From: a virus
Direction: 5' to 3' (one strand)
Virus record (IMG/VR): IMGVR_UViG_3300035523_000151
Coordinates: 1 to 62,152 of that record
DNA length: 62,152 nt
Shown here: piece after piece, positions 1 to 62,152 of the stretch
Layout of the letters: every line of letters begins with the position of its first letter
Numbering within the stretch: the first letter of the stretch is position 1
The notes under the pieces: model-generated
Databases searched by the model: none
The model's input: only the letters and a program-made list of their open reading frames with translations
What the model was told of the DNA's origin: nothing
Program-made: the position numbers and the translations under genes

Positions 1-1743
1 CTACTGGGCGTTGCGGGCTCCTCTCCCTGTGGCCGGGGCAAGGAGCCCCTTTTCGCGCAGCCGGTTGGCCATCCGTTTCAGCCCCATGTACGTTCGGCCC
101 AGCCGCCGGGCGATCTCCTGTTTGTCGGCCCAGGTGTAGGTCCGCTGGATGAACCGGATCTGTTTGTCGGTGAACATCGTGCCCTGGTAGTCGAGCTGGT
201 GGTACTCGGCACCGAAATACCAGCGCTCACCCAGCAGGCGGCCGGGCAACCGGACTCGATCCCCGAGCATGTCGAGGTGGACCGCCTGCCAGGTCACCGC
301 GATCCGCACTTCAAGTGCGGCGAGGACTGCCCGTTTTTCGCCGGTAGTGGTCGCCGTCTGAATGCTGCGCACGATTGTCCGGATATCACCGGCAGTCAGT
401 CGCTGGGGTACGGAGCGTTCCAGACCTGCCAGCCCCGTCTGAATCTCCGCTAGCTGCTCCGCATAGTCCCGGTTCTGCAGCCGGAACTGCTCTCGGGTGA
501 TCTCCCCGTCGTGCAGCAGCGTAAACAGTTGCCGGGTCAGGCTCTCGAGTTTTTGCCGGCGCTGCTCCAGTTCAGCCCGCTGGTGGGCGCCGTCGTTCCG
601 GGTCGGACGTTGTTCGACTGCCCTGATCAGGTCGTCCTGGCCATTGTGGCTCAAGGCGACGAGCACAGTCCAGACGGCCTCCTCCAGTTCGCCGGCGTGC
701 AGGGCCGGCATCGTGCAGCCATCCCGCAAAGTCTTCGGGTCTGCACACCAGTAATACCGGTCACTGCCGCGCCGCCCGTCGATCCAGCGCGTGGAGTGCT
801 GCGTCCACATCGGCCGGTTGCAGCAAGTGCATAGCACGTGGCCCCGGAGGAGGTGAGCGTCAACCCGGTCCAAGGCGGCGGACTTCCGGCCCTGGATGAC
901 CGTCTGTACCTGCGTCCACAGTTCGACCGGCACGATTGGCGCCCACTGACCGTCGTATACTTCTCCGTCGAAAGTGATCTGCCCGACGTAGGCCGAGTTG
1001 GTCAAGATCTTCCGGATGGTCGTTAAGGTCCATTCCTTGGCTGGATTGGCGCTGGGAATGCGCCGCTCCGTCAGGTAATCATGCACGGCCGCTATCGACC
1101 TGGTTGCTGCATAGGTCTCGTACATGGCCAGGAGGTGGCGGTGCGTCTCCGGGTCGGGCTCTAGCATGCCCTTGGCGTAGATCGTCCCGTATGGTGGCTT
1201 GCCTGGCGGGCGTTTGCCGCTTTTCGCCTTCGTGAGCCAGGTCTCCCAGATCTGCTCCGACAGCTCCTCGCTCTGATACTGGGCGAAGCTCGCCATGATG
1301 TTGCGGATTAGCCGGCCGGCCGGGGTGGATGTGTCGACCTGCTCCGTGACCGAGACAATGCCGCCGCCGCCGGCGGTCTCGACCAGGTCACAGATCTCCA
1401 GGAATTCACGTGCCCGGCGGGATAGCCGGTTGAACTTGAATACCACGACCTTGTTAATCTCGCCGCGCTTGACGGCATCCAACAGTCGCATCAGGCCCTT
1501 GCGCTTGGAGTAGTGCTGTCGGTAACCGCTTTCGTCCAGGTCGCTCTCCGTTATGACGACGTCCCAGCCCTGGGAGGCGCAATAGGACCGGGCGCGGTCC
1601 TCCTGCGTCTCCGGGCTGACAATCTCATCAGCCATGGCCCGGCCGCCGCTTGTGTGCTTTCGCTTATCCAGGCTGACCCGGACGTAGAGCCCCGCCCGGC
1701 CGTCCTGCTCCTCGGTTTGCCGGCGTTGCTGCCGCTTACCCAT
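1..1743 (-). CDS. Large serine recombinase (phage integrase)
   Basis: This 580-aa protein catalyses site-specific integration and excision of the phage. The N-terminal resolvase domain has the nucleophile motif YVRVS (Ser24), then FKFNRLSRR near residues 103-110 and the helix E region around 150-175. A recombinase domain follows (about 180-290), then a zinc ribbon with Cys305, Cys308, Cys333 and Cys343, and a charged coiled coil (about 375-440). The last ~50 residues read like an extra helix-turn-helix (KQEIARRLGRTYMGLKRMANR), not a standard part of the family. The start is the ATG at 1743 behind GGGGGAG. The stop lies at the window edge, so attP is expected just outside. Confidence 0.96.
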   Translation of the reverse strand: MGKRQQRRQTEEQDGRAGLYVRVSLDKRKHTSGGRAMADEIVSPETQEDRARSYCASQGWDVVITESDLDESGYRQHYSKRKGLMRLLDAVKRGEINKVVVFKFNRLSRRAREFLEICDLVETAGGGGIVSVTEQVDTSTPAGRLIRNIMASFAQYQSEELSEQIWETWLTKAKSGKRPPGKPPYGTIYAKGMLEPDPETHRHLLAMYETYAATRSIAAVHDYLTERRIPSANPAKEWTLTTIRKILTNSAYVGQITFDGEVYDGQWAPIVPVELWTQVQTVIQGRKSAALDRVDAHLLRGHVLCTCCNRPMWTQHSTRWIDGRRGSDRYYWCADPKTLRDGCTMPALHAGELEEAVWTVLVALSHNGQDDLIRAVEQRPTRNDGAHQRAELEQRRQKLESLTRQLFTLLHDGEITREQFRLQNRDYAEQLAEIQTGLAGLERSVPQRLTAGDIRTIVRSIQTATTTGEKRAVLAALEVRIAVTWQAVHLDMLGDRVRLPGRLLGERWYFGAEYHQLDYQGTMFTDKQIRFIQRTYTWADKQEIARRLGRTYMGLKRMANRLREKGLLAPATGRGARNAQ

Positions 1744-1777
1744 GGCGCTCCCCCTGTGGTTTGGATTGTCAAAGACT

Positions 1778-1786
1778 AGTATACCA
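1778..1786 (-). promoter_or_regulatory. Probable integrase promoter (extended -10)
   Basis: On the minus strand the sequence TGG-TATACT forms an extended -10 element about 35 bases upstream of the integrase start. No convincing -35 hexamer precedes it, which is usual for extended -10 promoters. This suggests integrase has its own promoter, separate from the XRE gene upstream. Confidence 0.4.
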
Positions 1787-1818
1787 TGGCGGCAACAGGG
1801 TAACGAATCGGAAAAGCG

Positions 1819-1845
1819 AAACCCCGCCGGGTGAGGGCGGGGTTT
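1819..1845 (-). terminator. Rho-independent terminator between XRE gene and integrase
   Basis: A perfect 10-bp stem (AAACCCCGCC / GGCGGGGTTT) with a 7-base loop lies directly behind the XRE stop codon. On the minus strand it is followed by TTTCGCTTTT. It should separate XRE transcription from integrase, and could also work rightward. Confidence 0.75.
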
Positions 1846-2072
1846 TATTCTCGATCTGGCACGTCCAGCAGCTCCGTAATCGCCACGCCGAGCACCCGGG
1901 CGTAGCTCACCAGTTCAGCGACTGACACATCCCGAATGCCGTTTTCAATCTCCGCCTGGCGCGGCTGGGTCAGCGTGCCATGCCCTCGCACTTGCATGCG
2001 GGCGACCAGTTGCTCCTGCGTCAGGTCCAGGAGCTTGCGGTAATCACGGATACGGGTTCCCAGGTTGGACAT
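1845..2072 (-). CDS. Small XRE/Cro-type transcriptional regulator
   Basis: This 75-aa protein is a single XRE helix-turn-helix domain: GTRIRDYRKLLDLTQEQLVARMQ, then a recognition helix near LTQPRQAEIENG and a closing helix. There is no oligomerisation domain, as in Cro-like proteins. The ATG at 2072 is chosen because GGGAGG lies 8-9 bases upstream; the longer reading from 2114 has no ribosome site. A promoter with a perfect palindrome in it (2129-2158) lies upstream, so autoregulation is likely. It sits beside the integrase and may control it or act as a Cro counterpart of the repressor at 3426-4094; that role is inferred. Confidence 0.85.
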   Translation of the reverse strand: MSNLGTRIRDYRKLLDLTQEQLVARMQVRGHGTLTQPRQAEIENGIRDVSVAELVSYARVLGVAITELLDVPDRE

Positions 2073-2128
2073 GGCCGGCGCCTCCCGAGTCAGAACTCGG
2101 GTCCATGTTACCAACCCAGGAGGATATG

Positions 2129-2158
2129 GATATACGATTATCGTATATTAGCTGTCAA
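2129..2158 (-). promoter_or_regulatory. XRE gene promoter with perfect 19-bp palindromic operator
   Basis: On the minus strand a consensus -35 TTGACA (2158-2153) is followed after 18 bases by TATATC (2134-2129). The bases 2130-2148 read ATATACGATTATCGTATAT, a perfect 9+1+9 palindrome filling the spacer and -10. This is the expected place for an operator of the XRE protein encoded just downstream. Confidence 0.65.
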
Positions 2159-2170
2159 TTTGCGGCGGCC

Positions 2171-2190
2171 TTGTCGAAAACGGTCGACAA
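2171..2190. promoter_or_regulatory. Inverted repeat TTGTCGA-N6-TCGACAA
   Basis: A perfect 7-bp inverted repeat with a 6-base spacer lies in the intergenic region between the small XRE gene and the TPR gene. It differs from both other operator types here. It may bind a host or phage regulator; no more can be said from sequence. Confidence 0.4.
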
Positions 2191-2320
2191 ACAGCAGACG
2201 ATAATTTCAAGCTATGGGCAGGAAATGTTTAGGCAGTCGCGGAATCTGGATAATAGTCAAACTGCGCGATGATACGGGAAACGCAAACGGCCGCCAGGGG
2301 GAGGGCGGTCAAAGTTATTA

Positions 2321-2349
2321 TTGACGGTCTATCGACAGTCCGATATGCT
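2321..2349 (+). promoter_or_regulatory. Promoter of the TPR-peptide cassette with CI-type operator
   Basis: A near-consensus sigma-A promoter: TTGACG (2321-2326), 17-base spacer, TATGCT (2344-2349). The spacer and the first bases of the -10 are occupied by TATCGACAGTCCGATA (2330-2345). The same 16-bp element occurs in the repressor and lytic promoters near 4.15 and 4.24 kb. The position relative to -35 and -10 is identical to that in the lytic promoter, so repression by the CI-like protein is a strong inference. Confidence 0.75.
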
Positions 2350-2391
2350 AACGGTGAACGATATCCGGTTATCAATAGGGGAGTAGCGCAC

Positions 2392-3249
2392 ATGTCCAGT
2401 CTAGCGGAATTGTTGTGCTCTCAGGACTATCAGCAGCGAGTCGACACATGCCTGGAGGTCTTGGACGGTCGCCGTTCGGATCTCTCGCTTCGCGATTTGT
2501 CTGCGGAGGAATCTGCGCACATCCGTTATTTTCTGGCACATGCCTACCGGCAGTTGAATCGGCCGGCAGAGGCGTTGATGGTTTGCAATGAGGCTCTCCC
2601 CGACACCGTGTCTGTTCGGTGGCGCTCCATGATGCTGGAGTGTCGCGCCATGAGTCTGTATGATCTGGGGCGCCTGGACGAGATCCCCGGAGTGGTTGCC
2701 GAAGCCGAGCGGCTGGATTTGCCGGTGACGGTGAAAGGGCACCTGCTGGGGCTCCAAGGGTGCCTGTTGAGCCGCCAATTAGATCCAGCCGCCTTTTCCA
2801 CTTTTCAGGCAGCGGAAGATTTGTTCACGGATGCCAATCACGCCTATGGCGCCTCATGGGTGCAACGATCGGCGGCGGCCCTGGCCATCAAATTGAGCGG
2901 CCTGGACCGGGCTGATGAACTATTGTGCCGGGTGACGTTCCCGATGGTACTGCCAGAGGTCAGGCTGTTGCAAGCTCAGGTTCTGTATCTGCGTGGCCTC
3001 AAGTCAGAAAGCGCCGACCTGGTCAATCAGGTTATTTCCGGTTGCTGGGGCGAGCCAGCCGTCATTGATCGTGCCCGAGCGCACTACTTGCAGGCTGTGC
3101 GATTGGCCGATAATGGTCTGCTGGTTCAGGCCAGCGAGCAGGTCTATCAGGCGTTTGAGGAGCTCCGACTGCAACAGCGTTATGAGATTGACCTGACCGA
3201 CGCGTTAAATGCGCTGCGGTTCAAAATACGAAACTGGGGGGTTGCTTGA
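2392..3249 (+). CDS. TPR-repeat peptide-receptor-like protein (Rap-like), cassette 1
   Basis: This 285-aa protein is almost wholly helical with degenerate TPR units (for example SAHIRYFLAHAYRQLNRPAEAL and RARAHYLQAVRLADNGLLVQA). No helix-turn-helix, membrane segment or catalytic motif is visible. The ATG at 2392 is preferred over an upstream in-frame start at 2269 because the promoter at 2321-2349 lies inside the longer reading and GGGGAG precedes 2392. The stop TGA is followed at once by the ATG of a secreted peptide gene (TGAATG), so the two are translationally coupled. TPR receptor plus exported pre-peptide is the hallmark of RRNPP-type quorum sensing. The lack of a DNA-binding domain fits the Rap subgroup, which acts on a partner protein. 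Function is inferred from architecture and context. Confidence 0.75.
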   Translation: MSSLAELLCSQDYQQRVDTCLEVLDGRRSDLSLRDLSAEESAHIRYFLAHAYRQLNRPAEALMVCNEALPDTVSVRWRSMMLECRAMSLYDLGRLDEIPGVVAEAERLDLPVTVKGHLLGLQGCLLSRQLDPAAFSTFQAAEDLFTDANHAYGASWVQRSAAALAIKLSGLDRADELLCRVTFPMVLPEVRLLQAQVLYLRGLKSESADLVNQVISGCWGEPAVIDRARAHYLQAVRLADNGLLVQASEQVYQAFEELRLQQRYEIDLTDALNALRFKIRNWGVA

Positions 3250-3399
3250 ATGCGTTCGAAATGGTTTGTGATGGGAATCGCGGTATTGCTGGTGGCCTTG
3301 GCAATGTTCCTGCTTCCGGGCGTCACAGGTGCATGTACCGGTTCTAGCGGCGGCTCCGATCCCTGCCCGGACAGCGTTGTAATCTGGCCGCTCAAATAA
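3250..3399 (+). CDS. Secreted signalling pre-peptide candidate, cassette 1
   Basis: A 49-codon gene starting on the base after the TPR stop codon. The product has a basic start (MRSKW), a long hydrophobic core (about residues 6-24) and a helix-breaking Pro-Gly before a probable cleavage near VTGA (residues 25-28). The exported tail is about 21 residues, has two cysteines (29 and 39) and ends in DSVVIWPLK. The site is not a good lipobox because position -3 is Thr. By analogy with Phr and AimP, the C-terminal residues would be the active signal after further proteolysis. A bidirectional terminator follows at 3416-3443. No sequence match to a named pheromone is claimed. Confidence 0.7.
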   Translation: MRSKWFVMGIAVLLVALAMFLLPGVTGACTGSSGGSDPCPDSVVIWPLK

Positions 3400-3415
3400 G
3401 CAGTAGAGCGTATAG

Positions 3416-3443
3416 AAACCCCCGGTCAATCGACCGGGGGTTT
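3416..3443. terminator. Bidirectional terminator between cassette 1 and the repressor
   Basis: A perfect 12-bp stem (AAACCCCCGGTC / GACCGGGGGTTT) with a 4-base loop lies between two convergent genes. It overlaps the last codon and stop of the repressor gene. A/T tracts on both flanks allow termination in both directions. Confidence 0.85.
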
Positions 3444-4094
3444 GCTATTGCTATTTCGTACGCCTAGCAGGACATCCATTTGCCGTTCCAAGAGTTCTGG
3501 CAGCAGTCGATTGTCAATTGCTCTGACGATGACCGCCAGGTAAGCGCCGGCCTCTGAATGTTCCAGTAGGCGTCTGAGATTTTCATCCGTGGGGCCTGGG
3601 TCGCCACGCAGCAGAAACTGCACTGGCACCTGGGCTCTTTCGTTCAGTTGGGTTAGTAGCCAAGGAGAGACATCGCTGCCGCTCAGTAGGGCGGTGATGT
3701 GTTCCTCGGTCGTTTGCAGTCGGGCGGCGATTGCCGACGCCGAGAACGCGGTAACCAACTGCTGCAAACACCAAACCGCCCGAGGGCGAGCCTCGAACTC
3801 CTGCAACTCCAGGATCTCGCCGGGCTTCAGTGTGCCAAAACGAGCACGCCAGAACCAATTCAAAGAGTCCGCCGGGCCAGCATCAGCGGGTGAATCATCG
3901 GCCGTCAAGGTGGCGAGGTCAACGCTTAATGCCCGGGCGATCTTGCTGAGAAGATCCAAACCGGGCTTGCTGACTCCGCCTTCGATTTCGCTTAGTCGCC
4001 CCTGCGAAATGCCTGCTGCTTTTGCCAAGGCGTTTTGGGATTTGAACCCCTTAACGACCCGCAAGGTGGCGATGCGTTGACCGATATTGCTCAT
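3426..4094 (-). CDS. CI-like phage repressor (XRE family)
   Basis: This 222-aa protein has an N-terminal XRE domain (IGQRIATLRVVKGFKSQNALAKAAGISQGRLSEIEGG, residues about 3-40) and a ~150-residue C-terminal helical domain without the Ser-Lys autocleavage motifs of LexA-like CI. RecA-driven self-cleavage is therefore not apparent, which leaves room for another inactivation route such as a peptide-controlled partner. The ATG at 4094 is chosen (MSNIGQRI, directly before the HTH). It is transcribed divergently from the lytic operon. Its promoter and the lytic promoter each carry the 16-bp operator, as does the TPR-peptide promoter. Confidence 0.88.
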   Translation of the reverse strand: MSNIGQRIATLRVVKGFKSQNALAKAAGISQGRLSEIEGGVSKPGLDLLSKIARALSVDLATLTADDSPADAGPADSLNWFWRARFGTLKPGEILELQEFEARPRAVWCLQQLVTAFSASAIAARLQTTEEHITALLSGSDVSPWLLTQLNERAQVPVQFLLRGDPGPTDENLRRLLEHSEAGAYLAVIVRAIDNRLLPELLERQMDVLLGVRNSNSKPPVD

Positions 4095-4123
4095 CTGGAG
4101 GCCCCCAATCGAGTGCTGAGGTG

Positions 4124-4159
4124 AGTGTAGCACATTCCAGACTTATCGACAATCAGATA
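4124..4159 (-). promoter_or_regulatory. Repressor promoter with operator over the -35
   Basis: On the minus strand TTGTCG (4152-4147), 17-base spacer, TACACT (4129-4124). The operator TATCGACAATCAGATA (4144-4159) covers the -35, so the repressor should limit its own synthesis. Confidence 0.65.
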
Positions 4160-4222
4160 GCCGCAGGAATCATTTGAGCTTGATCAATAACCACCAGGAA
4201 TCAAAAATCGGATAATAAACAG

Positions 4223-4251
4223 TTGAATTCCTATCCGAATGTCGATAAAAT
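4223..4251 (+). promoter_or_regulatory. Rightward lytic/early promoter with CI-type operator
   Basis: TTGAAT (4223-4228), 17-base spacer, TAAAAT (4246-4251). The operator at 4232-4247, TATCCGAATGTCGATA, is TATCGACATTCGGATA on the other strand, matching the consensus TATCGACA-N-TC-N-GATA. It starts 9 bases after the start of the -35 and overlaps the -10 by two bases, exactly as at 2321-2349. A degenerate copy (AATC-N8-GATA, 4199-4214) lies upstream. Confidence 0.75.
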
Positions 4252-4290
4252 GTGACTCAGAAACGGATAAGCCGGTCGGAGGTGACCCCG

Positions 4291-4482
4291 ATGCAGAATA
4301 ACCAGTTTCCGTTCCGACAGATCAACGATCTGCTGGCACAGGCCCATCAGGCCGCAGTCACCGTCGGCGATAAAGCTTTGGCTCTATCGATCCAGCGGGC
4401 ATGGGATAAGGCGGCCGATGCGGCTCGGGCGGAGGAGCAGCTGGCCGGGATCGCCCCAGATCAAGATGACCAGGCCGCCTAG
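4291..4482 (+). CDS. Hypothetical small protein, first gene of the early operon
   Basis: A 63-aa helical, acidic-tailed protein of unknown function. The ATG at 4291 has GGAGGTGA 6 bases upstream. An in-frame ATG at 4252 cannot be used because it lies within one or two bases of the -10 of the early promoter. As the first gene under the repressed promoter it is made immediately on induction. Confidence 0.7.
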   Translation: MQNNQFPFRQINDLLAQAHQAAVTVGDKALALSIQRAWDKAADAARAEEQLAGIAPDQDDQAA

Positions 4483-4494
4483 GAGGTGCCTTGC

Positions 4495-4749
4495 GTGGAG
4501 CAAGATGATCGGCTTGCCTCTCGCATCGGAGCGGCAATTCTCGGGCGCACTGTCCCGCCTGACAGCGGACAGGCCCGTTCCGCATACGATGCCGCAGGAG
4601 GTGACCCTGGTGGGACAGACATACACGATGTTGGACCTGCGCCTCGGTCTCGTGCGGCATACGCCGGAGTGGCAGGCCGAGTTCAACCGGCGGGTTATCC
4701 CGATCCTGGTCCCGGTCGTGCGCCGGGAAATGGCCCGGGTGCTCGCTGA
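4495..4749 (+). CDS. Possible small ORF overlapping the next gene
   Basis: A strong ribosome site (AGGAGGTG, 4481-4488) can only serve the GTG at 4495 at normal spacing. The first ~35 codons look natural (EQDDRLASRIGAAILGR), but after 4600 the reading is a Gly/Pro/Arg-rich shadow of the gene at 4610-4801. Either two genes truly overlap or this gene has lost its original 3' end. Confidence 0.35.
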   Translation: MEQDDRLASRIGAAILGRTVPPDSGQARSAYDAAGGDPGGTDIHDVGPAPRSRAAYAGVAGRVQPAGYPDPGPGRAPGNGPGAR

Positions 4750-4801
4750 ACGGTCCGCTCAGGCGGCTGCGGTAGCCCAACGTCCCGCAAGTGGTGAGTA
4801 A
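4610..4801 (+). CDS. Hypothetical small protein
   Basis: A 63-aa protein (MGQTYTMLDLRLGLV start) with an amphipathic helix rich in Arg, Val and Ala (NRRVIPILVPVVRREMARVL). The GTG start at 4610 is preceded at 5 bases by AGGAGGTGA. Function unknown. Confidence 0.55.
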   Translation: MGQTYTMLDLRLGLVRHTPEWQAEFNRRVIPILVPVVRREMARVLAERSAQAAAVAQRPASGE

Positions 4802-4860
4802 CCACCCGGCCCCGCCGGGTGTGGACAGGCCCCAATCAAACCCTGAGGAGGTTTTGCACC

Positions 4861-5121
4861 ATGACCCAGAACCTCGTGATCCGGTTCCCGTTCCCGCTGC
4901 GGCGGGTGGACGAAGACGCCATCGACCAGCTCCAGCGTGAGTTCCAGGAGACGGCCGCCGCCGCCCGTATCGGCCCCGAGGGTGAGCCGCAGGTGCGGAC
5001 CTCCAGTGGGGAGGTCTACAACCTGACCGCCCTGCCGAAGTTCCAGGCCCGCCGCCTGGCCCGTACCATCACCCTGCAGCCTCTGCCGCCCGCCGGAGCC
5101 ATGGCGCTCCGGGCGGCGTAG
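4861..5121 (+). CDS. Hypothetical early protein
   Basis: An 86-aa protein with no recognised family. The ATG at 4861 has TGAGGAGG upstream; an in-frame upstream start at 4819 lacks one. It lies in the early operon ahead of the recombination genes. Confidence 0.7.
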   Translation: MTQNLVIRFPFPLRRVDEDAIDQLQREFQETAAAARIGPEGEPQVRTSSGEVYNLTALPKFQARRLARTITLQPLPPAGAMALRAA

Positions 5122-5133
5122 GGGGTGGGGAGG

Positions 5134-5472
5134 ATGAACACCACCGCGAACCCCGCTCCGGTGAAACCGGCGTTCGGCCCGGCTCAGGCTCACGTTCTGG
5201 CCGCTGCGCTGGAGACGTTTGGCAAGATGCTGGATAGCGAAGTGATCCGAGCCGAGCTGTTCTATTACGGCAATTCTCGGGTGCACATGGGCAACGCCGG
5301 ATTCCGGCGGTTGTTCACCACGTACTGGCTGGAAGATCGCGGCCGTGGGTCGTATCCCTTCCAGGCATGTGCGCAGATTGGCCGCACCGTGTTCTACGCC
5401 CTGATCGAAGCCGACCAGGTACCTGAATGGCGGGCAGCAGCTTCGCCTGCACCCCAGGAGGCCACGGCATGA
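5134..5472 (+). CDS. Hypothetical early protein
   Basis: A 112-aa protein with a central aromatic region (ELFYYGNSRVHMGNAGFRRLF). Unknown function. The start could also be the GTG at 5125. Its stop overlaps the ATG of the SbcD-like gene (ATGA), showing translational coupling. Confidence 0.65.
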   Translation: MNTTANPAPVKPAFGPAQAHVLAAALETFGKMLDSEVIRAELFYYGNSRVHMGNAGFRRLFTTYWLEDRGRGSYPFQACAQIGRTVFYALIEADQVPEWRAAASPAPQEATA

Positions 5473-6515
5473 ACCTGATCTACATCACCGATACCCAGTG
5501 GCGGGGCACGTCGCCCCGCTCCCGACTGGACAACCTCCCGGCGACCCAGATCCTGAAGCTCCGCGAAACGCTGCGACTGGCCCGGGCGCACCGGGCCGCC
5601 GCCATCCTGCACGGCGGGGACCTGTTCGACCGGCCCGATACCGCCCCGGCCGTGGTGCTGGAGTACATGCAGGTTATCCGGGAAGAGGCGCCCTGCCCGA
5701 TCCTGGCCATCGCCGGGAACCATGACATCTTCGGCTACAACCCCAGTACGCTGCCGCAGACCATGCTGGGCTTGATGAACGGCGCCGGCCTGGTGCATGT
5801 GATTCAGCCCGGACACCCTCGGCTCCTGGAGCAAAACGGCCTGACCGTCCAGGTGACCGGCCAGCCGTTTCACGCCGAACTGGACCGCCGGGACCCGATG
5901 CTCGACTACATCGTCCACCCCGCCGACGACCCGTGCGACGCCCTGCACCGCCGGCAGTCCGGCACTGACTTCGCCATCCACCTGACCCACGGCATGCTCC
6001 TCGAAAAGCCCTTCCTGGATGGTGTCGCCCATACGCTGCTCTCCGATGTCTACAGCCCGGCCGTGACCCTGGCCGATGTGACATTCGGCGCTCACTATCA
6101 TCCGGGTTGGAGTCGGATTTACACCGACCGGCACGGCATGACCTGGTGCAACCCCGGCGCCCTCTCCCGGATGACCAACGACGTGAGCGACATGACCCGG
6201 CCGATTCAGGCCGTGCTGGTGACGCTCGAAAAGGGTCATACGCCCCGGCTGGAGTTCATCCCGCTGGAGTCTGCCCGGCCCGCCGACGAAGTCATCGACC
6301 GGACGATCCCGGCCGCCGAACTGGCCCGTGAGCAGGCCCAGCAGGATGTGCTGAACGGTCTCGGCGACACCAGCCGCCTGCAGGTGGTGGCCGTGGAGGC
6401 GATGCTGAACGAGATCGCCGGCAGCACCGGCGTCGCCCCGGAGGTTCGGGAAGAAGCGCTGAAACGCCTGGCCATCGCTCAGGCAGAGGCAGCGCGACGG
6501 GAGGCGGCAGCATGA
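5469..6515 (+). CDS. SbcD/Mre11-like metallophosphoesterase nuclease subunit
   Basis: This 348-aa protein is the nuclease half of an SbcCD (Mre11-Rad50, T4 gp47/46) complex, which processes DNA ends for recombination and replication. The calcineurin-type motifs are in order: ITDTQW near residue 8 (Asp8, with Gln in place of the usual His), GGDLFD, GNHDIF, a histidine in LTHGML, and GAHYHPGW. A second feature is CNPGALSRM. The ATG at 5469 is used because upstream in-frame codons lie inside the preceding gene. It overlaps the SbcC-like gene by four bases. The Asp-x-Gln variation of motif I is unusual and could alter metal binding. Confidence 0.9.
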   Translation: MNLIYITDTQWRGTSPRSRLDNLPATQILKLRETLRLARAHRAAAILHGGDLFDRPDTAPAVVLEYMQVIREEAPCPILAIAGNHDIFGYNPSTLPQTMLGLMNGAGLVHVIQPGHPRLLEQNGLTVQVTGQPFHAELDRRDPMLDYIVHPADDPCDALHRRQSGTDFAIHLTHGMLLEKPFLDGVAHTLLSDVYSPAVTLADVTFGAHYHPGWSRIYTDRHGMTWCNPGALSRMTNDVSDMTRPIQAVLVTLEKGHTPRLEFIPLESARPADEVIDRTIPAAELAREQAQQDVLNGLGDTSRLQVVAVEAMLNEIAGSTGVAPEVREEALKRLAIAQAEAARREAAA

Positions 6516-7993
6516 AGCACATCGCCAAGTTGCGCCTGGAGAACTTCCAGAGCCACGTTGATTCGACGCTGGAGTTCAGCCCCGGCCTGAACATCCTGAC
6601 CGGCGAGAGCAACCACGGCAAATCGGCCGTGCTCCGGGCCCTGTACTGGCTCCTGTACAACCGGCCACAGGGCGTCGACCATGTCCGCTATGGCTGCCGG
6701 GAGTGCCGCGTGACGGTGACCATGAGCGACGGCGCTGAGATCGTCCGGGAACTGCGGCTGGCACCGAACGGCGCCGCCGCCCGGAACCGCTACACAGTCA
6801 CTCAGCCCGGCGGTGAACCGCAGGTATTCGAGGGGTTCGGCCAGCAGGGGATTCCGCAGCAGGTGACCCAGGCGCACGGCATGCCTATCGTGGCGCTGGA
6901 TGACGATCGGAAGCTGTCGCTCTCGTTCGGGTCGCAGCTCGAAGGCCCGTTTCTGCTCACCGAAACGGGCAGCATGCGAGCGGCGGCAATTGGCCGGTTG
7001 CTCGGGGCTCATGTGGTGGACGCCGCAATCCGAGACCTGCAGCAGGATCTGCAGCGAAACGGCGAGGCTGTCGCCACGCTGGAGGCCGACCTGACTGGCT
7101 ACGACGCCAAACTGGAGCCTTTCGCTGATCTGCCGCAGCAGGCGGCCCAACTGGAGGCGGCGGCGCAGATCATCGCAGCGATCCCGGCCCTGCAGCAGCG
7201 GGTCGACCAACTGCAGGGATTCCGGACCCGGCGAGATCAGATCGCCGCTGACGGAGCAGCGATCGCCGCCACCCTGACCGCACTGGCCGGCATCGATATG
7301 GCCGCCCTGCACCTGGCGCAAGCCAGGACGGCGCACGGTCGGGTGACGCTGCTCGGCACCTTCCGGGACCGCCGCCAGGTCATTCAGACCACGGCTGACC
7401 GCATCGCCGCCGTTCTGGCAGAGACGGCCGGCGTCGAAGCGGCGCAGGCGCACTTGACCGCCGCCCGAGTTGCCGAAGAACGGCGCAAGCAACTCGCCCC
7501 GTTGGTGTTCGAGACCGAACGCCTGCGACTGGCCAGGCTCAATATTGCGGACGCCCTGACTCAGACCGCCGGTGTGCCGGAGGCCGCCCAGGCCCTGACG
7601 GCCGCTCAGGCCGCCCACACCCGCATTCAGAACCTGGCCCCTCTCCGGGAGCGCCGGGACCGCATCCAGGCCGAGCGGGTCCGGATTGACCGGGCACTGG
7701 CCGAGACCGCCGGTGCCGAAGCCGCCGCAGTCACCCTCACGGCCGCCCGGCAGGTCCAGGACCGCATGAACCTCCTGGCCGGGCTCCGGGTGCGCCGGGA
7801 AACCCTCGCCGTGCAGCGCCAGCAAACCGAGGCGATCATCACACGGGCCAATGTCGACCTGGACACCCTGACCGCCGAATACGCTCAGACCCTGGTCGAA
7901 GCGAGAATCTGCCCGACCTGCGGGCAGTCAATTTCAGAAGCCGCGGCCGATGTCGCCGCCAATCGCAAAGGAGGACACGCCCATGCCGCTTGA
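6512..7993 (+). CDS. SbcC/Rad50-like ATPase, N-terminal half with zinc hook
   Basis: A 493-aa protein starting with the Rad50-type head (LRLENFQSH, Walker A GESNHGKS at residues 31-38). Several Ala/Gln/Arg-rich coiled-coil segments follow. These carry a loosely repeated ~60-residue unit (AETAGVEAAQAHLTAAR, AETAGAEAAAVTLTAAR). It ends with a zinc-hook CPTCGQS at about 467-473 close to the C-terminus. A normal SbcC continues with a returning coil and a second head containing Walker B; here that part is encoded by separate genes (7983-8240 and 8244-8903). It overlaps both neighbours slightly, so the complex is probably assembled from co-translated chains. Confidence 0.88.
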   Translation: MKHIAKLRLENFQSHVDSTLEFSPGLNILTGESNHGKSAVLRALYWLLYNRPQGVDHVRYGCRECRVTVTMSDGAEIVRELRLAPNGAAARNRYTVTQPGGEPQVFEGFGQQGIPQQVTQAHGMPIVALDDDRKLSLSFGSQLEGPFLLTETGSMRAAAIGRLLGAHVVDAAIRDLQQDLQRNGEAVATLEADLTGYDAKLEPFADLPQQAAQLEAAAQIIAAIPALQQRVDQLQGFRTRRDQIAADGAAIAATLTALAGIDMAALHLAQARTAHGRVTLLGTFRDRRQVIQTTADRIAAVLAETAGVEAAQAHLTAARVAEERRKQLAPLVFETERLRLARLNIADALTQTAGVPEAAQALTAAQAAHTRIQNLAPLRERRDRIQAERVRIDRALAETAGAEAAAVTLTAARQVQDRMNLLAGLRVRRETLAVQRQQTEAIITRANVDLDTLTAEYAQTLVEARICPTCGQSISEAAADVAANRKGGHAHAA

Positions 7994-8240
7994 TGCAGCG
8001 ACCCGGATTGCCGAGTTGGAGAAAGCCATCGGTGCCAAACGCACGCTCCGTGATACGACACTCGGTCAGCAGACCGCGAACCAGACTGCCGCCGACCAAC
8101 TCGCCACAGACCTGACCGCCGCCGGCGTCACCGCCGAGACCCTGGACGAACAGTATCGGCAGGCCCAGGAAGACCGGGACAGTCAGATCATCGCCGGTGA
8201 GGCCGCCCTCAACCCGCCCGCCGTCCCTCAGGAGGCGTAA
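7983..8240 (+). CDS. Small coiled-coil protein between the SbcC-like halves
   Basis: An 85-aa all-helical protein (RIAELEKAIGAKRTLRDTTL and DEQYRQAQEDRDSQI). The ATG at 7983 follows AAAGGAGG. It lies inside the split SbcC operon and could form part of the returning coil. Unknown otherwise. Confidence 0.65.
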   Translation: MPLDAATRIAELEKAIGAKRTLRDTTLGQQTANQTAADQLATDLTAAGVTAETLDEQYRQAQEDRDSQIIAGEAALNPPAVPQEA

Positions 8241-8243
8241 GCG

Positions 8244-8903
8244 ATGCCCGCCACCTACCAGGGTCTCCTGACTGAACTGGGCCGGCAGCAGCGGTCCCTG
8301 GCCGCCCGACAGGGGCAGCGGGATCAGATCGCCGCCGACCGGACCGCCTGCGAAGCTCGTCTGACCGCCACGAAAGCGCAATCGCTGACGTACGACTTGG
8401 CCGCCACGGTGCTCCGCAAAACCGCCGATTACGCCCGGGCGCTCGCCAAAACGCAGTTGGAGAACCTCGTTTCCGCCTATCTGCAGGCCATCTACGGCCC
8501 GAGCTACTGGTTCGTCATCGACATGGTTGAACGAGCCGGCAGGGCCGAAGCAGAGTTCTTCGTCACATCGGGCTTCGGCCCGGACGGCGGCCTCCTCAAG
8601 ACCAGGATCGAAAGCAGCCGTGGCGGCGGCGTGGCGGACATCGTGTCCCTGGCACTCCGGGAAGCGATGTTGGAGACCTACCGCCCACAACTGGAGGGTG
8701 CTCTCGTCCTGGACGAGCCCCTCAAGATGCTGAGTGCGGAGTTCGTGCAGCCCGCTGTGCAGTTGTTAACGGCCATCGGCCAACGGTATGGCCGCCAGCA
8801 AATCATGGTCACGCACGACGGCTACCTCGCCCAGAGCGGAGCCGCCCACTTCCAGGTCACGCAGCCCGATGGCTGTACGAGTCTGGTGACCCGGATTGCC
8901 TGA
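8244..8903 (+). CDS. SbcC/Rad50-like ATPase, C-terminal half
   Basis: A 219-aa protein with a short coiled coil (residues 1-75) and then the C-terminal ABC-type head. It has a signature-like SRGGGVADIVSLALRE (125-140), Walker B ALVLDEPL with Asp157-Glu158, and an H-loop MVTHDG (His191). No Walker A is present; that is in the protein at 6512-7993. The two chains together make one SbcC-type ATPase acting with the nuclease at 5469-6515. The start ATG at 8244 follows CAGGAGG. Confidence 0.85.
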   Translation: MPATYQGLLTELGRQQRSLAARQGQRDQIAADRTACEARLTATKAQSLTYDLAATVLRKTADYARALAKTQLENLVSAYLQAIYGPSYWFVIDMVERAGRAEAEFFVTSGFGPDGGLLKTRIESSRGGGVADIVSLALREAMLETYRPQLEGALVLDEPLKMLSAEFVQPAVQLLTAIGQRYGRQQIMVTHDGYLAQSGAAHFQVTQPDGCTSLVTRIA

Positions 8904-9363
8904 CCTGGCATTCACCCCCACCCCCGAAGAAGCGGCCCGCGCCGCCAGTCTCGCCGCCGCCCTCGCTCGGTACCACAGCGACCCAACGCTCGGCCTGCCG
9001 GTGCTCGACCCCGCCGCAAACCGCTGGCATGACGCAATCTATGTCCCGCCCGCACTGATCAACGGATTCGCTCCGTGGCCGGAGGGCTACGTACCAGAGA
9101 CGACGAGCGGCCCGAAGGGCATGTCGATGGCGGAGTTTATCAACATCCACGGCCCGGTGAAAGCGCCACCGAGTCCGGGCAGCGCCGCCAAAGCGGCCCA
9201 ACTTCACGAAGAGGACAAACCGGCCATCACCGCCCGGGAGAAGAAGGCCGCCGAGAAGCGCCGCCTGGAGGCCGAACGGGCTGCCAGAAAGGCGGCTGAA
9301 GAGGCCGATAAACAGCGCCGCCAAGAGGCGCAAGGCAGCCTGCTCGGATTGATTGGAGGTTGA
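8896..9363 (+). CDS. Hypothetical protein with charged helical tail
   Basis: A 155-aa protein starting at a TTG that overlaps the previous stop. The first half is proline-containing and globular. Residues ~100-145 form one long, highly charged Glu/Lys/Arg/Ala helix (AREKKAAEKRRLEAERAARK). The function is unknown; the tail suggests nucleic-acid or protein scaffolding. Confidence 0.65.
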   Translation: MPDLAFTPTPEEAARAASLAAALARYHSDPTLGLPVLDPAANRWHDAIYVPPALINGFAPWPEGYVPETTSGPKGMSMAEFINIHGPVKAPPSPGSAAKAAQLHEEDKPAITAREKKAAEKRRLEAERAARKAAEEADKQRRQEAQGSLLGLIGG

Positions 9364-9367
9364 ATAC

Positions 9368-9634
9368 ATGAGCCTGAATGCACTGTTAGGCATGATGGTG
9401 ATTGAAATCCGGGTTCTGGGCGCTCAGGGCTATGAAGAGTACGCCACGTTCGATCTCGCAAGGCCCCTGACCGACGCCATCGACGAAGCTAAGCAACTTG
9501 TGTCCGCCGGAAAGCACGGGACTTGCTACTCTGAGGCCAAGGTGGTGCTGGCGACCTACGCCGGCAAGAAGCCCCGGCGGCGGTGCCTACTGACGCTCGT
9601 GAAAGATACGGATGGGGTCACCGGTTACATGTGA
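9368..9634 (+). CDS. Hypothetical small protein
   Basis: An 88-aa protein, unrecognised. The ATG at 9368 has TGGAGG 6 bases upstream. The next ~220 bases up to the tRNA hold no gene that I can support. Confidence 0.65.
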   Translation: MSLNALLGMMVIEIRVLGAQGYEEYATFDLARPLTDAIDEAKQLVSAGKHGTCYSEAKVVLATYAGKKPRRRCLLTLVKDTDGVTGYM

Positions 9635-9852
9635 TGAGTTTCCCGGCGCCCGGTGCGAGTCCGGCGCCCCATCGCAGCATTCGCTGCCGGTGGTAACCGT
9701 CAGAGAGCCAGGAGAACCATTCGCCTATGCAATAGGGCGGGTGTAAGCGTACTGGACGGTATTGCATCTCTGGCGGCGACCAGCGGCAGCGAGGCCGCCA
9801 TGTCGACCCTCCTTCCCTTGGGCCGGGTACTCCGGTATCCGGCCACCTTTTT

Positions 9853-9929
9853 CGGGGTGTGGCTCAGTCTGGTAGAGCACTTGCTTTGGGAGCAAGATGT
9901 CGCTGGTTCAAATCCAGCCACCCCGACCA
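9853..9929 (+). tRNA. tRNA-Pro (anticodon TGG)
   Basis: A complete 77-nt cloverleaf with encoded CCA. The acceptor stem is CGGGGTG / CACCCCG, the D-arm has GGCTCAGTCTGGTAGAGC, the anticodon stem is CTTGC / GCAAG with loop TTTGGGA, and the T-arm is GCTGG-TTCAAAT-CCAGC. It lies inside the phage early operon, so it is probably made by processing of the early mRNA. It reads proline CCN codons, which are common in this genome. Confidence 0.96.
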
Positions 9930-9968
9930 CGATTCAACAACAGCAGCTTTTTGAAAGGGGGCTTGAGG

Positions 9969-10283
9969 TTGGCCGAAAAGTGGCTTCACGTCACCATGAC
10001 GGACGGTTCCGTGTGGGCGGTGCCCGCCAAGATTGTGGCCGAAAATCGGGCGGCTTTCTACGCCGAACGCGACACCGGCAAGCGCTCGGGCGAAGAGTAC
10101 GACCAGGTGTACAAGGAGGAGGTCGAGTTCGCTCTTGACGACGAGTACGAAATCACCGATTGGGCCGCTGGGAACATGAACTGGTCAGACGTGGCCGACA
10201 AGGCGAAGAAGGTCCAAGACCCGCCTCCACCCGACTTCCAAGAAAGCTGGGTGAACGGCGCCAAAAGGGTCGTCACGGAGTAG
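9969..10283 (+). CDS. Hypothetical early protein
   Basis: A 104-aa acidic protein (MTDGSVWAVPAKIVAENRAAFYA). The TTG at 9969 follows GAAAGGGGG; upstream in-frame codons lie in the tRNA. No family recognised. Confidence 0.6.
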   Translation: MAEKWLHVTMTDGSVWAVPAKIVAENRAAFYAERDTGKRSGEEYDQVYKEEVEFALDDEYEITDWAAGNMNWSDVADKAKKVQDPPPPDFQESWVNGAKRVVTE

Positions 10284-10310
10284 GTACCGCTGCGCAGGTC
10301 GTGCCTGCGC

Positions 10311-10490
10311 TGGTCTGGTGGGGGCCTGACCCACCACCAAGCCCAATCCGATAGGGCGATATAAAAAAGTCGGGGTCAACTGCGTGACGGACATCCGGCG
10401 TATGCCAGACCGCAGTAATGTTCGCCGGGCTCGGGGTCACCGTTAGCAACTGCAGGTGACTGGTCTGGTGGGGGCCTAACCCACCGCCAA
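10311..10490 (+). repeat. Two copies of a 30-bp hairpin repeat, 150 bp apart
   Basis: The segments 10311-10340 and 10461-10490 match at 28 of 30 bases. Each can fold as TGGTGGG-GGCCTGA-CCCACCA or its near copy, and the changes keep the pairing. They lie in a 319-bp stretch without a convincing gene (10284-10602) just downstream of tRNA-Pro. They may be RNA processing or regulatory structures. Confidence 0.6.
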
Positions 10491-10602
10491 CACCCCATAG
10501 TTCGAGTCTGCGCCGGTCTGCGGCTCCCGACCGGCAACGCCCAGGGGCGAAGCTCCCAGCGGCGCAGGCTCCAGTGTAGACCATCAGGAGGTGAGGCTCC
10601 GG

Positions 10603-10773
10603 ATGCCCTGCTACGATCCCTGGCCCTGGAATCATGCCTCCTGGTGGGGTGACCCGGCTCCCGCTGATCCGCCCGCCCGGCTGCTGGACGATAGCGGCGG
10701 CGGATTGGCAAACCGCCCGGTGCGGGGCACGCACCACGGCGCCCCTGCCCAGCAGCCCAGCGGCTATGGCTAG
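10603..10773 (+). CDS. Hypothetical small Pro/Trp-rich protein
   Basis: A 56-aa ORF starting MPCYDPWPWNHASWW with AGGAGGTGA upstream. No known family. Composition is odd and it could be a spurious ORF, but the ribosome site is strong. Confidence 0.45.
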   Translation: MPCYDPWPWNHASWWGDPAPADPPARLLDDSGGGLANRPVRGTHHGAPAQQPSGYG

Positions 10774-10823
10774 CGGAGCCCCGCCACCGGGGAACGCAGC
10801 CCCCACTTACCCCAGGAAAGGCG

Positions 10824-11015
10824 GTGAGGTCCACGCTCGGTATCGCAATCGTCGCACTGGCCCTCGCCGCCGTGGTCCTGCTGATGCTGGTCGCGGTAGG
10901 CGCTGCCGGTCTGACATGGGTGATTACTTACACCGGCAGGCCGTTGCTCTTACTTGGCGCTGCGACGTCAACCTCCTGCGCCGGTCATCCCGGCTACACC
11001 AGCGGCTTCGTCTGA
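10824..11015 (+). CDS. Small membrane protein
   Basis: A 63-aa protein with one long hydrophobic segment (about residues 5-35: IAIVALALAAVVLLMLVAVG). The GTG at 10824 follows AGGAAAGG. It probably resides in the inner membrane. Role unknown. Confidence 0.55.
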   Translation: MRSTLGIAIVALALAAVVLLMLVAVGAAGLTWVITYTGRPLLLLGAATSTSCAGHPGYTSGFV

Positions 11016-11045
11016 CGGAGCCCCACAAATGACTGTCCTGGCTAA

Positions 11046-11075
11046 CGCCCCTCGCCCAACCACGGGCGGGGGGCG
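11046..11075. other. Stable hairpin in the gap between small genes
   Basis: A 12-bp stem with one G-U pair (CGCCCCTCGCCC / GGGCGGGGGGCG) and a 6-base loop, not followed by a U-run. It lies in the 160-bp gap 11016-11178, so it may be an RNA stabiliser or attenuator. Confidence 0.45.
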
Positions 11076-11178
11076 ACACCACCAGACCTGTGGCGGCAGG
11101 GCTCCCACGGGAGCGAGGCCTTTTAGGCCGCCAGCGGCGCAAGCGGGGCACGATTCGGCTCCGAGAGGGGGTGAAACG

Positions 11179-11436
11179 ATGGTCATGACTCAACTGGCTC
11201 AGGTGACGATCGTGGTCAAGGGCAGGTCGGTTACGATTCATGCCGGCGACGTATTCGACGGAGGCGCTGGTAATCGCTTCGAAGTTGTGGATCTGGTGCA
11301 GCACGTCGACGAGCACGGGCAGGAGTGCGTTACCGTGATTCTTCGGCGAATCGGAACCGGCCATCTGCTGTCGGAGTCGCTGGAGCTGGTGACCGATCTG
11401 TTTGATGACGGTGATTACACGCTCCTTGACTTCTAA
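11179..11436 (+). CDS. Hypothetical small protein
   Basis: An 85-aa beta-rich protein (LAQVTIVVKGRSVTIHAGDVF). The ATG at 11179 has GAGAGGGGGTGA upstream. No family recognised. Confidence 0.6.
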   Translation: MVMTQLAQVTIVVKGRSVTIHAGDVFDGGAGNRFEVVDLVQHVDEHGQECVTVILRRIGTGHLLSESLELVTDLFDDGDYTLLDF

Positions 11437-11497
11437 CCCATCGACCATGCCCCACGTGGAGGCGGGGCGCACAACAGCGAAAGCGGAGGGAACAAGT

Positions 11498-12100
11498 TTG
11501 ACAGTATTGGCTGGTACCCGCGGCGCTGCTCTCGCTATGGATCTTGGTCTGGATCAGCACATGGACCGACTCAAAGAGCAGTTGGCGATCCCGGTGGAAC
11601 TGCGCAAGCAGCGGATCGAACTGCAGCAGGCTCTGACGACCCTGGAGCAGAGCGAACTTCTGTCGGCTCGGGATGCGGAGGAAGGCGACAAGGCCGCCAT
11701 CTATCTGCCTATCCTGGAAGCCAAGGATGCGGCCGGTAAGACCCGTTACGGCAACGACGATGCCCGCGACGCGGCTTTGAAGGTGGCCCTGCGGGCAGAC
11801 GAGTTCTATCAAGGGTCTCTTACCCGCCGACGCAAGGCCGAGGCCCTGCAGGCGGAGCTGAAGACCAAGATTGCCGAAATCGACGAGCAGATCAAAACCC
11901 AGGCGGAGACGTGCTGGGGGCTGCGTAAGCTCATTGACGGTGGCGTGGCGGTCATCAACGCCGTCTGTACCCTGGACGCTCCCAAGCTGCCCACGCAGAT
12001 TCCGCTCGTCATCACCGGCGCCCTGCCGGCGTCCATCCCGCTCGTGGCTCCGGCGACGCTCCCTGTCATCCATCTGGTTCCGACGAAGGAGGCCGCATAG
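11498..12100 (+). CDS. Hypothetical coiled-coil protein of the recombination/replication region
   Basis: A 200-aa protein with helices rich in Glu, Lys and Arg (LKEQLAIPVELRKQRIELQQALTTLEQSE and a second around residues 110-145), then a hydrophobic Pro/Val-rich tail. The TTG at 11498 follows GCGGAGGG. It is followed 3 bases later by the next gene. Unknown function, perhaps a partner of the downstream Cys-containing protein. Confidence 0.65.
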   Translation: MTVLAGTRGAALAMDLGLDQHMDRLKEQLAIPVELRKQRIELQQALTTLEQSELLSARDAEEGDKAAIYLPILEAKDAAGKTRYGNDDARDAALKVALRADEFYQGSLTRRRKAEALQAELKTKIAEIDEQIKTQAETCWGLRKLIDGGVAVINAVCTLDAPKLPTQIPLVITGALPASIPLVAPATLPVIHLVPTKEAA

Positions 12101-12103
12101 CAC

Positions 12104-13021
12104 ATGACTGCTGCTGTTACTACGATTCCGAACCCCGATGATCAGCCCAAGTATTTGCTCTTGATTCCTGAACACCTTCGGCCTGCCCTGGTTAACCTGA
12201 GCCCGCGTGAGCAGATCGTTGCTGCCCGGATGGACAAGCAGCTTCTGGCGAAACTCACGCCCGACGAGGCCCGGGAAATGGTCGCCGAGATCGCCGGCAA
12301 TCTGGAGACGGATGAAAAAACGCCGTACATTCCCGAGGTCATCGAAATCATTCACGCGGGCCAGGTGTTTAAGACTGCTGATGGGCAGATTCTTGGCGGC
12401 ACTCTGGAGGGCATCGTCGTCCACCACCACCCGACTCGTGGTGTCTGGCAAGAGGGCGAGAAACTGCCGCTGTGTGCCAGCCTGGACGGCATCACCGGCC
12501 ACGCCCGGCCCGATGCCGGTCCGGACTTCCCGTGGGCCATCAACAAGGAAGGTAGCGGGCCCTGCACGGCCTGTCCGTGGGACGCCTGGGGTTCGGACCC
12601 GGATTCAACGGACCCGAACAGCAACGCCAAGCGGTGCCGGGAGAAGGAGCGCCTGTTCTTCCTGACAGATGACCGCTCCTTGCCGGCGCTGATCGGCATT
12701 CCCCCCAAGAGCCTGACTTTCTGGCGTGAATTTGTGAGCAACCTCCGTAACCGCAAACCCTTGATCACCACCCGGATGGTGCGGGTCAAGCTGACGCTGG
12801 AGAAGGCTGAAAAGCCCGGTCAGGTCTTCAGCCTGGTCAAGCCGTCGACGGTGGCAAAGCTGGATGACCAGACCTTCCTGGACGCCTCTCGGATGTCTAG
12901 GGCCATCGTAGAAGCCGCCAAGAAGATCGGTATCGAGGTGGGCGAGCACTACGACGAGCCGAACAGCGAGAACGGCGCCGCCGACAAGTCGGCCGACTAC
13001 AAGCCGAACGAGCATTTCTAA
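12104..13021 (+). CDS. Conserved phage-type protein with four-cysteine cluster, possible nucleic-acid binding
   Basis: A 305-aa protein. The centre carries Cys in KLPLCASLDG, GPCTACPWDAWG and NAKRCREKERLFFL, a spacing that looks like a zinc site. From memory, similar Cys patterns occur in phage proteins of replication modules whose function is not settled. The region after it (LPALIGIPPKSLTFWREFV) resembles the same group. A single-stranded DNA binding role is possible but inferred. A terminator-like hairpin follows at 13071-13109. Confidence 0.6.
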   Translation: MTAAVTTIPNPDDQPKYLLLIPEHLRPALVNLSPREQIVAARMDKQLLAKLTPDEAREMVAEIAGNLETDEKTPYIPEVIEIIHAGQVFKTADGQILGGTLEGIVVHHHPTRGVWQEGEKLPLCASLDGITGHARPDAGPDFPWAINKEGSGPCTACPWDAWGSDPDSTDPNSNAKRCREKERLFFLTDDRSLPALIGIPPKSLTFWREFVSNLRNRKPLITTRMVRVKLTLEKAEKPGQVFSLVKPSTVAKLDDQTFLDASRMSRAIVEAAKKIGIEVGEHYDEPNSENGAADKSADYKPNEHF

Positions 13022-13070
13022 AACCCAAAGCGCCCCCGCCCTGCGCTAACAGGGTAGAGGCGCCACAACC

Positions 13071-13109
13071 GGGGCCGGTGCGACCTGTGCAAGAGCGTAC
13101 ACCGGCCCC
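13071..13109 (+). terminator. Terminator-like hairpin before the transglycosylase gene
   Basis: GGGGCCGGTG pairs with CACCGGCCCC around a 19-base loop, followed by ATTTGC. The U-run is weak, so it may attenuate rather than stop early transcription. Confidence 0.5.
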
Positions 13110-13133
13110 ATTTGCTTCGATAAGGAGCACGGC

Positions 13134-13760
13134 ATGACCTACCTGAAGGCATTCATTTTCGTGGTCAGCCTCGCGGCTGCCACGAGTACCGCTTTCGGTC
13201 CCTCCGGACTGATAACCCGACCGGCCCCCACCACGGCGGCCCGGCCTGCCTCACCAGCGGGAATCGAACGGGCCGCCGCCGTCCGGCGGGAGATTGAGCA
13301 GCAGAACGCCGAGGTAACGGCCCGCCTGGAGGCCGCAGAGCGCCACCTGGCCGCCCTGCAGCGCATCGCCCCCATCGTACCGCCGAGGTACCGGGAGGCC
13401 GTCCTGGAGGCCGCAGCGCACAACGATCTGGATCCGCTGGACCTGGCCGCCGTGGGCTACGTGGAGTCCCGCTGGGACTGCACGGCGAAGGGCAGCGCCG
13501 GTGAGGTCGGATGCCTGCAACTGCTTCCATCCACAGCAGCGCAGGTCGCCCGGCACGTCGGACTGACGACGTACGACCTGGCCGACCCCAGCACCAACAT
13601 CGCCCTTGGGGCCGCGTACCTGCGGATGCAGGTCACCGCCGAGGGTGGTATCGACCGGGCGCTGGCCGCCTATAACGGCGGGCCGGCCGCGATGGAACGA
13701 AAACCGCTGTCCGCCAGGGCCTACCTGGGCCGGGTGCGGGCGGCGCAGGCGAAAGGGTGA
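13134..13760 (+). CDS. Secreted lytic transglycosylase (SLT domain)
   Basis: A 208-aa protein that cleaves peptidoglycan glycan strands. It has an N-terminal hydrophobic signal (residues 4-21), a coiled-coil linker (44-78) and an SLT domain (about 84-195). The catalytic Glu111 lies in YVESRWD, and there is the family motif GEVGCLQLLPSTA and a final AYNGGPAAM. The ATG at 13134 follows AAGGAG. It lies in the early operon between DNA-metabolism genes, far from the lysis and tail genes. That suggests a role at an early stage or as lysogenic cargo rather than lysis. Confidence 0.88.
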   Translation: MTYLKAFIFVVSLAAATSTAFGPSGLITRPAPTTAARPASPAGIERAAAVRREIEQQNAEVTARLEAAERHLAALQRIAPIVPPRYREAVLEAAAHNDLDPLDLAAVGYVESRWDCTAKGSAGEVGCLQLLPSTAAQVARHVGLTTYDLADPSTNIALGAAYLRMQVTAEGGIDRALAAYNGGPAAMERKPLSARAYLGRVRAAQAKG

Positions 13761-13763
13761 TTG

Positions 13764-14081
13764 ATGAGCGTGGAACCGGTCATTTGGACTGACGTCCGGG
13801 GCCGTCTGCTACATCCGGTCCTGGCACACAACACCCAATCCGGTACCCGGGAGGTGGAGGCCAGACTCTGGCACACACCCGACGACCCGGAGCAGGTCTA
13901 CAAGCTGACGTTCCGGCTGGTGGCAATCGGCGCTGATGTTGATATCTGGGTTCGGAAATATGCACAGGGCGACAAGACCATCAACTCCGCCCACGCGGCG
14001 TATTTCGACTGGCAACGCCGGGCGGAGCGGTGGCTGCAGGGCGAGTCACTGAGCGTAGTACGGCCCCGCATGAATCGGTGA
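13764..14081 (+). CDS. Hypothetical protein
   Basis: A 105-aa protein, beta-rich then helical (HAAYFDWQRRAERWLQGES). The ATG at 13764 follows AAAGGGTGA. It probably belongs to one transcript with the transglycosylase. Unrecognised. Confidence 0.6.
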   Translation: MSVEPVIWTDVRGRLLHPVLAHNTQSGTREVEARLWHTPDDPEQVYKLTFRLVAIGADVDIWVRKYAQGDKTINSAHAAYFDWQRRAERWLQGESLSVVRPRMNR

Positions 14082-14122
14082 CCAACGAACAAGGGGGCGC
14101 CGGACGCCGGCGCCCCGAGGGG

Positions 14123-14397
14123 GTGAGGGTACGAGACTACGAGACAAGAAAACCGGCATCGAGTACGACGGTGACCGGTTCAACACCAGCGCTATCGACG
14201 AAATCATCGTCGGCAACGATGACGGTATGGATTCCGCTTACCAGCGGGACTTCGACGTCCTCCTGGAAGCCAAGCGGGAATGGAAGGATCTGAATCAGGC
14301 GTTCCACGATCGCGACGTCATCATCGACAACTACAACACCAGATTCTTTGAGCCCCAGACACCGGAAGACCGGGAACGGGGCCACACCCTGTACTGA
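14123..14397 (+). CDS. Hypothetical protein lacking a normal start; possible -1 frameshift
   Basis: The frame ending at TGA 14395-14397 reads as a natural acidic protein from about 14146 (TGIEYDGDRFNTSAIDEI through NTRFFEPQTPEDRERGHTLY). It has no ATG, GTG or TTG between its upstream stop (14071) and 14227. A good ribosome site (GAGGGGGTGAG) serves the GTG at 14123 in the next frame (MRVRDYETRK). A -1 slip on AAA at 14150-14152 would join the two exactly as ...ETRK-TGIEYD.... It may be programmed, a real mutation, or a sequencing indel. Confidence 0.5.
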
Positions 14398-14624
14398 TGG
14401 GAACTTCTCTCCCCCTCGACTGCATCCCCCATCTTCGGGGCACCCCGCCCCCTACCAACTGCCCCCGGTGCGCGAATGCACCACCGTGGGCGAGAAGTAC
14501 GAAGGCGTGGGAAGCTGTTCCGCCCGGCTGGGCACAACGGCTCCGGGAGCGGGGGTTGCGGCCCTTGGCGCAGTGCTCCGGGTGTATGAGTGTCCTCGTT
14601 GAAGTGGAGGTGTTACCCGAATGA
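14397..14624 (+). CDS. Small zinc-ribbon protein
   Basis: A 75-aa protein with paired CxxC motifs (NCPRC at ~22-25 and QCSGC at ~60-63), a probable single zinc site. The ATG overlaps the preceding stop codon (TGATG) and the 3' end overlaps the next gene by four bases. Likely nucleic-acid or protein binding; specific role unknown. Confidence 0.65.
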   Translation: MGTSLPLDCIPHLRGTPPPTNCPRCANAPPWARSTKAWEAVPPGWAQRLRERGLRPLAQCSGCMSVLVEVEVLPE

Positions 14625-15034
14625 AGGCTCAAGAGGCGATGCGGCTCAAGGCCCGGCTCCGGGAACGACTGACGGACCGGTCGCAGTATGACATTGTCCG
14701 GCCCTTGACTCTGGCGACGGTGATGGCACGGGTTGCAGAGTTGGCCGTCGCAGTGGTGGACGAGCTCGGAGCCGGGGCCGCTCTGGCGCAGCCCAAAGCG
14801 GCGGCGCCCCAGCCTGCGGCCCAAAGCCAGGCGGAAAACCCCAAGTTCGCAGCGGCCCGTGAGAAGCGCCAACGGCTCTTGAAGGCTCTGGAAAACGGCC
14901 CGCTCCATGCCGGTGAACTCGGCCGGAGGGCGATGCTCACAGCTGGAGAGTGCAGTTATCTGCTCAAGAGCACGCCGGGGATTGTGAACCTCGGCGGCGG
15001 CCGGTACGGCCTCCAGGAGGCGACGGCGTCATGA
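14621..15034 (+). CDS. Possible winged-helix protein
   Basis: A 137-aa protein with a helical N-terminus, an Ala/Pro/Gln-rich linker (75-95) and a C-terminal ~50-residue domain (RLLKALENGPLHAGELGRRA... then GGGRYGL). The C-terminal part looks like a winged helix with a beta wing. Overlaps both neighbours by four bases (ATGA). DNA binding is inferred. Confidence 0.6.
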   Translation: MKAQEAMRLKARLRERLTDRSQYDIVRPLTLATVMARVAELAVAVVDELGAGAALAQPKAAAPQPAAQSQAENPKFAAAREKRQRLLKALENGPLHAGELGRRAMLTAGECSYLLKSTPGIVNLGGGRYGLQEATAS

Positions 15035-15243
15035 ACAACCTGACCCGCCTTCTGGGCGCCACCGGTGCCGTGCAGGCTACCGCGCCCCGACGCCGGACCC
15101 TACAGCGGGTCTTGCTGTGGTGCATAGACAACCTGGAATTCATCTTGTTGGCAGCGCTGGCTGTGCTCGCAGCGTTGGCCTACCGGTGGGCGCAGCAGAG
15201 CATTCAGACCACAGACGCGATGCTGCGGGCGGCGGGACTATGA
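15031..15243 (+). CDS. Small single-pass membrane protein
   Basis: A 70-aa protein with a basic N-terminal half (RRRTLQRVLLWC) and one transmembrane helix (LEFILLAALAVLAALAYRWA). ATG at 15031 after CCAGGAGG. Role unknown. Confidence 0.6.
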   Translation: MNNLTRLLGATGAVQATAPRRRTLQRVLLWCIDNLEFILLAALAVLAALAYRWAQQSIQTTDAMLRAAGL

Positions 15244-15461
15244 GCGAGTTCTCGCCTGCGGTCATGGTTCGCCTGGAGAGAGGCGTTAACGCCTTCGAGC
15301 GAGCTGACGCCCTGACTCGGCGGATCGTCCTGGCCGAACTTCTGGGCACATCGGCCCTCGTGATCGAGAAGATTCGGCACGTCACTCCGGATGCGGCTAT
15401 GCACGAGGTTTTGCTGACCCTGGAAAACAAGCTGGCATCCGCACCGGCTAATCGTAATTGA
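15240..15461 (+). CDS. Hypothetical small helical protein
   Basis: A 73-aa helical protein (VRLERGVNAFERADALTRRI). Its ATG overlaps the previous stop. Unrecognised. The stop codon lies inside an inverted repeat at 15449-15467. Confidence 0.6.
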   Translation: MSEFSPAVMVRLERGVNAFERADALTRRIVLAELLGTSALVIEKIRHVTPDAAMHEVLLTLENKLASAPANRN

Positions 15462-15496
15462 CGATTACACAACACCCCCGGCCCTGATCGGCCGGG
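15449..15496. other. Two inverted repeats between the small-gene cluster and the helicase-loader gene
   Basis: TAATCGT-N5-ACGATTA (15449-15467) overlaps a stop codon. CCGGCC / GGCCGG with CTGATC between (about 15476-15496) forms a strong hairpin without a U-run. These may separate two early transcription units or serve as a replication-region signal. Confidence 0.4.
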
Positions 15497-15549
15497 AACG
15501 AGGTACATAAACCTAAAGCCCGATATTGCACGACGGGGAGGCGCCCCCT

Positions 15550-16569
15550 GTGAGTAGCTACGGCACATTTCCAAGCACGATTATCAGTGACCCTCGGTAT
15601 GCGCGCTGCGGCCCTATTTCGATGTTGCTGTATTTTCAGGGCCGCGCCCGGTGCGACCCTTATGGGCGGTTGCCGGGCGATCCTGAGATCCTGCACCACG
15701 AGGTCATGAGCACCTGGGCCTCCGAGCAGCAGTGGACGGACGACGATTTCCGCCAGGCACGGGACGCCCTGGTTCAGGCGCGTGTTATGCACCTCTATAC
15801 CGTGGCCGGGGTCGAATACCTGGAGTATGAGCACTACGACGACGACCAGGATCCGTCCCGCCTGAAGCGCCGGGCCGCAAAGTTCACCTACCCGGATCCG
15901 CCCGACCGTCCTGAACTGGCCGCTGCCCGCCGCCCGCACAACGTGGGTGAGTCCAAGAAGGGCAAAGCCCCGGCCCCCGGTGCCGTCCGGGAGCCCGGCC
16001 CCGCTGCAGTTCTGTCTGCAGGCGAGGAACCGAGTGCCGTCTCGGTTGCTGAGACGCCCGCTGTGACGCTGGAGGTGGCGCCAGAGGCAGACGATGCCGA
16101 GACCGCTCGGCGTGAAGCTGAGATCAGGGCTGAACGAGAGCGGTGCATCGCAGAAGCCGCTCAGGTACCGCCGGGATACAGTCAGTTACAGCAGTGTCAT
16201 GAGGCACATTTCGGCTCGCTATGTTTCGCCCCTGGCGATAAAGCGGCCCTTTTGGCTGTGATGGAGGACGCCGCAAAGGTCGGGGTGGAGTGGCAGACTC
16301 TGCGCACGGTGATGATGGAGCGCCAGGAAGATTACATCAAGCACCGGGCAACAAGTAAAGAGCCGCGAATCAAGCGGATTGGCTACTATCGGCAGGCATG
16401 GGACGAGCTTATTGAGAGGGCAAAGGCCGCACCAGGGAAAAAACTGTGGCAGATGCCTGCGCCCGACGACGACGATCCGCCTGATGAGTCGCCCGAAGAA
16501 ATCGAGTTGCGCCGTCGGATTGCTGACCAGAACGAACAACTGAGGCAATACAATGCCGCAAAAAAATGA
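15550..16569 (+). CDS. DnaD-like replication initiator / helicase loader candidate
   Basis: A 339-aa protein directly upstream of the DnaB-like helicase, overlapping it by 17 bases. The N-terminus (FPSTIISDPRYARCGPISMLLYFQGRARCDPYGRLPGDPEIL) reads as the winged-helix start seen in phage replication proteins. It is followed by an acidic/proline linker and a helical C-terminal domain (about 225-290). In Firmicute phages this position and layout are typical of DnaD/DnaB-type loaders. The GTG at 15550 is chosen because GGGGAGG lies 9 bases upstream. Confidence 0.65.
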   Translation: MSSYGTFPSTIISDPRYARCGPISMLLYFQGRARCDPYGRLPGDPEILHHEVMSTWASEQQWTDDDFRQARDALVQARVMHLYTVAGVEYLEYEHYDDDQDPSRLKRRAAKFTYPDPPDRPELAAARRPHNVGESKKGKAPAPGAVREPGPAAVLSAGEEPSAVSVAETPAVTLEVAPEADDAETARREAEIRAERERCIAEAAQVPPGYSQLQQCHEAHFGSLCFAPGDKAALLAVMEDAAKVGVEWQTLRTVMMERQEDYIKHRATSKEPRIKRIGYYRQAWDELIERAKAAPGKKLWQMPAPDDDDPPDESPEEIELRRRIADQNEQLRQYNAAKK

Positions 16570-18139
16570 TGCTTTCAGCGAACGTGTACCGCCGCAAGAT
16601 TTGGCGGCAGAGCAATCTGTCCTGGGTGCCTGCCTGATCGACAAGGATGCACTGCCCAAGGTCCGGCCCGTCCTGCGCCTTGATGACTTCTACGCTGCCC
16701 GGCACGGCGAAGTATGGGCAGCTATTTGCAAAGCGGCCGACGCTGGCCCTGTTGATTTGATCACGGTTCAACGCCACCTGCCTCGATTGGCCGGCAGCGA
16801 CGAATGGTTAACGCCACTAACTAACCTGGTCAACCTGGTGCCTTCCACCGTCAACGTCGAAAGCTACGCTGCCAGTGTGGCTAATACTGCGAAGTTGCGG
16901 CGCATCCAGACCCAGGCCCGGGCCGTGGTGGACGCCTGCTACGCAGCAGACGACCCGGCGCAGGTGCTGGGCGATCTGCAACAAGCCATCGACCAGGAAG
17001 CTCGAGGCGCCACGCGGATGCGGCTCAAGTCGATTGCCGGTGAGATTGGGCCTTACGCTAAACAACGATTCCAAAACCGGAAGTTGCCGAACTCCGATTG
17101 GATTCCTTCTAGGTTTGCAGAACTGCGTAGTAAGTGCCCATATCTCCGGCGTGAGTTCACGATTGTGGCAACGCCGTCTGGTGAAGGCAAGACAACCCTG
17201 GCGGTGGCCGAAGCTGACTTCTTGGCACAACTGGGTTATCAGGTTGCCTTTTTCGAACTTGAAATGGCGAAGGCGCAGGTGTTTGATAAACAGATTGCCT
17301 TGAACGCCCGGCTACCCCTTAAAGACATCCGCATGGGCCTACTGACTGACATGCAGTGGGTTGTCTATAACGAGATTGGTCAAAGGCTCAATGCCCTGAC
17401 CAACCTTCACTTAAACAGCGAGACCACTGAGACCATGAGTAACATTCGCTGGCAGTGTTTGCGGATGAAGGCCGAAGGCGGTCTGGACATGGTTGTGATC
17501 GATTTTATCGAGCGTGTAGCTGAGAACCGCGAAAAGGATGAGCGGTATGATCAACTTCTCGCTCGGCTCGCCGGCATCGCTCAGAGCATCGCCCGTGAAT
17601 GCGACTGTCACGTCATGGTTTTGGCGCAGGTTGATGTGAAAGTGATGGAGCGAGCAAATCCAGTTCCAGGCAAGGCTGATTTGGCCAACTCAAAGACAAA
17701 TTTGAGCGCCTGGCCCGATAACATCATCACCGGTTTGCAGCCGAGCCACGCTCGGGGTGACGGCAAAACAAAGCCCAAGATCTGGGGTATTGAGTGTGCT
17801 GATAAGCGCTGGCACAACGTTCTGCTGTTGAGTATTGCAAAGGGCCGATTCTCAGAGCCGAACGCGATGGTTCTGCTGTATGCCGAGATGTCCACTGGAT
17901 TTATCGGCAGTCTGCAACGTCCGTGGCCATGGCAAGCAAAGTGCCTTCTGCCGGGCGATAAGGGGAAGGACAAGAAGAACTGTCCGACGGAGCAGAAAGA
18001 TTGCCCGCAAGGCTCCACGTGCCCGGTGTTTCAAATGGGCAAATGGGACAAAGAGGCCGACGATCAGCACCTAGAACTCATGAAAGCGTTCCGGGAATTG
18101 GCGGTGCGGCCTCAGTCTCAGGCCGTCGATGGTTTCTAA
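16553..18139 (+). CDS. DnaB-like replicative helicase with Cys-rich tail
   Basis: A 528-aa protein. The N-terminal domain (PPQDLAAEQSVLGACLIDKDAL, residues 14-35) is the standard DnaB start. The RecA-like motor has Walker A ATPSGEGKTT (206-215) and Walker B MVVIDFIERV. It unwinds DNA at the phage fork. The C-terminus is extended with a Cys-rich segment (LPGDKGKDKKNCP, KDCP, STCPVF) that could bind zinc; such a tail is not usual in bacterial DnaB. No phage DNA polymerase or primase is visible, so host enzymes must be recruited. Confidence 0.9.
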   Translation: MPQKNDAFSERVPPQDLAAEQSVLGACLIDKDALPKVRPVLRLDDFYAARHGEVWAAICKAADAGPVDLITVQRHLPRLAGSDEWLTPLTNLVNLVPSTVNVESYAASVANTAKLRRIQTQARAVVDACYAADDPAQVLGDLQQAIDQEARGATRMRLKSIAGEIGPYAKQRFQNRKLPNSDWIPSRFAELRSKCPYLRREFTIVATPSGEGKTTLAVAEADFLAQLGYQVAFFELEMAKAQVFDKQIALNARLPLKDIRMGLLTDMQWVVYNEIGQRLNALTNLHLNSETTETMSNIRWQCLRMKAEGGLDMVVIDFIERVAENREKDERYDQLLARLAGIAQSIARECDCHVMVLAQVDVKVMERANPVPGKADLANSKTNLSAWPDNIITGLQPSHARGDGKTKPKIWGIECADKRWHNVLLLSIAKGRFSEPNAMVLLYAEMSTGFIGSLQRPWPWQAKCLLPGDKGKDKKNCPTEQKDCPQGSTCPVFQMGKWDKEADDQHLELMKAFRELAVRPQSQAVDGF

Positions 18140-18155
18140 GGGAGGTGAATCGTCC

Positions 18156-18890
18156 GTGATCTACCACGCCGACCAGATCCAACTGTGGCCTCGGCTCCTA
18201 GAGGCCGCCAAAATCGACGCCGTACTGCTGGCCGCTCTGCAGGATCTGATGCAGCGGGGCGCCGGCCTGGCGCTGAACGAGTCCGGCGGGTTGCAGCTGA
18301 GCTACGGCACGATGCCGGAGGCCGACTACCTCGTCATCCGCAGCGAAAAACTTGCTCCGCGGGGCCCTAAAATGAGCACCGTCCTGAACACTGCCCGCAC
18401 CCGCCCGCATCCCTGGTCGCAGAGCGTCCGGGACGCCTACACCGGCCTCGACAAACGGACCGCCGAGGGCGATCGGGCACTGCAGGAAGCCATCACCCAC
18501 AAGGCCGCTGCCGACGTGCTCCTGCGCATGACCACCCGCCTGGTAGACCGCCACCTGCAGGCCATGAGCCTCGCCAGGGCGCTGCTGGATTCTGGGTATG
18601 GGGCGTACGAGGTCCACGCCAGCAAACATTTGGCCGCGTTTCAGGACCTGTCGAAGGCCCTGGAGCGGTCTGGGCGCCCCTTCGACGGCGCTGGGCGGTA
18701 CTGGCCGGTCCAGACCCCGGACGGCTGGCTCTGGGTGACGGACACGCCGGATGCGGTCCCGCAGCCCATCGACCTCGGCGGCGAGGTGGGGGTCCGGACG
18801 CCAACACCAGAGGAGCCGGCGGTCACGGATTGGGACCTGGGCCGGGCGCTGGCGGCGATCGAGAGGCTGAATCAACGGGAGGCGGGGTAA
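18156..18890 (+). CDS. Hypothetical protein between helicase and methyltransferase
   Basis: A 244-aa protein of unknown family. The GTG at 18156 follows GGGAGGTGA. The second half holds a helical region (AAADVLLRMTTRLVDRHLQAM) and a beta-rich segment with WPVQTPDGWLWVTD. Its stop is directly followed by the methyltransferase start, so one operon. Confidence 0.65.
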   Translation: MIYHADQIQLWPRLLEAAKIDAVLLAALQDLMQRGAGLALNESGGLQLSYGTMPEADYLVIRSEKLAPRGPKMSTVLNTARTRPHPWSQSVRDAYTGLDKRTAEGDRALQEAITHKAAADVLLRMTTRLVDRHLQAMSLARALLDSGYGAYEVHASKHLAAFQDLSKALERSGRPFDGAGRYWPVQTPDGWLWVTDTPDAVPQPIDLGGEVGVRTPTPEEPAVTDWDLGRALAAIERLNQREAG

Positions 18891-20390
18891 TTGGCAGCAC
18901 CGATGCACCACCAGGTAAGTCTTTTTGACGAGTCGGCGCCGCCCCGCCCCAAAGTGGTCAAGAAACCCGCCACCAAACCCCGCAAGCCGTCCCGCGGCGA
19001 GTTCGAACCCATCGCTCCGCCAAACCTCGCCCAGGAGTCCGCCCTGTGGCTCACCGGTCAACGATCCATCGAGGCCCAGCGTGGCAAACGGTACGTCCCT
19101 GCTTCGGTCAAACACCCCGGCAAGATGCAGCCCGACGTGTGCGGGGCCATCATCGATACCTACACCGAACCCGGTTGGCACATCGTTGATGCCATGGGCG
19201 GCATCGGTACCACCGGGGTTGAGGGCGCCGAGCGGGGCCGCCATGTGACCTGCGTAGAGCTGGTGCGGCACTGGGCGAACGTCGCCTATGCCAACAGCGT
19301 TCGGACGGCGTACCGGGGTGCACCGGGCACCATGCGGGTCATTCACGGTGACGCCCGGCGACTGCCGGAGTTGCTGGCAGGGCTGATGGATGCGGCTGTG
19401 TTTTCACCGCCGTACGGGGAGGCGCTGGAGCAGCGCACCGGGAGGATGGAGGGGCGAGCAGAGAGGTTGCGGCAAGCGATTCAGGACGGCGGCCAACTGC
19501 GTGGCAACTGGCACTTTGGCGCCGGACAGCGAGCGATGATGGCCCCTCAGTACGATGCCGCCGTGATGTCCCCGCCCTTCGGCCCGACGCAGACCGGTCG
19601 GGGTATGGCGCTCACCGGCATCAACGGCGACGGCCGCCCGCCGGTTGAACGGGGCATCGGCGCTACATATGACGTAGCCGTGTTCTCTCCGCCCTACGGC
19701 CCTGCGGATACCGCGGGCGAGGACCTGACCCGCCGGACGAGTGCAGCGGTGGTGGACGAGAAGGGCCTCGGGTACCGCTGGAAGGGGTTCGGGCAACGGC
19801 ATTACGCTTCCACCAACCATGACGGTCCACAAGTCGACGCCGTAATCACCAGCCCCGCTTACGGCGACATTCGCCAGGACGGCGGCGACCACCAATTCGG
19901 CGAAGGCTCCGCGATGACGAACTACACTGGCGAAGCCCGGGTCAAGAAGGGCGCCCGCGACCGCACCAACGTCGGCAACCTCAAGTACGGCAGCATGGAC
20001 AAGGCCCTGATCATCGCTGCCCGGCTCACGGCAGGGGAGGCCATCCCCGAAGCCGAGTGGCCGGACATGCAGTACCTGGAGACGATGGTCCTCATCTACC
20101 GGGGCTGCTGGCAGGTGGTGCGGCAGGGCGGTCTCTGCATCCTGGTGCTGAAAGATTACAGGAGAGACAAACGCCGGGTCAACCTGGTGGGCGACACCAT
20201 CCGGCTCATGGAGGCTGTTGGCTGGCTGCTGCACGATCGGGCGCTGGCGCTCACCAGCAAAATCGACAACGGCCAGGTCATCAGCAAGGTGTCCCCGTTC
20301 GTCCGACTCAACGCTCGCAAGCCCGAGAAGAACGGCGGCAAAGTCCTCCTGCCCTGTGGCGAAGACATCCTCGTGTTCCGGAAGGAGTGA
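18891..20390 (+). CDS. N4-cytosine/N6-adenine-type DNA methyltransferase with repeated SPPY motifs
   Basis: A 499-aa protein. The AdoMet-binding motif I is DAMGGIGTTG (100-109). Catalytic-type motifs occur four times: SPPYG at 172, SPPFG at 227, SPPYG at 266 and SPAYG at 321. One family member normally has one. The C-terminal third (QYLETMVLIYRGCWQVVRQGG to LVLKDYRRD) matches the common end of these enzymes. It probably protects phage DNA or shields it from host restriction. The TTG at 18891 directly after the previous stop is used; an ATG at 18903 is an alternative. Confidence 0.82.
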   Translation: MAAPMHHQVSLFDESAPPRPKVVKKPATKPRKPSRGEFEPIAPPNLAQESALWLTGQRSIEAQRGKRYVPASVKHPGKMQPDVCGAIIDTYTEPGWHIVDAMGGIGTTGVEGAERGRHVTCVELVRHWANVAYANSVRTAYRGAPGTMRVIHGDARRLPELLAGLMDAAVFSPPYGEALEQRTGRMEGRAERLRQAIQDGGQLRGNWHFGAGQRAMMAPQYDAAVMSPPFGPTQTGRGMALTGINGDGRPPVERGIGATYDVAVFSPPYGPADTAGEDLTRRTSAAVVDEKGLGYRWKGFGQRHYASTNHDGPQVDAVITSPAYGDIRQDGGDHQFGEGSAMTNYTGEARVKKGARDRTNVGNLKYGSMDKALIIAARLTAGEAIPEAEWPDMQYLETMVLIYRGCWQVVRQGGLCILVLKDYRRDKRRVNLVGDTIRLMEAVGWLLHDRALALTSKIDNGQVISKVSPFVRLNARKPEKNGGKVLLPCGEDILVFRKE

Positions 20391-20396
20391 AACCCC

Positions 20397-20864
20397 ATGC
20401 CCCACAGCCCGCGCCGCATTCCCGAGTCCCAGATCATCGCCCTGCTCCGCGAGGGCAAAAGCGCCGGCGACACCGCCGCCATCACCGGCGCCCCGCTGTC
20501 CCGGGTGACCCAACTCCAGGCATCGGCCAATCTGGTGTCGCCGGCGTTCGTCCCCCGGCGCGAACCGCCGGTACTCGACCGGCCCATCATCGGCCCGCCG
20601 ACGCACTGGCAGGGCGAGCAGACCGCCGCCGCTCCCAGCGGGCGCACCGCCGCCTACTGGGCCGCTCTGGCGACACCACCTGAGCCCCTGCCGCTGCCGA
20701 AGCCGGTGGCGGTCCCTGAACCGGTCTCTGCGCCCCGAATGGTCCGCATGGTGCCCGACGACCGGCGGGACGAGCACATCGATTTCAACCGCCTGATGGC
20801 CCAAACGGAAGCCGGAATCCACGCCGAAGGCCGCCGGGCGCGTGAGGGGAGGGGTGCGGCATGA
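20397..20864 (+). CDS. HTH-containing hypothetical protein
   Basis: A 155-aa protein with an N-terminal homeodomain-like helix-turn-helix (ESQIIALLREGKSAGDTAAITGAPLSRVTQL) and a proline-rich linker. Likely DNA binding. It overlaps the next gene by four bases. Unknown role. Confidence 0.6.
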   Translation: MPHSPRRIPESQIIALLREGKSAGDTAAITGAPLSRVTQLQASANLVSPAFVPRREPPVLDRPIIGPPTHWQGEQTAAAPSGRTAAYWAALATPPEPLPLPKPVAVPEPVSAPRMVRMVPDDRRDEHIDFNRLMAQTEAGIHAEGRRAREGRGAA

Positions 20865-21283
20865 CCACCATCACCGAAGACCTTCGGCAGGTGCAGCGCC
20901 TGGTGTCCGAAGCCTACGAACTGATCCACCCGGTACAGGGTGCAATCATCGGCGAGGCGGTGGACCGGCTGGCACGGGCGCAAGGCGAACTGAGCCGGCT
21001 GGCACAGCAGACCGAGTCAGAAGTCGATGATAAAACCGGCACTCCCCGCTACTCCCCGATTCAGCGGCAGATGCTGCTGGAGGCTCTCGCCGACCTGGAA
21101 TGCCTGACCATGCCGCAACGGGCAGCCGTGGTGGGCGGCATGCTCGGCATGGTGGTCGGGGCCGCGATCGAGCACAAGCACATTCCGACGAGCGGGGCGC
21201 TCTTTTGGGCGCTGGACTTCATGCGGAAGCAGATTAAGGCGGCAAGAGCCAACCCGGATTTGAAAGCTGGTGTTCCTTCATGA
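20861..21283 (+). CDS. Hypothetical helical protein
   Basis: A 140-aa helical protein (EDLRQVQRLVSEAYELIHP; later a Gly/Ala/Val-rich segment GGMLGMVVGAAIEHKH). Four-base overlaps with both neighbours show tight coupling. Unrecognised. Confidence 0.6.
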   Translation: MTTITEDLRQVQRLVSEAYELIHPVQGAIIGEAVDRLARAQGELSRLAQQTESEVDDKTGTPRYSPIQRQMLLEALADLECLTMPQRAAVVGGMLGMVVGAAIEHKHIPTSGALFWALDFMRKQIKAARANPDLKAGVPS

Positions 21284-21573
21284 CCGACCCCAAAACCCCG
21301 TCCGCAATTCCGCAGAACCTGACGTCCCGGCCCGGATTCAACATGGAAGCCCTGCAGCACGAGACCGAACTGCACCTCGCCCTGGCCGCCCGCCACCATG
21401 CACAGATGGTCGAGGCCAAGAACATCGGCCAGCCCTGGGAATTCCACGCTGCCCAGACCCAGATTCAGCAGGCCGCTGCCCTCCTTTGCCAGCAGCAGGA
21501 GCAGACGGCCGTCCTGGTGACGCTACTACTGCGGGGGGACGTGCCTGAGAAGCCGGCGGCGATGCCGTCGTGA
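21280..21573 (+). CDS. Hypothetical small protein
   Basis: A 97-aa helical, Gln-rich protein (FHAAQTQIQQAAALLCQQQ). It lies directly before and overlaps the resolvase gene. Unrecognised. Confidence 0.6.
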   Translation: MTDPKTPSAIPQNLTSRPGFNMEALQHETELHLALAARHHAQMVEAKNIGQPWEFHAAQTQIQQAAALLCQQQEQTAVLVTLLLRGDVPEKPAAMPS

Positions 21574-22106
21574 CCAACCGCATCATGGGCATCGACGCCG
21601 GATTCAACGGCATGGGCGTGTTGGTGGTAGAGGGCCGCACGGTCCTGTTTGCCGGGTCCAGCTTGACCCAGGCGGCGGCCAAGAAGCGCAAGGTCCGGGT
21701 CGCCGACGATGACACCGCCCGCTGCCAGGACCACGCCCGTTACCTGCAGGGCGTGATTGCACAGTATGACCCTGTCGGCATCATTTGCGAGATGCCGAGC
21801 GGCGGCGCCCAGAGCAGTCGGGCCGCCCGAACGATGGGCATGGCCACCGCCATCGTGGCGGCCGTGGCAGAACTGGACAGCCTGCCCTTGGAGGTCACGA
21901 CGCCCATGGAGGGCAAAAAGGCCGCTACCCGGTGCCGGGACGCTACGAAGCAGCAAGTCGAGTTGGGTGTTCGTGACGCCTTCGACTGGGGTAGCTGGAT
22001 GCCGAAGATCGCCGCTGAACGGGAACATGTCTGCGACGCTGCAGCGGCCATCCTGGCGGCAGAGGGTGGCGTGCTGATCCGGACGCTTGGGCGCCTCGGC
22101 GCCTGA
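21570..22106 (+). CDS. RuvC-like Holliday junction resolvase
   Basis: A 178-aa RNase H-fold protein. The acidic catalytic residues are Asp9 (MGIDAGFNG), Glu74 (IICEMPSGG) and the C-terminal His153/Asp156 pair (EREHVCDAAAA), in the order typical of RuvC. Phages use such enzymes to clear branched DNA before packaging. The GTG at 21570 overlaps the previous stop. Confidence 0.82.
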   Translation: MTNRIMGIDAGFNGMGVLVVEGRTVLFAGSSLTQAAAKKRKVRVADDDTARCQDHARYLQGVIAQYDPVGIICEMPSGGAQSSRAARTMGMATAIVAAVAELDSLPLEVTTPMEGKKAATRCRDATKQQVELGVRDAFDWGSWMPKIAAEREHVCDAAAAILAAEGGVLIRTLGRLGA

Positions 22107-22141
22107 CCTTAAGGAAGCGCGAATTTCAGTTACCAAAAATT

Positions 22142-22157
22142 GGTTCCACGTAGAACC
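22142..22157. promoter_or_regulatory. Inverted repeat GGTTC-N6-GAACC
   Basis: A perfect 5-bp inverted repeat in the short gap before the gene at 22177. The half-site resembles part of the Gram-positive LexA box (CGAAC), but spacing differs. Tentative. Confidence 0.3.
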
Positions 22158-22176
22158 CGAAAGGAGCCTGAACCCC

Positions 22177-23061
22177 ATGCCTGATCATGAAAACGATCGC
22201 CCCCGCCGCATCTGGGAAGACGGCATTGACATGGCTTACGCCTTGATCGAGCGCCACCCCGAGCTGCTCGCCGACTGCCCGTCTCCTTCTGACATCCTGT
22301 TCGTCCTGGACACCGTCAGCGAGCCGTCCACCAAGGGCCGCCCGACCCCCGCCAAGGTCAGCAAGATCAGCGGCAAGCTCACCGACTTCCTGGAAGCCGG
22401 CGAAAAGACCTGGATGATCGAGTGGTTCACACAGAACAACGGTTGGATGACCCGGAACCAGTGCTACATCCTGTTGCTGCAGCAATTACTCCTGTTCGAA
22501 GCCGTTGGCGACAGCGGCGACTGCCGCATCGGCGGCTGGGACATCCAGGAGTTGGAGGTCATCGCGGACCGGGTCGGGCTCAAATGGTCCAGCGACAAGC
22601 ACGGTGAACCCCCCGATATCATGGCTCCCGGTTTCGAGTGGGGGCGCGTGGGGCAAAGCCGGATCAAGTTTATTCAGGCCCGGACCGAAGAGCGGCGGCA
22701 GCGGGCGGCGGCTCTGGGCGGCGCTGCGAAGCCAAAGGCAGAGCAACTCACACTAGAGCAGGCGATCGACGTGCAGCGCGAACGAATCTCCCGAGCCCTC
22801 GACGAACTCTACGCCCCACCTCAGGCCGGCGGCATCTACCTGAAGCCCACCGAAAGGGCCACGCTGCACGTCGGTGGCGACGGCCCGCCGGCCCTAACCA
22901 TCGAGGGCCCTGACGGCAAGCGTGAAATCCCGGCTGTAACCGTTCCTGCCCAGCCCGACGACTGGCAGCCCACTACGCCTTACGTGAAGCCTGACAACGT
23001 CGTTCAGTTCCCCGGTAGCCGGCCCGAGACCGCGACCGGCACAAACGGCAACGCCGGATAA
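22177..23061 (+). CDS. Hypothetical protein
   Basis: A 294-aa protein. The middle is rich in Trp and Leu (TWMIEWFTQNNGWMTRNQCYILL) and a charged helix follows (ARTEERRQRAAALGGAAKPK). The ATG at 22177 follows AAAGGAG; upstream in-frame starts lie in the resolvase gene. No family recognised. Confidence 0.65.
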   Translation: MPDHENDRPRRIWEDGIDMAYALIERHPELLADCPSPSDILFVLDTVSEPSTKGRPTPAKVSKISGKLTDFLEAGEKTWMIEWFTQNNGWMTRNQCYILLLQQLLLFEAVGDSGDCRIGGWDIQELEVIADRVGLKWSSDKHGEPPDIMAPGFEWGRVGQSRIKFIQARTEERRQRAAALGGAAKPKAEQLTLEQAIDVQRERISRALDELYAPPQAGGIYLKPTERATLHVGGDGPPALTIEGPDGKREIPAVTVPAQPDDWQPTTPYVKPDNVVQFPGSRPETATGTNGNAG

Positions 23062-23075
23062 GGAGGGCGATGACC

Positions 23076-23462
23076 ATGACCGAGGGTATCGACATGGCGC
23101 AGATCGAAGCCGCCCGAACCATCCTGGCGAATCAGGCGCAGGCGGCGGTCAAGACCGTCCATAAGCTGCGCATCGACCAGGCGCTCACCGCCTTGCGGCT
23201 CCTGGATACGTACCCTGGCCGGCCGCCGTTGCCGGATGCGGTCCTGACAGAGATGGTCCGGGACGGCGGCCGGGACACCTGGATTGCCGAACTGCTGGGC
23301 ATCGACCGCCTGACCGTCCGGCGGTACCGCAACATGCTGCAGTTGGAAGCCAGTGCGCCCCGCGGTGGCAGTAACCGGGTAAGCCGGGCTGCCCGGAGCG
23401 TCTGGCTGGACCGGTGGAAGCCCCGGTTAGAGCAGGGCGGTTATCTGAAAGCGACCGCGTAG
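23076..23462 (+). CDS. Hypothetical HTH-type protein
   Basis: A 128-aa protein with a C-terminal helix-turn-helix (DTWIAELLGIDRLTVRRYRNML, about 70-92) and a basic tail. The second ATG (23076) is chosen because AGGAGGG is only 2 bases from the first. Probably DNA binding. Confidence 0.6.
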   Translation: MTEGIDMAQIEAARTILANQAQAAVKTVHKLRIDQALTALRLLDTYPGRPPLPDAVLTEMVRDGGRDTWIAELLGIDRLTVRRYRNMLQLEASAPRGGSNRVSRAARSVWLDRWKPRLEQGGYLKATA

Positions 23463-23470
23463 GAAGGCGG

Positions 23471-24661
23471 GTGAATCAGGTGGGCGTTCAACCGTTTGGT
23501 CAGCGCGGCGAACCGTTCGGCCCGATGCGGGTACTGCGGTTCATCCAGGACTTCCAGGGCCGCACCGGTCAGTGGCCGACGCTGGCGGAGTTGATCGAAG
23601 TCACCGGCCGCGATCATGACGAGGTGTTTGGCCGGCTGAATAACCTCACCGGCCGGAAATGGCTGGTGAAGGTCGACGGCGGCCGGTTCTGCCCCACGGA
23701 GATCGCCCCGGAATTCAAGCCGTACACCTCGGAGCAGTGGACGCCGGAGCAGATTGCCGCCCGCCTGAAATCCCTCGAACGCCCGAAGTACAACCCTTGG
23801 ACTGCATCTGATCTGCCGCAGTCCGAACCCACCATCCCCTGCACCGCGGCCCCGGAAATCATCCACCCACCGGCGCCGCCGCCCACGGTCATCACGGTGG
23901 CGCCGGACCCCGCGCCCGTCAACCTGCCTGCCCAAGAGGAGGTGCATGAACCGATGCCTGTAGCGAAATATGTGTGGCCGTCCGATCCCGAGTTGGTCAA
24001 GATGGCCGATGAAATCCAGGCCCGTAACGGCAAACTCGGCGCTGAGATGGCCGCCCTGCTGAATGTCCCTGAGAAGCGCATTTCCGGCCGCCTGGCGACT
24101 GCCCGGCTGAACGTCCGGCAGGGCATCGCCCGGCCCGTCAAGGGCCACTCCGCTGCGATCGCCCAGGCCGCTTCCGGCTCCCAGGCCCTGCCGCCCGTGG
24201 TCATTCCGGCGCCCGCTCCGGCCCCTGCGGTGCAGCCCGATGCGAAAAAGCCTGCCTGGGATTGTGCGTTTTGCGGCGATACCGGGTACGCTGGCGCTCC
24301 CGAAGACGGCGTCTTCTGCCTGTGCGACGCCGGTAGCCGGGAAAACAGGCAGTATTACGCTGCCATGCACACCGAATCGCCGCAGTCCGCTTCGTCCGCG
24401 CCAATCGCCACGGCGCCCCAGCCCGCGCGCGTGGCCGAGCCCCTGCCCACGCAACCCACCGGGCAGGGCGATTGCACCCCCGTAACCTCGGACGGCTCAA
24501 ACGGCCCCGTAGCCCCAGTAACGGCCACTGTCGAATCCGGCGCCCTGGTGCTCCACCTGAAGGATTCCGTCGTGACGGTGCGGGTTGTCAACGGTGGAAC
24601 GCATGTGGAACTGAGCGCCGTGGTCCCCCTGGCGATGTTGCTGGAAGGGCGGGTGGCGTGA
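23471..24661 (+). CDS. Hypothetical multidomain protein with HTH and zinc cluster
   Basis: A 396-aa protein. The N-terminus has a winged-helix-like segment (RVLRFIQDFQGRTGQWPTLAELIEVTG), a second HTH-like region lies around residues 160-215 (EIQARNGKLGAEMAALLNVPEKRI), and Pro/Ala linkers separate them. A cysteine cluster follows (CAFCGDTGY...FCLC), like the zinc knuckles of loader proteins. Start is GTG 23471, or GTG 23480. Role unknown; DNA binding is likely. Confidence 0.6.
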   Translation: MNQVGVQPFGQRGEPFGPMRVLRFIQDFQGRTGQWPTLAELIEVTGRDHDEVFGRLNNLTGRKWLVKVDGGRFCPTEIAPEFKPYTSEQWTPEQIAARLKSLERPKYNPWTASDLPQSEPTIPCTAAPEIIHPPAPPPTVITVAPDPAPVNLPAQEEVHEPMPVAKYVWPSDPELVKMADEIQARNGKLGAEMAALLNVPEKRISGRLATARLNVRQGIARPVKGHSAAIAQAASGSQALPPVVIPAPAPAPAVQPDAKKPAWDCAFCGDTGYAGAPEDGVFCLCDAGSRENRQYYAAMHTESPQSASSAPIATAPQPARVAEPLPTQPTGQGDCTPVTSDGSNGPVAPVTATVESGALVLHLKDSVVTVRVVNGGTHVELSAVVPLAMLLEGRVA

Positions 24662-24831
24662 TGCTCCACTGTGTTTACTGCAACGCCGACGTGCCTGACA
24701 CGGGCACCGTCGCCCTGGTCTGCGATGACTGCACAACCCGCATCCAGGTGGCGAACCTCAAACACGCCATCCGCATCTGCCCGCCGGGCTATCAGGTCGT
24801 GCCGGTCCCGGCGAACCAGGAACAGAACTAA
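24661..24831 (+). CDS. Small zinc-ribbon protein
   Basis: A 56-aa protein with HCVYC near residue 4 and VCDDC near 21, forming a classic two-CxxC zinc site. ATG overlaps the previous stop codon. Role unknown. Confidence 0.65.
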   Translation: MLHCVYCNADVPDTGTVALVCDDCTTRIQVANLKHAIRICPPGYQVVPVPANQEQN

Positions 24832-24854
24832 CCACCCCAAGGAGGCCCGCCGCC

Positions 24855-25361
24855 ATGGCTCTCGCCCTGCCCTGGACATTCTGCCCGCTGGAGGTGCCAG
24901 TGATGGACATCCGGACCTGCAGTCGCCACAAGATTTCCATGGTGGAGGTGCCCGGTACCGCCGGTTACTGCTACCGGTGCCCGGTGCCGGGCTGCGACCA
25001 GAGCATCGACCTGCCGCCCTCGGGCGGCGGTGGGCAGCCCCCGCGGCAAGCGTGCGTGAAGCCAGAGCCGATGCCAGAGGACAACGAACTGATTGAGCGG
25101 GCATTCGGCTATCAAGCCGGGCACGTGGTCGATGAAGCGCGGTGGAAGCAGCACGTCGCCCGGGTGCAGGAGCAACTGAACGCCATGCCCGGCATCCCAC
25201 GGGTGCCGCAGTCCAACAGCCGGATTGACTACAGCCTGATGAATGGCCCGCCTGCTCCGGGGGGCGGGTCGAAGTCCGGGCGGCGGCGGAAGAAGAACCC
25301 CAAGGGCGGGAAGAAATTCATCGGTTCGGGGTACGACGAGGGGGGGACGAACAGCAAATGA
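24855..25361 (+). CDS. Cys-containing protein with basic tail
   Basis: A 168-aa protein with a zinc-finger-like start (RTCSRHKISMVEVPG, YCYRCPVPGC) and a Lys/Arg/Gly-rich C-terminus (SGRRRKKNPKGGKKF), suggesting nucleic-acid binding. ATG at 24855 follows AAGGAGG; ATG 24903 also has a ribosome site (CTGGAGG). Confidence 0.55.
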   Translation: MALALPWTFCPLEVPVMDIRTCSRHKISMVEVPGTAGYCYRCPVPGCDQSIDLPPSGGGGQPPRQACVKPEPMPEDNELIERAFGYQAGHVVDEARWKQHVARVQEQLNAMPGIPRVPQSNSRIDYSLMNGPPAPGGGSKSGRRRKKNPKGGKKFIGSGYDEGGTNSK

Positions 25362-25555
25362 GACTGTTAGGAATCGTTCGGGCGTACGTGAGCAGCAGCA
25401 AGCGGCATGCCTTTGAAGACTGCAAATACGCGCCTGCCAGTTGCATGCGGATTGAAGTGAGTGCCGGTGTGATCGACTGCAAGCCGTGCCGGAAACGGTT
25501 GGAACAGGGTGAGCAGCCCACCGAAGGGCATGTGACGGTGGAGGAATCGGCTTGA
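25358..25555 (+). CDS. Small cysteine-rich protein
   Basis: A 65-aa protein with four cysteines (EDCKYAPASC and DCKPC), a likely zinc site. Overlaps both neighbours by four bases. Unknown role. Confidence 0.55.
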   Translation: MRLLGIVRAYVSSSKRHAFEDCKYAPASCMRIEVSAGVIDCKPCRKRLEQGEQPTEGHVTVEESA

Positions 25556-25941
25556 CCCCCTGGCAGTGGCCCCTGAAGCGGGTACCAAAGACCCGCGGCT
25601 GCCGGTACCGCATCTGGCTCGCCACGATGCCCCTGCAGCCCCTGCCTGGTGGCCGCCCGGTTGAGATGCGACTGCACCTGAAGCAGTGGGACGGCACGGC
25701 CGCCGAGCCGTACTCCTGGTGTCTCCAGGAAACCAAGTACGCCGCGAAGAACGGCGGCGACGCCATGGACCCCTACAAGCCGTTCCAACTGACTCAGTAC
25801 TCACAGCGGGATTGGCCGGTCTACCTGGCGTCCCGGTCGGCAGAGATTCAAGCGGTGCTGGCGGAGGCCCTGCCACGGCTCATGGCGGCGGCCCCGCCGG
25901 TGCAGGTGATGTTGGCAGTTGAACCAGAGGAGGCGGCATGA
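25552..25941 (+). CDS. Hypothetical protein
   Basis: A 129-aa Trp- and Pro-rich protein starting at TTG 25552 in overlap with the previous stop. Unrecognised. Confidence 0.55.
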   Translation: MTPWQWPLKRVPKTRGCRYRIWLATMPLQPLPGGRPVEMRLHLKQWDGTAAEPYSWCLQETKYAAKNGGDAMDPYKPFQLTQYSQRDWPVYLASRSAEIQAVLAEALPRLMAAAPPVQVMLAVEPEEAA

Positions 25942-26495
25942 CAGCTATGTTCAAACGAATCCTGCCCGTGGGCACTCGCTCCCTGCTGTGGGGCGTGCAT
26001 CAATTCATCTGGCACCCCCTGACGGTCTACCGGGCCTGGGTTTCGCTCTACGGACGTCCGACGTGGCGTGAGGTCATCTGCATCATCATCCACGACTGGG
26101 GCTACTGGGGCTGTCCGAACATGGACGGTCCCGAAGGCGAGGAGCACCCCCGGCTGGGAGCCAGGGTTGCCACGTGGCTGTTCGGCCCGGCATACGGCGA
26201 TCTGACCCTTCTGCACAGCAGGCATTTAGCCAAGAAGGACGGCCGGGAACCCAGCCGGCTATGCTGGGCTGACAAGCTCTCACACCTCTACGAACCGCCC
26301 TGGTGGTACCTACTGCGGGCCAGACTCAGCGGTGAACTGCGGGAGTATCGGCAACTGGCGGCTGATGGTGGGTTCATCTCCTTGGCAACATCCGACGCCG
26401 AGTGGTTCGCCTGGATTCAGGATCGATTCCGCAAACTGGCGACGGAACAGCGCGGTGATGCAGTGCCGTACATGCTCAATGGACAGAGGCTCTAA
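25938..26495 (+). CDS. HD-domain-like protein (possible nucleotide phosphohydrolase)
   Basis: A 185-aa protein. The order of metal-ligand candidates fits the HD superfamily: His in VHQFIWH, IIIHDWGYWG (His-Asp pair near residue 52), HPRLGA and HSRHLA, and WADKLSHLYEP. HD proteins hydrolyse nucleotides or cyclic nucleotides; the substrate cannot be read here. The ORF overlaps the upstream gene by four bases. Confidence 0.55.
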   Translation: MTAMFKRILPVGTRSLLWGVHQFIWHPLTVYRAWVSLYGRPTWREVICIIIHDWGYWGCPNMDGPEGEEHPRLGARVATWLFGPAYGDLTLLHSRHLAKKDGREPSRLCWADKLSHLYEPPWWYLLRARLSGELREYRQLAADGGFISLATSDAEWFAWIQDRFRKLATEQRGDAVPYMLNGQRL

Positions 26496-26500
26496 AGCCC

Positions 26501-26827
26501 ATGCCACGGCCCACCTGGTTCTTCGAGGAAGACTCAATCCGCTGCCCCTGCTGCGGCAAGGACTTCACCGTGCAGGGCTGGGAGTCCGCCCTGATCATCG
26601 CCGTGCAGGACTGCGTGCCCTACAAGGTTCTCCGTGGCGGTGCTCCCCCGCCCGCGGTCCTGTGCGTGAACGAGCACGGCCACGAGGTGCGCACCGGCTA
26701 CGCCGTGACGTACCGGTGCCACGGCGGGCTGATCGATGTGGGCGTGCTGGCACGGCCCAGGGATTGGCGGCATGGGTGGTGGTGGCCGCTGGGGCGGGTT
26801 TGGTGGGAGATGAAGGAGGGGGCGTAG
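26501..26827 (+). CDS. Hypothetical protein with CPCC zinc-like motif
   Basis: A 108-aa protein with IRCPCCGKDF near residues 13-22 and later single cysteines. The C-terminus is Trp-rich (WRHGWWWPLGRVWWEM). Unrecognised. Confidence 0.55.
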   Translation: MPRPTWFFEEDSIRCPCCGKDFTVQGWESALIIAVQDCVPYKVLRGGAPPPAVLCVNEHGHEVRTGYAVTYRCHGGLIDVGVLARPRDWRHGWWWPLGRVWWEMKEGA

Positions 26828-26830
26828 AAC

Positions 26831-27283
26831 GTGGCCGAACAACTGCAATTCGATCTGGGGCCGGTGGATGTGCACCGGCCCGACACGTCCCGGGAGGAAC
26901 GCAAGCTGCGAAAGATCAAGGTCAAGCCTGGCTTCGTTCAGCGCAGTGCTCACCGGGCCACGGCTGCCGATCAGCGAGACGCCATGATCAGACAGCAGGC
27001 CAAGCAGCTCGAAGCCGAGGAACTGCTGCAGCCGGATCCGCTGGAGGTCAGGCGGCCGGTGAAGGGCGACGTGGTTGAGATACTGTATGCTCGTAGCTGG
27101 CCTGCGCTGGGCTGGGCAAAGGGCACAGTGCTGTATGAACCGTATGAGCACTTTATGTCGGTGCAGATGCACTTCAACGGTCGCCATATCTGGTCGCCCT
27201 ACATCTCTCGGCGCGAGCGGTCTTACGATGTCCTCACCGAAAAAGGCCCGATCTGGCGATGGCCCCCGAAGGAGGCGGCATAA
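26831..27283 (+). CDS. Hypothetical protein
   Basis: A 150-aa protein with a basic start and a C-terminal beta-rich segment (GTVLYEPYEHFMSVQMHFNG). GTG start at 26831. It ends one base before the sigma factor gene, so the two are coupled. Unrecognised. Confidence 0.55.
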   Translation: MAEQLQFDLGPVDVHRPDTSREERKLRKIKVKPGFVQRSAHRATAADQRDAMIRQQAKQLEAEELLQPDPLEVRRPVKGDVVEILYARSWPALGWAKGTVLYEPYEHFMSVQMHFNGRHIWSPYISRRERSYDVLTEKGPIWRWPPKEAA

Positions 27284-28021
27284 TTGACCGACCGTGACAT
27301 CATCTGCAGCCTCGCCCCGTTGGCGCAGCAAGGTGACCCGGATGCCACCGACCGGCTCTGCCGCGAAGCATACACAGTGGTGCGGAAAATGATCCGCCGC
27401 CGGGGTCTGTTCCTGGCCGGCGCCGAGGAGGCTGACATGGTACAGGAGGCCATGCGCGGCGTACTGGATGCCCTGAAGGGCTGGGACGGGCGCAGTCCGT
27501 TCTTCGCCTTCATGACCATGTGCGTTGAACGCCAGCTAATCGAGGCCATCAAGCTGTACGGCCGCTTCAAGCACCGGCCCTTGAACTACGGCGCCAGTCT
27601 GGACATCCCGGCCCACTTCGACCGGGGCGGCATCGTCGAGCCGCGTATCGCCTGGTGGGATCTGCCCGACCCCAGTGGTCTGGGCGACGATCCGGCGGCG
27701 CTGGTAGGCGAGGGTGCCGAAGAACTGATCGAAGCCCTGGCCGAGCCTCTGACGCCGCTGGAGGGCACGTATTTTCGCCGGTGCATCCTGGCCGGCCGGA
27801 GCTATCAGACGGTTGCCACGGCCCTGGGGCGCAGCTACCGGAGCGCCGACAACGGCCTGCAGCGGTGCCGCCGCAAGTTGCTGCGACGGGCGGCAGTGCT
27901 GGCCGATGATCCAGAGTGGCCGGATGATACCCGGTATCTGCTGCGGGAGGCGGTGCAACTCGCAGAGGTGAACCGGAGCCGTATGGGGCCGAAGATCGGG
28001 CGGCGCGGGATGGCAGTCTAA
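27284..28021 (+). CDS. Phage-encoded SigH-like RNA polymerase sigma factor
   Basis: A 245-aa protein with both working regions of a sigma-70 family member. Region 2 runs through AEEADMVQEAMRGVLDALKGWDGR and FFAFMTMCVERQLIEAIK, then KHRPLNYGASLD, closely following the pattern of Bacillus SigH. Region 4 is PLEGTYFRRCILAGRSYQTVATALGRSYRSADNGLQRCRRKL. A ~30-residue acidic insertion sits between them. It lies near the end of the early operon, which fits a factor that switches transcription to the late operon. That target is inferred. Confidence 0.82.
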   Translation: MTDRDIICSLAPLAQQGDPDATDRLCREAYTVVRKMIRRRGLFLAGAEEADMVQEAMRGVLDALKGWDGRSPFFAFMTMCVERQLIEAIKLYGRFKHRPLNYGASLDIPAHFDRGGIVEPRIAWWDLPDPSGLGDDPAALVGEGAEELIEALAEPLTPLEGTYFRRCILAGRSYQTVATALGRSYRSADNGLQRCRRKLLRRAAVLADDPEWPDDTRYLLREAVQLAEVNRSRMGPKIGRRGMAV

Positions 28022-28040
28022 CAGCGAGGAGCGTGAAAGC

Positions 28041-29879
28041 ATGCATCGGGCACAGCAGCAGCGATTGCAGTGGCGCCCCGGCCAGGTGGAGGTCGAAATG
28101 CATCCGGCCGGCAGCGGCCTGAAACATCAGATAACCATCGCCGATCTGAGAGAGTTAGTCGTCGACAATTTCGCCGGCGGCGGTGGGGCCAGCACCGGGA
28201 TAGCACTGGCCATCGACCGCAGCGTCGACATCGCCATCAATCACGACCCGGCCGCGATTGCTATGCACCAGGCAAACCACCCAGACACCCTGCACCTGTG
28301 CGAGTCTGTCTGGGAGGTCAATCCCCGCAAAGTGACGCAAGGGCAACCTGTGGGCCTTGCGTGGTTCTCACCGGATTGCACTCATTTCAGCAAGGCGAAG
28401 GGCGGCAAGCCGGTCTCCAAGAAGATCAGGGGTCTTGCCTGGGTCGCTGTCCGCTGGGTGGCTCAGGTCCGCCCAAGGGTCATCATGATCGAGAACGTGG
28501 AGGAGTTCGTCACCTGGGGACCGCTGATCGCAGCACGTGATACGGAAACCGGAAGGCTACTCAAAAAGGTGTATGGGGAAGACGGCGAGAGCTGTGATAT
28601 AGTCGTTGCCGCTCCCGGTGAAGAGGTGCCTTTAGAACTTCGGGTTATGCACCCCGACCCGAAGCGCAAGGGCCAGACCTTCCGGGCATTCGTAAACAAG
28701 CTCCGGAAGTTCGGCTACCAGGTGGATTGGAAAGAGCTGCGGGCGTGTGATTACGGGGCGCCGACCATCCGCAAACGCTTTTTCCTCGTCGCCCGGTGCG
28801 ACGGCTGGCCGATCGTGTGGCCCGAGCCGACTCACGGCGACCCTAAGAGCAAGGCGGTGCAATCCGGAAAGCTCCAACCGTGGCGGACTGCCGCCGAAAT
28901 CATCGATTGGTCGATTCCATGCCCGTCGATCTTTGAGCGCAAGCGCCCGCTGAAGGAGGCAACGTTAAGGCGGATCGCCCGGGGCATTATGAAGTTCGTC
29001 ATAAACAACGCCACTCCATTCATCATCCCCGTCACGCACCACGGCTCTGATCGGGTAGCATCAATCGACGCACCATTCCCAACGATTACGGCGGCGCACC
29101 GCGGCGAGCACGCACTCATTACACCCGTTATCGACCGGCAGTTCACCCGCTCCACCGCCAACGCCGCAGACGAACCTTTGGGGACCATCACCGCCGGCGG
29201 CAGCGGAAAGGCCAACCTGGTTACAGCGTTTTTGACTCAGTATCATACCGAAGCTACCAACTCGGCAGTACGTGGCCAGACCGTGGACAAGCCGCTGCTG
29301 ACTCAGGACGCGTCGAATCGCTACGGCCTGGTAGCTGCATCTCTGGTCAAGCACTACGGCGGTGGCTATACAGGCGCCGGCAATGACCCGGGCGAGCCGT
29401 TATCCACGGTCACTGCAGTCGACCACAACGCCCTTGTCACCAGCCACATGATCAAGATGTACGGTACAAACGTGGGTCAAAGGACGGACGAGCCCCTGCA
29501 CACGATTACAGCCGGCGGCTTCCACCTGGGCGAGGTCAGGGCTTTCCTCCTGAAATATTACAGCACCAACGTTGGTCAGGAACTTGACGAACCTCTACAG
29601 ACTGTCACCACCAAACACCGCTTCGGACTCGTGACCGTCCATGGCGAGGATTACCAAATCATAGACATCGGCATGCGAATGCTCGAACCCCGCGAACTGT
29701 TCAAAGCAAACGGGTTTCCCGACGACTACATCATCGACGTGGAGATTAACGGCAAGAAGTGCTCGAAAGCATCCCAGGTTGCCCGGTGCGGCAACGCTGT
29801 GCCGCCGCATTTCGTCAAGGCGTTGGTAGAGGCGAACCTGCCGGAGATGTGTGGGCAGATTAGTGCGGCAGCGGTGTAA
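28041..29879 (+). CDS. C5-cytosine DNA methyltransferase with internal repeats
   Basis: A 612-aa protein methylating cytosine at C5. Motif I is FAGGGGAS (44-51), motif IV is FSPDCTHF with catalytic Cys113, motif VI is ENV (151-153), motif VIII is in PTIRKRFFLVA, and motifs IX-X are near the C-terminus (CGNAVPPHFVKAL). Between VIII and IX lies a ~230-residue region with repeated units ending in PLxTITAGG or close variants (six copies or so), occupying the place of the target-recognition domain. Likely protects the phage from restriction. Confidence 0.9.
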   Translation: MHRAQQQRLQWRPGQVEVEMHPAGSGLKHQITIADLRELVVDNFAGGGGASTGIALAIDRSVDIAINHDPAAIAMHQANHPDTLHLCESVWEVNPRKVTQGQPVGLAWFSPDCTHFSKAKGGKPVSKKIRGLAWVAVRWVAQVRPRVIMIENVEEFVTWGPLIAARDTETGRLLKKVYGEDGESCDIVVAAPGEEVPLELRVMHPDPKRKGQTFRAFVNKLRKFGYQVDWKELRACDYGAPTIRKRFFLVARCDGWPIVWPEPTHGDPKSKAVQSGKLQPWRTAAEIIDWSIPCPSIFERKRPLKEATLRRIARGIMKFVINNATPFIIPVTHHGSDRVASIDAPFPTITAAHRGEHALITPVIDRQFTRSTANAADEPLGTITAGGSGKANLVTAFLTQYHTEATNSAVRGQTVDKPLLTQDASNRYGLVAASLVKHYGGGYTGAGNDPGEPLSTVTAVDHNALVTSHMIKMYGTNVGQRTDEPLHTITAGGFHLGEVRAFLLKYYSTNVGQELDEPLQTVTTKHRFGLVTVHGEDYQIIDIGMRMLEPRELFKANGFPDDYIIDVEINGKKCSKASQVARCGNAVPPHFVKALVEANLPEMCGQISAAAV

Positions 29880-29909
29880 GGTGACCCCCAACGCAAAACC
29901 CCAGGCCCG

Positions 29910-30338
29910 CTACTGCGGTACCTGGGGTTCGTCGCGTCTGCGCCTCGCCCTTACCTGAATCGACATGGCCCGCCGCCGCCACAGCGGTTCCTCAACCGGG
30001 ATGCCTGCCCGGCCGAATGCCTCTGCTTGGAGATCATCGGCCTTTGGGAACTCCGGGAAGTCCGCCGGCGTGTACCGCCCCGGATACAGCGTGGTCAGCA
30101 GGACGTACGGCGACCGGCGATACGCCCGGAGCAGGGCGCCCAGGCGGTAGGCGTCGAACCAGCGACGGCGGCAGGTGGCCGGGGAGGTTTGTGCCGTAAT
30201 GCCTTGCTCGGTCCAGATGGCTTCCAGGATGGCCCGGTCGCTGTCCGCTGCGCCCCAGAACCCGTTTGGCAGTTTCGGCCGGGCTCCGGTGTGGGTCTCG
30301 CGGAACGCGGTCACCGGATCGTCAATCTGCATCGCCAT
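29910..30338 (-). CDS. Hypothetical protein in a leftward pair
   Basis: A 142-aa basic protein (WFDAYRLGALLRAYRRSPYVLL; tail VRARRRRDEP). It is read leftward after and overlapping the HTH gene at 30322-30525, against the surrounding early operon. Start could be GTG 30341, ATG 30338 or ATG 30332. Unrecognised. Confidence 0.6.
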   Translation of the reverse strand: MAMQIDDPVTAFRETHTGARPKLPNGFWGAADSDRAILEAIWTEQGITAQTSPATCRRRWFDAYRLGALLRAYRRSPYVLLTTLYPGRYTPADFPEFPKADDLQAEAFGRAGIPVEEPLWRRRAMSIQVRARRRRDEPQVPQ

Positions 30339-30525
30339 CACCTGCCTGCTCCGGTTGAATCGGTTTAAACAGCCCCTCCAGCTCTTCGAGCTTGTACCGC
30401 TTATCGTCGGTCCCGTCCAGAGCGTAAGCGGTGATCTTCCCCGACCTGATGAGCCGGTAGAACGTGGACCGGGACACCTGCAGAAATTCCATCGCCTGAG
30501 ACGCAGTCAGCCATGATTGCGGCAT
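30322..30525 (-). CDS. Excisionase-like helix-turn-helix protein
   Basis: A 67-aa protein of the MerR-like/excisionase type: SWLTASQAMEFLQVSRSTFYRLIRSGKITAYALDG, then a KRYKLEELEGLF wing. ATG 30525 is chosen because AGGAGGGG lies 7 bases upstream; ATG 30531 is too close. It could be the excision partner of the serine integrase (recombination directionality factor) or a local regulator. It has its own leftward promoter. Confidence 0.75.
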   Translation of the reverse strand: MPQSWLTASQAMEFLQVSRSTFYRLIRSGKITAYALDGTDDKRYKLEELEGLFKPIQPEQAGDGDAD

Positions 30526-30548
30526 GGGCATCCCCTCCTGTCGCTCTC

Positions 30549-30577
30549 ATCATAGCAGGTTCACACTGTGCCGTAAA
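30549..30577 (-). promoter_or_regulatory. Leftward promoter of the excisionase-like gene
   Basis: Minus-strand TTTACG (30577-30572), 17-base spacer, TATGAT (30554-30549), 24 bases upstream of the ATG at 30525. It faces away from the rightward promoter at 30596-30624. Confidence 0.65.
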
Positions 30578-30595
30578 GTATTTTTGCGTGTCCTA

Positions 30596-30624
30596 TTGAC
30601 TCATCTGGAACAGTAAGATACAAT
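30596..30624 (+). promoter_or_regulatory. Strong rightward internal promoter
   Basis: TTGACT, 17-base spacer, TACAAT: near-consensus for the main host sigma factor. CTGTGCC (30566-30572) and GGCACAG (30626-30632) flank it as an inverted repeat reaching the leftward promoter, a possible shared operator. It drives the 18-codon ORF and the genes to 32621, possibly also in the lysogen. Confidence 0.75.
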
Positions 30625-30656
30625 AAGGCACAGAAGGACTCAAAGAGGTGCTGGCG

Positions 30657-30713
30657 ATGAAGAAGCTGACGAAGGAGCAGATCATGGAGATCAAATCGAT
30701 CCAAGAGGTTTGA
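30657..30713 (+). CDS. 18-codon leader peptide or micro-protein
   Basis: An ORF starting MKKLTKEQIMEIK, with AGAGGTG upstream, is the first reading frame after the promoter at 30596-30624. It ends 21 bases before the next gene. It may be a leader that sets downstream translation. Confidence 0.45.
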   Translation: MKKLTKEQIMEIKSIQEV

Positions 30714-30734
30714 TCAGAAAAGGAGTGGGCGGAA

Positions 30735-31232
30735 ATGACGAAGGCTGCAGAGATTACGGTGACTCTGCCCGATGGCTTCACCCTGCATGATGGTGTCGGC
30801 GAAAAGGACGGCCTGCCCGAGATCCACATTCACCATGGCGGCCAGTTCATCGCCCGCATGTTTTGGTTCAACGGCGGCCCGCTCGGATTTGCCTACGACG
30901 GCAAGCGGATTCTTGGCGGCGCTCACCGGCACGCTTGGCAGGAGACCGTAGACGACCTTATCCAGGCCTACCAGCCGTCGAAAACCGCCAAGCGTTTGCT
31001 CGATCGCCTCAACACCGCTTCTGAATCGTACTTCGCCACGCTGGAGCTTCCCGAATTCAAGCACCACTGGCGTAATACCGGCAGCGCCCGCATCGGCTCG
31101 GCCGACTACATCACCATCGAACTTCTCAACGGCACAATCCTCTCCTGGTGTGGGCGGGCTCCCTGGATTCACGAAACCTACGAAGCGCACAACGCCAAGG
31201 TCGAAGCTGCCATGAAGGCTGCGAAGGCCTGA
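30735..31232 (+). CDS. Hypothetical protein
   Basis: A 165-aa protein: beta-rich N-terminal half (EITVTLPDGFTLHDGVG, IHIHHGGQFIARMFWFNGG), and a helical end. First large gene of the 30.6-32.6 kb unit. Unrecognised; small cargo or anti-defence roles are possible but unsupported. Confidence 0.65.
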   Translation: MTKAAEITVTLPDGFTLHDGVGEKDGLPEIHIHHGGQFIARMFWFNGGPLGFAYDGKRILGGAHRHAWQETVDDLIQAYQPSKTAKRLLDRLNTASESYFATLELPEFKHHWRNTGSARIGSADYITIELLNGTILSWCGRAPWIHETYEAHNAKVEAAMKAAKA

Positions 31233-31326
31233 CCCGGCCCTGCTAACGCCGGCACCTGCCAACGGGGAGGGCGGTCCCCTCCTCGGTGGTGGTCGGAGAT
31301 GGAGCAAGGAAAGGGGCTACACGCAA

Positions 31327-31530
31327 ATGGCACAAGGCAACCGCAGATTCAAGAGCGCCAAGGTCTACGGCAGCAGGTATGTCGTCATCGGCCAGATGGT
31401 CTACGACTGCACAGCCAGGTGGACCGGGCGAGTTCTGGAAATCGTGCAATTTCACGGCAGCCCGACCGTTTCGCTGAAGCTCGAAGGCCACAGCGGGTAC
31501 GTCCCCGCCCCCGACTGCGAAGTCATCTGA
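31327..31530 (+). CDS. Hypothetical small SH3-like/beta protein
   Basis: A 67-aa beta-rich protein (GQMVYDCTARWTGRVLEIV, SLKLEGHSGYVP). ATG at 31327 after AAGGAAAGGGG. Unknown. Confidence 0.55.
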   Translation: MAQGNRRFKSAKVYGSRYVVIGQMVYDCTARWTGRVLEIVQFHGSPTVSLKLEGHSGYVPAPDCEVI

Positions 31531-31568
31531 CTACCAGCCTTGCACCAGCACGAAGGAGGATGTGGAGA

Positions 31569-31787
31569 ATGACGGAGTTCACAGCGAAGGACCGGGCCTT
31601 CTGCGCGGCTCATGGTTCCGGGTTGCTTCTAGCTTCGGTGTGGCACCGCAATCAGATGATTGCGGGTCGGGTGGTGGATGCTACCGATGCCGAAGTCGCC
31701 ATCCGGTGGCCGGGCGGCGAACAGGTACTTAGCCGGTCCGACTTCGACCGGGAGACGGCGAAGGGCTACCTGGAACTGTTGGATTGA
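31569..31787 (+). CDS. Hypothetical small protein
   Basis: A 72-aa protein starting MTEFTAKDRAF, with GGAGGATGTGGAG upstream. Beta-rich centre (AGRVVDATDAEVAIRW). Unknown. Confidence 0.55.
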   Translation: MTEFTAKDRAFCAAHGSGLLLASVWHRNQMIAGRVVDATDAEVAIRWPGGEQVLSRSDFDRETAKGYLELLD

Positions 31788-31913
31788 TGGCTCGCCGACT
31801 TCGGGCCGAAACCGATGATCCGGCGGCACCGCCGGGGAGGTCGCAGGAAGTCACAAACACCGTATAGAATCGTGTGACAACGAAGTTATCGAAAGCGAAG
31901 GGAGACGAGGCGA

Positions 31914-32102
31914 ATGTTGGAGATGCGTATTGCTCATCACGGGGTTTACTGTGGGTGGAGTTGGCGGATCATGGTCGACGGCGACTCCTGGACGCTGTTC
32001 ATCCACGGTGACGTGCAGAAGGAAATGAAGGTCGTTCCCGCCGGGACCGACAGACCATGGGTTGAGGCGTACATGGCCGAACAGGGTTACGGGCAGCGAT
32101 AA
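31914..32102 (+). CDS. Hypothetical small protein
   Basis: A 62-aa protein (RIAHHGVYCGWSWRIMVDGD). A GTCACA/TGTGAC inverted repeat (31850-31878) lies in the 126-bp gap before it, which holds no other gene. Unknown. Confidence 0.5.
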   Translation: MLEMRIAHHGVYCGWSWRIMVDGDSWTLFIHGDVQKEMKVVPAGTDRPWVEAYMAEQGYGQR

Positions 32103-32138
32103 CGCAGGCCGGAATTCGAACCCGAGGAGGGGTTTCAC

Positions 32139-32357
32139 GTGATGAAGAAGCAGGCTGAGGCCCTGATGCGCATCATCAACAAGGACATTCCCGGCGTGGA
32201 AACCACGGGCATGTCCAACGTAGAGGAGCGAGCAGCGAACGGCAGGCTCGTCTACAACTACGGCGTGAACTGTCAGGACACCGTGACCGGCGGGCAGTTC
32301 ACCGTCTGGACGCTGGATGACTGGCAGCGCCGGCAGAACCGGCCGCCGGTTGGATAG
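32139..32357 (+). CDS. Hypothetical small protein
   Basis: A 72-aa protein (QAEALMRIINKDIPGVETTG). GTG 32139 or ATG 32142, both behind GAGGAGGGG. Unknown. Confidence 0.55.
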   Translation: MMKKQAEALMRIINKDIPGVETTGMSNVEERAANGRLVYNYGVNCQDTVTGGQFTVWTLDDWQRRQNRPPVG

Positions 32358-32372
32358 GAAGGAGGGGCCGTT

Positions 32373-32621
32373 ATGCCCGAAATCTTGGCCTTGAACGACG
32401 TGGTCCACCAACTCAAGGACGGCCGGTGGGTAGTAGCGAGGTGGGACGAAAAGGCGAATCAGTGGCAAGCGCCGATGACCGCCCAAGAGGCGAAGGCTAC
32501 CAACTGCAGCGCCTACTTTGCCAAGGGGCCAAATGGATTGGAAAGGCTCGGCTGCACATCCTACGCCCAACGCTCCGGGGCCGTGCGGCGAGCGAAGCAG
32601 ACATACTACGGCATCCAGTAG
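32373..32621 (+). CDS. Hypothetical small protein, last of the early unit
   Basis: An 82-aa protein (MPEILALNDVVHQLKDG). Followed 5 bases later by a rho-independent terminator, marking the end of the rightward unit. Unknown. Confidence 0.55.
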   Translation: MPEILALNDVVHQLKDGRWVVARWDEKANQWQAPMTAQEAKATNCSAYFAKGPNGLERLGCTSYAQRSGAVRRAKQTYYGIQ

Positions 32622-32626
32622 CCCAC

Positions 32627-32655
32627 TCCCCCGACCCTCCGGCCGGGGGATTTTT
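32627..32655 (+). terminator. Terminator closing the early operon
   Basis: TCCCCCG pairs with CGGGGGA around a 10-base loop, followed by TTTTT. A textbook rightward intrinsic terminator. Confidence 0.85.
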
Positions 32656-32716
32656 CACGCCCTAAACACGCTCACAACTCTCCGCGCCCGTGTCGAACGG
32701 TGTCATGCATGCGGCA

Positions 32717-32745
32717 TGGACAAATGCCATAAATTCCCTGATAAT
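32717..32745 (+). promoter_or_regulatory. Probable promoter of TPR-peptide cassette 2
   Basis: TGGACA (32717-32722), 17-base spacer, GATAAT (32740-32745). An inverted repeat GGCAT-N6-ATGCC (32713-32728) overlaps the -35. The 16-bp CI-type operator is absent, so this cassette is probably regulated differently from cassette 1. Confidence 0.5.
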
Positions 32746-32776
32746 GGGGTTCGTCGGGAGCGAATATGATGGGGGG

Positions 32777-33649
32777 ATGACGGTGGAGGAAATGTTGGGC
32801 TACCTGGAGACCTGCCAGTACCCACAGGCCTGGGCGCAGTTCGTCCGGCTGCGCACCGCGGGGCCGGTGACGGCGAGTCTGCTGCTGCGGGGCAGTCATG
32901 CGGCATTCGGGCTGCGGGACCTGGCCGAGGCCCGCGAACTGGCGGAGGCGGCACTGGCGAAGTATCCGCACAGCGGTGAGCCGACCCGGCGGCTGGGGCA
33001 GATCCGTTTTCACCTGGCCATGGTGCGCCGGGAACTGGGCGATGCGGCCGGGGCGCTGACGCAATTCGACACGTACCTGACCGAACTGCCCACGCTCTAC
33101 CCGGACCTGGCCGGGACGGAGGGGAAGGCGCACTTCTACCGGGCGCTCTGCCTGCGCCAGCAGGAAGCCCTGGAGGCCGCTGCGGGGGCCTACGAGGAGG
33201 CCCTGCGGCTGATGCCCCCCGCTGATCCGCTGGCCGTCAAGGCCCGCCAGAACGCGGCGTGGGTGCTGTGCCTGCTGAACCGGGGCGAGGCGGCCCAGGA
33301 GCACCTGGCCGCGGCTCGCCCGCTCGCAGGCGACTCCATCGACCGGGCACACCAGACGCTGGGTGAGGCGTTCCTGGCACTCGTCACCGGAGACTCTGCG
33401 CAGGCGGCGGCGCTCTGCGAGCAGCTTTTCCGGACCTCGCACCAGGGGGAAATCACTGACACCGAGGTGCTGTCGCAGGCGGCGTGGCTGGCAGGTCGGG
33501 CCGCCATGGCGCAGCAGCGGTGGGAGGCGGCGGCGGGCCTCGCCGGTGTGGCCGTGACGTTCGCGGCCGATGCGCGGGACGCCCGGCTGATCAACGATGC
33601 TGCGGCGCTGCGGGCGCAGGTGCAGCTGCATCGGAGCGGGGTGCAATAG
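32777..33649 (+). CDS. TPR-repeat peptide-receptor-like protein (Rap-like), cassette 2
   Basis: A 290-aa helical protein with clear TPR-type units (AHFYRALCLRQQEALEAAAGAYEEALRL; QNAAWVLCLLNRGEAAQEHL; ASLLLRGSHAAFGLRDLAEARELAEAAL). No DNA-binding, membrane or catalytic motif is seen. Length and layout match the TPR protein at 2392-3249, although their sequences look only distantly alike. A secreted pre-peptide gene follows after 58 bases and an HTH gene after that. The ATG at 32777 or GTG at 32783 (six bases after GGGGGG) fits the promoter; a GTG at 32690 lies upstream of it. Peptide reception is inferred. Confidence 0.72.
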   Translation: MTVEEMLGYLETCQYPQAWAQFVRLRTAGPVTASLLLRGSHAAFGLRDLAEARELAEAALAKYPHSGEPTRRLGQIRFHLAMVRRELGDAAGALTQFDTYLTELPTLYPDLAGTEGKAHFYRALCLRQQEALEAAAGAYEEALRLMPPADPLAVKARQNAAWVLCLLNRGEAAQEHLAAARPLAGDSIDRAHQTLGEAFLALVTGDSAQAAALCEQLFRTSHQGEITDTEVLSQAAWLAGRAAMAQQRWEAAAGLAGVAVTFAADARDARLINDAAALRAQVQLHRSGVQ

Positions 33650-33707
33650 CACCCCCGGCTCCGCGGGTCCGGTTTCGCCGGGAGATTAAATCGGGGGAGG
33701 GTTTACA

Positions 33708-33875
33708 TTGAAGAAGAAGCTTGCGGCTTTGGTCCTGGCCGTGGTTCTGGCGTTGGGCGTGGCTGGTGTGGCGTCGGCCGAACACGGCAACATCGGCGGC
33801 GTTGGTGTTGGTGGCGTCGTGACCACGCTGGAGCAGGGAACCGGCGGGCCGATTGGCGGCGTCGGGACCCGGTAG
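33708..33875 (+). CDS. Secreted signalling pre-peptide candidate, cassette 2
   Basis: A 55-codon gene starting at TTG 33708 behind GGGGGAGGG. The product has a clear signal peptide: MKKK, a hydrophobic core to residue ~20, and a standard cleavage site VASA|EHG at residues 24/25. The exported 31 residues contain the motif IGGVG twice (GNIGGVGVGG and GPIGGVGTR, the second at the C-terminus). Repeated copies of the active signal within one precursor are known for some Phr-type peptides. It lies between a TPR receptor candidate and an HTH protein. No identity to a known pheromone is claimed. Confidence 0.72.
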   Translation: MKKKLAALVLAVVLALGVAGVASAEHGNIGGVGVGGVVTTLEQGTGGPIGGVGTR

Positions 33876-33908
33876 CACCGGGTCTGTGCGGCGAAGGGAG
33901 GGGTGAGG

Positions 33909-34463
33909 GTGGAATACGTTGTCACCGGCGAGGATGCGCTGCGGGGCCTGGTGCGCGCCGCCAGACGCGGCCAAGGCCTGCGACTTCACGACGTTGCAGA
34001 TAGCGCCGGCGTTTGTATCGGTCACCTGGCCAACTTCGAGAGAGGGGATCGCTCGATGTCGCCGCCGCTGCTATTGAGGACGCTCGCGGCGCTGAACCTG
34101 CAGGTGATTGTGCGTTCTCCCTACCCTCCCGACGCCGCCTGCCCGCATCCTCACTTAAATGTTGATACGAGTGAGGCGACGGCGGAATACCGCATTACCG
34201 ACGTGGGCCAACTGCGCGCCCTGATGCGTGCCGCCCGGCACGGTCAGAGACTGCGACTTCGGGATGTCGCACTGCACGCTCATGGCTGCGACACTCACAT
34301 CAATTCTTGGGAGATGAGCGGCGGCGGAATGTCCCTGCCCGTGCTCTTAACGACGTTGCAGTCGCTCGGGTTGCCGCTGGTGGTACGCTCGGGTTATCCG
34401 CCCGCACCCTACATGCCGTTCAGCCAGAAATACCCGCGGCGAACAGGTTCTGCTTCTGCCTGA
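33909..34463 (+). CDS. Tandem-duplicated HTH-like regulator
   Basis: A 184-aa protein made of two similar ~75-residue halves. Half 1 has GEDALRGLVRAARRGQGLRLHDVAD and ends VIVRSPYPP; half 2 has VGQLRALMRAARHGQRLRLRDVAL and ends LVVRSGYPP. Each half resembles an XRE helix-turn-helix (LRLHDVADSAGV...HLANFERGD). The fused form could act as a single-chain dimer on an operator. It is the third gene of cassette 2 (TPR, peptide, HTH), so it is a candidate partner of the TPR protein. GTG 33909 is chosen by spacing from AGGGAGGGG; GTG 33903 is possible. Confidence 0.65.
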   Translation: MEYVVTGEDALRGLVRAARRGQGLRLHDVADSAGVCIGHLANFERGDRSMSPPLLLRTLAALNLQVIVRSPYPPDAACPHPHLNVDTSEATAEYRITDVGQLRALMRAARHGQRLRLRDVALHAHGCDTHINSWEMSGGGMSLPVLLTTLQSLGLPLVVRSGYPPAPYMPFSQKYPRRTGSASA

Positions 34464-34478
34464 TCGAACCTCTCCGTC

Positions 34479-34508
34479 ACCACCCCCGTATTACAGCGGG
34501 GGTGGTTT
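34479..34508 (+). terminator. Terminator after cassette 2
   Basis: ACCACCCCCG pairs perfectly with CGGGGGTGGT around an 8-base loop, followed by TT. It ends the rightward cassette. Confidence 0.75.
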
Positions 34509-34511
34509 CGC

Positions 34512-34631
34512 GTGGGCGGGTGGCGATATGACCGACGGCACCGATCATGGCAGGCATACGAGCGGGCGCTGCTGTGGGTGGTGCCGATCGTGGCGGCCGG
34601 GCTCCTGGCACAGTGGCTGATGGGCCGGTAA
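34512..34631 (+). CDS. Possible 39-aa membrane peptide
   Basis: A GTG-initiated ORF whose second half is one hydrophobic helix (LLWVVPIVAAGLLAQWLMG). It lies between two terminators and its ribosome site (GGGGGTGG) is the terminator's 3' arm, so expression is doubtful. Confidence 0.35.
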   Translation: MGGWRYDRRHRSWQAYERALLWVVPIVAAGLLAQWLMGR

Positions 34632-34637
34632 CAACGC

Positions 34638-34681
34638 AAAAAGCCCCCGGCGTTCCCTGTGGGGGGAGGCCGGGGGCTTTT
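34638..34681. terminator. Bidirectional terminator at the early/late convergence
   Basis: AAAAAGCCCCCGGC and GCCGGGGGCTTTT form a 13-bp-class stem flanked by A and T runs on both sides. It ends the leftward late operon (last gene 34699-34992) and blocks rightward read-through. Confidence 0.85.
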
Positions 34682-34698
34682 GCTTTGGGACCGCGTAA

Positions 34699-34992
34699 TT
34701 AGGGGGCCGGGGTCGTCGGTGGCTTCTGCGCGCCATCCTTGACCGTGCTCTTGACCATCATGGCCGCCACCCAGAGACCCAGCCAGGCCACCAGGAGGGC
34801 ATACAGGGGTGGTTTGGGCTGCTGGGCGATGTACCAGAGGACCGCCACCAGCAAGGCCAGGAAACCGGGCGCCAGGAACCGGGAGGCGGGGGTCTTGAGC
34901 AGATGCACCATGGCGGCCCGCTCCACCAGCAGGAAAATCACCAGGGCGATGCCCATGCCGAACGCCTGAAGGCCTTCAAGACCAGTGCTCAC
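34699..34992 (-). CDS. Putative holin (three transmembrane segments)
   Basis: A 97-aa protein with three hydrophobic helices (FGMGIALVIFLLVERAAM, FLAPGFLALLVAVLWYIA, YALLVAWLGLWVAAMMV) and a polar C-terminus. It is the last gene of the late operon, 4 bases after the amidase, the usual holin place. The GTG at 34992 follows AAAGGAG. Confidence 0.7.
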   Translation of the reverse strand: MSTGLEGLQAFGMGIALVIFLLVERAAMVHLLKTPASRFLAPGFLALLVAVLWYIAQQPKPPLYALLVAWLGLWVAAMMVKSTVKDGAQKPPTTPAP

Positions 34993-34996
34993 GGAA

Positions 34997-35674
34997 TCAA
35001 CTCCTTTCGATCGAATCCGCCTTCGGCGGCGCCAGCCGCAACGCCACGGCCGCCAGCTCCCACCAGAGCACCGGCTGCATCGGATGCCGCCGCTGCTGAA
35101 GCAGGCCGGCCTGCAGCATCTGATCCATGAGCACGTCCTGCCAGGGCGCCGGCGTGGGCAACCGCCCGATGCCGAACAGCGCCGTGGCCACGTCGCTCTT
35201 GAACTGGTCCCAGGTCCGGCCATACTGCGCCAAGAACGCAATCGGGTCCTGGTGGTCGGTGTCCTGCGGGTAGAGCCGGCTGATGTCGGCGTGTGAGAAC
35301 AGGCGATCGATGCCCCAGCCGTAGCGGTGCAGGATGTCGGCCGCTAACCAGACGGCCCGATTCCAGACCTGCAGGAACTGCGCCGTGGCGTTCGGCCCGG
35401 CCGCCGGTTCGCACATCTCGAAACTGATGCTGTCGGCGTTGGCGGTGGGGCCGTTGGCGGGGCCTACAAACCCCTCGGGCACCAGCTGGCTGATGGAGTC
35501 CCAATCCAGGTAGTAATGCGCCCAGCCATGTTGCCGGGCGCTGTCCAGCCAGCGGAAATGACCCTCGTCGGTGGCGCCGGGGTTGGCCGTGCTATGCGCC
35601 ACCAGACGCGTGGCCGTTAGAGGGGTGCGCTCCTGCAGATCTTCCTGGAGAAACCGCTGCAACACTTGATACAC
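34997..35674 (-). CDS. Endolysin, N-acetylmuramoyl-L-alanine amidase (Amidase_2 type)
   Basis: A 225-aa protein that cuts the bond between muramic acid and the stem peptide at lysis. Zinc ligands fit the family: His27 in LVAHSTANPGA, the histidine in FSHADISR, and Asp/His in TDHQDP. WAHYYLDWDSISQLVP is the usual second block. The last ~50 residues (WQDVLMDQMLQAGLL) look like a small wall-binding or helical domain. GTG 35674 is chosen because AAGGAGG lies 8 bases upstream; the reading from 35695 has none. Confidence 0.9.
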   Translation of the reverse strand: MYQVLQRFLQEDLQERTPLTATRLVAHSTANPGATDEGHFRWLDSARQHGWAHYYLDWDSISQLVPEGFVGPANGPTANADSISFEMCEPAAGPNATAQFLQVWNRAVWLAADILHRYGWGIDRLFSHADISRLYPQDTDHQDPIAFLAQYGRTWDQFKSDVATALFGIGRLPTPAPWQDVLMDQMLQAGLLQQRRHPMQPVLWWELAAVALRLAPPKADSIERS

Positions 35675-35709
35675 GGTGATTACCTCCTTGGGCACGAAAA
35701 TGGCCCGGC

Positions 35710-36063
35710 CTATGCCGAGCGTTCGAGGTGTTTCAGGATCTCTTTGGTCCGGTAGTCGATGCCCTGGATTACCTCAGCCAGCTTCAGCTGCTGGACACGG
35801 ATGTCGTCCACCGCCTTACCCTGCTCCTTGAGGAATCCGTCGATCACCGCCGTGAGCCGCTCGATTGCCCGAGTGTTGTCGACCACCACCGCCACCATGG
35901 CGTCCCGGTCAGGCGGCGCCGCACTCTCTGCCTTCTTGCTCAGTGCCTTGATGGCGCTTTGAGCCAGTGTCACCAGGGAGAGCATGACGGCCACCAGGGC
36001 AATCCACATGGAATATTCGTTCGCCGGTGCCGTGCCTTCTGCCAGGAACATCGTCCAGTTCAT
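35710..36063 (-). CDS. Membrane-anchored coiled-coil protein, second holin-like candidate
   Basis: A 117-aa protein with one N-terminal transmembrane helix (MWIALVAVMLSLVTLAQSAI) and a long helical tail (TRAIERLTAVIDGFLKEQGKAVDDIRVQQLKLAEVIQ). This shape recalls BhlA/XhlA-type lysis proteins placed before the amidase. The ATG at 36063 follows AAGGAGGCG. Confidence 0.65.
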   Translation of the reverse strand: MNWTMFLAEGTAPANEYSMWIALVAVMLSLVTLAQSAIKALSKKAESAAPPDRDAMVAVVVDNTRAIERLTAVIDGFLKEQGKAVDDIRVQQLKLAEVIQGIDYRTKEILKHLERSA

Positions 36064-36111
36064 CGGTATCGCCTCCTTCGCCGCAGTGCCCCCTGCTGCG
36101 CTGGGACATGG

Positions 36112-36138
36112 AGTAGGGCGCCCTTGGCGCGCCCTACT
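36112..36138. other. Hairpin between lysis module and upstream genes
   Basis: AGTAGGGCGC / GCGCCCTACT, a perfect 10-bp stem with a 7-base loop and no U-run. It overlaps the stop codon of the small gene at 36134-36253. It may stabilise or attenuate the late transcript. Confidence 0.5.
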
Positions 36139-36253
36139 GGGAATCATCCAACCAAAACTCCGTCTGATCGCCAGCCCGCGGGTAGACCCGTTTGAAGAGC
36201 CACTTGAACATGTCCCAGTTTTGAGCCCTAAGGAATCGATACTGTAGCGACAT
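36134..36253 (-). CDS. Possible 39-aa protein
   Basis: A reading MSLQYRFLRAQNWDMFKWLF...FWLDDSQ with natural-looking composition, overlapping the end of the P63C/GIY-YIG gene in another frame. The ribosome site is weak. Short proteins of this kind are common in late phage operons, but no family is assigned. Confidence 0.45.
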   Translation of the reverse strand: MSLQYRFLRAQNWDMFKWLFKRVYPRAGDQTEFWLDDSQ

Positions 36254-37025
36254 ACTGCAATAGAGCACCGCTGGGATGAAACCATTCGCGGCGGACTCTG
36301 TCTTCTTCGAATTTCCGATGCAAGGCTTGCTCCAGGCCCCTATTTCCGCGCATCTGCCCAAGGAGACGAAGGGGTACAGGGGATCCGGTCGACAGAGCGG
36401 CCAATCGCTCATCAGGGCGATCGGAGAAGCCGATTTTGATCGGCCCCCCATCTCCCCACTGGATAAAATAGATCCAGCCGCCTCTTGAACAGTCCCGCGT
36501 CTTGCGCTTCTTTTTTCCGGCCGTCGAAGAACCCGAGAACGCAGTGGGCCACCGGTAGCCGCAATCGCGTTCCTCAGCATGATCGTGTTCGAACGATGCA
36601 CGCAGACCGGCCGCCGCAAATCCCTGCATCAATTCAGCAAGGCGCCGAGCAACTCGCTGTAATTTGATGGTTAGCAACCCCGCGCCATCTGCGTCAGACA
36701 GCAACCCATACAGCAGGGCGGGGATTTCACAAGGAAGGCCCTTTCTTATTTCTCCAGCGCTGCCCGTAAACTGGATCGGTTCCGCCAGCGTGGTTACAAG
36801 GAAATCCGGGATTTCTCGGCTAATGTATCGCCTGATACAAGCCGTCAATTCGGATTGACTGGAGAAGCCAACCAATCCCAGAAGAACGTCATAATCAAAG
36901 ACGCGTAGCGGATCGTCATCTGGATCTTCTGGTGATTCCTCCTCCAACACCGCGCACGGAACCGAAACGCCACCGATCTCCAAGGAACCCATGTGAGACG
37001 CCTTCATAACCCGCTGTTCGGTCAT
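36228..37025 (-). CDS. P63C-like N-terminus fused to a GIY-YIG-superfamily (T5orf172/MUG113-like) domain
   Basis: A 265-aa protein. The start (MGSLEIGGVSVPCAVLEEE) follows the P63C pattern, found in phage antirepressor-type proteins. After a basic linker (GKKKRKTRD) the C-terminal ~80 residues read GWIYFIQWGDGGPIKIGFSDRPDERLAAL...LEQALHRKFEEDRVRREWF, the T5orf172/MUG113 kind of GIY-YIG fold. Such fusions occur among phage regulators. It is leftward, in line with the late operon. Base composition is visibly more A+T-rich than its neighbours, suggesting later acquisition. Activity is not established. Confidence 0.65.
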   Translation of the reverse strand: MTEQRVMKASHMGSLEIGGVSVPCAVLEEESPEDPDDDPLRVFDYDVLLGLVGFSSQSELTACIRRYISREIPDFLVTTLAEPIQFTGSAGEIRKGLPCEIPALLYGLLSDADGAGLLTIKLQRVARRLAELMQGFAAAGLRASFEHDHAEERDCGYRWPTAFSGSSTAGKKKRKTRDCSRGGWIYFIQWGDGGPIKIGFSDRPDERLAALSTGSPVPLRLLGQMRGNRGLEQALHRKFEEDRVRREWFHPSGALLQYVATVSIP

Positions 37026-37174
37026 GGTGCAACCTCCTGGCGTTTTTCCAACCTCGGCATGCCATCAAAAATCACCAGCGGGCCGCCGGGAGGTTGGCGA
37101 CGGCGGCCGGGGTGTGCACTCCCCTGCTGGCGAAAAAGGGGCGCAAAGAGGGGCACCCCCTGGTGAGGTGCCCG

Positions 37175-37216
37175 TTGAAAAGTTCGCACCTTTCGCTCAT
37201 ACTGGTGGGCGAAAGG
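37175..37216 (+). promoter_or_regulatory. Promoter and inverted repeat driving the cargo island
   Basis: TTGAAA (37175-37180), 17-base spacer, CATACT (37198-37203). CCTTTCGC (37189-37196) and GCGAAAGG (37209-37216) form an inverted repeat around the -10, a likely operator, and the 3' arm also provides the ribosome site for 37227. The 200 bases upstream (37026-37174) hold a GGGCACC/GGTGCCC repeat and no gene. Confidence 0.6.
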
Positions 37217-37226
37217 GGGTATATCA

Positions 37227-37766
37227 GTGGAGCTTTTTCGAGTGGATACCCCGAACCTGCACCCTGGACATCAAGTCCCGGTGTTTAGCTATAAAAAACG
37301 CTACTCAGGATACCTTAAGGCTCTGCAGCAAGCACTTCTGATTGGGCCTGAAGCGGTGTGGACTCTCTACGTTTCTGATTGCGCAATGGTCCGCAGTTTG
37401 CTAATCGAGGCTATCGTCGAGCACACTCGCCTGACCGTCGCCTCATCTGTTCCTTCCCGCCTGGATTGCCGATTTTGCTTCGCTGATATCGAAAACGCTA
37501 TTCGCTTCCTAACCGGGCAGCGGGAACAGTGGTCCATCTATCGTTGCGAGCCGGGAATCTCTAGTGAGATTGTTGGGGTCTTCGACATGGGATTGCTACA
37601 GATACCCAATGGCCGCTCATTTGAAGAAAGCCTTGACTTGGCGTCCATTTGGGCAAAGAACTATTGGGAATCCCGAAACTGGCCTCCTGATAAGCGATCA
37701 AAACCTGAAGTCATGGTTTGCGGAGAACTTGCGATATGCGAACCGGTCTGGGAACATGGAGGGTAA
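37227..37766 (+). CDS. Hypothetical cargo protein
   Basis: A 179-aa protein read against the late operon from its own promoter. Sequence includes VWTLYVSDCAMVRSLLIEAI and DCRFCFADIENAIRFL. The DNA is noticeably lower in G+C than the flanking genes. GTG start at 37227 after AAAGGGGG. No family recognised; likely a lysogen-expressed 'moron'. Confidence 0.65.
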   Translation: MELFRVDTPNLHPGHQVPVFSYKKRYSGYLKALQQALLIGPEAVWTLYVSDCAMVRSLLIEAIVEHTRLTVASSVPSRLDCRFCFADIENAIRFLTGQREQWSIYRCEPGISSEIVGVFDMGLLQIPNGRSFEESLDLASIWAKNYWESRNWPPDKRSKPEVMVCGELAICEPVWEHGG

Positions 37767-37772
37767 TGCCTT

Positions 37773-38303
37773 ATGCGCGGAAAGGTTAAGACTTGGTTGG
37801 GCCTGACGTTAGGTGCGGTTATGCTCGTCATCATAGCGTCTCCGGGGAACGCCGAAGCCCCGGCCATTCAGTTGGTAGTCGACGGCCGGCCGCTCACCAT
37901 GGACGTGCAGCCGCAGGTCATCGACGGTCGGGTGATGATTCCGGCTCGGGCACTGGCCGAGGCGCTGGGGGCGACGGTGGAATGGGACGGGGCAGGGCGG
38001 CGGGTGGTCGTGAAGAGTAAGGAGGCGGCAAAACCGTTAGTGCAATCCGTCGTCTCTGAGACGAGCGAATGGGTTCGCTTAAAAGACGTCGCCGCTCAAT
38101 ATCCATTGGAAGTCTCTATCCCTGACGGCACAAACGGGATTGTGCACATCGCCGGTAACGGACACCTGGTAAAGCTTCCGACCAAGGGCGCCATAGAATT
38201 CAGCGGAACATCGGAAACCGGTGTCGCCGTCCGAGGAAAATTGACTGACGGAATGCTGTTTGTAAATCTACCCGATCTTCGGAGTGCCGGCTTGATTCCC
38301 TGA
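37773..38303 (+). CDS. Secreted protein with copper amine oxidase N-like domain
   Basis: A 176-aa protein with a signal peptide (basic start, hydrophobic residues ~9-23, cleavage near GNAEA). It then has the Cu_amine_oxidN1-type unit (IQLVVDGRPLTMDVQPQVIDGRVMIPARALAEALGATVEWD, about 32-75), a cell-surface stalk module common in Firmicutes and not itself an enzyme. It lies 6 bases after the previous gene and its 3' end overlaps the convergent gene at 38268 by 36 bases. Probably exported by the lysogen. Confidence 0.75.
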   Translation: MRGKVKTWLGLTLGAVMLVIIASPGNAEAPAIQLVVDGRPLTMDVQPQVIDGRVMIPARALAEALGATVEWDGAGRRVVVKSKEAAKPLVQSVVSETSEWVRLKDVAAQYPLEVSIPDGTNGIVHIAGNGHLVKLPTKGAIEFSGTSETGVAVRGKLTDGMLFVNLPDLRSAGLIP

Positions 38304-38519
38304 TTCCGGGTTAGCTCCAAGCGCGCCGTCGACCGCTTCGAGTTCATTCACAAGCGCCTGCTCTACACCTTGCAGGCGCTTTTGCTGTGCCCGCACGTCC
38401 TCCAGGCGCATCAGGATCTGCTCCCGATGCTTCGGCAAGTCGGCTTCAAGGATCGTCACCGTTTCCGTTCTGGTCAGCGTAACCGTTTTCCCAATCCGAT
38501 CAATCTTTGCCTCTCTCAT
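38268..38519 (-). CDS. Small coiled-coil protein
   Basis: An 83-aa protein: short beta start (VTLTRTETVTI) and a long coiled coil (REQILMRLEDVRAQQKRL). It lies just after the tail endopeptidase-like gene in the late operon, so it may be structural. Unrecognised. Confidence 0.6.
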   Translation of the reverse strand: MREAKIDRIGKTVTLTRTETVTILEADLPKHREQILMRLEDVRAQQKRLQGVEQALVNELEAVDGALGANPESGNQAGTPKIG

Positions 38520-38522
38520 TAA

Positions 38523-41099
38523 CTACACCCCCATGAAAATTTGAACGAACACCGAAGCGTCTACTCTCCCAAGGCCGAATGAACCCAAAGAAACGGTATT
38601 CCATTGCCCGGCTTGCAGATATGGCGCAATGTCGATACTGGCTTGGTCTGTTACCCACGGTCCACCCAACGCAGAAGTCCGATCTACACCGTTGATCTGT
38701 ACGGAAATTGATCCCGGAGTTGGACCCACATAAATTCCATAGACGACGCTATGAACGTGAGACGGAACCACAACGGTGTGGCTGTGCGGCGTAATCGTCA
38801 CATCATGGGTGTGTCCCAAGATCGTAACGCTGTGAGCATGGTCTCCAATCGTGACGCTGTGCCGGTGATTGGCTTCCAGGACGTGAGAGTGGCTGCCGTC
38901 GATACTCAGGCTGTGGAAATGATCACTCGCCTGTAACCAGCCCTGGTACCCCGTCACAGAGCTACCGTTACTCGACACAGCCAGCCAAATCCCCGGAGTG
39001 ATGCCGTGATTGTGCGAACCCGCACTGCCAGTCGCTCCACCGTGATTGTGACTGCCTGCATCAGTGACAGCGTCAGGTACCCAGGCTGTATAATCCCACA
39101 GGCTTGCCGTCAGCGAGGTTACTGTACTGCCACCTCCTGAGGTGCTGGTGGCCGTTGTTCCGCCGCCTGACGTACTGGTAGCAGTGGTGCCGCCACCACT
39201 GCTACTCGTAGCGGTCGCGCCGCCGCCACTGGCCGCCCCGGTTTCATACGCCCGGAATGCCAACGGGCGGAATCGAAGCAGGCCGCGCTTGATAACCCGG
39301 GTCTCTGCCGGCAGGTAAACGTTCAGTATCATCGGGTACCCAACATCGATGTTATCGGCGCGTCCCTCCTGCCAACTCTGCAAAATGCCCTGATCATCTA
39401 GGAGGATCGTGCCGGATGCGCTGAAGATCCGGATGCCATAGTGTTCCAGGCTGGACACCAACCAGCGCCCAACGTGGACCCGCTCCTGCAGGGCAGCATC
39501 GAACACGTGCAGCCCGTCGCCCTTGACTTGCGTGTACCCGTCATCCGAACTCAGGGCGTAGAGGTCAGACACGATCACGGTATTCGCTAGCACACCCTGC
39601 CCGGTCATGGCCGTAACGAAGGTCGCTCCGCCGTCCGTGCTGATGCCGACCCCGCCGGGCGTGATCCGGACCCGCTTGCCGGTCTCTACGCCGGCGCCGT
39701 TGACTTCGATCGCCTGGAGGGTGTCGTCGCTCCACATCAGCTTGCCGCTGGCGGAGTTGATCGTCGTCGCGAACGTGTTCACGAACCCGCGCAGGAGGTT
39801 GCCGGTGCCGGGGTTCGGGCGCAGGGACTGTTTCACGAAGTTGGCGGCCTGGACCGTCCCGGCGATCATCGCGGCCAGGGTCTGCGTTGGCTGCCCGACC
39901 TCCAGCGTCGCCTGCCAGGGCTGGAACACGTCGTAGGTGTAGCGGACGATGCGCAGATCGACGCCGCGCTGCGAGGCGACCCAGACCTTACCGCCCGTGG
40001 TTGCCAGCACATTGAGATCGCCCAGCCAGATTGTGCCGTTGCCATCGAGGTCGCAATCCGGGTCCCACGTCGGCTGGCCTGGCGAACTCCCCCACGCAGC
40101 CGAAATGTCATCAGCGGTAATCAGCCGGCGCACCACCTCCGGATCGATCACCCGCACGATGTCCCCCAGGGCGAACGTCTCATGGGCGTACTCGGGGAGG
40201 GCCGACAGATCCGCCATGCTCACGCGGTACGACACCCGCGGCTCTGACAGACGAGCGATGACGGCCTGTGCTTTGGCGAGCAACTGCGCCGGATCGTCGA
40301 TCTCCTGGTTCTCGTAGATTCCCTCATAGACCGCCGCGCTGTAATGATGGTCTTCGATATAGATGGAGCCGCCGTTGACACTGGCGATGGAGAGCGCATC
40401 CTGCCCGAACGGGTAAAGCCGCGTGACCAGGTCGCTGTCCATCTCGCGGGTAACCCCTTTGAGGTTCTTGGCGTACTCGATACGCACCCCGGTCCCCGGT
40501 TGCCACGCGGTTTCGCTGCGGAGGGAAACCGTCTTGGCGACCGAGTCCCAGACCAGGTACCCGCCCCACCGTTCCTGCGCCTTCTGGATGTTCTCCAGGA
40601 GCGTTATCCGCAGCGTCTCCAGGTCGAACGTGCCGGTCACGTCCACCGTGCCCACAGTCCACCCAGAACCGCTCAGGAGCCTGTACAGGGCGCTGCCCCC
40701 GCTGCCGGGGCTATACCCACCCTGCCCCAGATCGGACGCCAGGATGCTCACCGTGCCCCACACCGGGGCCGGTTCAGCGTCGTTCGCTACCGTGGGGTAG
40801 GTCTGGGGCGGGCGGGACTCAGGCGCTGTGATCTGCAGCCACGTTTTGCGCTTATCGCGGCTGCGTTCCTCGGTTGCCGGTCCCAGGATGGTGAATTCCC
40901 GGCCGCCCGCCAGGATATGGCGTTCGGGGATCAGTTCTGACGCCTTGGCGGCCGTGGTTGGCAGCTTGATGACGATCTGGCACTGGCCGTTCAGTTCTGC
41001 GCTGATCTCGGCAGTGACGCCGTCCGCCTCGGGCGCGAGGAACGCCACGGCGGCGCCTGCGGCGTCGGTCACGGTGATGTACTCGGGGATGCTGGGCAC
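38523..41099 (-). CDS. Tail tip protein (prophage endopeptidase tail-like) with dockerin-like loop and HxH fibre tail
   Basis: An 858-aa tail protein. The N-terminal ~330 residues match the layout of siphovirus tail endopeptidase/Tal proteins (beta-rich, then LARLSEPRVSYRVSMADLSAL and GDIVRVID). At about 350-365 lies DLDGNGTIWLGDLNVLA, which fits one dockerin/EF-hand calcium loop exactly. Residues ~640-680 are four Ser/Gly/Thr decapeptide repeats. From ~683 to 784 nine His-x-His pairs occur at short intervals (SHNHG, DHFHS, SHSHV, NHRHS, DHAHS, GHTHD, PHSHT, SHVHS), the pattern that coordinates metal in trimeric phage fibres such as T4 gp37. A globular ~75-residue end follows, probably the receptor contact. 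Start is GTG 41099. Confidence 0.78.
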   Translation of the reverse strand: MPSIPEYITVTDAAGAAVAFLAPEADGVTAEISAELNGQCQIVIKLPTTAAKASELIPERHILAGGREFTILGPATEERSRDKRKTWLQITAPESRPPQTYPTVANDAEPAPVWGTVSILASDLGQGGYSPGSGGSALYRLLSGSGWTVGTVDVTGTFDLETLRITLLENIQKAQERWGGYLVWDSVAKTVSLRSETAWQPGTGVRIEYAKNLKGVTREMDSDLVTRLYPFGQDALSIASVNGGSIYIEDHHYSAAVYEGIYENQEIDDPAQLLAKAQAVIARLSEPRVSYRVSMADLSALPEYAHETFALGDIVRVIDPEVVRRLITADDISAAWGSSPGQPTWDPDCDLDGNGTIWLGDLNVLATTGGKVWVASQRGVDLRIVRYTYDVFQPWQATLEVGQPTQTLAAMIAGTVQAANFVKQSLRPNPGTGNLLRGFVNTFATTINSASGKLMWSDDTLQAIEVNGAGVETGKRVRITPGGVGISTDGGATFVTAMTGQGVLANTVIVSDLYALSSDDGYTQVKGDGLHVFDAALQERVHVGRWLVSSLEHYGIRIFSASGTILLDDQGILQSWQEGRADNIDVGYPMILNVYLPAETRVIKRGLLRFRPLAFRAYETGAASGGGATATSSSGGGTTATSTSGGGTTATSTSGGGSTVTSLTASLWDYTAWVPDAVTDAGSHNHGGATGSAGSHNHGITPGIWLAVSSNGSSVTGYQGWLQASDHFHSLSIDGSHSHVLEANHRHSVTIGDHAHSVTILGHTHDVTITPHSHTVVVPSHVHSVVYGIYVGPTPGSISVQINGVDRTSALGGPWVTDQASIDIAPYLQAGQWNTVSLGSFGLGRVDASVFVQIFMGV

Positions 41100-41173
41100 G
41101 ACGGATCACCTCCCGGGCATGAGGAAAGGCGCCCCGGCGTGGGGCGCCTGTGTTTCATGTTCTCCTGCGAAGC

Positions 41174-41467
41174 CTACACCTGTGGTACCGGCTCGACCGG
41201 CGGTGGCGGTGTGTATGCCTGCCCTGGATCTGCTGCCATCTGCGCCTCAAACAGGTAGGCGCTGGTCAGCAACGGCAGTAGGGCGTCGATGTGTGTCTTC
41301 ATCTCGGGGTAGCGGGCCAGGTCGAACTGCCACGCTTGCGACCGGGGAATAACCTCTACGCCGTCAGGACGGGCCAACTCCACGATAAAATCGGCGTAAA
41401 TGGTGTTGCCATGGATTCGAAATTCGTTTGGGACGATGTTTGTGATGTTAAGCGTCAGTACCGGCAT
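41174..41467 (-). CDS. Hypothetical tail-region protein
   Basis: A 97-aa protein, beta-rich start (LTLNITNIVPNEFRIHGNTIYADFIVELA) and Pro-rich end (YTPPPPVEPVPQV). It overlaps the gene upstream (41448-41729) by 20 bases. Unknown. Confidence 0.6.
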   Translation of the reverse strand: MPVLTLNITNIVPNEFRIHGNTIYADFIVELARPDGVEVIPRSQAWQFDLARYPEMKTHIDALLPLLTSAYLFEAQMAADPGQAYTPPPPVEPVPQV

Positions 41468-41729
41468 CGGTCTTCGCCTCCTCCTTGGGCAGTGCGTCGA
41501 TCATGGCCTGCATCCGCCTGGCTGCGGTGTAGGCGTTGACACTCTTGGCCTCCAGTTCCTTGACCGCGGCCTCCAACTGGGCCTTGGCACCAGGCGCCTT
41601 GCCAGGGTCCTGCACCTTGGCCGCTTCTGCCTCCAGAAAGGCGTCGTAGCCCGCCTGCTTGAACTGGTCTCGCTTCTGTTCCAGCATCTGGCGCTGGACG
41701 GTCAACTCGGGTTCAAACGTTGTACTCAT
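41448..41729 (-). CDS. Hypothetical coiled-coil tail-region protein
   Basis: A 93-aa helical protein (MLEQKRDQFKQAGYDAFLEAEAAK; QLEAAVKELEAKSVNAYTAARRM). Possibly a fibre chaperone or small structural part by position. Unknown. Confidence 0.6.
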   Translation of the reverse strand: MSTTFEPELTVQRQMLEQKRDQFKQAGYDAFLEAEAAKVQDPGKAPGAKAQLEAAVKELEAKSVNAYTAARRMQAMIDALPKEEAKTDAGTDA

Positions 41730-41739
41730 GGTGTCCTCC

Positions 41740-42885
41740 TTATGCGGCGGTCGCCAGGTTGTATGTGGTTCCGTTGATGGTGAGCGTGATCTTACCGTTC
41801 AACGTCGGAGCGCCAGTGGTGTAGACACCCTCAGATGTGCGGATGTTGGTGCGGAGGGTAGCATTGCCGATTAGGACGTTATCGGCTCCGTCCATCGCCG
41901 CAAGGGTGTACGGGGTCGTGCCCGCAGCGTTGTACGACTGGAACGCCACCAGGTTCTTCACGATAACGAAGCCAGTCGCTCCGATACGAGCCAACACCCC
42001 ACCACCGTTGTCTTGCCACTGGTGCAGGTCACCGGTTTGTCCCGATGCACCCTTGACGATAGCGGCAACGGTACCTGCGGCTTGCGGTTGGACGAAAATC
42101 TGACCGACTGACGAGAGGTAAGCAATGTTATTTGTGTCGGCGGCGTCTCGCACACGAATGCTTGCGGCAAAAGTGTCAAGGGTGCCCGCCCCACTGATGC
42201 GAACAAGCTTTGCCCCAAAGTTATCCTGCCACTGTTGGACATCCCCACCAGCGCCGGGCGTGGCGCCAAGTTTGGCTATCAAGACGGGGGCAGTGGCGTT
42301 GGCGGCGGTCTGCTCGAATCGTCCAGCCGTCCGGCTCGCAGTGCTCGTCATTACCCACGCTTGACCGGAAGCTGAATTCACAGCCGTTCCCACACCAAGC
42401 AGGCCATCCAGTTGAGTGTTGTTGACGTTGTGGAGGTGTGTGTTCGGGCCCGCCGTCCCGATGCCCAACCTCGTCGCCACCGACACATAGCCGTTGGCGT
42501 TGACTATGCGGAGGGCTTCGATAGGAACTTCACTTCCTGCGACTCCGGTAGCGGAGTTGAAGGTGATGTCGTCGTTGGCGTCCAGATTGACATTTAGGCG
42601 ACGTGCCCCACTGCGGAAGAGGGCTACTAGGCGAGCGGCGCTTGCGCCGTTGAACGAGGCCCTGAGCATGTCCGCAGAGGCACCGTTTGCATATATCGGC
42701 CCGCTGAACGTGTGGATACCGGTACCGGAGACCGTGAGGGTGCCACCAACTGTTAAACTACTGTTGACGTAAACCGGTCCCGTTGCCGGTGTTAATGATA
42801 TGACACCTGCGCTGGAGACGATTACTGACCCGCCACCCCTCTGGATGCGGTCAGTCGATGCCGAAACAACCAAAGATGGGATCAT
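41740..42885 (-). CDS. Tail fibre-like structural protein
   Basis: A 381-aa beta-rich protein with many short Gly/Asn/Thr/Val segments (VYVNSSLTVGGTLTVSGTGIHTFSG; LRIVNANGYVSVATRLGIGTAGP), typical of trimeric beta-helical fibres. Two related segments, DVQQWQDNFGAKLVRISG and DLHQWQDNGGGVLARIGA, form an internal repeat about 90 residues apart. Position among the tail genes supports a fibre role. Confidence 0.65.
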   Translation of the reverse strand: MIPSLVVSASTDRIQRGGGSVIVSSAGVISLTPATGPVYVNSSLTVGGTLTVSGTGIHTFSGPIYANGASADMLRASFNGASAARLVALFRSGARRLNVNLDANDDITFNSATGVAGSEVPIEALRIVNANGYVSVATRLGIGTAGPNTHLHNVNNTQLDGLLGVGTAVNSASGQAWVMTSTASRTAGRFEQTAANATAPVLIAKLGATPGAGGDVQQWQDNFGAKLVRISGAGTLDTFAASIRVRDAADTNNIAYLSSVGQIFVQPQAAGTVAAIVKGASGQTGDLHQWQDNGGGVLARIGATGFVIVKNLVAFQSYNAAGTTPYTLAAMDGADNVLIGNATLRTNIRTSEGVYTTGAPTLNGKITLTINGTTYNLATAA

Positions 42886-42897
42886 GCCGGCACCTCC

Positions 42898-43335
42898 TTA
42901 TACCGCCAACCAGTTGTAGGTAGCGTTGGTAGCGGCACTGTTCGACCGCACGAAAACGAGAGACGTGTTGGACACCGGGATGGTGACACTCTGACCGGGG
43001 ACGAGTTGTAGCGGAACGACGGTCGTACTGTTGCCCACCATCAGGTCTACCGTGGAGTCGGGGTCATTCTGCACGACCACGGCGCTACAGGCTTGGGCAG
43101 CTAGAGCGGCGGCGTTGGCACCCGACAGGGGCGCTGTGCCGGTCCCGGCGTATAACGCATTACCGCCCGAAGCGCTCATAGGCAGCGGATTCGCCGCCCC
43201 AGTGGGTACCCAGATGCTGCCGTTTTTGTGGAACAGGGCCGAGTCGTGCATCCAGGTCGTATTATCGGCGTCATACCGCGCCGAGGTTTTGACCAAATTC
43301 AGGTCTCGGTTCAGGGCAGCCGCAAAGTCAGCCAT
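42898..43335 (-). CDS. Hypothetical structural protein
   Basis: A 145-aa beta-rich protein (VVPLQLVPGQSVTIPVSNTSLVFVRSNSAA). The ATG at 43335 follows AGGGAGGGA; a longer reading from 43365 lacks a site. Likely fibre or tail decoration by position. Confidence 0.6.
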   Translation of the reverse strand: MADFAAALNRDLNLVKTSARYDADNTTWMHDSALFHKNGSIWVPTGAANPLPMSASGGNALYAGTGTAPLSGANAAALAAQACSAVVVQNDPDSTVDLMVGNSTTVVPLQLVPGQSVTIPVSNTSLVFVRSNSAATNATYNWLAV

Positions 43336-43348
43336 AGCCTGTCCCTCC

Positions 43349-44995
43349 CTAAATCCACCGGTCACGCCAGGTGACGGTCGTCACCCCAGCGGCGGCAGCG
43401 GTGATTGTGTTGTCGCCGGGCTGGAGCGTCGGGAACGTACCGGAAAACCCGCTCAGGGCGTTGACGCCGTTAAATGTGACGGTCATCCGCGCGCCGTCCA
43501 CCACCAGGGAATCACCAGCACCCACGGTACCGGTCCAGGTAAACGCAGCGCCTGCCACGGTGACGGCGGGGTTCGTAATCGGCCCCCGAATGGCTACAGT
43601 GACGGGCGTTTCAACGTTGCCCTCGCACGTGGCGGTACCCGAACCGGTCAGGCTCTGGAGCACTGACCCCAGATACATGGGCTGTGAAGCCTTGAGCGGA
43701 ATCGTAAACTCCAGGTAGTCGGCGTACTCCTCGGGCTGGACGTTGCCCGCCACCCGCACCTGCAGGTAGCGGTCAGGGTCGTCCTCCCACGCGATATTCC
43801 AGACGCCCAGGGCGGGCCGGAGCCAACCGGCAACATACCGCTTCAGGGCCGTTTTCTGGGCCGCTGTCAGACCGCCCGCAGACGCTACCCGCAATTCCAG
43901 ACCACGGGCGCCAACATCGGCGCCGAAATCCACGGAGCCGGAACGGGCAGGGATGTCCTCGGTCTGCTCGCGCACACTCGGCAGAATGTCCTCGCGGCCA
44001 CCCTGGAGCAGGATCACTCCCAGCGGGTCCACGCGGCCGTCCGAACGGACATAAACGTGGATGGCCAGCAGGTTCAGGACCGCATCGACGCCGGTCCCAG
44101 TGTCGGCGATGGTTGCCAAAGCGGCGCCTACGCTCGCGGCGTCGGTTCCTGCGCCAGTCTCGGTAAGTGTGGAGAGCGTAGCCAGGACGGATGCGGCATC
44201 GACTCCTGCGCCCGTATCCGCCAGGAGCATAGTGACGAGGGCAGAGACGCCGTCAGCACCCAGCCCGGTGTCCGCCAAGGCCGCGATTGTCGCTCGGACG
44301 GAGGCGGCGTCGGCGCCGGCGCCGGTGTCTGCGATGGTGGATGGAGTCGCAACGATCGCAGCGACGTCCGCGCCGAGTCCGGTGTCAAGGGATGGGTCGT
44401 AGACAGCGCCGGAGCCTACGGCGGCCTGGGCGGTTTGAGCGCCTTCAGGAACTCCAACACCTACCGCACACGAGACTGCATCCACACCGGAGCCGGTGTC
44501 AGACGCACTCACCGACCACGGAGATTCGGACATGGTCACTTCTAACCACACCTGTGATACACGCTGTCCCGCCAGACCAGAGTCAACCCCGAACGACAGG
44601 GCGTTGATGTCCGCGAGGGCCCACGGCGGCGAACCCAGGGATGGACGGGCGGCCCAGGTGTAGGACACAAGTACATAACTGGTACCGCTAATGTTCGAGA
44701 GGCTGCCACTCGCACCGTAACCCGGCCCAGCAACGCGTACCCACGCAGACTGTGCCGCCCCTGCCCCTGCTGGTTTATACATCGCCTTGACAGTCACGGA
44801 TACCGGCGTGCCCGTACTCAGGGGCAGCGTAGTAAACAACGCCGCATCAGTACCGGCAGCCTCGATATAGGTAGCGTCGTCGTCCGACACATCGTCGTCG
44901 ACTTTGTCCCACAGCGTGGATGGGCTGACGGGATACGGAGCCCAGCTGCCCGCTGCGACGTCGCCGGTCGGGCGAAGGATCAGTGTGGTAGGCAT
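43349..44995 (-). CDS. Distal tail (Dit-like) protein with inserted repeats
   Basis: A 548-aa protein. The C-terminal ~230 residues have the phage tail/Dit look (DGRVDPLGVILLQGGREDILPSV..., LRPALGVWNIAWEDDPDRYLQVRVAG, YADYLEFTIPLKASQPMYLG, then a beta domain). The N-terminal ~155 residues are a separate beta domain. Between them (about 160-315) lie tandem ~20-residue units of the form DTGxGxDAASVxATxxxLA, six to seven copies. The Dit links tape measure and tip; the insertion may add surface contacts. Confidence 0.72.
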   Translation of the reverse strand: MPTTLILRPTGDVAAGSWAPYPVSPSTLWDKVDDDVSDDDATYIEAAGTDAALFTTLPLSTGTPVSVTVKAMYKPAGAGAAQSAWVRVAGPGYGASGSLSNISGTSYVLVSYTWAARPSLGSPPWALADINALSFGVDSGLAGQRVSQVWLEVTMSESPWSVSASDTGSGVDAVSCAVGVGVPEGAQTAQAAVGSGAVYDPSLDTGLGADVAAIVATPSTIADTGAGADAASVRATIAALADTGLGADGVSALVTMLLADTGAGVDAASVLATLSTLTETGAGTDAASVGAALATIADTGTGVDAVLNLLAIHVYVRSDGRVDPLGVILLQGGREDILPSVREQTEDIPARSGSVDFGADVGARGLELRVASAGGLTAAQKTALKRYVAGWLRPALGVWNIAWEDDPDRYLQVRVAGNVQPEEYADYLEFTIPLKASQPMYLGSVLQSLTGSGTATCEGNVETPVTVAIRGPITNPAVTVAGAAFTWTGTVGAGDSLVVDGARMTVTFNGVNALSGFSGTFPTLQPGDNTITAAAAGVTTVTWRDRWI

Positions 44996-45007
44996 CAGAT
45001 CGCCGCC

Positions 45008-45550
45008 TTAGCTAATGGCGCCAGTCATAGTCAGGACCCAGGTGTCGCCGGAGGCTTTGGCACCGTGGTCCTCCACCTTGCGGTTCAACGTCTTACCGGC
45101 CGCAGCGCCGTTGTCGGCCACGAACTCTTTCCAACCGTGGTTGCCGACCGCTGGGCCGGCTGTCGCTTTGAACGTCACTGTCTGACCGGACACCTGCGGA
45201 TAGGTAGCATCCATGACCAGATAAGTCTTGTTCACCGCCGCCTGGAGATCGGTCTGCGTCGCAACTGCGACGGCGGTGCTGTCACCGACCCCCAACCGAG
45301 CGTTGGCGTTGTTGAAGGCCGTCGTGCCGCCAGCACCGACGAGCAGATTGAGCAACTCGGTGATGCCTTCGTTGAGGAGCAGGTTGCCCGCCACCGCTTC
45401 CACGGCAAACAGGTTCTCAGGCCGGGCCTCGCCGTGGTACTTGTGGATGGTCCACTCGGGCTTCCACCGACCCTTGTCGCTCATCGTGAGACCCAGGAGC
45501 GCCGCCTTGGCCGCGTGGAGCGCATCGACGAGCCGCTTGATCAGGTCCAT
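45008..45550 (-). CDS. Hypothetical tail protein
   Basis: A 180-aa protein with a helical start (MDLIKRLVDALHAAKAAL) and a Gly/Ala-rich beta body (FNNANARLGVGDSTAVAVATQTDLQAA). Lies between tape measure and Dit-like genes. ATG at 45550 after AGGAGG. Unknown fine role. Confidence 0.6.
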   Translation of the reverse strand: MDLIKRLVDALHAAKAALLGLTMSDKGRWKPEWTIHKYHGEARPENLFAVEAVAGNLLLNEGITELLNLLVGAGGTTAFNNANARLGVGDSTAVAVATQTDLQAAVNKTYLVMDATYPQVSGQTVTFKATAGPAVGNHGWKEFVADNGAAAGKTLNRKVEDHGAKASGDTWVLTMTGAIS

Positions 45551-45554
45551 GTCA

Positions 45555-48500
45555 TCAACCTCCTGTCGGTGTGGGAACCAGTTTGGTTATCTGCCGGGCG
45601 ACGCCGCGCCCGAGCATGTCCACGTCAACCGGATCGTCCAAATAGGCGTTCTCGGCGCCGTAGACCCGTACATCGCCCGCGGGTCGGGACTGAATTGCAG
45701 CGATCATGCGCTCGGCCATGGACTCAATCGCTGCCGGCAGGCCGGCTATGGAGGGAGCGAAATTGCGGAACGCCTCGGCGGCGTAGGCGGGTAATACGGT
45801 CTCGCCCTGGTGGAGTTGCGCCAGCAGGCCATCCGTGTTGATCTCCCAGGCGCCCTTGGCGAAGCCGGGGATATCCCGGCCCAGGAAATTCTCGATGTTC
45901 TTCTTGGCGTCGTCGTAGGTCATGCCGTAGAACTGCGAAAGCAGCCGCGCGGCCTGTTCGTACTGGCCGCTGGCAGCCATCGCTTTAGCCTGATCCATGG
46001 CGCTCAGGCCGGGGACAGGGGACCCGCCGGGGGTCGTAGAGGGCAGGGCGGCGGTAACGGCTTGCTGGGCGGCCTGCATCGCCGCCTGGGCGGCGGTGGT
46101 GACGGTGTTGATCGTTGCCAGGACGGCGGTAAAGTCGCCGGTTTTCAGCCCGGCGATCAGTTGGCCGATCATGCCTTCGCCGGTACTGAACCACTGCGGA
46201 TCGGTGGCGGCGAGGGTGGCGATGGTGTCCAGGATGCCGCTTTCGGTGATGCGCTTGACCTCTTTGTAATGTGCTTCCAGGTCCCGGCGCTGCGCCTTGG
46301 CTGCGTCCTGGGCCTTGTCCCGCTCGTCCTTGGCGCCCTGCTCGGCGGTATCGATCTTCTCCTGGATACCGCGCTTCTGGTCATCCAGCTTCCAATCGTC
46401 CTGTTGCTGTTGCCAGCGCAGGTTCTTTTCGGCGATTTGAGCGTCGATGCGCTCCAGGGCCGCCTTGTGATCCGCGCCTAATCGGAGCGCTTCTTTGTTG
46501 CGCTCCTTCTGAAGCTCCTTGAGTTCACGATTGTGCTCGGCCTCGGCGCGAGTCCGGTCGGTGGTGCGGTTCTGATCTTCAAGGTCCTTCAGTTGCTTCT
46601 TTAACGGATCGATGGTGCTTTTCAGACGTTTGTCGATGCCGTCGAGCTTGCCATCCAGATCGGCGCTAACCTTATCCATGGCGTCACTGTAGGCCGTCTG
46701 GATCTTGTCGGCTTCCTTCTGGATTTTCTGCCCGTAGACACCGATGATCTGCTCCTGCAGAGCGCTGGCCTGTTCGGTGCTCAGAGTCATCTCCTTGAGC
46801 ATCTGCCGGAGCAAGGCGATTTGCTGATCAACGGAGAGCTTCTTCATGGCCACTTCATGGCGCATGGCAGCCGTCGCCGACTGATAGGCCTGATCAGCAA
46901 TCTTGGTCTGTGCCTCGCGCAGGGTCTGTTGGGCCTTCCCCGCCGTCGCCTCAGCATCGGCGATGGACTGTTCATCCCGCCACCAGGCGGCGGAGTTCTG
47001 GTAGATGGAGGCGGTCAGCCGCTCCGTCTCCGTGCGGAGGGCGGCACTGGCGTCGGCGTAGTCGTTCGCTTTGACGGTGCCGGCGTCGAACTGCGCATCC
47101 AAGGCCGCCTGCTTCGCCGCCAGGGTCGTCAGCATCGCCCGGTTGGCGTCGTTGCTCTGGTGCAGAGCGGTCTGCTGGGCGTAGAGCTGAGTCAGGATCT
47201 GCGTCCGGGCGTTCTCGGCCCCGGCAAGGGCCTCCACACCAGCCCGGCCGTCACTCAACATGGCCAGATAGTAGGTTTGCTTGGCGTTCAGGGTGTCCAG
47301 TTCGCCACCGACACCGGAGAGGGCGCTTTTGAACGGGTCCAGGGCGGTCATAGTCTCCTGGAGCCCGGCCTTGAAGGTGGAAATCCAGGTCGGCGGCTTG
47401 TCGCCCGTACCGAGGCCGGAGGCATCCAGACCGCCGCTGCTGCCGGCGATTGCCTGCGCACGCTGATAGCGCCGCTGCGCCGCCATCTCGTCCAGGGCTG
47501 TCATCTCATGAGGGCCGTTTACCACCGCATTCGTCCGAGTCAGCAGCGCCTCGGCCTCAGCAATTTCCTGTTGCGAAGCCGCCAACTTCTTGATGAGCTG
47601 CAGGAGTTCTCCGCCCTGAGTGGCGCGAACCTCATTTCTGTCCTGCGGCGGAGTGACGAACTTGCCGCCAGGAGAGACAAACGGCAATTTACCGGCATCG
47701 ATCTGGCCCTGCTGTTCGGCTACCTGCCGCTGCAGGTCTGCGGCCTCTGCCCGCAGCTTGGGCAGCCGGGCGGCGGAGGCCGAAGCGGCGGCCTTGGTCA
47801 GCGTCTGCGACTGTTGGAGCATCCGGTCCAGTGCGATGTTGGTGCCCTGCAGGGCGGCCCCGAGGTTGGTCACCTCACCGGTCATCTGATTGATCCCCAG
47901 AGCCGCCTCAGGAGCGATCTTCGCGATTTCGCCGGCGACCTGCTTAAGGCGGGTCTGTTCATCGGCGGTCGGCGTTGTCTTGGCCGCCAGGGTCTCCAGC
48001 TCACGGCGCAGTTCCCGGAGCCGGTCAGCCTGGGATTTCAGTTGCTCAGCGTGATCGGCGCCGGCGAGGGTGGCCTGCTCCTGGCCGGCATGATAAGTCC
48101 GCCACGCCAGATAGCCAATCCCCAGGGCGGTCGCGACGAGGCCAACAATACCCGCGACGCCACCAAACGCAGCCGTAGCCCCGGTGGCTGCGGCAGTGGT
48201 TGCGGTGGCAGCTCCGGATACTCCCTTGAGAAACGTCACAACGCTGCCAAGACCCGACAGAGTCTGAACCGCACGCGCTACCGCTACCAGGGCAGTTACA
48301 AGTCCGGCGCCGCCCAGAATCAGTTCGATGACCGTCCGCGTGCCCTTGTCCAGGTGCAGGAATCCATTCACCAGCTTATCCAGGAACCCAATCACGCTCA
48401 CGATAGCCGGCTGCAAATCACTGCCGATGGCGATCGCGGCCCGCTGCGTGTTGCCCGACAAACGGCGCATGGCGCCGTCCAGGGTTTCGGACATGGCGTC

Positions 48501-49688
48501 GGCCATACGCTTCGCAGAACCGTCCGCGTTATCAAACTGCCCGGCCAACTCGGCCAGGTGCCCGGAGCCCATCTGCATAGAGGAGGCCATGGCCCGAATG
48601 CCATCGCTGCCCATAATGGTCGTCAGGGCCATCGTCCGAGCCTGCTGGTTGTAGGGCGCCAGTGCCCGTTCAAATTCGGCGACGATCTCGGACCACTGCT
48701 TCATGTTGCCGCTGGCGTCGAAAATCTTGATGCCGAGCTTGTCTATCAGGCCGGCGGCCTCGGTGCTCGGGGCGCTCAGGTGCAGCATCGCGGCCCGGAC
48801 GCTTGTGGCGGCGTCCTGGGCGTGGGCACCGGCATTGCGCAGCGCCGCAACGGCCGCCAGGGTCTGACCCAACCCCTGGCCGGCCATCCCCGCCACCGGG
48901 CCGATGGAGGCCAGAGCGTAGACCAGATCACGACCGCCCAGCGTCGTCCGGTTCATCGCCTCTGCGAACGCATCGGTGATTTTGTCGGCCTGGCTGAACG
49001 GAATCTGGAACGAGGAAGCGGCGGCGATCACGGCCTGCGCAGCGTCGGCCTGGTCGATCATGGCTGCCGTCGCAAACCGGAGCACCTCCGGCGACGCAGC
49101 CAGAACATCGTTCGCGGCCAGACCAGCGCTGCCCAGGTCCCGATACACCTGGGCCAGTTCCTGCGGGCCGTACATGCCCCTAGTGGCGGCCATAGCGGCC
49201 CGATCCAGGGCACCGGTATAGTCCTCAGAGATCAGGCTGGCCTGGGTTATGCTGGCGCCATACTCGCGGGTCTGGGCAACGATGCCCCGCACCGCTATCT
49301 GGAAGCCTCTCAGAAACCCGAGCGCCCCCAGCGTCTGGTAGAACTCCTGGAGGGCGTCGCCGGCGCCTTTGGCCTCGTCCTTTTGCTCCTTGAAGCCCTT
49401 CCCGGCCTGGCCAGCAGCCTGCCCGGCTTTTTGAGCTTCGGCCGCTGCCCGCTTATTGGCCTCGGCGACCTGATTCAGCGGCAAGAAGAGGCCGTTAGCC
49501 GACTGCTTATACCCATCGGTTTGCTTCATGGCGGTGCCAAACGCCTGATTCAGCCGATTAGAAGCGGCGGCCGTCTGGTCGGCGGCCTGCTGCACGCGCC
49601 CCAGGCTCTGAGCGGTGGACTGGAGGCCCTGTTGGGCCTGGTTGTACGCCCTGGTGATGATACTGAGTTCCTGCGCCATGCCGCCCAT
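45555..49688 (-). CDS. Tail tape measure protein
   Basis: A 1377-aa protein that sets tail length. It begins with a helical segment (AQELSIITRAYNQAQQGLQSTAQSLGRVQQA). It then has a TP901-type conserved region (YGASITQASLISEDYTGALDRAAMAATRGMYG, IPFSQADKITDAFAEAMNRTTLGG), hydrophobic stretches around 450-545, and long coiled coils (550-680 and 1000-1140). The ATG at 49688 follows AGGAGGTGA; the upstream GTG (49700) is part of that site. The gene is directly downstream of the frameshifted chaperone pair, as in most siphoviruses. Confidence 0.92.
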   Translation of the reverse strand: MGGMAQELSIITRAYNQAQQGLQSTAQSLGRVQQAADQTAAASNRLNQAFGTAMKQTDGYKQSANGLFLPLNQVAEANKRAAAEAQKAGQAAGQAGKGFKEQKDEAKGAGDALQEFYQTLGALGFLRGFQIAVRGIVAQTREYGASITQASLISEDYTGALDRAAMAATRGMYGPQELAQVYRDLGSAGLAANDVLAASPEVLRFATAAMIDQADAAQAVIAAASSFQIPFSQADKITDAFAEAMNRTTLGGRDLVYALASIGPVAGMAGQGLGQTLAAVAALRNAGAHAQDAATSVRAAMLHLSAPSTEAAGLIDKLGIKIFDASGNMKQWSEIVAEFERALAPYNQQARTMALTTIMGSDGIRAMASSMQMGSGHLAELAGQFDNADGSAKRMADAMSETLDGAMRRLSGNTQRAAIAIGSDLQPAIVSVIGFLDKLVNGFLHLDKGTRTVIELILGGAGLVTALVAVARAVQTLSGLGSVVTFLKGVSGAATATTAAATGATAAFGGVAGIVGLVATALGIGYLAWRTYHAGQEQATLAGADHAEQLKSQADRLRELRRELETLAAKTTPTADEQTRLKQVAGEIAKIAPEAALGINQMTGEVTNLGAALQGTNIALDRMLQQSQTLTKAAASASAARLPKLRAEAADLQRQVAEQQGQIDAGKLPFVSPGGKFVTPPQDRNEVRATQGGELLQLIKKLAASQQEIAEAEALLTRTNAVVNGPHEMTALDEMAAQRRYQRAQAIAGSSGGLDASGLGTGDKPPTWISTFKAGLQETMTALDPFKSALSGVGGELDTLNAKQTYYLAMLSDGRAGVEALAGAENARTQILTQLYAQQTALHQSNDANRAMLTTLAAKQAALDAQFDAGTVKANDYADASAALRTETERLTASIYQNSAAWWRDEQSIADAEATAGKAQQTLREAQTKIADQAYQSATAAMRHEVAMKKLSVDQQIALLRQMLKEMTLSTEQASALQEQIIGVYGQKIQKEADKIQTAYSDAMDKVSADLDGKLDGIDKRLKSTIDPLKKQLKDLEDQNRTTDRTRAEAEHNRELKELQKERNKEALRLGADHKAALERIDAQIAEKNLRWQQQQDDWKLDDQKRGIQEKIDTAEQGAKDERDKAQDAAKAQRRDLEAHYKEVKRITESGILDTIATLAATDPQWFSTGEGMIGQLIAGLKTGDFTAVLATINTVTTAAQAAMQAAQQAVTAALPSTTPGGSPVPGLSAMDQAKAMAASGQYEQAARLLSQFYGMTYDDAKKNIENFLGRDIPGFAKGAWEINTDGLLAQLHQGETVLPAYAAEAFRNFAPSIAGLPAAIESMAERMIAAIQSRPAGDVRVYGAENAYLDDPVDVDMLGRGVARQITKLVPTPTGG

Positions 49689-49703
49689 CGTGCCGGTCAC
49701 CTC

Positions 49704-50012
49704 CTACCGTCGCAGCACCCACCCGGACCCGGCGCGCGTCTTGTGCGGCTCCTGCCGCTCCTGCTCCTGCAGCCAGTCCGCCCAGCGCCGCCAGGTGCGG
49801 TAGGTGCGGTACACCTCTGCACCAGGCAGAGCGATGTTCTTATAGCCGGCCATCTGCCAGACGCTGCGCAACTCCAGCCAGAGCGACCAGAGCCGGCGTT
49901 GATCCGCGGTCCAGTCAGCCGGCGCACCGGCAAACGGAAGCCCGCCCTCTGCTGGCAGAGAGCGGGCAATCGACAGCCACTCCTGGGACCGGGTCAGGAT
50001 CGGGAGAAAAAA
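49704..50012 (-). CDS. Tail assembly chaperone C-terminal extension (gpGT-like), made by -1 frameshift
   Basis: This frame has no start of its own. After a -1 slip at TTTTTTC (50012-50006) the ribosome would read 100 more residues: LPILTRSQEWLSIARSLP..., with WSLWLELRSVWQMAGYKN and RTWRRWADWLQEQERQ, ending at TAG 49706-49704. The 0 frame stops at 49996-49994. The fusion of about 327 residues would be the G-T protein that bridges chaperone and tape measure. The tail end meets the tape measure start. Confidence 0.75.
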   Translation of the reverse strand, partial: FFLPILTRSQEWLSIARSLPAEGGLPFAGAPADWTADQRRLWSLWLELRSVWQMAGYKNIALPGAEVYRTYRTWRRWADWLQEQERQEPHKTRAGSGWVLRR

Positions 50013-50686
50013 TCGGACACCTGCCCCTCGCGGAACTGGTACCAGGCCGTCAGCAGGTCCACCAACGGTTCAACCACGGACAACTCTTCGATGGTGGCGA
50101 GGTAGGACTTGCCGTCCTCACCGATTGCGCCCATGAGGATCTCAGCGACCTGCTGATCACGGCGAGCAGCGAACTCGGCCGTCTGCTGGCGCAGGTGCTG
50201 CTCCAACTGCTCAATCTGGTGAATCTGGTTCAGTTCCTCGCGCTCCTCGTCGGTGAGGGCGGCGTAGAGCAGTTCAATCACGCGCTTGCCGCGAGCTTCG
50301 ATTGCTGCCATGCGCTCCGCCTGCACCTCCAGCGGCAACTCGGCCACTTCGGCGGGCGTGAGCTGATCGTACGGGCCGATCAGATCTTCGGTGAGGGCGG
50401 ACATCTGCTTGGCGTAGAGAGCACCCTTGCGCTTCAGGACAGCTACGGACAGACCGGAGGCCTCCACGGCCTTGCGCAGGTTCTGCTGCAGCAGGTGCTC
50501 CGAAGGCAGTCCTTCGGCCATATAGCCCATGAGCGCCCTGGAGTAGGCCCGGCTGGACTGGCCGCGCTCGCCCAGGGTCAAGGGACGGAAAAACAGCCCC
50601 GGCAGGGCTGGAATGGTCACGGGAATGGGATTGGCTGCGGCGGTTTGGAAGCGCCGTTCAACTTGGTGCTGAGTCAACTCGGTCAT
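49994..50686 (-). CDS. Tail assembly chaperone (gpG-like)
   Basis: A 230-aa helical protein (PVTIPALPGLFFRPLTLGERGQSSRAYSRALMG; QIHQIEQLEQHLRQQTAEF). It lies between the major tail protein and the tape measure, the fixed position of G/GT-type chaperones. Its final codons are GAT TTT TTC TCC CGA TCC TGA, holding a slippery heptamer. ATG at 50686. Confidence 0.8.
   Translation of the reverse strand: MTELTQHQVERRFQTAAANPIPVTIPALPGLFFRPLTLGERGQSSRAYSRALMGYMAEGLPSEHLLQQNLRKAVEASGLSVAVLKRKGALYAKQMSALTEDLIGPYDQLTPAEVAELPLEVQAERMAAIEARGKRVIELLYAALTDEEREELNQIHQIEQLEQHLRQQTAEFAARRDQQVAEILMGAIGEDGKSYLATIEELSVVEPLVDLLTAWYQFREGQVSDFFSRS
50006..50012 (-). other. Programmed -1 frameshift slippery site T-TTT-TTC
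   Basis: The heptamer fits X-XXY-YYZ in the 0 frame (GA-T TTT TTC), four codons before the 0-frame stop. The -1 frame then stays open for 100 codons to the tape measure start. The distance and position match tail chaperone frameshifts of other siphoviruses. Confidence 0.75.
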
Positions 50687-50725
50687 GGTGGCGAATTCCC
50701 CTTTCGTTCGCTATCCCCAAATGGA

Positions 50726-50802
50726 TTGGCGGGCCCGGCGGTGGGGGCCGCCTGTCCCTGCCCGGAGCCCCGGCCGGAGCCCCGGCAGGTCAGGCCCGCC
50801 AA
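50726..50802 (-). terminator. Large structured hairpin after the major tail gene
   Basis: TTGGCGGGCC (50726-50735) pairs with GGCCCGCCAA (50793-50802), enclosing G+C-rich direct repeats (GGAGCCCCGGCC type). It fills the 135-bp gap and has no U-run. It may attenuate the transcript so that the major tail protein is made in excess. Confidence 0.5.
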
Positions 50803-50821
50803 GAGTGTTCAGTCAGTTGGC

Positions 50822-51523
50822 CTACGCCACCGCGTAGACAACCAGCACCTTCTCCGTGGCGGTAGCGCCGCTCAGGAGAGTGATGGCGGACGTGGTCTCT
50901 GTGTAGTCGGTGGTCTTGGCGAGCGGAGTGACCGTCTTCGTGCCGCTGGTCTGACGCAGAACGGCAAGAGCGATCATGCTGTCGTTGGGATCCTGGTAGG
51001 CCGCATTGGCGAGGGTCAGAACCGTCACAGGAATCGCGTTGCCCGCAAACACCTGAATGACAATCTTTTTGCCCTTGAACTCCTTGGCCCACCGCCCCTG
51101 GAAGTTGTAGCTCTTGGCGTCGGGGCTGACGGCATGCCCTTTGTTCTCCACCTTGGTGAAGGACACGAAACGTCCCGTCAGTGGAGTCGTGCCATCTTCG
51201 TCGTAGGAGTTGGCGACGAGATAAAGCGGGAAGTTCCGCTTGGGATCGTCCACGACATGCGTGGCAACGGGGTCACCGTTCCACAGGGCCTTGAGGGCGT
51301 TGTAGCCTTCGATGCCCTCAATGGTCACGCTGCCGGCCTCGCCCATGTACGTACTGGTAACGGCCACCGGGCCGGTGTTCCCAAAGTTCTGGGCACCGCG
51401 GCGGGTCACCGTGGTTTCCGAGTTGGTGCTGAACGCGGTGACACCAGGGATTTTTTCCTGGTAGGCATAGGGGCCGAAAGCGGCATGAAAGTCAGCACGG
51501 GCAACTTCTTCGATGTAACCCAT
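50822..51523 (-). CDS. Major tail protein
   Basis: A 233-aa beta-rich protein (GSVTIEGIEGYNALKALWNGD; RNFPLYLVANSYDEDGTTPLTGRFVSFTKVENKG; NFQGRWAKEFKGKKIVIQVFAG). Gene order (connector, terminator, major tail, chaperone, tape measure) makes the assignment. The C-terminal ~70 residues (VLTLANAAYQDPNDSMIALAV...) form an extra beta domain. ATG at 51523 overlaps the previous stop by one base. Confidence 0.78.
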   Translation of the reverse strand: MGYIEEVARADFHAAFGPYAYQEKIPGVTAFSTNSETTVTRRGAQNFGNTGPVAVTSTYMGEAGSVTIEGIEGYNALKALWNGDPVATHVVDDPKRNFPLYLVANSYDEDGTTPLTGRFVSFTKVENKGHAVSPDAKSYNFQGRWAKEFKGKKIVIQVFAGNAIPVTVLTLANAAYQDPNDSMIALAVLRQTSGTKTVTPLAKTTDYTETTSAITLLSGATATEKVLVVYAVA

Positions 51524-51690
51524 TAGCTGTCAATCTCCTTCCGACCGGTCTTGACCGGCTTAGGTTCAACCGGAGCCGAGGCCTCAGGCTGGAGCGTTAC
51601 GGTTGCCCCACACTGGGAGCAGATTGCCTCAACCGGCTTGGACAGGGGCTTGTCAGGCACAAACTCAAACCCGCACGCACACTTGGTCAT
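51523..51690 (-). CDS. Small zinc-ribbon protein in the tail module
   Basis: A 55-aa protein starting MTKCACGFEFVPDK and containing ICSQCGATVTL, so Cys4, Cys6 and a CxxC pair make a single zinc site; the tail is Pro/Lys-rich. Its stop TAA overlaps the ATG of the major tail gene (TAATG), indicating coupled translation. Unknown role; possibly a tail assembly factor. Confidence 0.7.
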   Translation of the reverse strand: MTKCACGFEFVPDKPLSKPVEAICSQCGATVTLQPEASAPVEPKPVKTGRKEIDS

Positions 51691-52163
51691 AAAACTGGCA
51701 CCTCCGCAGCAACCTCCCAGGTGAGGAATGCCGATTTGAACCGAGGCTGACCCTCGGCTTCCAACAGGGTCGTATCGAATTGTCCGAACGAAACGAACCC
51801 GGCATCAACCGGATTCGGATTGGCGGTATCGGGATCCAGAAGCCATTTGCGCCGAACAAAACGTTTGCCACTTACGGCTGACGAAATGAGCCCGGCGTAG
51901 TACACGGCCTGGTTGAACGTCGCCGACTCAGTCCGCACCTCGCACTCGACCACAAGGGTCTCCCGGCGGGCTCCGGCCGGCGACTGCGGCGTCTGGTTGC
52001 CCAGGTGGCGTGTCGGCTGCCCCTTATCGCCCAGCACGCGGACCACCAGGCCTGGATATGGGCCGACACCGGGCTGCAGGCTCTGGTAGTCGTCAAACGC
52101 GATGAGGAGCCCCAGGCCGAGGCCATCGAACACCTTATTGAGCGAAACCCGCGTGTTAAGCAC
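51687..52163 (-). CDS. Tail terminator-like protein
   Basis: A 158-aa protein (GPYPGLVVRVLGDKGQPTRHLGN; TLVVECEVRTESATFNQAVYYAGLI; QPRFKSAFLTWEVAAEVPVL), alpha/beta pattern and position just before the major tail gene, as for tail terminator/completion proteins. GTG start at 52163; overlaps both neighbours. Confidence 0.6.
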   Translation of the reverse strand: MLNTRVSLNKVFDGLGLGLLIAFDDYQSLQPGVGPYPGLVVRVLGDKGQPTRHLGNQTPQSPAGARRETLVVECEVRTESATFNQAVYYAGLISSAVSGKRFVRRKWLLDPDTANPNPVDAGFVSFGQFDTTLLEAEGQPRFKSAFLTWEVAAEVPVL

Positions 52164-52824
52164 CCGGCGCGGTCATCTCCTTTCCCTGCAGGGCCAACGT
52201 CACAGCCCTCTGGCAGGCCTCGTAGAAGTACTGCCTGATGTCCGGAACGTTGCGTCGGAAAAATCCTCTGCCCTTCACATGGGTCCGGATGCCGGCACGG
52301 CGATTGATCGCCACGTTGGCCCCGGCCGTACGGTACGTTCGGACCACCTTGCGCATGGGATCCCGCAGGTCCCGCTTGTAGTAGGTCTGCGTAACGTCCC
52401 GAGCTCCAGGAACAGCACGCCCTCCGGGTCCCCGCTTCAGAATGCCGGTGGCGAACAGGAAGCGGAGTTGCTTCGGCGTCAGGTGTTTCGGCCCGGTAGC
52501 CGTAAACCCAAATTCCTGGTAAACGGCATACTCCACGATGGTGCCGATCACGCCCGTCAGGCCGGATATCCTGGTCAGGCTCTTGCGCCGGCCTTCGCCT
52601 GCGCCAGGGCCAATACCGGTATCCAGAATTTGACCGCCGATTGACGCCTTGAGCAGGCCGGTGTTGACCGGTGTGTCCAGGGCGATACGCGTGATGCCGA
52701 ACAGGACCGTTTCGGCCACTGCGGCCCGGAGGTTATGGTTCAGCAGATCCTGCAGGCCGATGATCCGGCCCTGAAGCTCCTTAAAACCGTTGAATTCAAT
52801 TTCGAACAGAGCGCCGGGTTGCAC
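52156..52824 (-). CDS. HK97 gp10-like head-tail/tail completion protein
   Basis: A 222-aa protein. The start (IEFNGFKELQGRIIGLQDLLNHNLRAAV) and the block DTPVNTGLLKASIGG...VGTIVEYAVYQEFG (ending in a basic helical tail) are typical of the HK97 gp10/Minor_tail_Z-like group. GTG start at 52824. Confidence 0.72.
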   Translation of the reverse strand: MQPGALFEIEFNGFKELQGRIIGLQDLLNHNLRAAVAETVLFGITRIALDTPVNTGLLKASIGGQILDTGIGPGAGEGRRKSLTRISGLTGVIGTIVEYAVYQEFGFTATGPKHLTPKQLRFLFATGILKRGPGGRAVPGARDVTQTYYKRDLRDPMRKVVRTYRTAGANVAINRRAGIRTHVKGRGFFRRNVPDIRQYFYEACQRAVTLALQGKEMTAPGA

Positions 52825-52840
52825 CGGTCATCACCGCCGA

Positions 52841-53212
52841 TCAGGCCCGCTTACACCGGAGCCACCAGGTCAGAGTCGCGCCACCCAGCGCGGCCGAATA
52901 AATCTCTGTCACCTGCCAGGTCACACCCTGGTACACAATTTGGTCTCGGGCGTCAACCGCATCCCGGCGGACTCCGAACGTGAAGTCGCCGATCTGGAAC
53001 ACACCGCCGGCGGCTTGGACCTCCTCGGCGGTGAACTCGTGGACGATAGCCGTGGTAGCCTGGTTGATGTAGGTGACCGTGGCCGGGATGCTCAGAACCG
53101 GATTTCCGCCGGCGGCGCCGGCATAGACCCGGTAGGTGATTGGCCGTTCAACATCCGGAGCGATCAGGGCCAGCATTCGGGCCATGAAGGCATTGTCGGC
53201 GTCGGTTAACAT
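52841..53212 (-). CDS. Head-tail connector (head closure-like) protein
   Basis: A 123-aa beta-barrel-like protein (TYRVYAGAAGGNPVLSIPATVTYI; GDFTFGVRRDAVDARDQIVYQGVTWQVTEIY). Size, fold pattern and place between the adaptor and gp10-like genes fit head closure proteins. Overlaps the next gene by 7 bases. Confidence 0.62.
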   Translation of the reverse strand: MLTDADNAFMARMLALIAPDVERPITYRVYAGAAGGNPVLSIPATVTYINQATTAIVHEFTAEEVQAAGGVFQIGDFTFGVRRDAVDARDQIVYQGVTWQVTEIYSAALGGATLTWWLRCKRA

Positions 53213-53403
53213 TTGATCACCTTCGGATATGGCACCAACCCGCGGTTGATCTCGTAGGCGTACTGGATTGCAGAAACCTCGTGTATTTCCAACTCTCTTC
53301 CAATTCTGCCCTCAAGCAAGCGAGTTAGCTCGGCCGTGGTGTATGGCTTTTCATTCATGAAGTAGCACGCCAGCGCCACGATGATGTCTGCCCGGTATCC
53401 CAC
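53206..53403 (-). CDS. Hypothetical small protein of the connector region
   Basis: A 65-aa helical protein (YTTAELTRLLEGRIGRELEIHEVSAIQYAYEI) resembling a small winged-helix unit. GTG start at 53403. Role unknown. Confidence 0.6.
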   Translation of the reverse strand: MGYRADIIVALACYFMNEKPYTTAELTRLLEGRIGRELEIHEVSAIQYAYEINRGLVPYPKVIKC

Positions 53404-53416
53404 AAAACTCGCCTCC

Positions 53417-54310
53417 TTACGCCGCCTTAACCCTGGGCAACGACACCAATCCGCCCGTGATCCACCGCAGCAGGATCGGCACCCGGCGACACCGGCACCC
53501 GGGGTGAGTGGAGATCACCGGCAGCGGCCCTTCGCCGCGGCGGTAGACCCCCGAGTACCCAGGTACCGCACCGGATGCACCGCCCGCGGCGATGCCGAGG
53601 CATTCTTCCTCGACCCGTTCATCCTGAGCAGTGAGCCACAAATCAAAGATCTGCTCCGTGATGATCCGCTGAGCCTGAGTCACCATATCATCGTAGCCGG
53701 CGTCGGCGGCTTTGATGGTCTCGGTCCGGGCAATCAGCGTGGCCCGTGCGTTCAGGGTCTTGAATGGGCGCTTGAGGCCCTCCTGGGTCAGTCCGGTGCC
53801 GGCGATCCGCTTCGCCATCTGCGGGATGGACTCACCCCGAACGGCGCTGATCACCAGTTGATTCCGAATCCGCTCCAGGACGTCCGAGGTAACCTTGCCG
53901 GCCAGCTGGGGCAGATTGCCGAACAAACCGGACACCATGCCGTGATTGATCAGGCCGAAATTCCCTTCCAACCCGATCAGCGCCGGCGCCAGGGTCCGGT
54001 CGGCAGTCAGGGCGCCCACGGTCAGGCGCTGGCCGACCTCCCAGCCCTGGGTGATGAACCCGAGGCGCAGGTCGGCGGACTCGCGCGTGAAGGGCTGCAG
54101 CACCTGGTCAATCCCTTGCAAGACCCGCTCCACGTGCTGCAGTTCCATCTGGGTCATCTGGCCATACTGCTCGATCAGCTGCTGCAGCGTCTCGACCCGA
54201 GCCCGCTCGTACAGATCCGCGAGAGTAATAGCGGCTTCCCGTTCGAGCTTGTTACGGGCCCTCATGAACGCGTTAATGCGGCGGAGCAGATCCTCCTCGA
54301 GCGCACTCAT
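53417..54310 (-). CDS. Minor head protein (Mu F / SPP1 gp7-like)
   Basis: A 297-aa protein with a long helical N-terminus and the head-morphogenesis core: TLIARTETIKAADAGYDDMV, DERVEEECLG and STHPGCRCRRVPILL. These are the signature blocks of the phage Mu F-like family. In other phages it sits inside the procapsid near the portal. ATG at 54310 overlaps the last base of the preceding gene. Confidence 0.8.
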   Translation of the reverse strand: MSALEEDLLRRINAFMRARNKLEREAAITLADLYERARVETLQQLIEQYGQMTQMELQHVERVLQGIDQVLQPFTRESADLRLGFITQGWEVGQRLTVGALTADRTLAPALIGLEGNFGLINHGMVSGLFGNLPQLAGKVTSDVLERIRNQLVISAVRGESIPQMAKRIAGTGLTQEGLKRPFKTLNARATLIARTETIKAADAGYDDMVTQAQRIITEQIFDLWLTAQDERVEEECLGIAAGGASGAVPGYSGVYRRGEGPLPVISTHPGCRCRRVPILLRWITGGLVSLPRVKAA

Positions 54311-55005
54311 CAGGTCACCCCGCGATTCAGCCGAACCAGGAACTCGGCGTGGCACGCATCGGCCAGTTTCTGCAGGGCGTCCGGATCCAACATCTTGACC
54401 ATTTGCATATTGCCGATGGCTCTGACCTCAAACTGCGTCGGTCGAATTCCGCGCTCCAGCACCACGGAACGGTACACCTGATAGACCGCTTCGAGCACGA
54501 CGAGCCGCCAATCCGGCTGCGGTACCGTCGTTTGGCCGTTGGTGTCGCTGATGGCATGGAGCCGGTAGCATTTGGCCTCCAGGCTACCGGCTGTGGTTGG
54601 AGCCGGATCGATCACCAGCGTCGGGGGATACCCTGGATACACCGTATACGTGGGTAGGGGCGGCTGCGGCATGATCGGACGGGTGACCTTAGGAGCCGGA
54701 GCACTGCCCCAAAGGCTGCTGCGCAGCCCATAGCCGCGCCCGTCGTAGACATTAATCGGGGTAAACTGCGCCTGCGTGAGGATAGCCCACGTCACGGGCT
54801 CCATGCGAACGAAGTCTGCCGGCAGGTTCACGGTGTTCTGGCCGGCCGTCCAGGTGATCGTCAAAGGGGCCAACCGCGGGCGGAGTTCGGAATACGCCTG
54901 CACCGCATCATCCAGGCCCTGCGCCAGGTCATCGGCAGAACACTCCGCCTGGACGGTCCGCAGCTTCTTCTGCAGTTGGCTGATCAGGTCTGATCTCGCG
55001 CCCAC
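54310..55005 (-). CDS. Head-tail adaptor-like protein
   Basis: A 231-aa protein; helical start (SDLISQLQKKLRTVQAECSADDLAQGLDDAVQAYS) then beta-rich middle and helical end. This pattern (short N-terminal helices as in gp6/gp15 adaptors) and position suggest an adaptor ring. GTG start at 55005. Confidence 0.5.
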   Translation of the reverse strand: MGARSDLISQLQKKLRTVQAECSADDLAQGLDDAVQAYSELRPRLAPLTITWTAGQNTVNLPADFVRMEPVTWAILTQAQFTPINVYDGRGYGLRSSLWGSAPAPKVTRPIMPQPPLPTYTVYPGYPPTLVIDPAPTTAGSLEAKCYRLHAISDTNGQTTVPQPDWRLVVLEAVYQVYRSVVLERGIRPTQFEVRAIGNMQMVKMLDPDALQKLADACHAEFLVRLNRGVT

Positions 55006-55023
55006 AGTTGTTCCCTCCTCGTG

Positions 55024-55392
55024 TTACGCCGACTCGCCGCCGAGGTTGGGATGATCGCCGGCCGGCGCCAGGGTCCGGCTGGCATCGATAAGGTCCAAGA
55101 CCTCCTCCTTGGGCGTGTTGGTGGCGAACTGGAGGCCCTGAATCCGGGCCCAGGCCTTCAGGTCAACTGCCTTCATCGCCTCCAGAGCGGACCGATCCGG
55201 CCAGTCCTTTGGGTCCAACTTGGCAGAGACAGAGGCGCCCTGGGCGGGCGCCTCCTGCTGCTTCGCGGGCTCGGTCGGGAGATAGTCGCCGTTGGCGTCC
55301 ACCTCGCGGCCGGGATAGAACTCGCCCGAGTGGATGATGGAGTTGCCGAAACCCTTGTGGACGATGACCTTACCCGTTTCATTCCACGGCAT
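55024..55392 (-). CDS. SAP/HeH-like small protein after the capsid gene
   Basis: A 122-aa protein with a beta start (GKVIVHKGFGNSIIHSGEFYPG) and a C-terminal helix-extended-helix motif (RSALEAMKAVDLKAWARIQGLQFATNTPKEEVLDLI). Such proteins commonly follow phage capsid genes. ATG at 55392. Confidence 0.65.
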   Translation of the reverse strand: MPWNETGKVIVHKGFGNSIIHSGEFYPGREVDANGDYLPTEPAKQQEAPAQGASVSAKLDPKDWPDRSALEAMKAVDLKAWARIQGLQFATNTPKEEVLDLIDASRTLAPAGDHPNLGGESA

Positions 55393-55406
55393 CAGTCATC
55401 GCCTCC

Positions 55407-58361
55407 TTAGGCCTTCAGCTTGATGGTCCGGTAGTACGGGTTCAGGGTGGTGCCGGCCTGGTTGCGCACCTCAGGGGTGACCATGGCGTCCCAGCCCTCC
55501 ACGTACCACTGCTGGCCGGGCAAGATCTTGCCGGCGGCATCGTAGGACGGGAACGGGCCCTGAGGGGCCAGGGGGTCACGAACGGCGAACTTCGTCGCGT
55601 TGACCCGGCCCAGGAGAATGCGGCCGTCGCCGGCGTCCCACTGGGTATTATGCTTGGCGTAGTCGACGCCGTTCCGGCTGGCCACGAAGTTGCCGGTGTT
55701 GGGATTCAACACAACACCCTTGGGGCTGTTGAGCTGGTAGAACACGTCAGCCTGGATGGCATACTCCATCGCCGTCAGGCTGCCCAGGGCGATGTTCGGC
55801 TCCCGATAGCGCGGGTGCTTGGCCATCAGCGCGGCCTGCATGCCAATCAGGCGGAGCAGGGAGCTGTAGTGCTTGGCTTCCTCGCCCGTGGTGGTCGGAG
55901 TCAGCGTCCACGTCGTGAAGTTCGTGGCGTAGCTGTAGTCGATCACGCAGTCAGCAGTGCCGGGCGTGATGGTGAAACCGTCGCTGACGTGCAGGTAGCC
56001 ATTCTCGTAATCGACCGCGAACCCGGTGGCGTTGGCGCCGGCAGCGTCGACGATGGAAACGGTGCCGTCATCGTTCTTGCGCAGGTCGCAGTGCGCAACG
56101 GCGGCGCCGTTGATGGTGACGGTGAACGGGTTTTCCGCGACGGTCGTGGCCTGCCCGTTGCCGGCGTAGCTGGTGTACGTGCGGGGCCGAACCGCCGGAC
56201 GGTCGGTGTTGGTAGCCGTAAGAGCACCGGTGGCACCACCCCGGCGGAGCGTGACCTTGTACTTCACGTTGGTGGCATCGGTGACAGTGGCGAGTTCACC
56301 CGCGGCCACGGTTTCATCCGCAACGGCAACGGCGCCATAGGCATCAGACGCCCGCAGCATCTCGTTACCGGCATCCCGGTTGATGACCCGGCGCACCTCG
56401 GCCATGATGTGGTACAGCGCCCGGGCGCTCGCGTTGTACTTGAGCGGGCCGGAAGACATGCCGCGCTGGGTATCGTTGGAGATTTCGGTCATGATCCGCC
56501 GCGGGGAAGCAGTGAACGGAATCCAGACGGTCTTGACCTTGCCGCTGGCCATGGGCTGCATCTCGCCCGTCCGGTGAGTCACAGAGCCGGAGGACTCGTA
56601 GTACTCGACCGGCACCGTGTAGGTGTCGCCCTCGAAAACGTCGGTGCCCACGAACTGGAGCATATCAGCGTCACCGAAGGCTTGCTCCAGCAGAGCCCGC
56701 TGGACGATGATCTGGTTCCAGAGATCGGCAGTGGTGATGCTGTCCTGAATCGACTCCCAGGCGTTCGCCGCATCCAGCAGCGCTTTGGCGTTGGCGATGT
56801 CGAACTTGCGGAGGAGCTTGTCAACGAAGGGCTTATTCGTCTTCCGCAGCTCCGCGTCCGGCCGGGTGCCGAACATGGTGAGCTGGTGATCATCGAAGGC
56901 GGCCCGCAGGTTATCGACGATCGGCTGCCACGGCCGCGCCTGGCCGGTCACGTCCACGGTATGGAGCGTGGCGCCGTTGGCACCACCGCGATACCCGAGA
57001 CTGGTCAGGATGCCGCCGGTCAGGAAACTGTCGGCGATGGCAAGGCGATCCCGCAGCTGAGCCTCAGCGGTCGCCTTGTCGGCGCAGTCGGTCAGGGCCG
57101 TGGCGACGTTGTCCAGCAGCGCGGACGGGTACCGGCCGGCGGTGCGCAGGGCAGCGATCTGCTCCTTGACGAAGGTAGCGGCCTCGGACCGCGCCCGGGT
57201 CCGGGCTTCCTCGGCCTGCCGGGCAGATTCCGCCTGCCGGTTCAGGGCATCGGTAACGGCCTGGTTAACCACGTCGGCCGGGATGGTGGCGGCTGCCGGA
57301 GCAGACGCCTGCAACGGCATGGCCAGGGCATCCGTCATGGCGGTACGGATCTCGGCGTCCAGGGTGGAGTCGGTCAGGGCGACAGCGAGTTCACGCCGGC
57401 CGTCTGAAGTGGCGGCCATGGCCTTGACCATACCAAGCGTCCATTTCACGGTGGAGCCCTCCTTCTGGGGGTTCTGAATCGCAGCCGGGGCCGGGGCCTT
57501 GCCATGCACAGAATCGGTAATGGCCTGCATCTGGACGGAGTCCAGCACGGCCACCGGCACGGCATCGGGGATCGCCGGGTTCGGAACCCGGTCCCAGGTC
57601 TCCAGGTCCATCAACAGGGGTACCTTGACCTGGCGGCCGTCCGTCAGCGGCACCAGCCGGATGTCGCCGCCATACGCCCGGGTAGAGAAAAACACCGGGC
57701 GGCCGGCCCGCAGGTCGTCAGCCAACCGGCGGCCGGGCTCAGTGTTCTCAATCACTCTGGCGTCGACCAGGACATCGCCGCCCGCCATGAACGCCCGCTC
57801 AGGCTCCAGGATGGCGCGGGCCGGAGTCTGGCGAAACCGCTTGCGCCGAGGATTGGCCGGGTCGGTCTGATCCATCGGCGGGTGCAGTTCCTCGCCGGAC
57901 ACCCGGTGACCGGACCGGAGGAGAGTGGCAAGCCGGTTGACGGCGTCGGTCAGGATCTCGGGCAGGAATACCCGCTCGTTCAACGAGATAACACCGGCCT
58001 CAGTGCCCTTGAACCGGAACCGCAGGGGCTTGCCGGGGGCGGCGTCCAGGAGCGCCACCACGGCGGTGGAGCCGCGCACAACGCTGTCAGACATACCCTC
58101 GGCCATCATGCCGGCGGTCTGCGACATCATGCCGTTGTCGTAGGGCATGAAATCGTAGGTGCTGATGTTCAGATGACCGGCCCTGGTTTGCAAGGCCGCC
58201 ATAAGCGCCGAACGCTCAACATCCGACAGCGGCGCTTCGGTGATCCGGAGATAACACGTGCGGAGTTCGTCAGCGCTGGCGCATTTGCCGATGGCCTCAA
58301 CGGTCAGCGGCATCGGTTCCGACGCTTCGTCAAGGATCGGGAACCATTCGGTATCACGCAT
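55407..58361 (-). CDS. Prohead protease-scaffold-major capsid fusion protein
   Basis: A 984-aa polyprotein. Residues ~95-275 look like a prohead serine protease: VISLNERVF, His160 in SGEELHPPMD, FMAGGDVLVDARVIENT and Ser226 in RPVFFSTRAYGG. Residues ~305-450 form an Ala/Glu/Arg-rich helical scaffold (QAEEARTRARSEAATFVKEQIAAL). The rest is the capsid core (NANAKAL region, then VEYYESSGSVTHRTGEMQPM, IPFTASPRRIMTEISNDTQRG, and RLIGMQAALMAKHPRYREPNIALGSLTAMEYAI). Usually these are two or three genes. A good internal ribosome site precedes GTG 57449 (Val305), so a nested scaffold-capsid product is likely. Capsid is an inference from position and size. Confidence 0.75.
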   Translation of the reverse strand: MRDTEWFPILDEASEPMPLTVEAIGKCASADELRTCYLRITEAPLSDVERSALMAALQTRAGHLNISTYDFMPYDNGMMSQTAGMMAEGMSDSVVRGSTAVVALLDAAPGKPLRFRFKGTEAGVISLNERVFLPEILTDAVNRLATLLRSGHRVSGEELHPPMDQTDPANPRRKRFRQTPARAILEPERAFMAGGDVLVDARVIENTEPGRRLADDLRAGRPVFFSTRAYGGDIRLVPLTDGRQVKVPLLMDLETWDRVPNPAIPDAVPVAVLDSVQMQAITDSVHGKAPAPAAIQNPQKEGSTVKWTLGMVKAMAATSDGRRELAVALTDSTLDAEIRTAMTDALAMPLQASAPAAATIPADVVNQAVTDALNRQAESARQAEEARTRARSEAATFVKEQIAALRTAGRYPSALLDNVATALTDCADKATAEAQLRDRLAIADSFLTGGILTSLGYRGGANGATLHTVDVTGQARPWQPIVDNLRAAFDDHQLTMFGTRPDAELRKTNKPFVDKLLRKFDIANAKALLDAANAWESIQDSITTADLWNQIIVQRALLEQAFGDADMLQFVGTDVFEGDTYTVPVEYYESSGSVTHRTGEMQPMASGKVKTVWIPFTASPRRIMTEISNDTQRGMSSGPLKYNASARALYHIMAEVRRVINRDAGNEMLRASDAYGAVAVADETVAAGELATVTDATNVKYKVTLRRGGATGALTATNTDRPAVRPRTYTSYAGNGQATTVAENPFTVTINGAAVAHCDLRKNDDGTVSIVDAAGANATGFAVDYENGYLHVSDGFTITPGTADCVIDYSYATNFTTWTLTPTTTGEEAKHYSSLLRLIGMQAALMAKHPRYREPNIALGSLTAMEYAIQADVFYQLNSPKGVVLNPNTGNFVASRNGVDYAKHNTQWDAGDGRILLGRVNATKFAVRDPLAPQGPFPSYDAAGKILPGQQWYVEGWDAMVTPEVRNQAGTTLNPYYRTIKLKA

Positions 58362-58433
58362 ATCGGCGTTCGCCTCCTCTCGAAATGCCGGGTCGGATGG
58401 GCGAGTCCGGCGATCTCGCCCGGGGCACGGCGC

Positions 58434-59978
58434 TCATTCGACCACCTCCCCGGTATCCAGGCCGCCGCCAGGGGCAGCCTTCATTCCGCCGCCTCCGGGT
58501 TTGTCCTGCCCAGCCCCGGTCTGCCCGGCAGCGAAGGTTCGGTCGGCGGCAGCCGATGCGTCTTCACGTGCTTTGCGCTCTTCCTTGAGGAGCAGAAGCT
58601 CTGCCTCGGCGCTCTCCAGACCGAGCGTGTTGGCGACCATCTCCAGGGCCGTTCGATGGCTGATCAGGCCGGACACCCGCAGCTTGTCGATCGACTCGGT
58701 AAAGGCGATCTGGGCTTTCGTGAGCTTCAGCGGCCAAGCCGGCTGATAGGTGACCAACGCCGGATTGATGCCGGCCAGAGCGAGGGCGAAGTCACAGACT
58801 GCCTTGAGCCCACTGTACAGCCCGCCGTCGCCGTGCCAGAGCAAGTGCCGCACACCCTTGAGGAACTCCTGGTATTCGTCCTGCTGGACTTCCAGGATGT
58901 CCCGGTTGATGTCCTCACCCCAGCCCATCAGCGACTTGGGCTTACCCAAACGGCCCATGTAGGCGTTCTGGAGATGCTTGACGTCATCGATGTGGCCGAG
59001 GTTCACGTCGCCGCCTTCGACGGTGGTAATCTTGATCTTGCCACTGGTGACGTAGTCGGTAACGGTCTGACCGGTGGACGGATCCGGGCAGTTTTTTACC
59101 CGGTAATCCTCGTCCTCGCCGGTCCCCAGCGTATACTGATCGTTACCGATCTGGTGATGTCGAGGCAGTGTCGCCCGCGACCGCCGGCGCACCACCATGT
59201 CATTTTCGGACATCTGCAGGAACCGCCCGAGGCCACGGGACTGCAGGTACTGGCTGCGGCCATGGGTAGCGCCCCGAGTCGGACGATAGTCCCAGCGAAT
59301 CCAGTTGACTTGCCACAGCGCAAACCAGGCTTCTTCGGTGCGCAGCTGCAGGTCGATTTGACGGAACGCCCGCATGGGATCAGGAAACTGCCCGCGGCTG
59401 TCAACGTTCGGGTCCATGGTCAGCGTGGGCAGCGGCTGGAGGCGGTAGATCCGCCCATCCAGGAGCACAGGCGACAGGTACAGCTCGCCATCCTCCAGGA
59501 GGCCGGACACCATCCCCGGCCCGGTGCCATTAATATCGGTGTCGCCGAAAAGGGCGTCGATCACATCCTGCGCCTGAGCGACCAGGGACTCCGACGTACC
59601 CTCGGCGGCCTTGACCTGCACCCGGAGGCCGGCAGAGCCGAACACGTCGCGGCCGATGTCCTGGTTCGACGTGGCAATACGGCCGTCACTGTCTACGAGG
59701 TGGCGAACGTCGTCGCCGATGGCCTCCCGGTCGTAGCGCAACTGCACCAAGTTGACCTCATGGTAAGCCGCCGATTCAACCGCACTGCCGGTGGCGGTGC
59801 CGTTCGTACTGATCGCACCGGGCGGCGCTGGCGGTTCGGCCGTATTCTTGCCGGCCTGGCCGCCCGGGTCGGAACGGCGCTGAGGGCTGAACCAGCCCTG
59901 AAACGTCGTCAGGATCCGCTGAATCAGCCCCTGCGGCGGCAGGGGCGGAGGCGGGGGCATCTGCAGCGGGAGCGTCAT
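58434..59978 (-). CDS. Portal protein
   Basis: A 514-aa protein between terminase and capsid. The N-terminus is Pro-rich; the core (RTEEAWFALWQVNWIRWDYRP; MSENDMVVRRRSRATLPRHHQIGND; HIDDVKHLQNAYMGRLGKPKSLMGWGEDINRDIL; LTKAQIAFTESIDKLRVSGLISHRTALEMV) matches portal wing and stem order. It forms the dodecameric DNA channel. ATG at 59978; TTG 59984 is possible. Confidence 0.82.
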   Translation of the reverse strand: MTLPLQMPPPPPLPPQGLIQRILTTFQGWFSPQRRSDPGGQAGKNTAEPPAPPGAISTNGTATGSAVESAAYHEVNLVQLRYDREAIGDDVRHLVDSDGRIATSNQDIGRDVFGSAGLRVQVKAAEGTSESLVAQAQDVIDALFGDTDINGTGPGMVSGLLEDGELYLSPVLLDGRIYRLQPLPTLTMDPNVDSRGQFPDPMRAFRQIDLQLRTEEAWFALWQVNWIRWDYRPTRGATHGRSQYLQSRGLGRFLQMSENDMVVRRRSRATLPRHHQIGNDQYTLGTGEDEDYRVKNCPDPSTGQTVTDYVTSGKIKITTVEGGDVNLGHIDDVKHLQNAYMGRLGKPKSLMGWGEDINRDILEVQQDEYQEFLKGVRHLLWHGDGGLYSGLKAVCDFALALAGINPALVTYQPAWPLKLTKAQIAFTESIDKLRVSGLISHRTALEMVANTLGLESAEAELLLLKEERKAREDASAAADRTFAAGQTGAGQDKPGGGGMKAAPGGGLDTGEVVE

Positions 59979-60004
59979 GTGCAATCACCGTCCTGTTCAA
60001 GGCG

Positions 60005-61624
60005 TCAAGAAGGCCGGCGCCTCAGCGCCGGCGGGAGAATGGAGCGAGCGAGGGACGCAGGCACAGCCGGGGAGCGGCCTGCCAGCTGATCCATGGTGGC
60101 CGTGGTGGCAGCAGGGATCGGGCCGATACTTCCCTGGCTCATCTTGTTCAGGGCCTGGGTCGCAGCGTCGGCCTGATCGTCGTTCGCGCCGTTAGGAAAC
60201 CCGGCGCACTCCTCGATGAACCCCTCCACCCAGATAAACAAGGCCGGATGGGGTAGGTAAACGTTGCCGGACTCGATCTCCGGAGAGGCCGCCTGTGTCC
60301 GAGGAATTTTGCCGCCGTCCGGCTGAATCGGAATGAGCCCGGCAACCTTGTGCCGTAACATGGAGATCACGGCCGAACCGTTTGCCTTATCCTCAATCCA
60401 CTTTGCCCGGGCCTCTGGCCAAGACACCGACATCCGTTCGACAGCGGCGATCGTCTCAGGAAAGCTGTAGCGTCCACGCGCTTGATGCAGTAAAAACTTG
60501 TCAGCCGCCTTACGGCCCCAGACCTGACCGACAACAAAGTCCGGGGGTTTGGACCCCCGGGCGGACTCCTCATCCTTGAAGTTCATGTCCCAGGACTGCG
60601 CCATCTCGTCGAACCGCTCCGGTAGCTCTACAGCTTCGACCATGCGGATCTCACCGTCTGGCATCACCACCGGCACGGGTGGCAGTTCCACACCTCTAGG
60701 GCGCCAGTATCGCCACATGTGCCGCTTCAGGATGCTGCCGCCGGGCGGGCTGGGCCGTTGCTGATACTGACCAGCGTAACCCTGAGCGCCCAGGGCAGTC
60801 TGAGCGTCAGCCAGTTCCTTCGGCCCTTCCCGCTCGGGCCACAAGATATCGCCGGGCTCTCGAATGATCTCCCGGCCGCTGATCGGCATTACGACAATCG
60901 TCCGCTTCTCCGCTTCAGCTGGCAGGCATAAGTGCTCCCAGCCGGCTTCTTTGGCCAGGAGGTGACCTGTCGTATCGGACTCGTGTAGCCGCTGCATGAC
61001 CAGAACGATCGCGCCGCGCCTCTTATCGTCCAGGCGAGTATAGAACGTCCCATCGAACCAGGTATTGGCGCCCTCGCGCTGGAGATCCGAAACCGCCGCT
61101 TTGGGGTTCAGCGGATCATCGGCGACGAGGATGTCGCCGCCCTTGCCGGTGGCGGTACCGCCGACCGAGGTGGCGATCATGTGACCCCGATGGTCGTTCA
61201 TGTACTCGGTCTTGAGGTTGGCGTCACCCCGCAGCTGGTAGCGATCGCCCCAGCGCTGCCGGTACCAGGCCGACTGGATGATCGTGCGGCGGTCTACGCT
61301 GTGCTTCGTCGACAGGCTCTGCGAGTACGAGGCAAACAGCCAGCGCAGTTCCGGCCGCTTGATCCAACTCCATGTCGGCCAGTCCACGGAGGCCATGATG
61401 GATTTCATGTTCCGTGGGGGCAGGTTGATAATCAGACGCCGGATCTGGCTCATAGTCACGGCCTCGAGGTACTCGCTGATGGCATCGATGTGCCAGTTAT
61501 GTAGGTACTCGGTGCCAGGCTCGATCACCGGCCAGGCCGGCCGAATATAATCCGCCAGATGACGGCCGGCCTTCTCGGTTTGGATCTCGTCGAGCGTAGG
61601 GAGCCGCCGCTGCGGATTCGGCAT
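60005..61624 (-). CDS. Terminase large subunit
   Basis: A 539-aa DNA-packaging motor. ATPase: Walker A-type LPPRNMKSIM (residues ~69-77, with Met in place of the usual Gly), Walker B GGDILVADDPL, motif III-like RGAIVLVMQRLHESD. Nuclease: SWDMNFKDEES (first Asp), and DDQADAATQAL near the C-terminus. The start is preceded by the small subunit in the same operon. It cuts and translocates phage DNA into the prohead through the portal encoded next. Confidence 0.93.
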   Translation of the reverse strand: MPNPQRRLPTLDEIQTEKAGRHLADYIRPAWPVIEPGTEYLHNWHIDAISEYLEAVTMSQIRRLIINLPPRNMKSIMASVDWPTWSWIKRPELRWLFASYSQSLSTKHSVDRRTIIQSAWYRQRWGDRYQLRGDANLKTEYMNDHRGHMIATSVGGTATGKGGDILVADDPLNPKAAVSDLQREGANTWFDGTFYTRLDDKRRGAIVLVMQRLHESDTTGHLLAKEAGWEHLCLPAEAEKRTIVVMPISGREIIREPGDILWPEREGPKELADAQTALGAQGYAGQYQQRPSPPGGSILKRHMWRYWRPRGVELPPVPVVMPDGEIRMVEAVELPERFDEMAQSWDMNFKDEESARGSKPPDFVVGQVWGRKAADKFLLHQARGRYSFPETIAAVERMSVSWPEARAKWIEDKANGSAVISMLRHKVAGLIPIQPDGGKIPRTQAASPEIESGNVYLPHPALFIWVEGFIEECAGFPNGANDDQADAATQALNKMSQGSIGPIPAATTATMDQLAGRSPAVPASLARSILPPALRRRPS

Positions 61625-61636
61625 CCGAGCCGCCCC

Positions 61637-62152
61637 CTACTCTGGTTTAGGCTCGTCGACCACCGGCCGGCTGGCCAGGGTGAGCAGCCCTTCCAGTTGG
61701 GCCAGTTCCTCGTCCGACAGAGCCTTGAGGTCGACCGTTGCCGCCACGGGTATCGGCCCGCCGCCGGGGCCGGAATGCTCCGCGCTCACCCGCTCCCGGA
61801 ACTTCTCAGGTCGGGCGCCCTTGAGGAGGAAGATCAGCAGGGTGTCGCTGAACCGGCGGACGGCGCCGACCTTCTTGCCGCCCTGGTAGACCGGCTCATT
61901 CACACCGGCCATCGCCCGCCGGCGAGCCTCGGCCTCCATGTCATCAGCGGCCTGCTCCTCGGCATCCGCCCATGCAGCAGCGAACTCGGGCTCCTCTGCC
62001 TTCCAGCGATATGCGGTGTCCCGACTGATTCCGGCCCCGGCAGCGGCGGCTGTGACGGTGCCCAACTCGGCCAGGAGACGCAGGAACCGCTGCCGCCTCG
62101 TCTCTGGTTTGCCTTTTTTAGCTGTCCGCTTTGTCGGGCGCTTCCCTGCCAC
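61637..62152 (-). CDS. Terminase small subunit (may extend past the window)
   Basis: A 171-aa DNA-recognition subunit: basic N-terminal tail, helix-turn-helix (LRLLAELGTVTAAAAGAGISRDTAYRWKAEEPEFAAAW), then a helical oligomerisation part and FSDTLLIFLLKGARPEKFRERV, typical of Firmicute phage small terminases. GTG 62152 lies on the window edge, so the true start could be further out. Confidence 0.88.
   Translation of the reverse strand: MAGKRPTKRTAKKGKPETRRQRFLRLLAELGTVTAAAAGAGISRDTAYRWKAEEPEFAAAWADAEEQAADDMEAEARRRAMAGVNEPVYQGGKKVGAVRRFSDTLLIFLLKGARPEKFRERVSAEHSGPGGGPIPVAATVDLKALSDEELAQLEGLLTLASRPVVDEPKPE

Follow-up and report, generated by a model that had tools for sequence, protein, structure and literature searches.

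A candidate TPR receptor and exported-peptide cassette in the immunity region of a high-GC phage

The cassette and its immunity region

The stretch of DNA analysed here (the window) comprises the 62,152 bp of virus record IMGVR_UViG_3300035523_000151, has a G+C content of 63% and is bounded by the genes of a serine integrase and, at the opposite end, the large terminase. Within it, a gene for a TPR protein (P0001), a small ORF (P0002) and a terminator form a cassette that is convergent to the gene of a CI-like repressor, P0003 (Table 1). As an earlier, sequence-only reading had described, the two cassette genes follow one another without a gap: the stop codon of P0001 (TGA, 3247-3249) abuts the ATG of the 49-codon ORF, giving TGAATG, and each start lies 8 nt behind a Shine-Dalgarno sequence (GGGGAG for P0001 and GGGGGG for P0002). 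The terminator that it had placed after the small ORF was recovered as well, in the form of a perfect 12-bp stem with a 4-nt loop, with a folding energy of -31.5 kcal/mol for the 55-nt stretch and without a long T-run, and this stem serves the convergent repressor gene too.

Table 1. Features of the cassette, the immunity region and the second TPR-peptide pair (window coordinates)
Feature	Position	Strand	Basis
Serine (large recombinase) integrase	1..1743	-	domain search
P0004, small XRE protein, upstream of integrase	1845..2072	-	ORF, domain search
Palindrome ATATACGATAATCGTATAT in P0004 promoter	2130..2148		palindrome search
Cassette promoter, TTGACG-17-TATGCT	2321..2349	+	promoter search, sequence
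Operator TATCGGACTGTCGATA in cassette promoter spacer, between -35 and -10	2330..2345	-	perfect TATCNGANTGTCGATA site
Weaker operator-like site 3' of the cassette -10, 3 mismatches	2362..2377	+	mismatch scan
P0001, putative peptide receptor, TPR-only, 285 aa	2392..3249	+	ORF, weak Pfam TPR matches, AlphaFold model, structure comparison
P0002, putative exported pre-peptide, 49 aa	3250..3399	+	leader heuristic; in-frame codon score top of three frames
Candidate signal DSVVIWPLK	3370..3396	+	sequence; recurrence of IWP in chromosomal family peptides
Terminator-like 12-bp perfect stem, common to cassette and repressor gene	3416..3443		hairpin search, folding energy
P0003, CI-like XRE repressor, 222 aa, no S24/LexA-type domain	3426..4094	-	ORF, domain search; homology to Symbiobacteriaceae XRE regulators along its length
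Repressor promoter, TTGTCG-17-TACACT	4124..4152	-	sequence read by eye
Operator TATCTGATTGTCGATA over -35 of repressor promoter	4144..4159	-	perfect TATCNGANTGTCGATA site
Weaker operator-like site, 3 mismatches	4199..4214	-	mismatch scan
Rightward early promoter, TTGAAT-17-TAAAAT	4223..4251	+	promoter search
Operator TATCCGAATGTCGATA in early-promoter spacer	4232..4247	+	perfect TATCNGANTGTCGATA site
P0005, second TPR-only protein, 290 aa, chromosomal family member	32777..33649	+	ORF, homology, domain search, tree
P0006, second putative exported peptide, 55 aa, TTG start	33708..33875	+	leader scan; AEHGNIGGVGV vs chromosomal AEHDNIGGVGV
P0007, XRE-like protein after second pair	33903..34463	+	ORF, domain search

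The 16-bp pattern TATCNGANTGTCGATA has three perfect sites in the 62 kb, and all of them lie in promoters: that of the cassette, the rightward early promoter and that of the repressor gene. No further site with up to 2 mismatches is present in the window, and none of 100 shuffles of the window reached three sites. Read from the DNA, one operator is common to the cassette, the early operon and the repressor gene, and we infer from the position of P0003 that this is the protein binding at all three. Searches of other viral contigs found no paired operators, and in the relatives identified through TerL this protein is essentially the sole common part, and no lysogeny module like the present one was seen in them.

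Compared with the Symbiobacteriaceae XRE family, the C-terminal half of P0003 on its own gives 57 bits, while 1,000 shuffles reach at most 5.6. Pfam gave no match to a C-terminal S24 peptidase domain of the self-cleaving LexA/CI type, so that an antagonist of P0003 is plausible; the AlphaFold model of P0003 alone is poor. Its closest XRE relative (L104, 41% identity, L138:8944-9684) adjoins a CodY-like gene and has no TPR partner, and most members of the related XRE family likewise stand without a TPR neighbour. L104 was considered as a prophage repressor and rejected as a lone chromosomal gene. Since the closest relative is such a gene beside a CodY-like one, the comparison suggests that the phage repressor derives from host regulators.

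The sequence-only reading had set the cassette between the integrase, a Cro-like XRE protein and the repressor. The three neighbours are indeed there, but the Cro identity of the small XRE protein is not supported, because the P0004 gene is collinear with that of the integrase and its promoter bears a separate palindrome, a putative operator distinct from TATCNGANTGTCGATA. On the other side of the repressor gene, the early region starts with genes for a metallophosphoesterase and an AAA ATPase, the two being of SbcD/SbcC type (5427-8903), and a tRNA-Pro (TGG) lies within it (9853-9929).

The peptides, the TPR proteins and their chromosomal family

P0002 is predicted to consist of a Sec-type leader, MRSKWFVMGIAVLLVALAMFLLPGVTGA, a cleavage region of small residues (VTGA/C) and the tail CTGSSGGSDPCPDSVVIWPLK. 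Our leader calls rest on a simple heuristic rather than on SignalP; by this measure the proposed export signal came out strongly positive, 9 leaders as good being counted among 20,000 random ORFs and 5 among the 438 window ORFs of 30-80 aa. The C-terminal DSVVIWPLK, which had been named as the candidate signal, keeps that standing with a qualification: its IWP recurs in three chromosomal peptides of the family described below, but the general permutation test of 3-mers shared by P0002 and the chromosomal peptides was not significant (p = 0.087), and we treat the common IWP as a lead. P0002 has two cysteines, which is unusual for Phr-type peptides, and their Cx9C spacing is also seen in one chromosomal peptide (L094). 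Its codon signal is weak, though its own frame scores highest of the three. A viral match to P0002 was discarded as a coincidental stretch within a larger protein, and P0001 and P0002 are both without close homologues.

The Pfam TPR matches of P0001 are weak (best E about 7.6e-4, below cut-off), and Pfam found neither an HTH nor any other domain in it. An AlphaFold model from the single sequence is all-helical with TPR-like pairs (mean pLDDT 77), the TPR-like part beginning at about residue 38. In the structural comparison that the earlier reading had proposed, the top of the ranking consists of generic TPR proteins, and NprR and Rap, Rap-pLS20 included, are among these matches at a TM of about 0.5. 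Searches for homologues of P0001 covered viral and GTDB contigs, phages and plasmids, as well as several hundred genomes from the phylum and 154 from the Symbiobacterium class, and only weak TPR matches were returned; the lone open-frame match from the phylum searches is a TPR-CHAT protein and was rejected. Against the profile of the chromosomal family P0001 is similar at the TPR level only, with a score no better than that of generic TPR proteins, and in the family tree its branch is very long and uncertain in position. Its assignment is therefore based on gene order, on the convergent and homologous XRE gene, on the peptide and on the operator, and not on sequence homology.

The conservation of the TPR-peptide pairing was consequently tested through a second TPR protein of the same phage, P0005. 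The leader scan of all window ORFs of 30-80 aa had brought up, besides P0002, a second peptide, P0006, directly following P0005. In P0005 the domain search found a TPR match above the TPR_2 cut-off (E 2.5e-7) and no HTH. It has 43-44% identity to members of the chromosomal family and groups with the receptors of IGGVGV peptides (clade support 96/92), and the tail of P0006 (AEHGNIGGVGV...) fits the chromosomal IGGVGV group. The second pair lacks the immunity operator, and its closest relatives are chromosomal pairs (L111 and L113) that adjoin a threonine-aldolase-like gene; this pair (32.8-33.9 kb) is probably a captured chromosomal system acting on the host. Two further observations concern the DNA beyond it: a membrane ORF on the minus strand (34699-35241), directly 3' of an amidase gene (34997-35695), is probably the holin partner, and the gene at 37773-38303, lower in G+C than its surroundings and located by a DUF2441-like ORF, encodes a secreted product bearing a copper amine oxidase N-terminal domain and is possible host-derived cargo.

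A full-length homologue of P0005 (29% identity, E 1e-11) is encoded on a chromosome that we take to be that of Symbiobacterium thermophilum. There the TPR gene is followed by a peptide gene (MRRILISLFIMASMLAMAATALA/EPRSGGPSSF). An XRE gene comes next in convergent orientation, and its product matches P0003 with 25% identity over 218 aa (E 3e-12). Because this XRE protein aligns with P0003 along its length, the order TPR gene, peptide gene, convergent XRE gene is alike in phage and chromosome. No clear site shared by the TPR and XRE promoters was seen in the S. thermophilum locus. TGTCGA elements precede the TPR gene there, and two species have them conserved at this place (in L077, about 120 bp upstream of 12844); this hexamer is half of the phage operator, and we note it as a lead only.

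Searching 154 genomes of the class with the chromosomal TPR protein, and 13 genomes with the family profile, yielded, counted by hand, 25 distinct TPR-only members for which the DNA downstream could be read. A leader-bearing peptide of 33-52 aa is encoded within 200 nt downstream of 13 of them, as against 1 of 98 control long ORFs (Fisher p 5e-10, with a small control set). The absence of a secreted ORF beside homologues of the TPR gene had been named in advance as what would speak against the signalling reading; in the family such an ORF is conserved, but P0001 itself has no recognisable homologue in which to look for one. The peptide tails include NGNGTIWPTEVVR, GENGTIWPT...ENGSIWPF, ITRPIWPGMQDS, GPKWPVVLDSAQPIP, AEHDNIGGVGV... 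and AERGDIGGVGV.... In orthologues that are 70% identical the leader is conserved and the tail changed (EPRSGGPSSF vs EPRTAGPTIW), and in one precursor IWP is repeated; judged from these sequences, both traits are typical of pheromone precursors.

Most members of the family are chromosomal, with ordinary host genes nearby, and the Symbiobacterium class in which they occur is probably the group to which the phage host belongs. Two genomes (G537 and G538) encode many TPR-only receptors with differing secreted peptides (IWP, IGGVGV, KWP and Cx9C tails), in some cases as divergent or convergent double pairs; eight loci of this kind were noted, and together they would be a large signalling repertoire. 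Eight TPR-only members, one subgroup of which is conserved across species, were noted without a nearby peptide gene, and these might be listeners only or have another function.

A proposed switch and the alternatives

Three observations support the reading of the cassette as a signalling module: the shared operator, the second pair in the same phage and the family-wide occurrence of secreted peptides by TPR-only genes. These also uphold the central claim of the sequence-only reading, that a TPR receptor and an exported peptide are tied to the lysogeny switch, with the reservation that no homologue of P0001 itself could be recognised. Our preferred explanation, which we hold to be about evenly balanced between right and wrong, is an RRNPP-like peptide-communication module within the phage immunity circuit, in which the TPR protein is a peptide-inactivated antirepressor of P0003. 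P0003 would bind the shared operator, so that the cassette would be silent in the lysogen and switched on at infection or induction, a pattern of expression unlike that of genes serving the lysogen. P0001 would then bind P0003 and hold it off the DNA, favouring lysis; this antirepressor role is proposed because of the analogy with Rap-pLS20 and Rco. P0002 would leave the cell, be processed to a short C-terminal fragment that includes IWP and be taken up again, and the peptide would enter the TPR groove of P0001 and release P0003. As P0003 would also shut off its own antagonist, a two-state switch would result, which the peptide would tip towards lysogeny when many neighbours are infected. Beyond the shared operator, we infer every step of this model. 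Several points count against it: P0001 is without a recognisable homologue and is structurally closest to generic TPR proteins, the 3-mer test does not bear out IWP, P0002 has two cysteines, and most of the XRE family, the nearest relative of P0003 among them, lacks a TPR neighbour.

The main rival accepts the signalling pair and changes its target: like classical Rap proteins, the receptor would act on a host protein, for instance a response regulator or a host XRE protein, and steer host physiology during infection rather than the phage repressor. The chromosomal setting of most family members, the solitary state of the closest relative of P0003 and the precedent of phage-borne Rap-Phr pairs that act on host regulators (PMC10075063) all favour such a target, yet the first cassette is under a phage operator and the TPR-peptide unit is convergent to a P0003-type XRE gene in phage and chromosome alike, and we regard a host target as rather unlikely. 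A different rival is a repressor-controlled accessory pair without any signalling, in which the small ORF would encode a membrane or secreted product that serves exclusion, lysis or toxicity, with the TPR protein as its partner or chaperone. Short hydrophobic ORFs are common in phages, P0002 has a Cx9C pair and a weak codon signal, and its cleavage is predicted only. However, the family peptides combine cleavable-looking leaders with short, hydrophilic and variable tails, one of them with the repeated IWP, orthologues differ chiefly in the tail, and pheromone precursors fit these features better, which makes an accessory pair improbable. More improbable again, and by our estimate very unlikely, is the reading that a spurious hydrophobic ORF happens to lie behind a generic TPR gene and that the likeness to RRNPP pairs is accidental: the want of close homologues of P0001 and P0002 would agree with it, but the rarity of such leaders among random ORFs and of secreted ORFs downstream of control genes does not, nor do the real homologues of the second pair in the same genome.

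With a little less confidence than the peptide-inactivated antirepressor itself, and thus tentatively, we propose that the cassette exemplifies a new type of lysis-lysogeny communication: an antirepressor that is TPR-only and effector-less, mutual inhibition with the CI-like repressor through a shared operator and inactivation by a pheromone containing IWP, the whole derived from a large and apparently undescribed body of TPR-only receptor-pheromone pairs of the Symbiobacterium class, of which this phage would carry another language besides. Most study of phage communication via imported peptides has gone to Bacillus phages, whose AimR receptors bind DNA. If our proposal is true, phage-to-phage communication arose more than once, here in a phage of high G+C content whose receptors lack both the HTH and the Rap bundle, with operator wiring and with two signals, and the cassette and its repressor are a compact, testable switch of three genes. 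The Symbiobacterium-class pairs would be a new signalling repertoire, none having been described for this lineage in the literature searched, where we found no paper linking Symbiobacterium with RRNPP.

Comparison with known peptide-signalling systems

The arbitrium system AimR-AimP of the SPbeta-group phages resembles the cassette in that a phage receptor and an exported peptide are encoded by the lysogeny genes. AimR, however, binds DNA through an HTH and so activates aimX. P0001 is unlike it, with no HTH and no detected similarity to AimR.

For membership we used the two-gene signature of RRNPP(A) systems as given in PMC10075063: a receptor of 250-500 aa with TPRs (strict TPR HMM E below 1e-5), and an adjacent ORF of 10-100 aa with a gap of -60 to 400 nt, a Shine-Dalgarno sequence and a Sec signal by SignalP. 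P0001 and P0005 are both within the size range; P0001 misses the strict TPR threshold, whereas P0005 would pass it. P0002, with its 49 codons, gap of 0 and GGGGGG, agrees with the description of the adjacent ORF, and both window pairs have a putative secreted peptide directly downstream of the receptor gene. The same survey, made with RRNPP_detector, describes pairs of adjacent receptor and secreted propeptide genes beside c1-type repressors in Firmicutes phages; its highlighted receptors have an HTH and are divergent from c1, unlike the cassette. Symbiobacterium is not mentioned in the main text of the survey, though the S. thermophilum pair may stand in its supplementary tables.

RapI-PhrI and ImmR-ImmA of ICEBs1 offer another likeness, a TPR regulator-peptide pair that lifts the XRE repressor of its element. 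RapI works through the protease ImmA, leading to cleavage of ImmR (PMC9956884), and in contrast we saw no ImmA-like protein among the phage genes examined.

The closest parallel is Rap-pLS20/Phr-pLS20/Rco-pLS20, from a conjugative plasmid of Bacillus subtilis, which likewise joins the XRE repressor of a mobile element, an HTH-less TPR protein and a pre-peptide. Rap-pLS20 has no DNA-binding domain and acts on the XRE repressor Rco by direct binding; Phr*, the C-terminal pentapeptide of a 44-aa pre-peptide, frees Rco (PMC7430634). The antirepressor logic that we propose is identical. There are nevertheless differences: (i) in Rap-pLS20, contact with the repressor is ascribed to an N-terminal domain, whereas P0001 is TPR only; (ii) in the phage, the receptor promoter bears an operator common to the repressor gene. 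The earlier description of the cassette as Rap-like holds for the missing DNA-binding domain, but the N-terminal 3-helix bundle that precedes the TPR domain in Rap is also absent from the 285 aa of P0001, and the family profile aligns to RapF only from residue 115 on, omitting the N-terminal domain of Rap. With the HTH and the 3-helix bundle missing from both P0001 and P0005, the cassette is filed as neither AimR nor Rap; by analogy, its proposed way of working is that of an RRNPP system, and most like that of Rap-pLS20.
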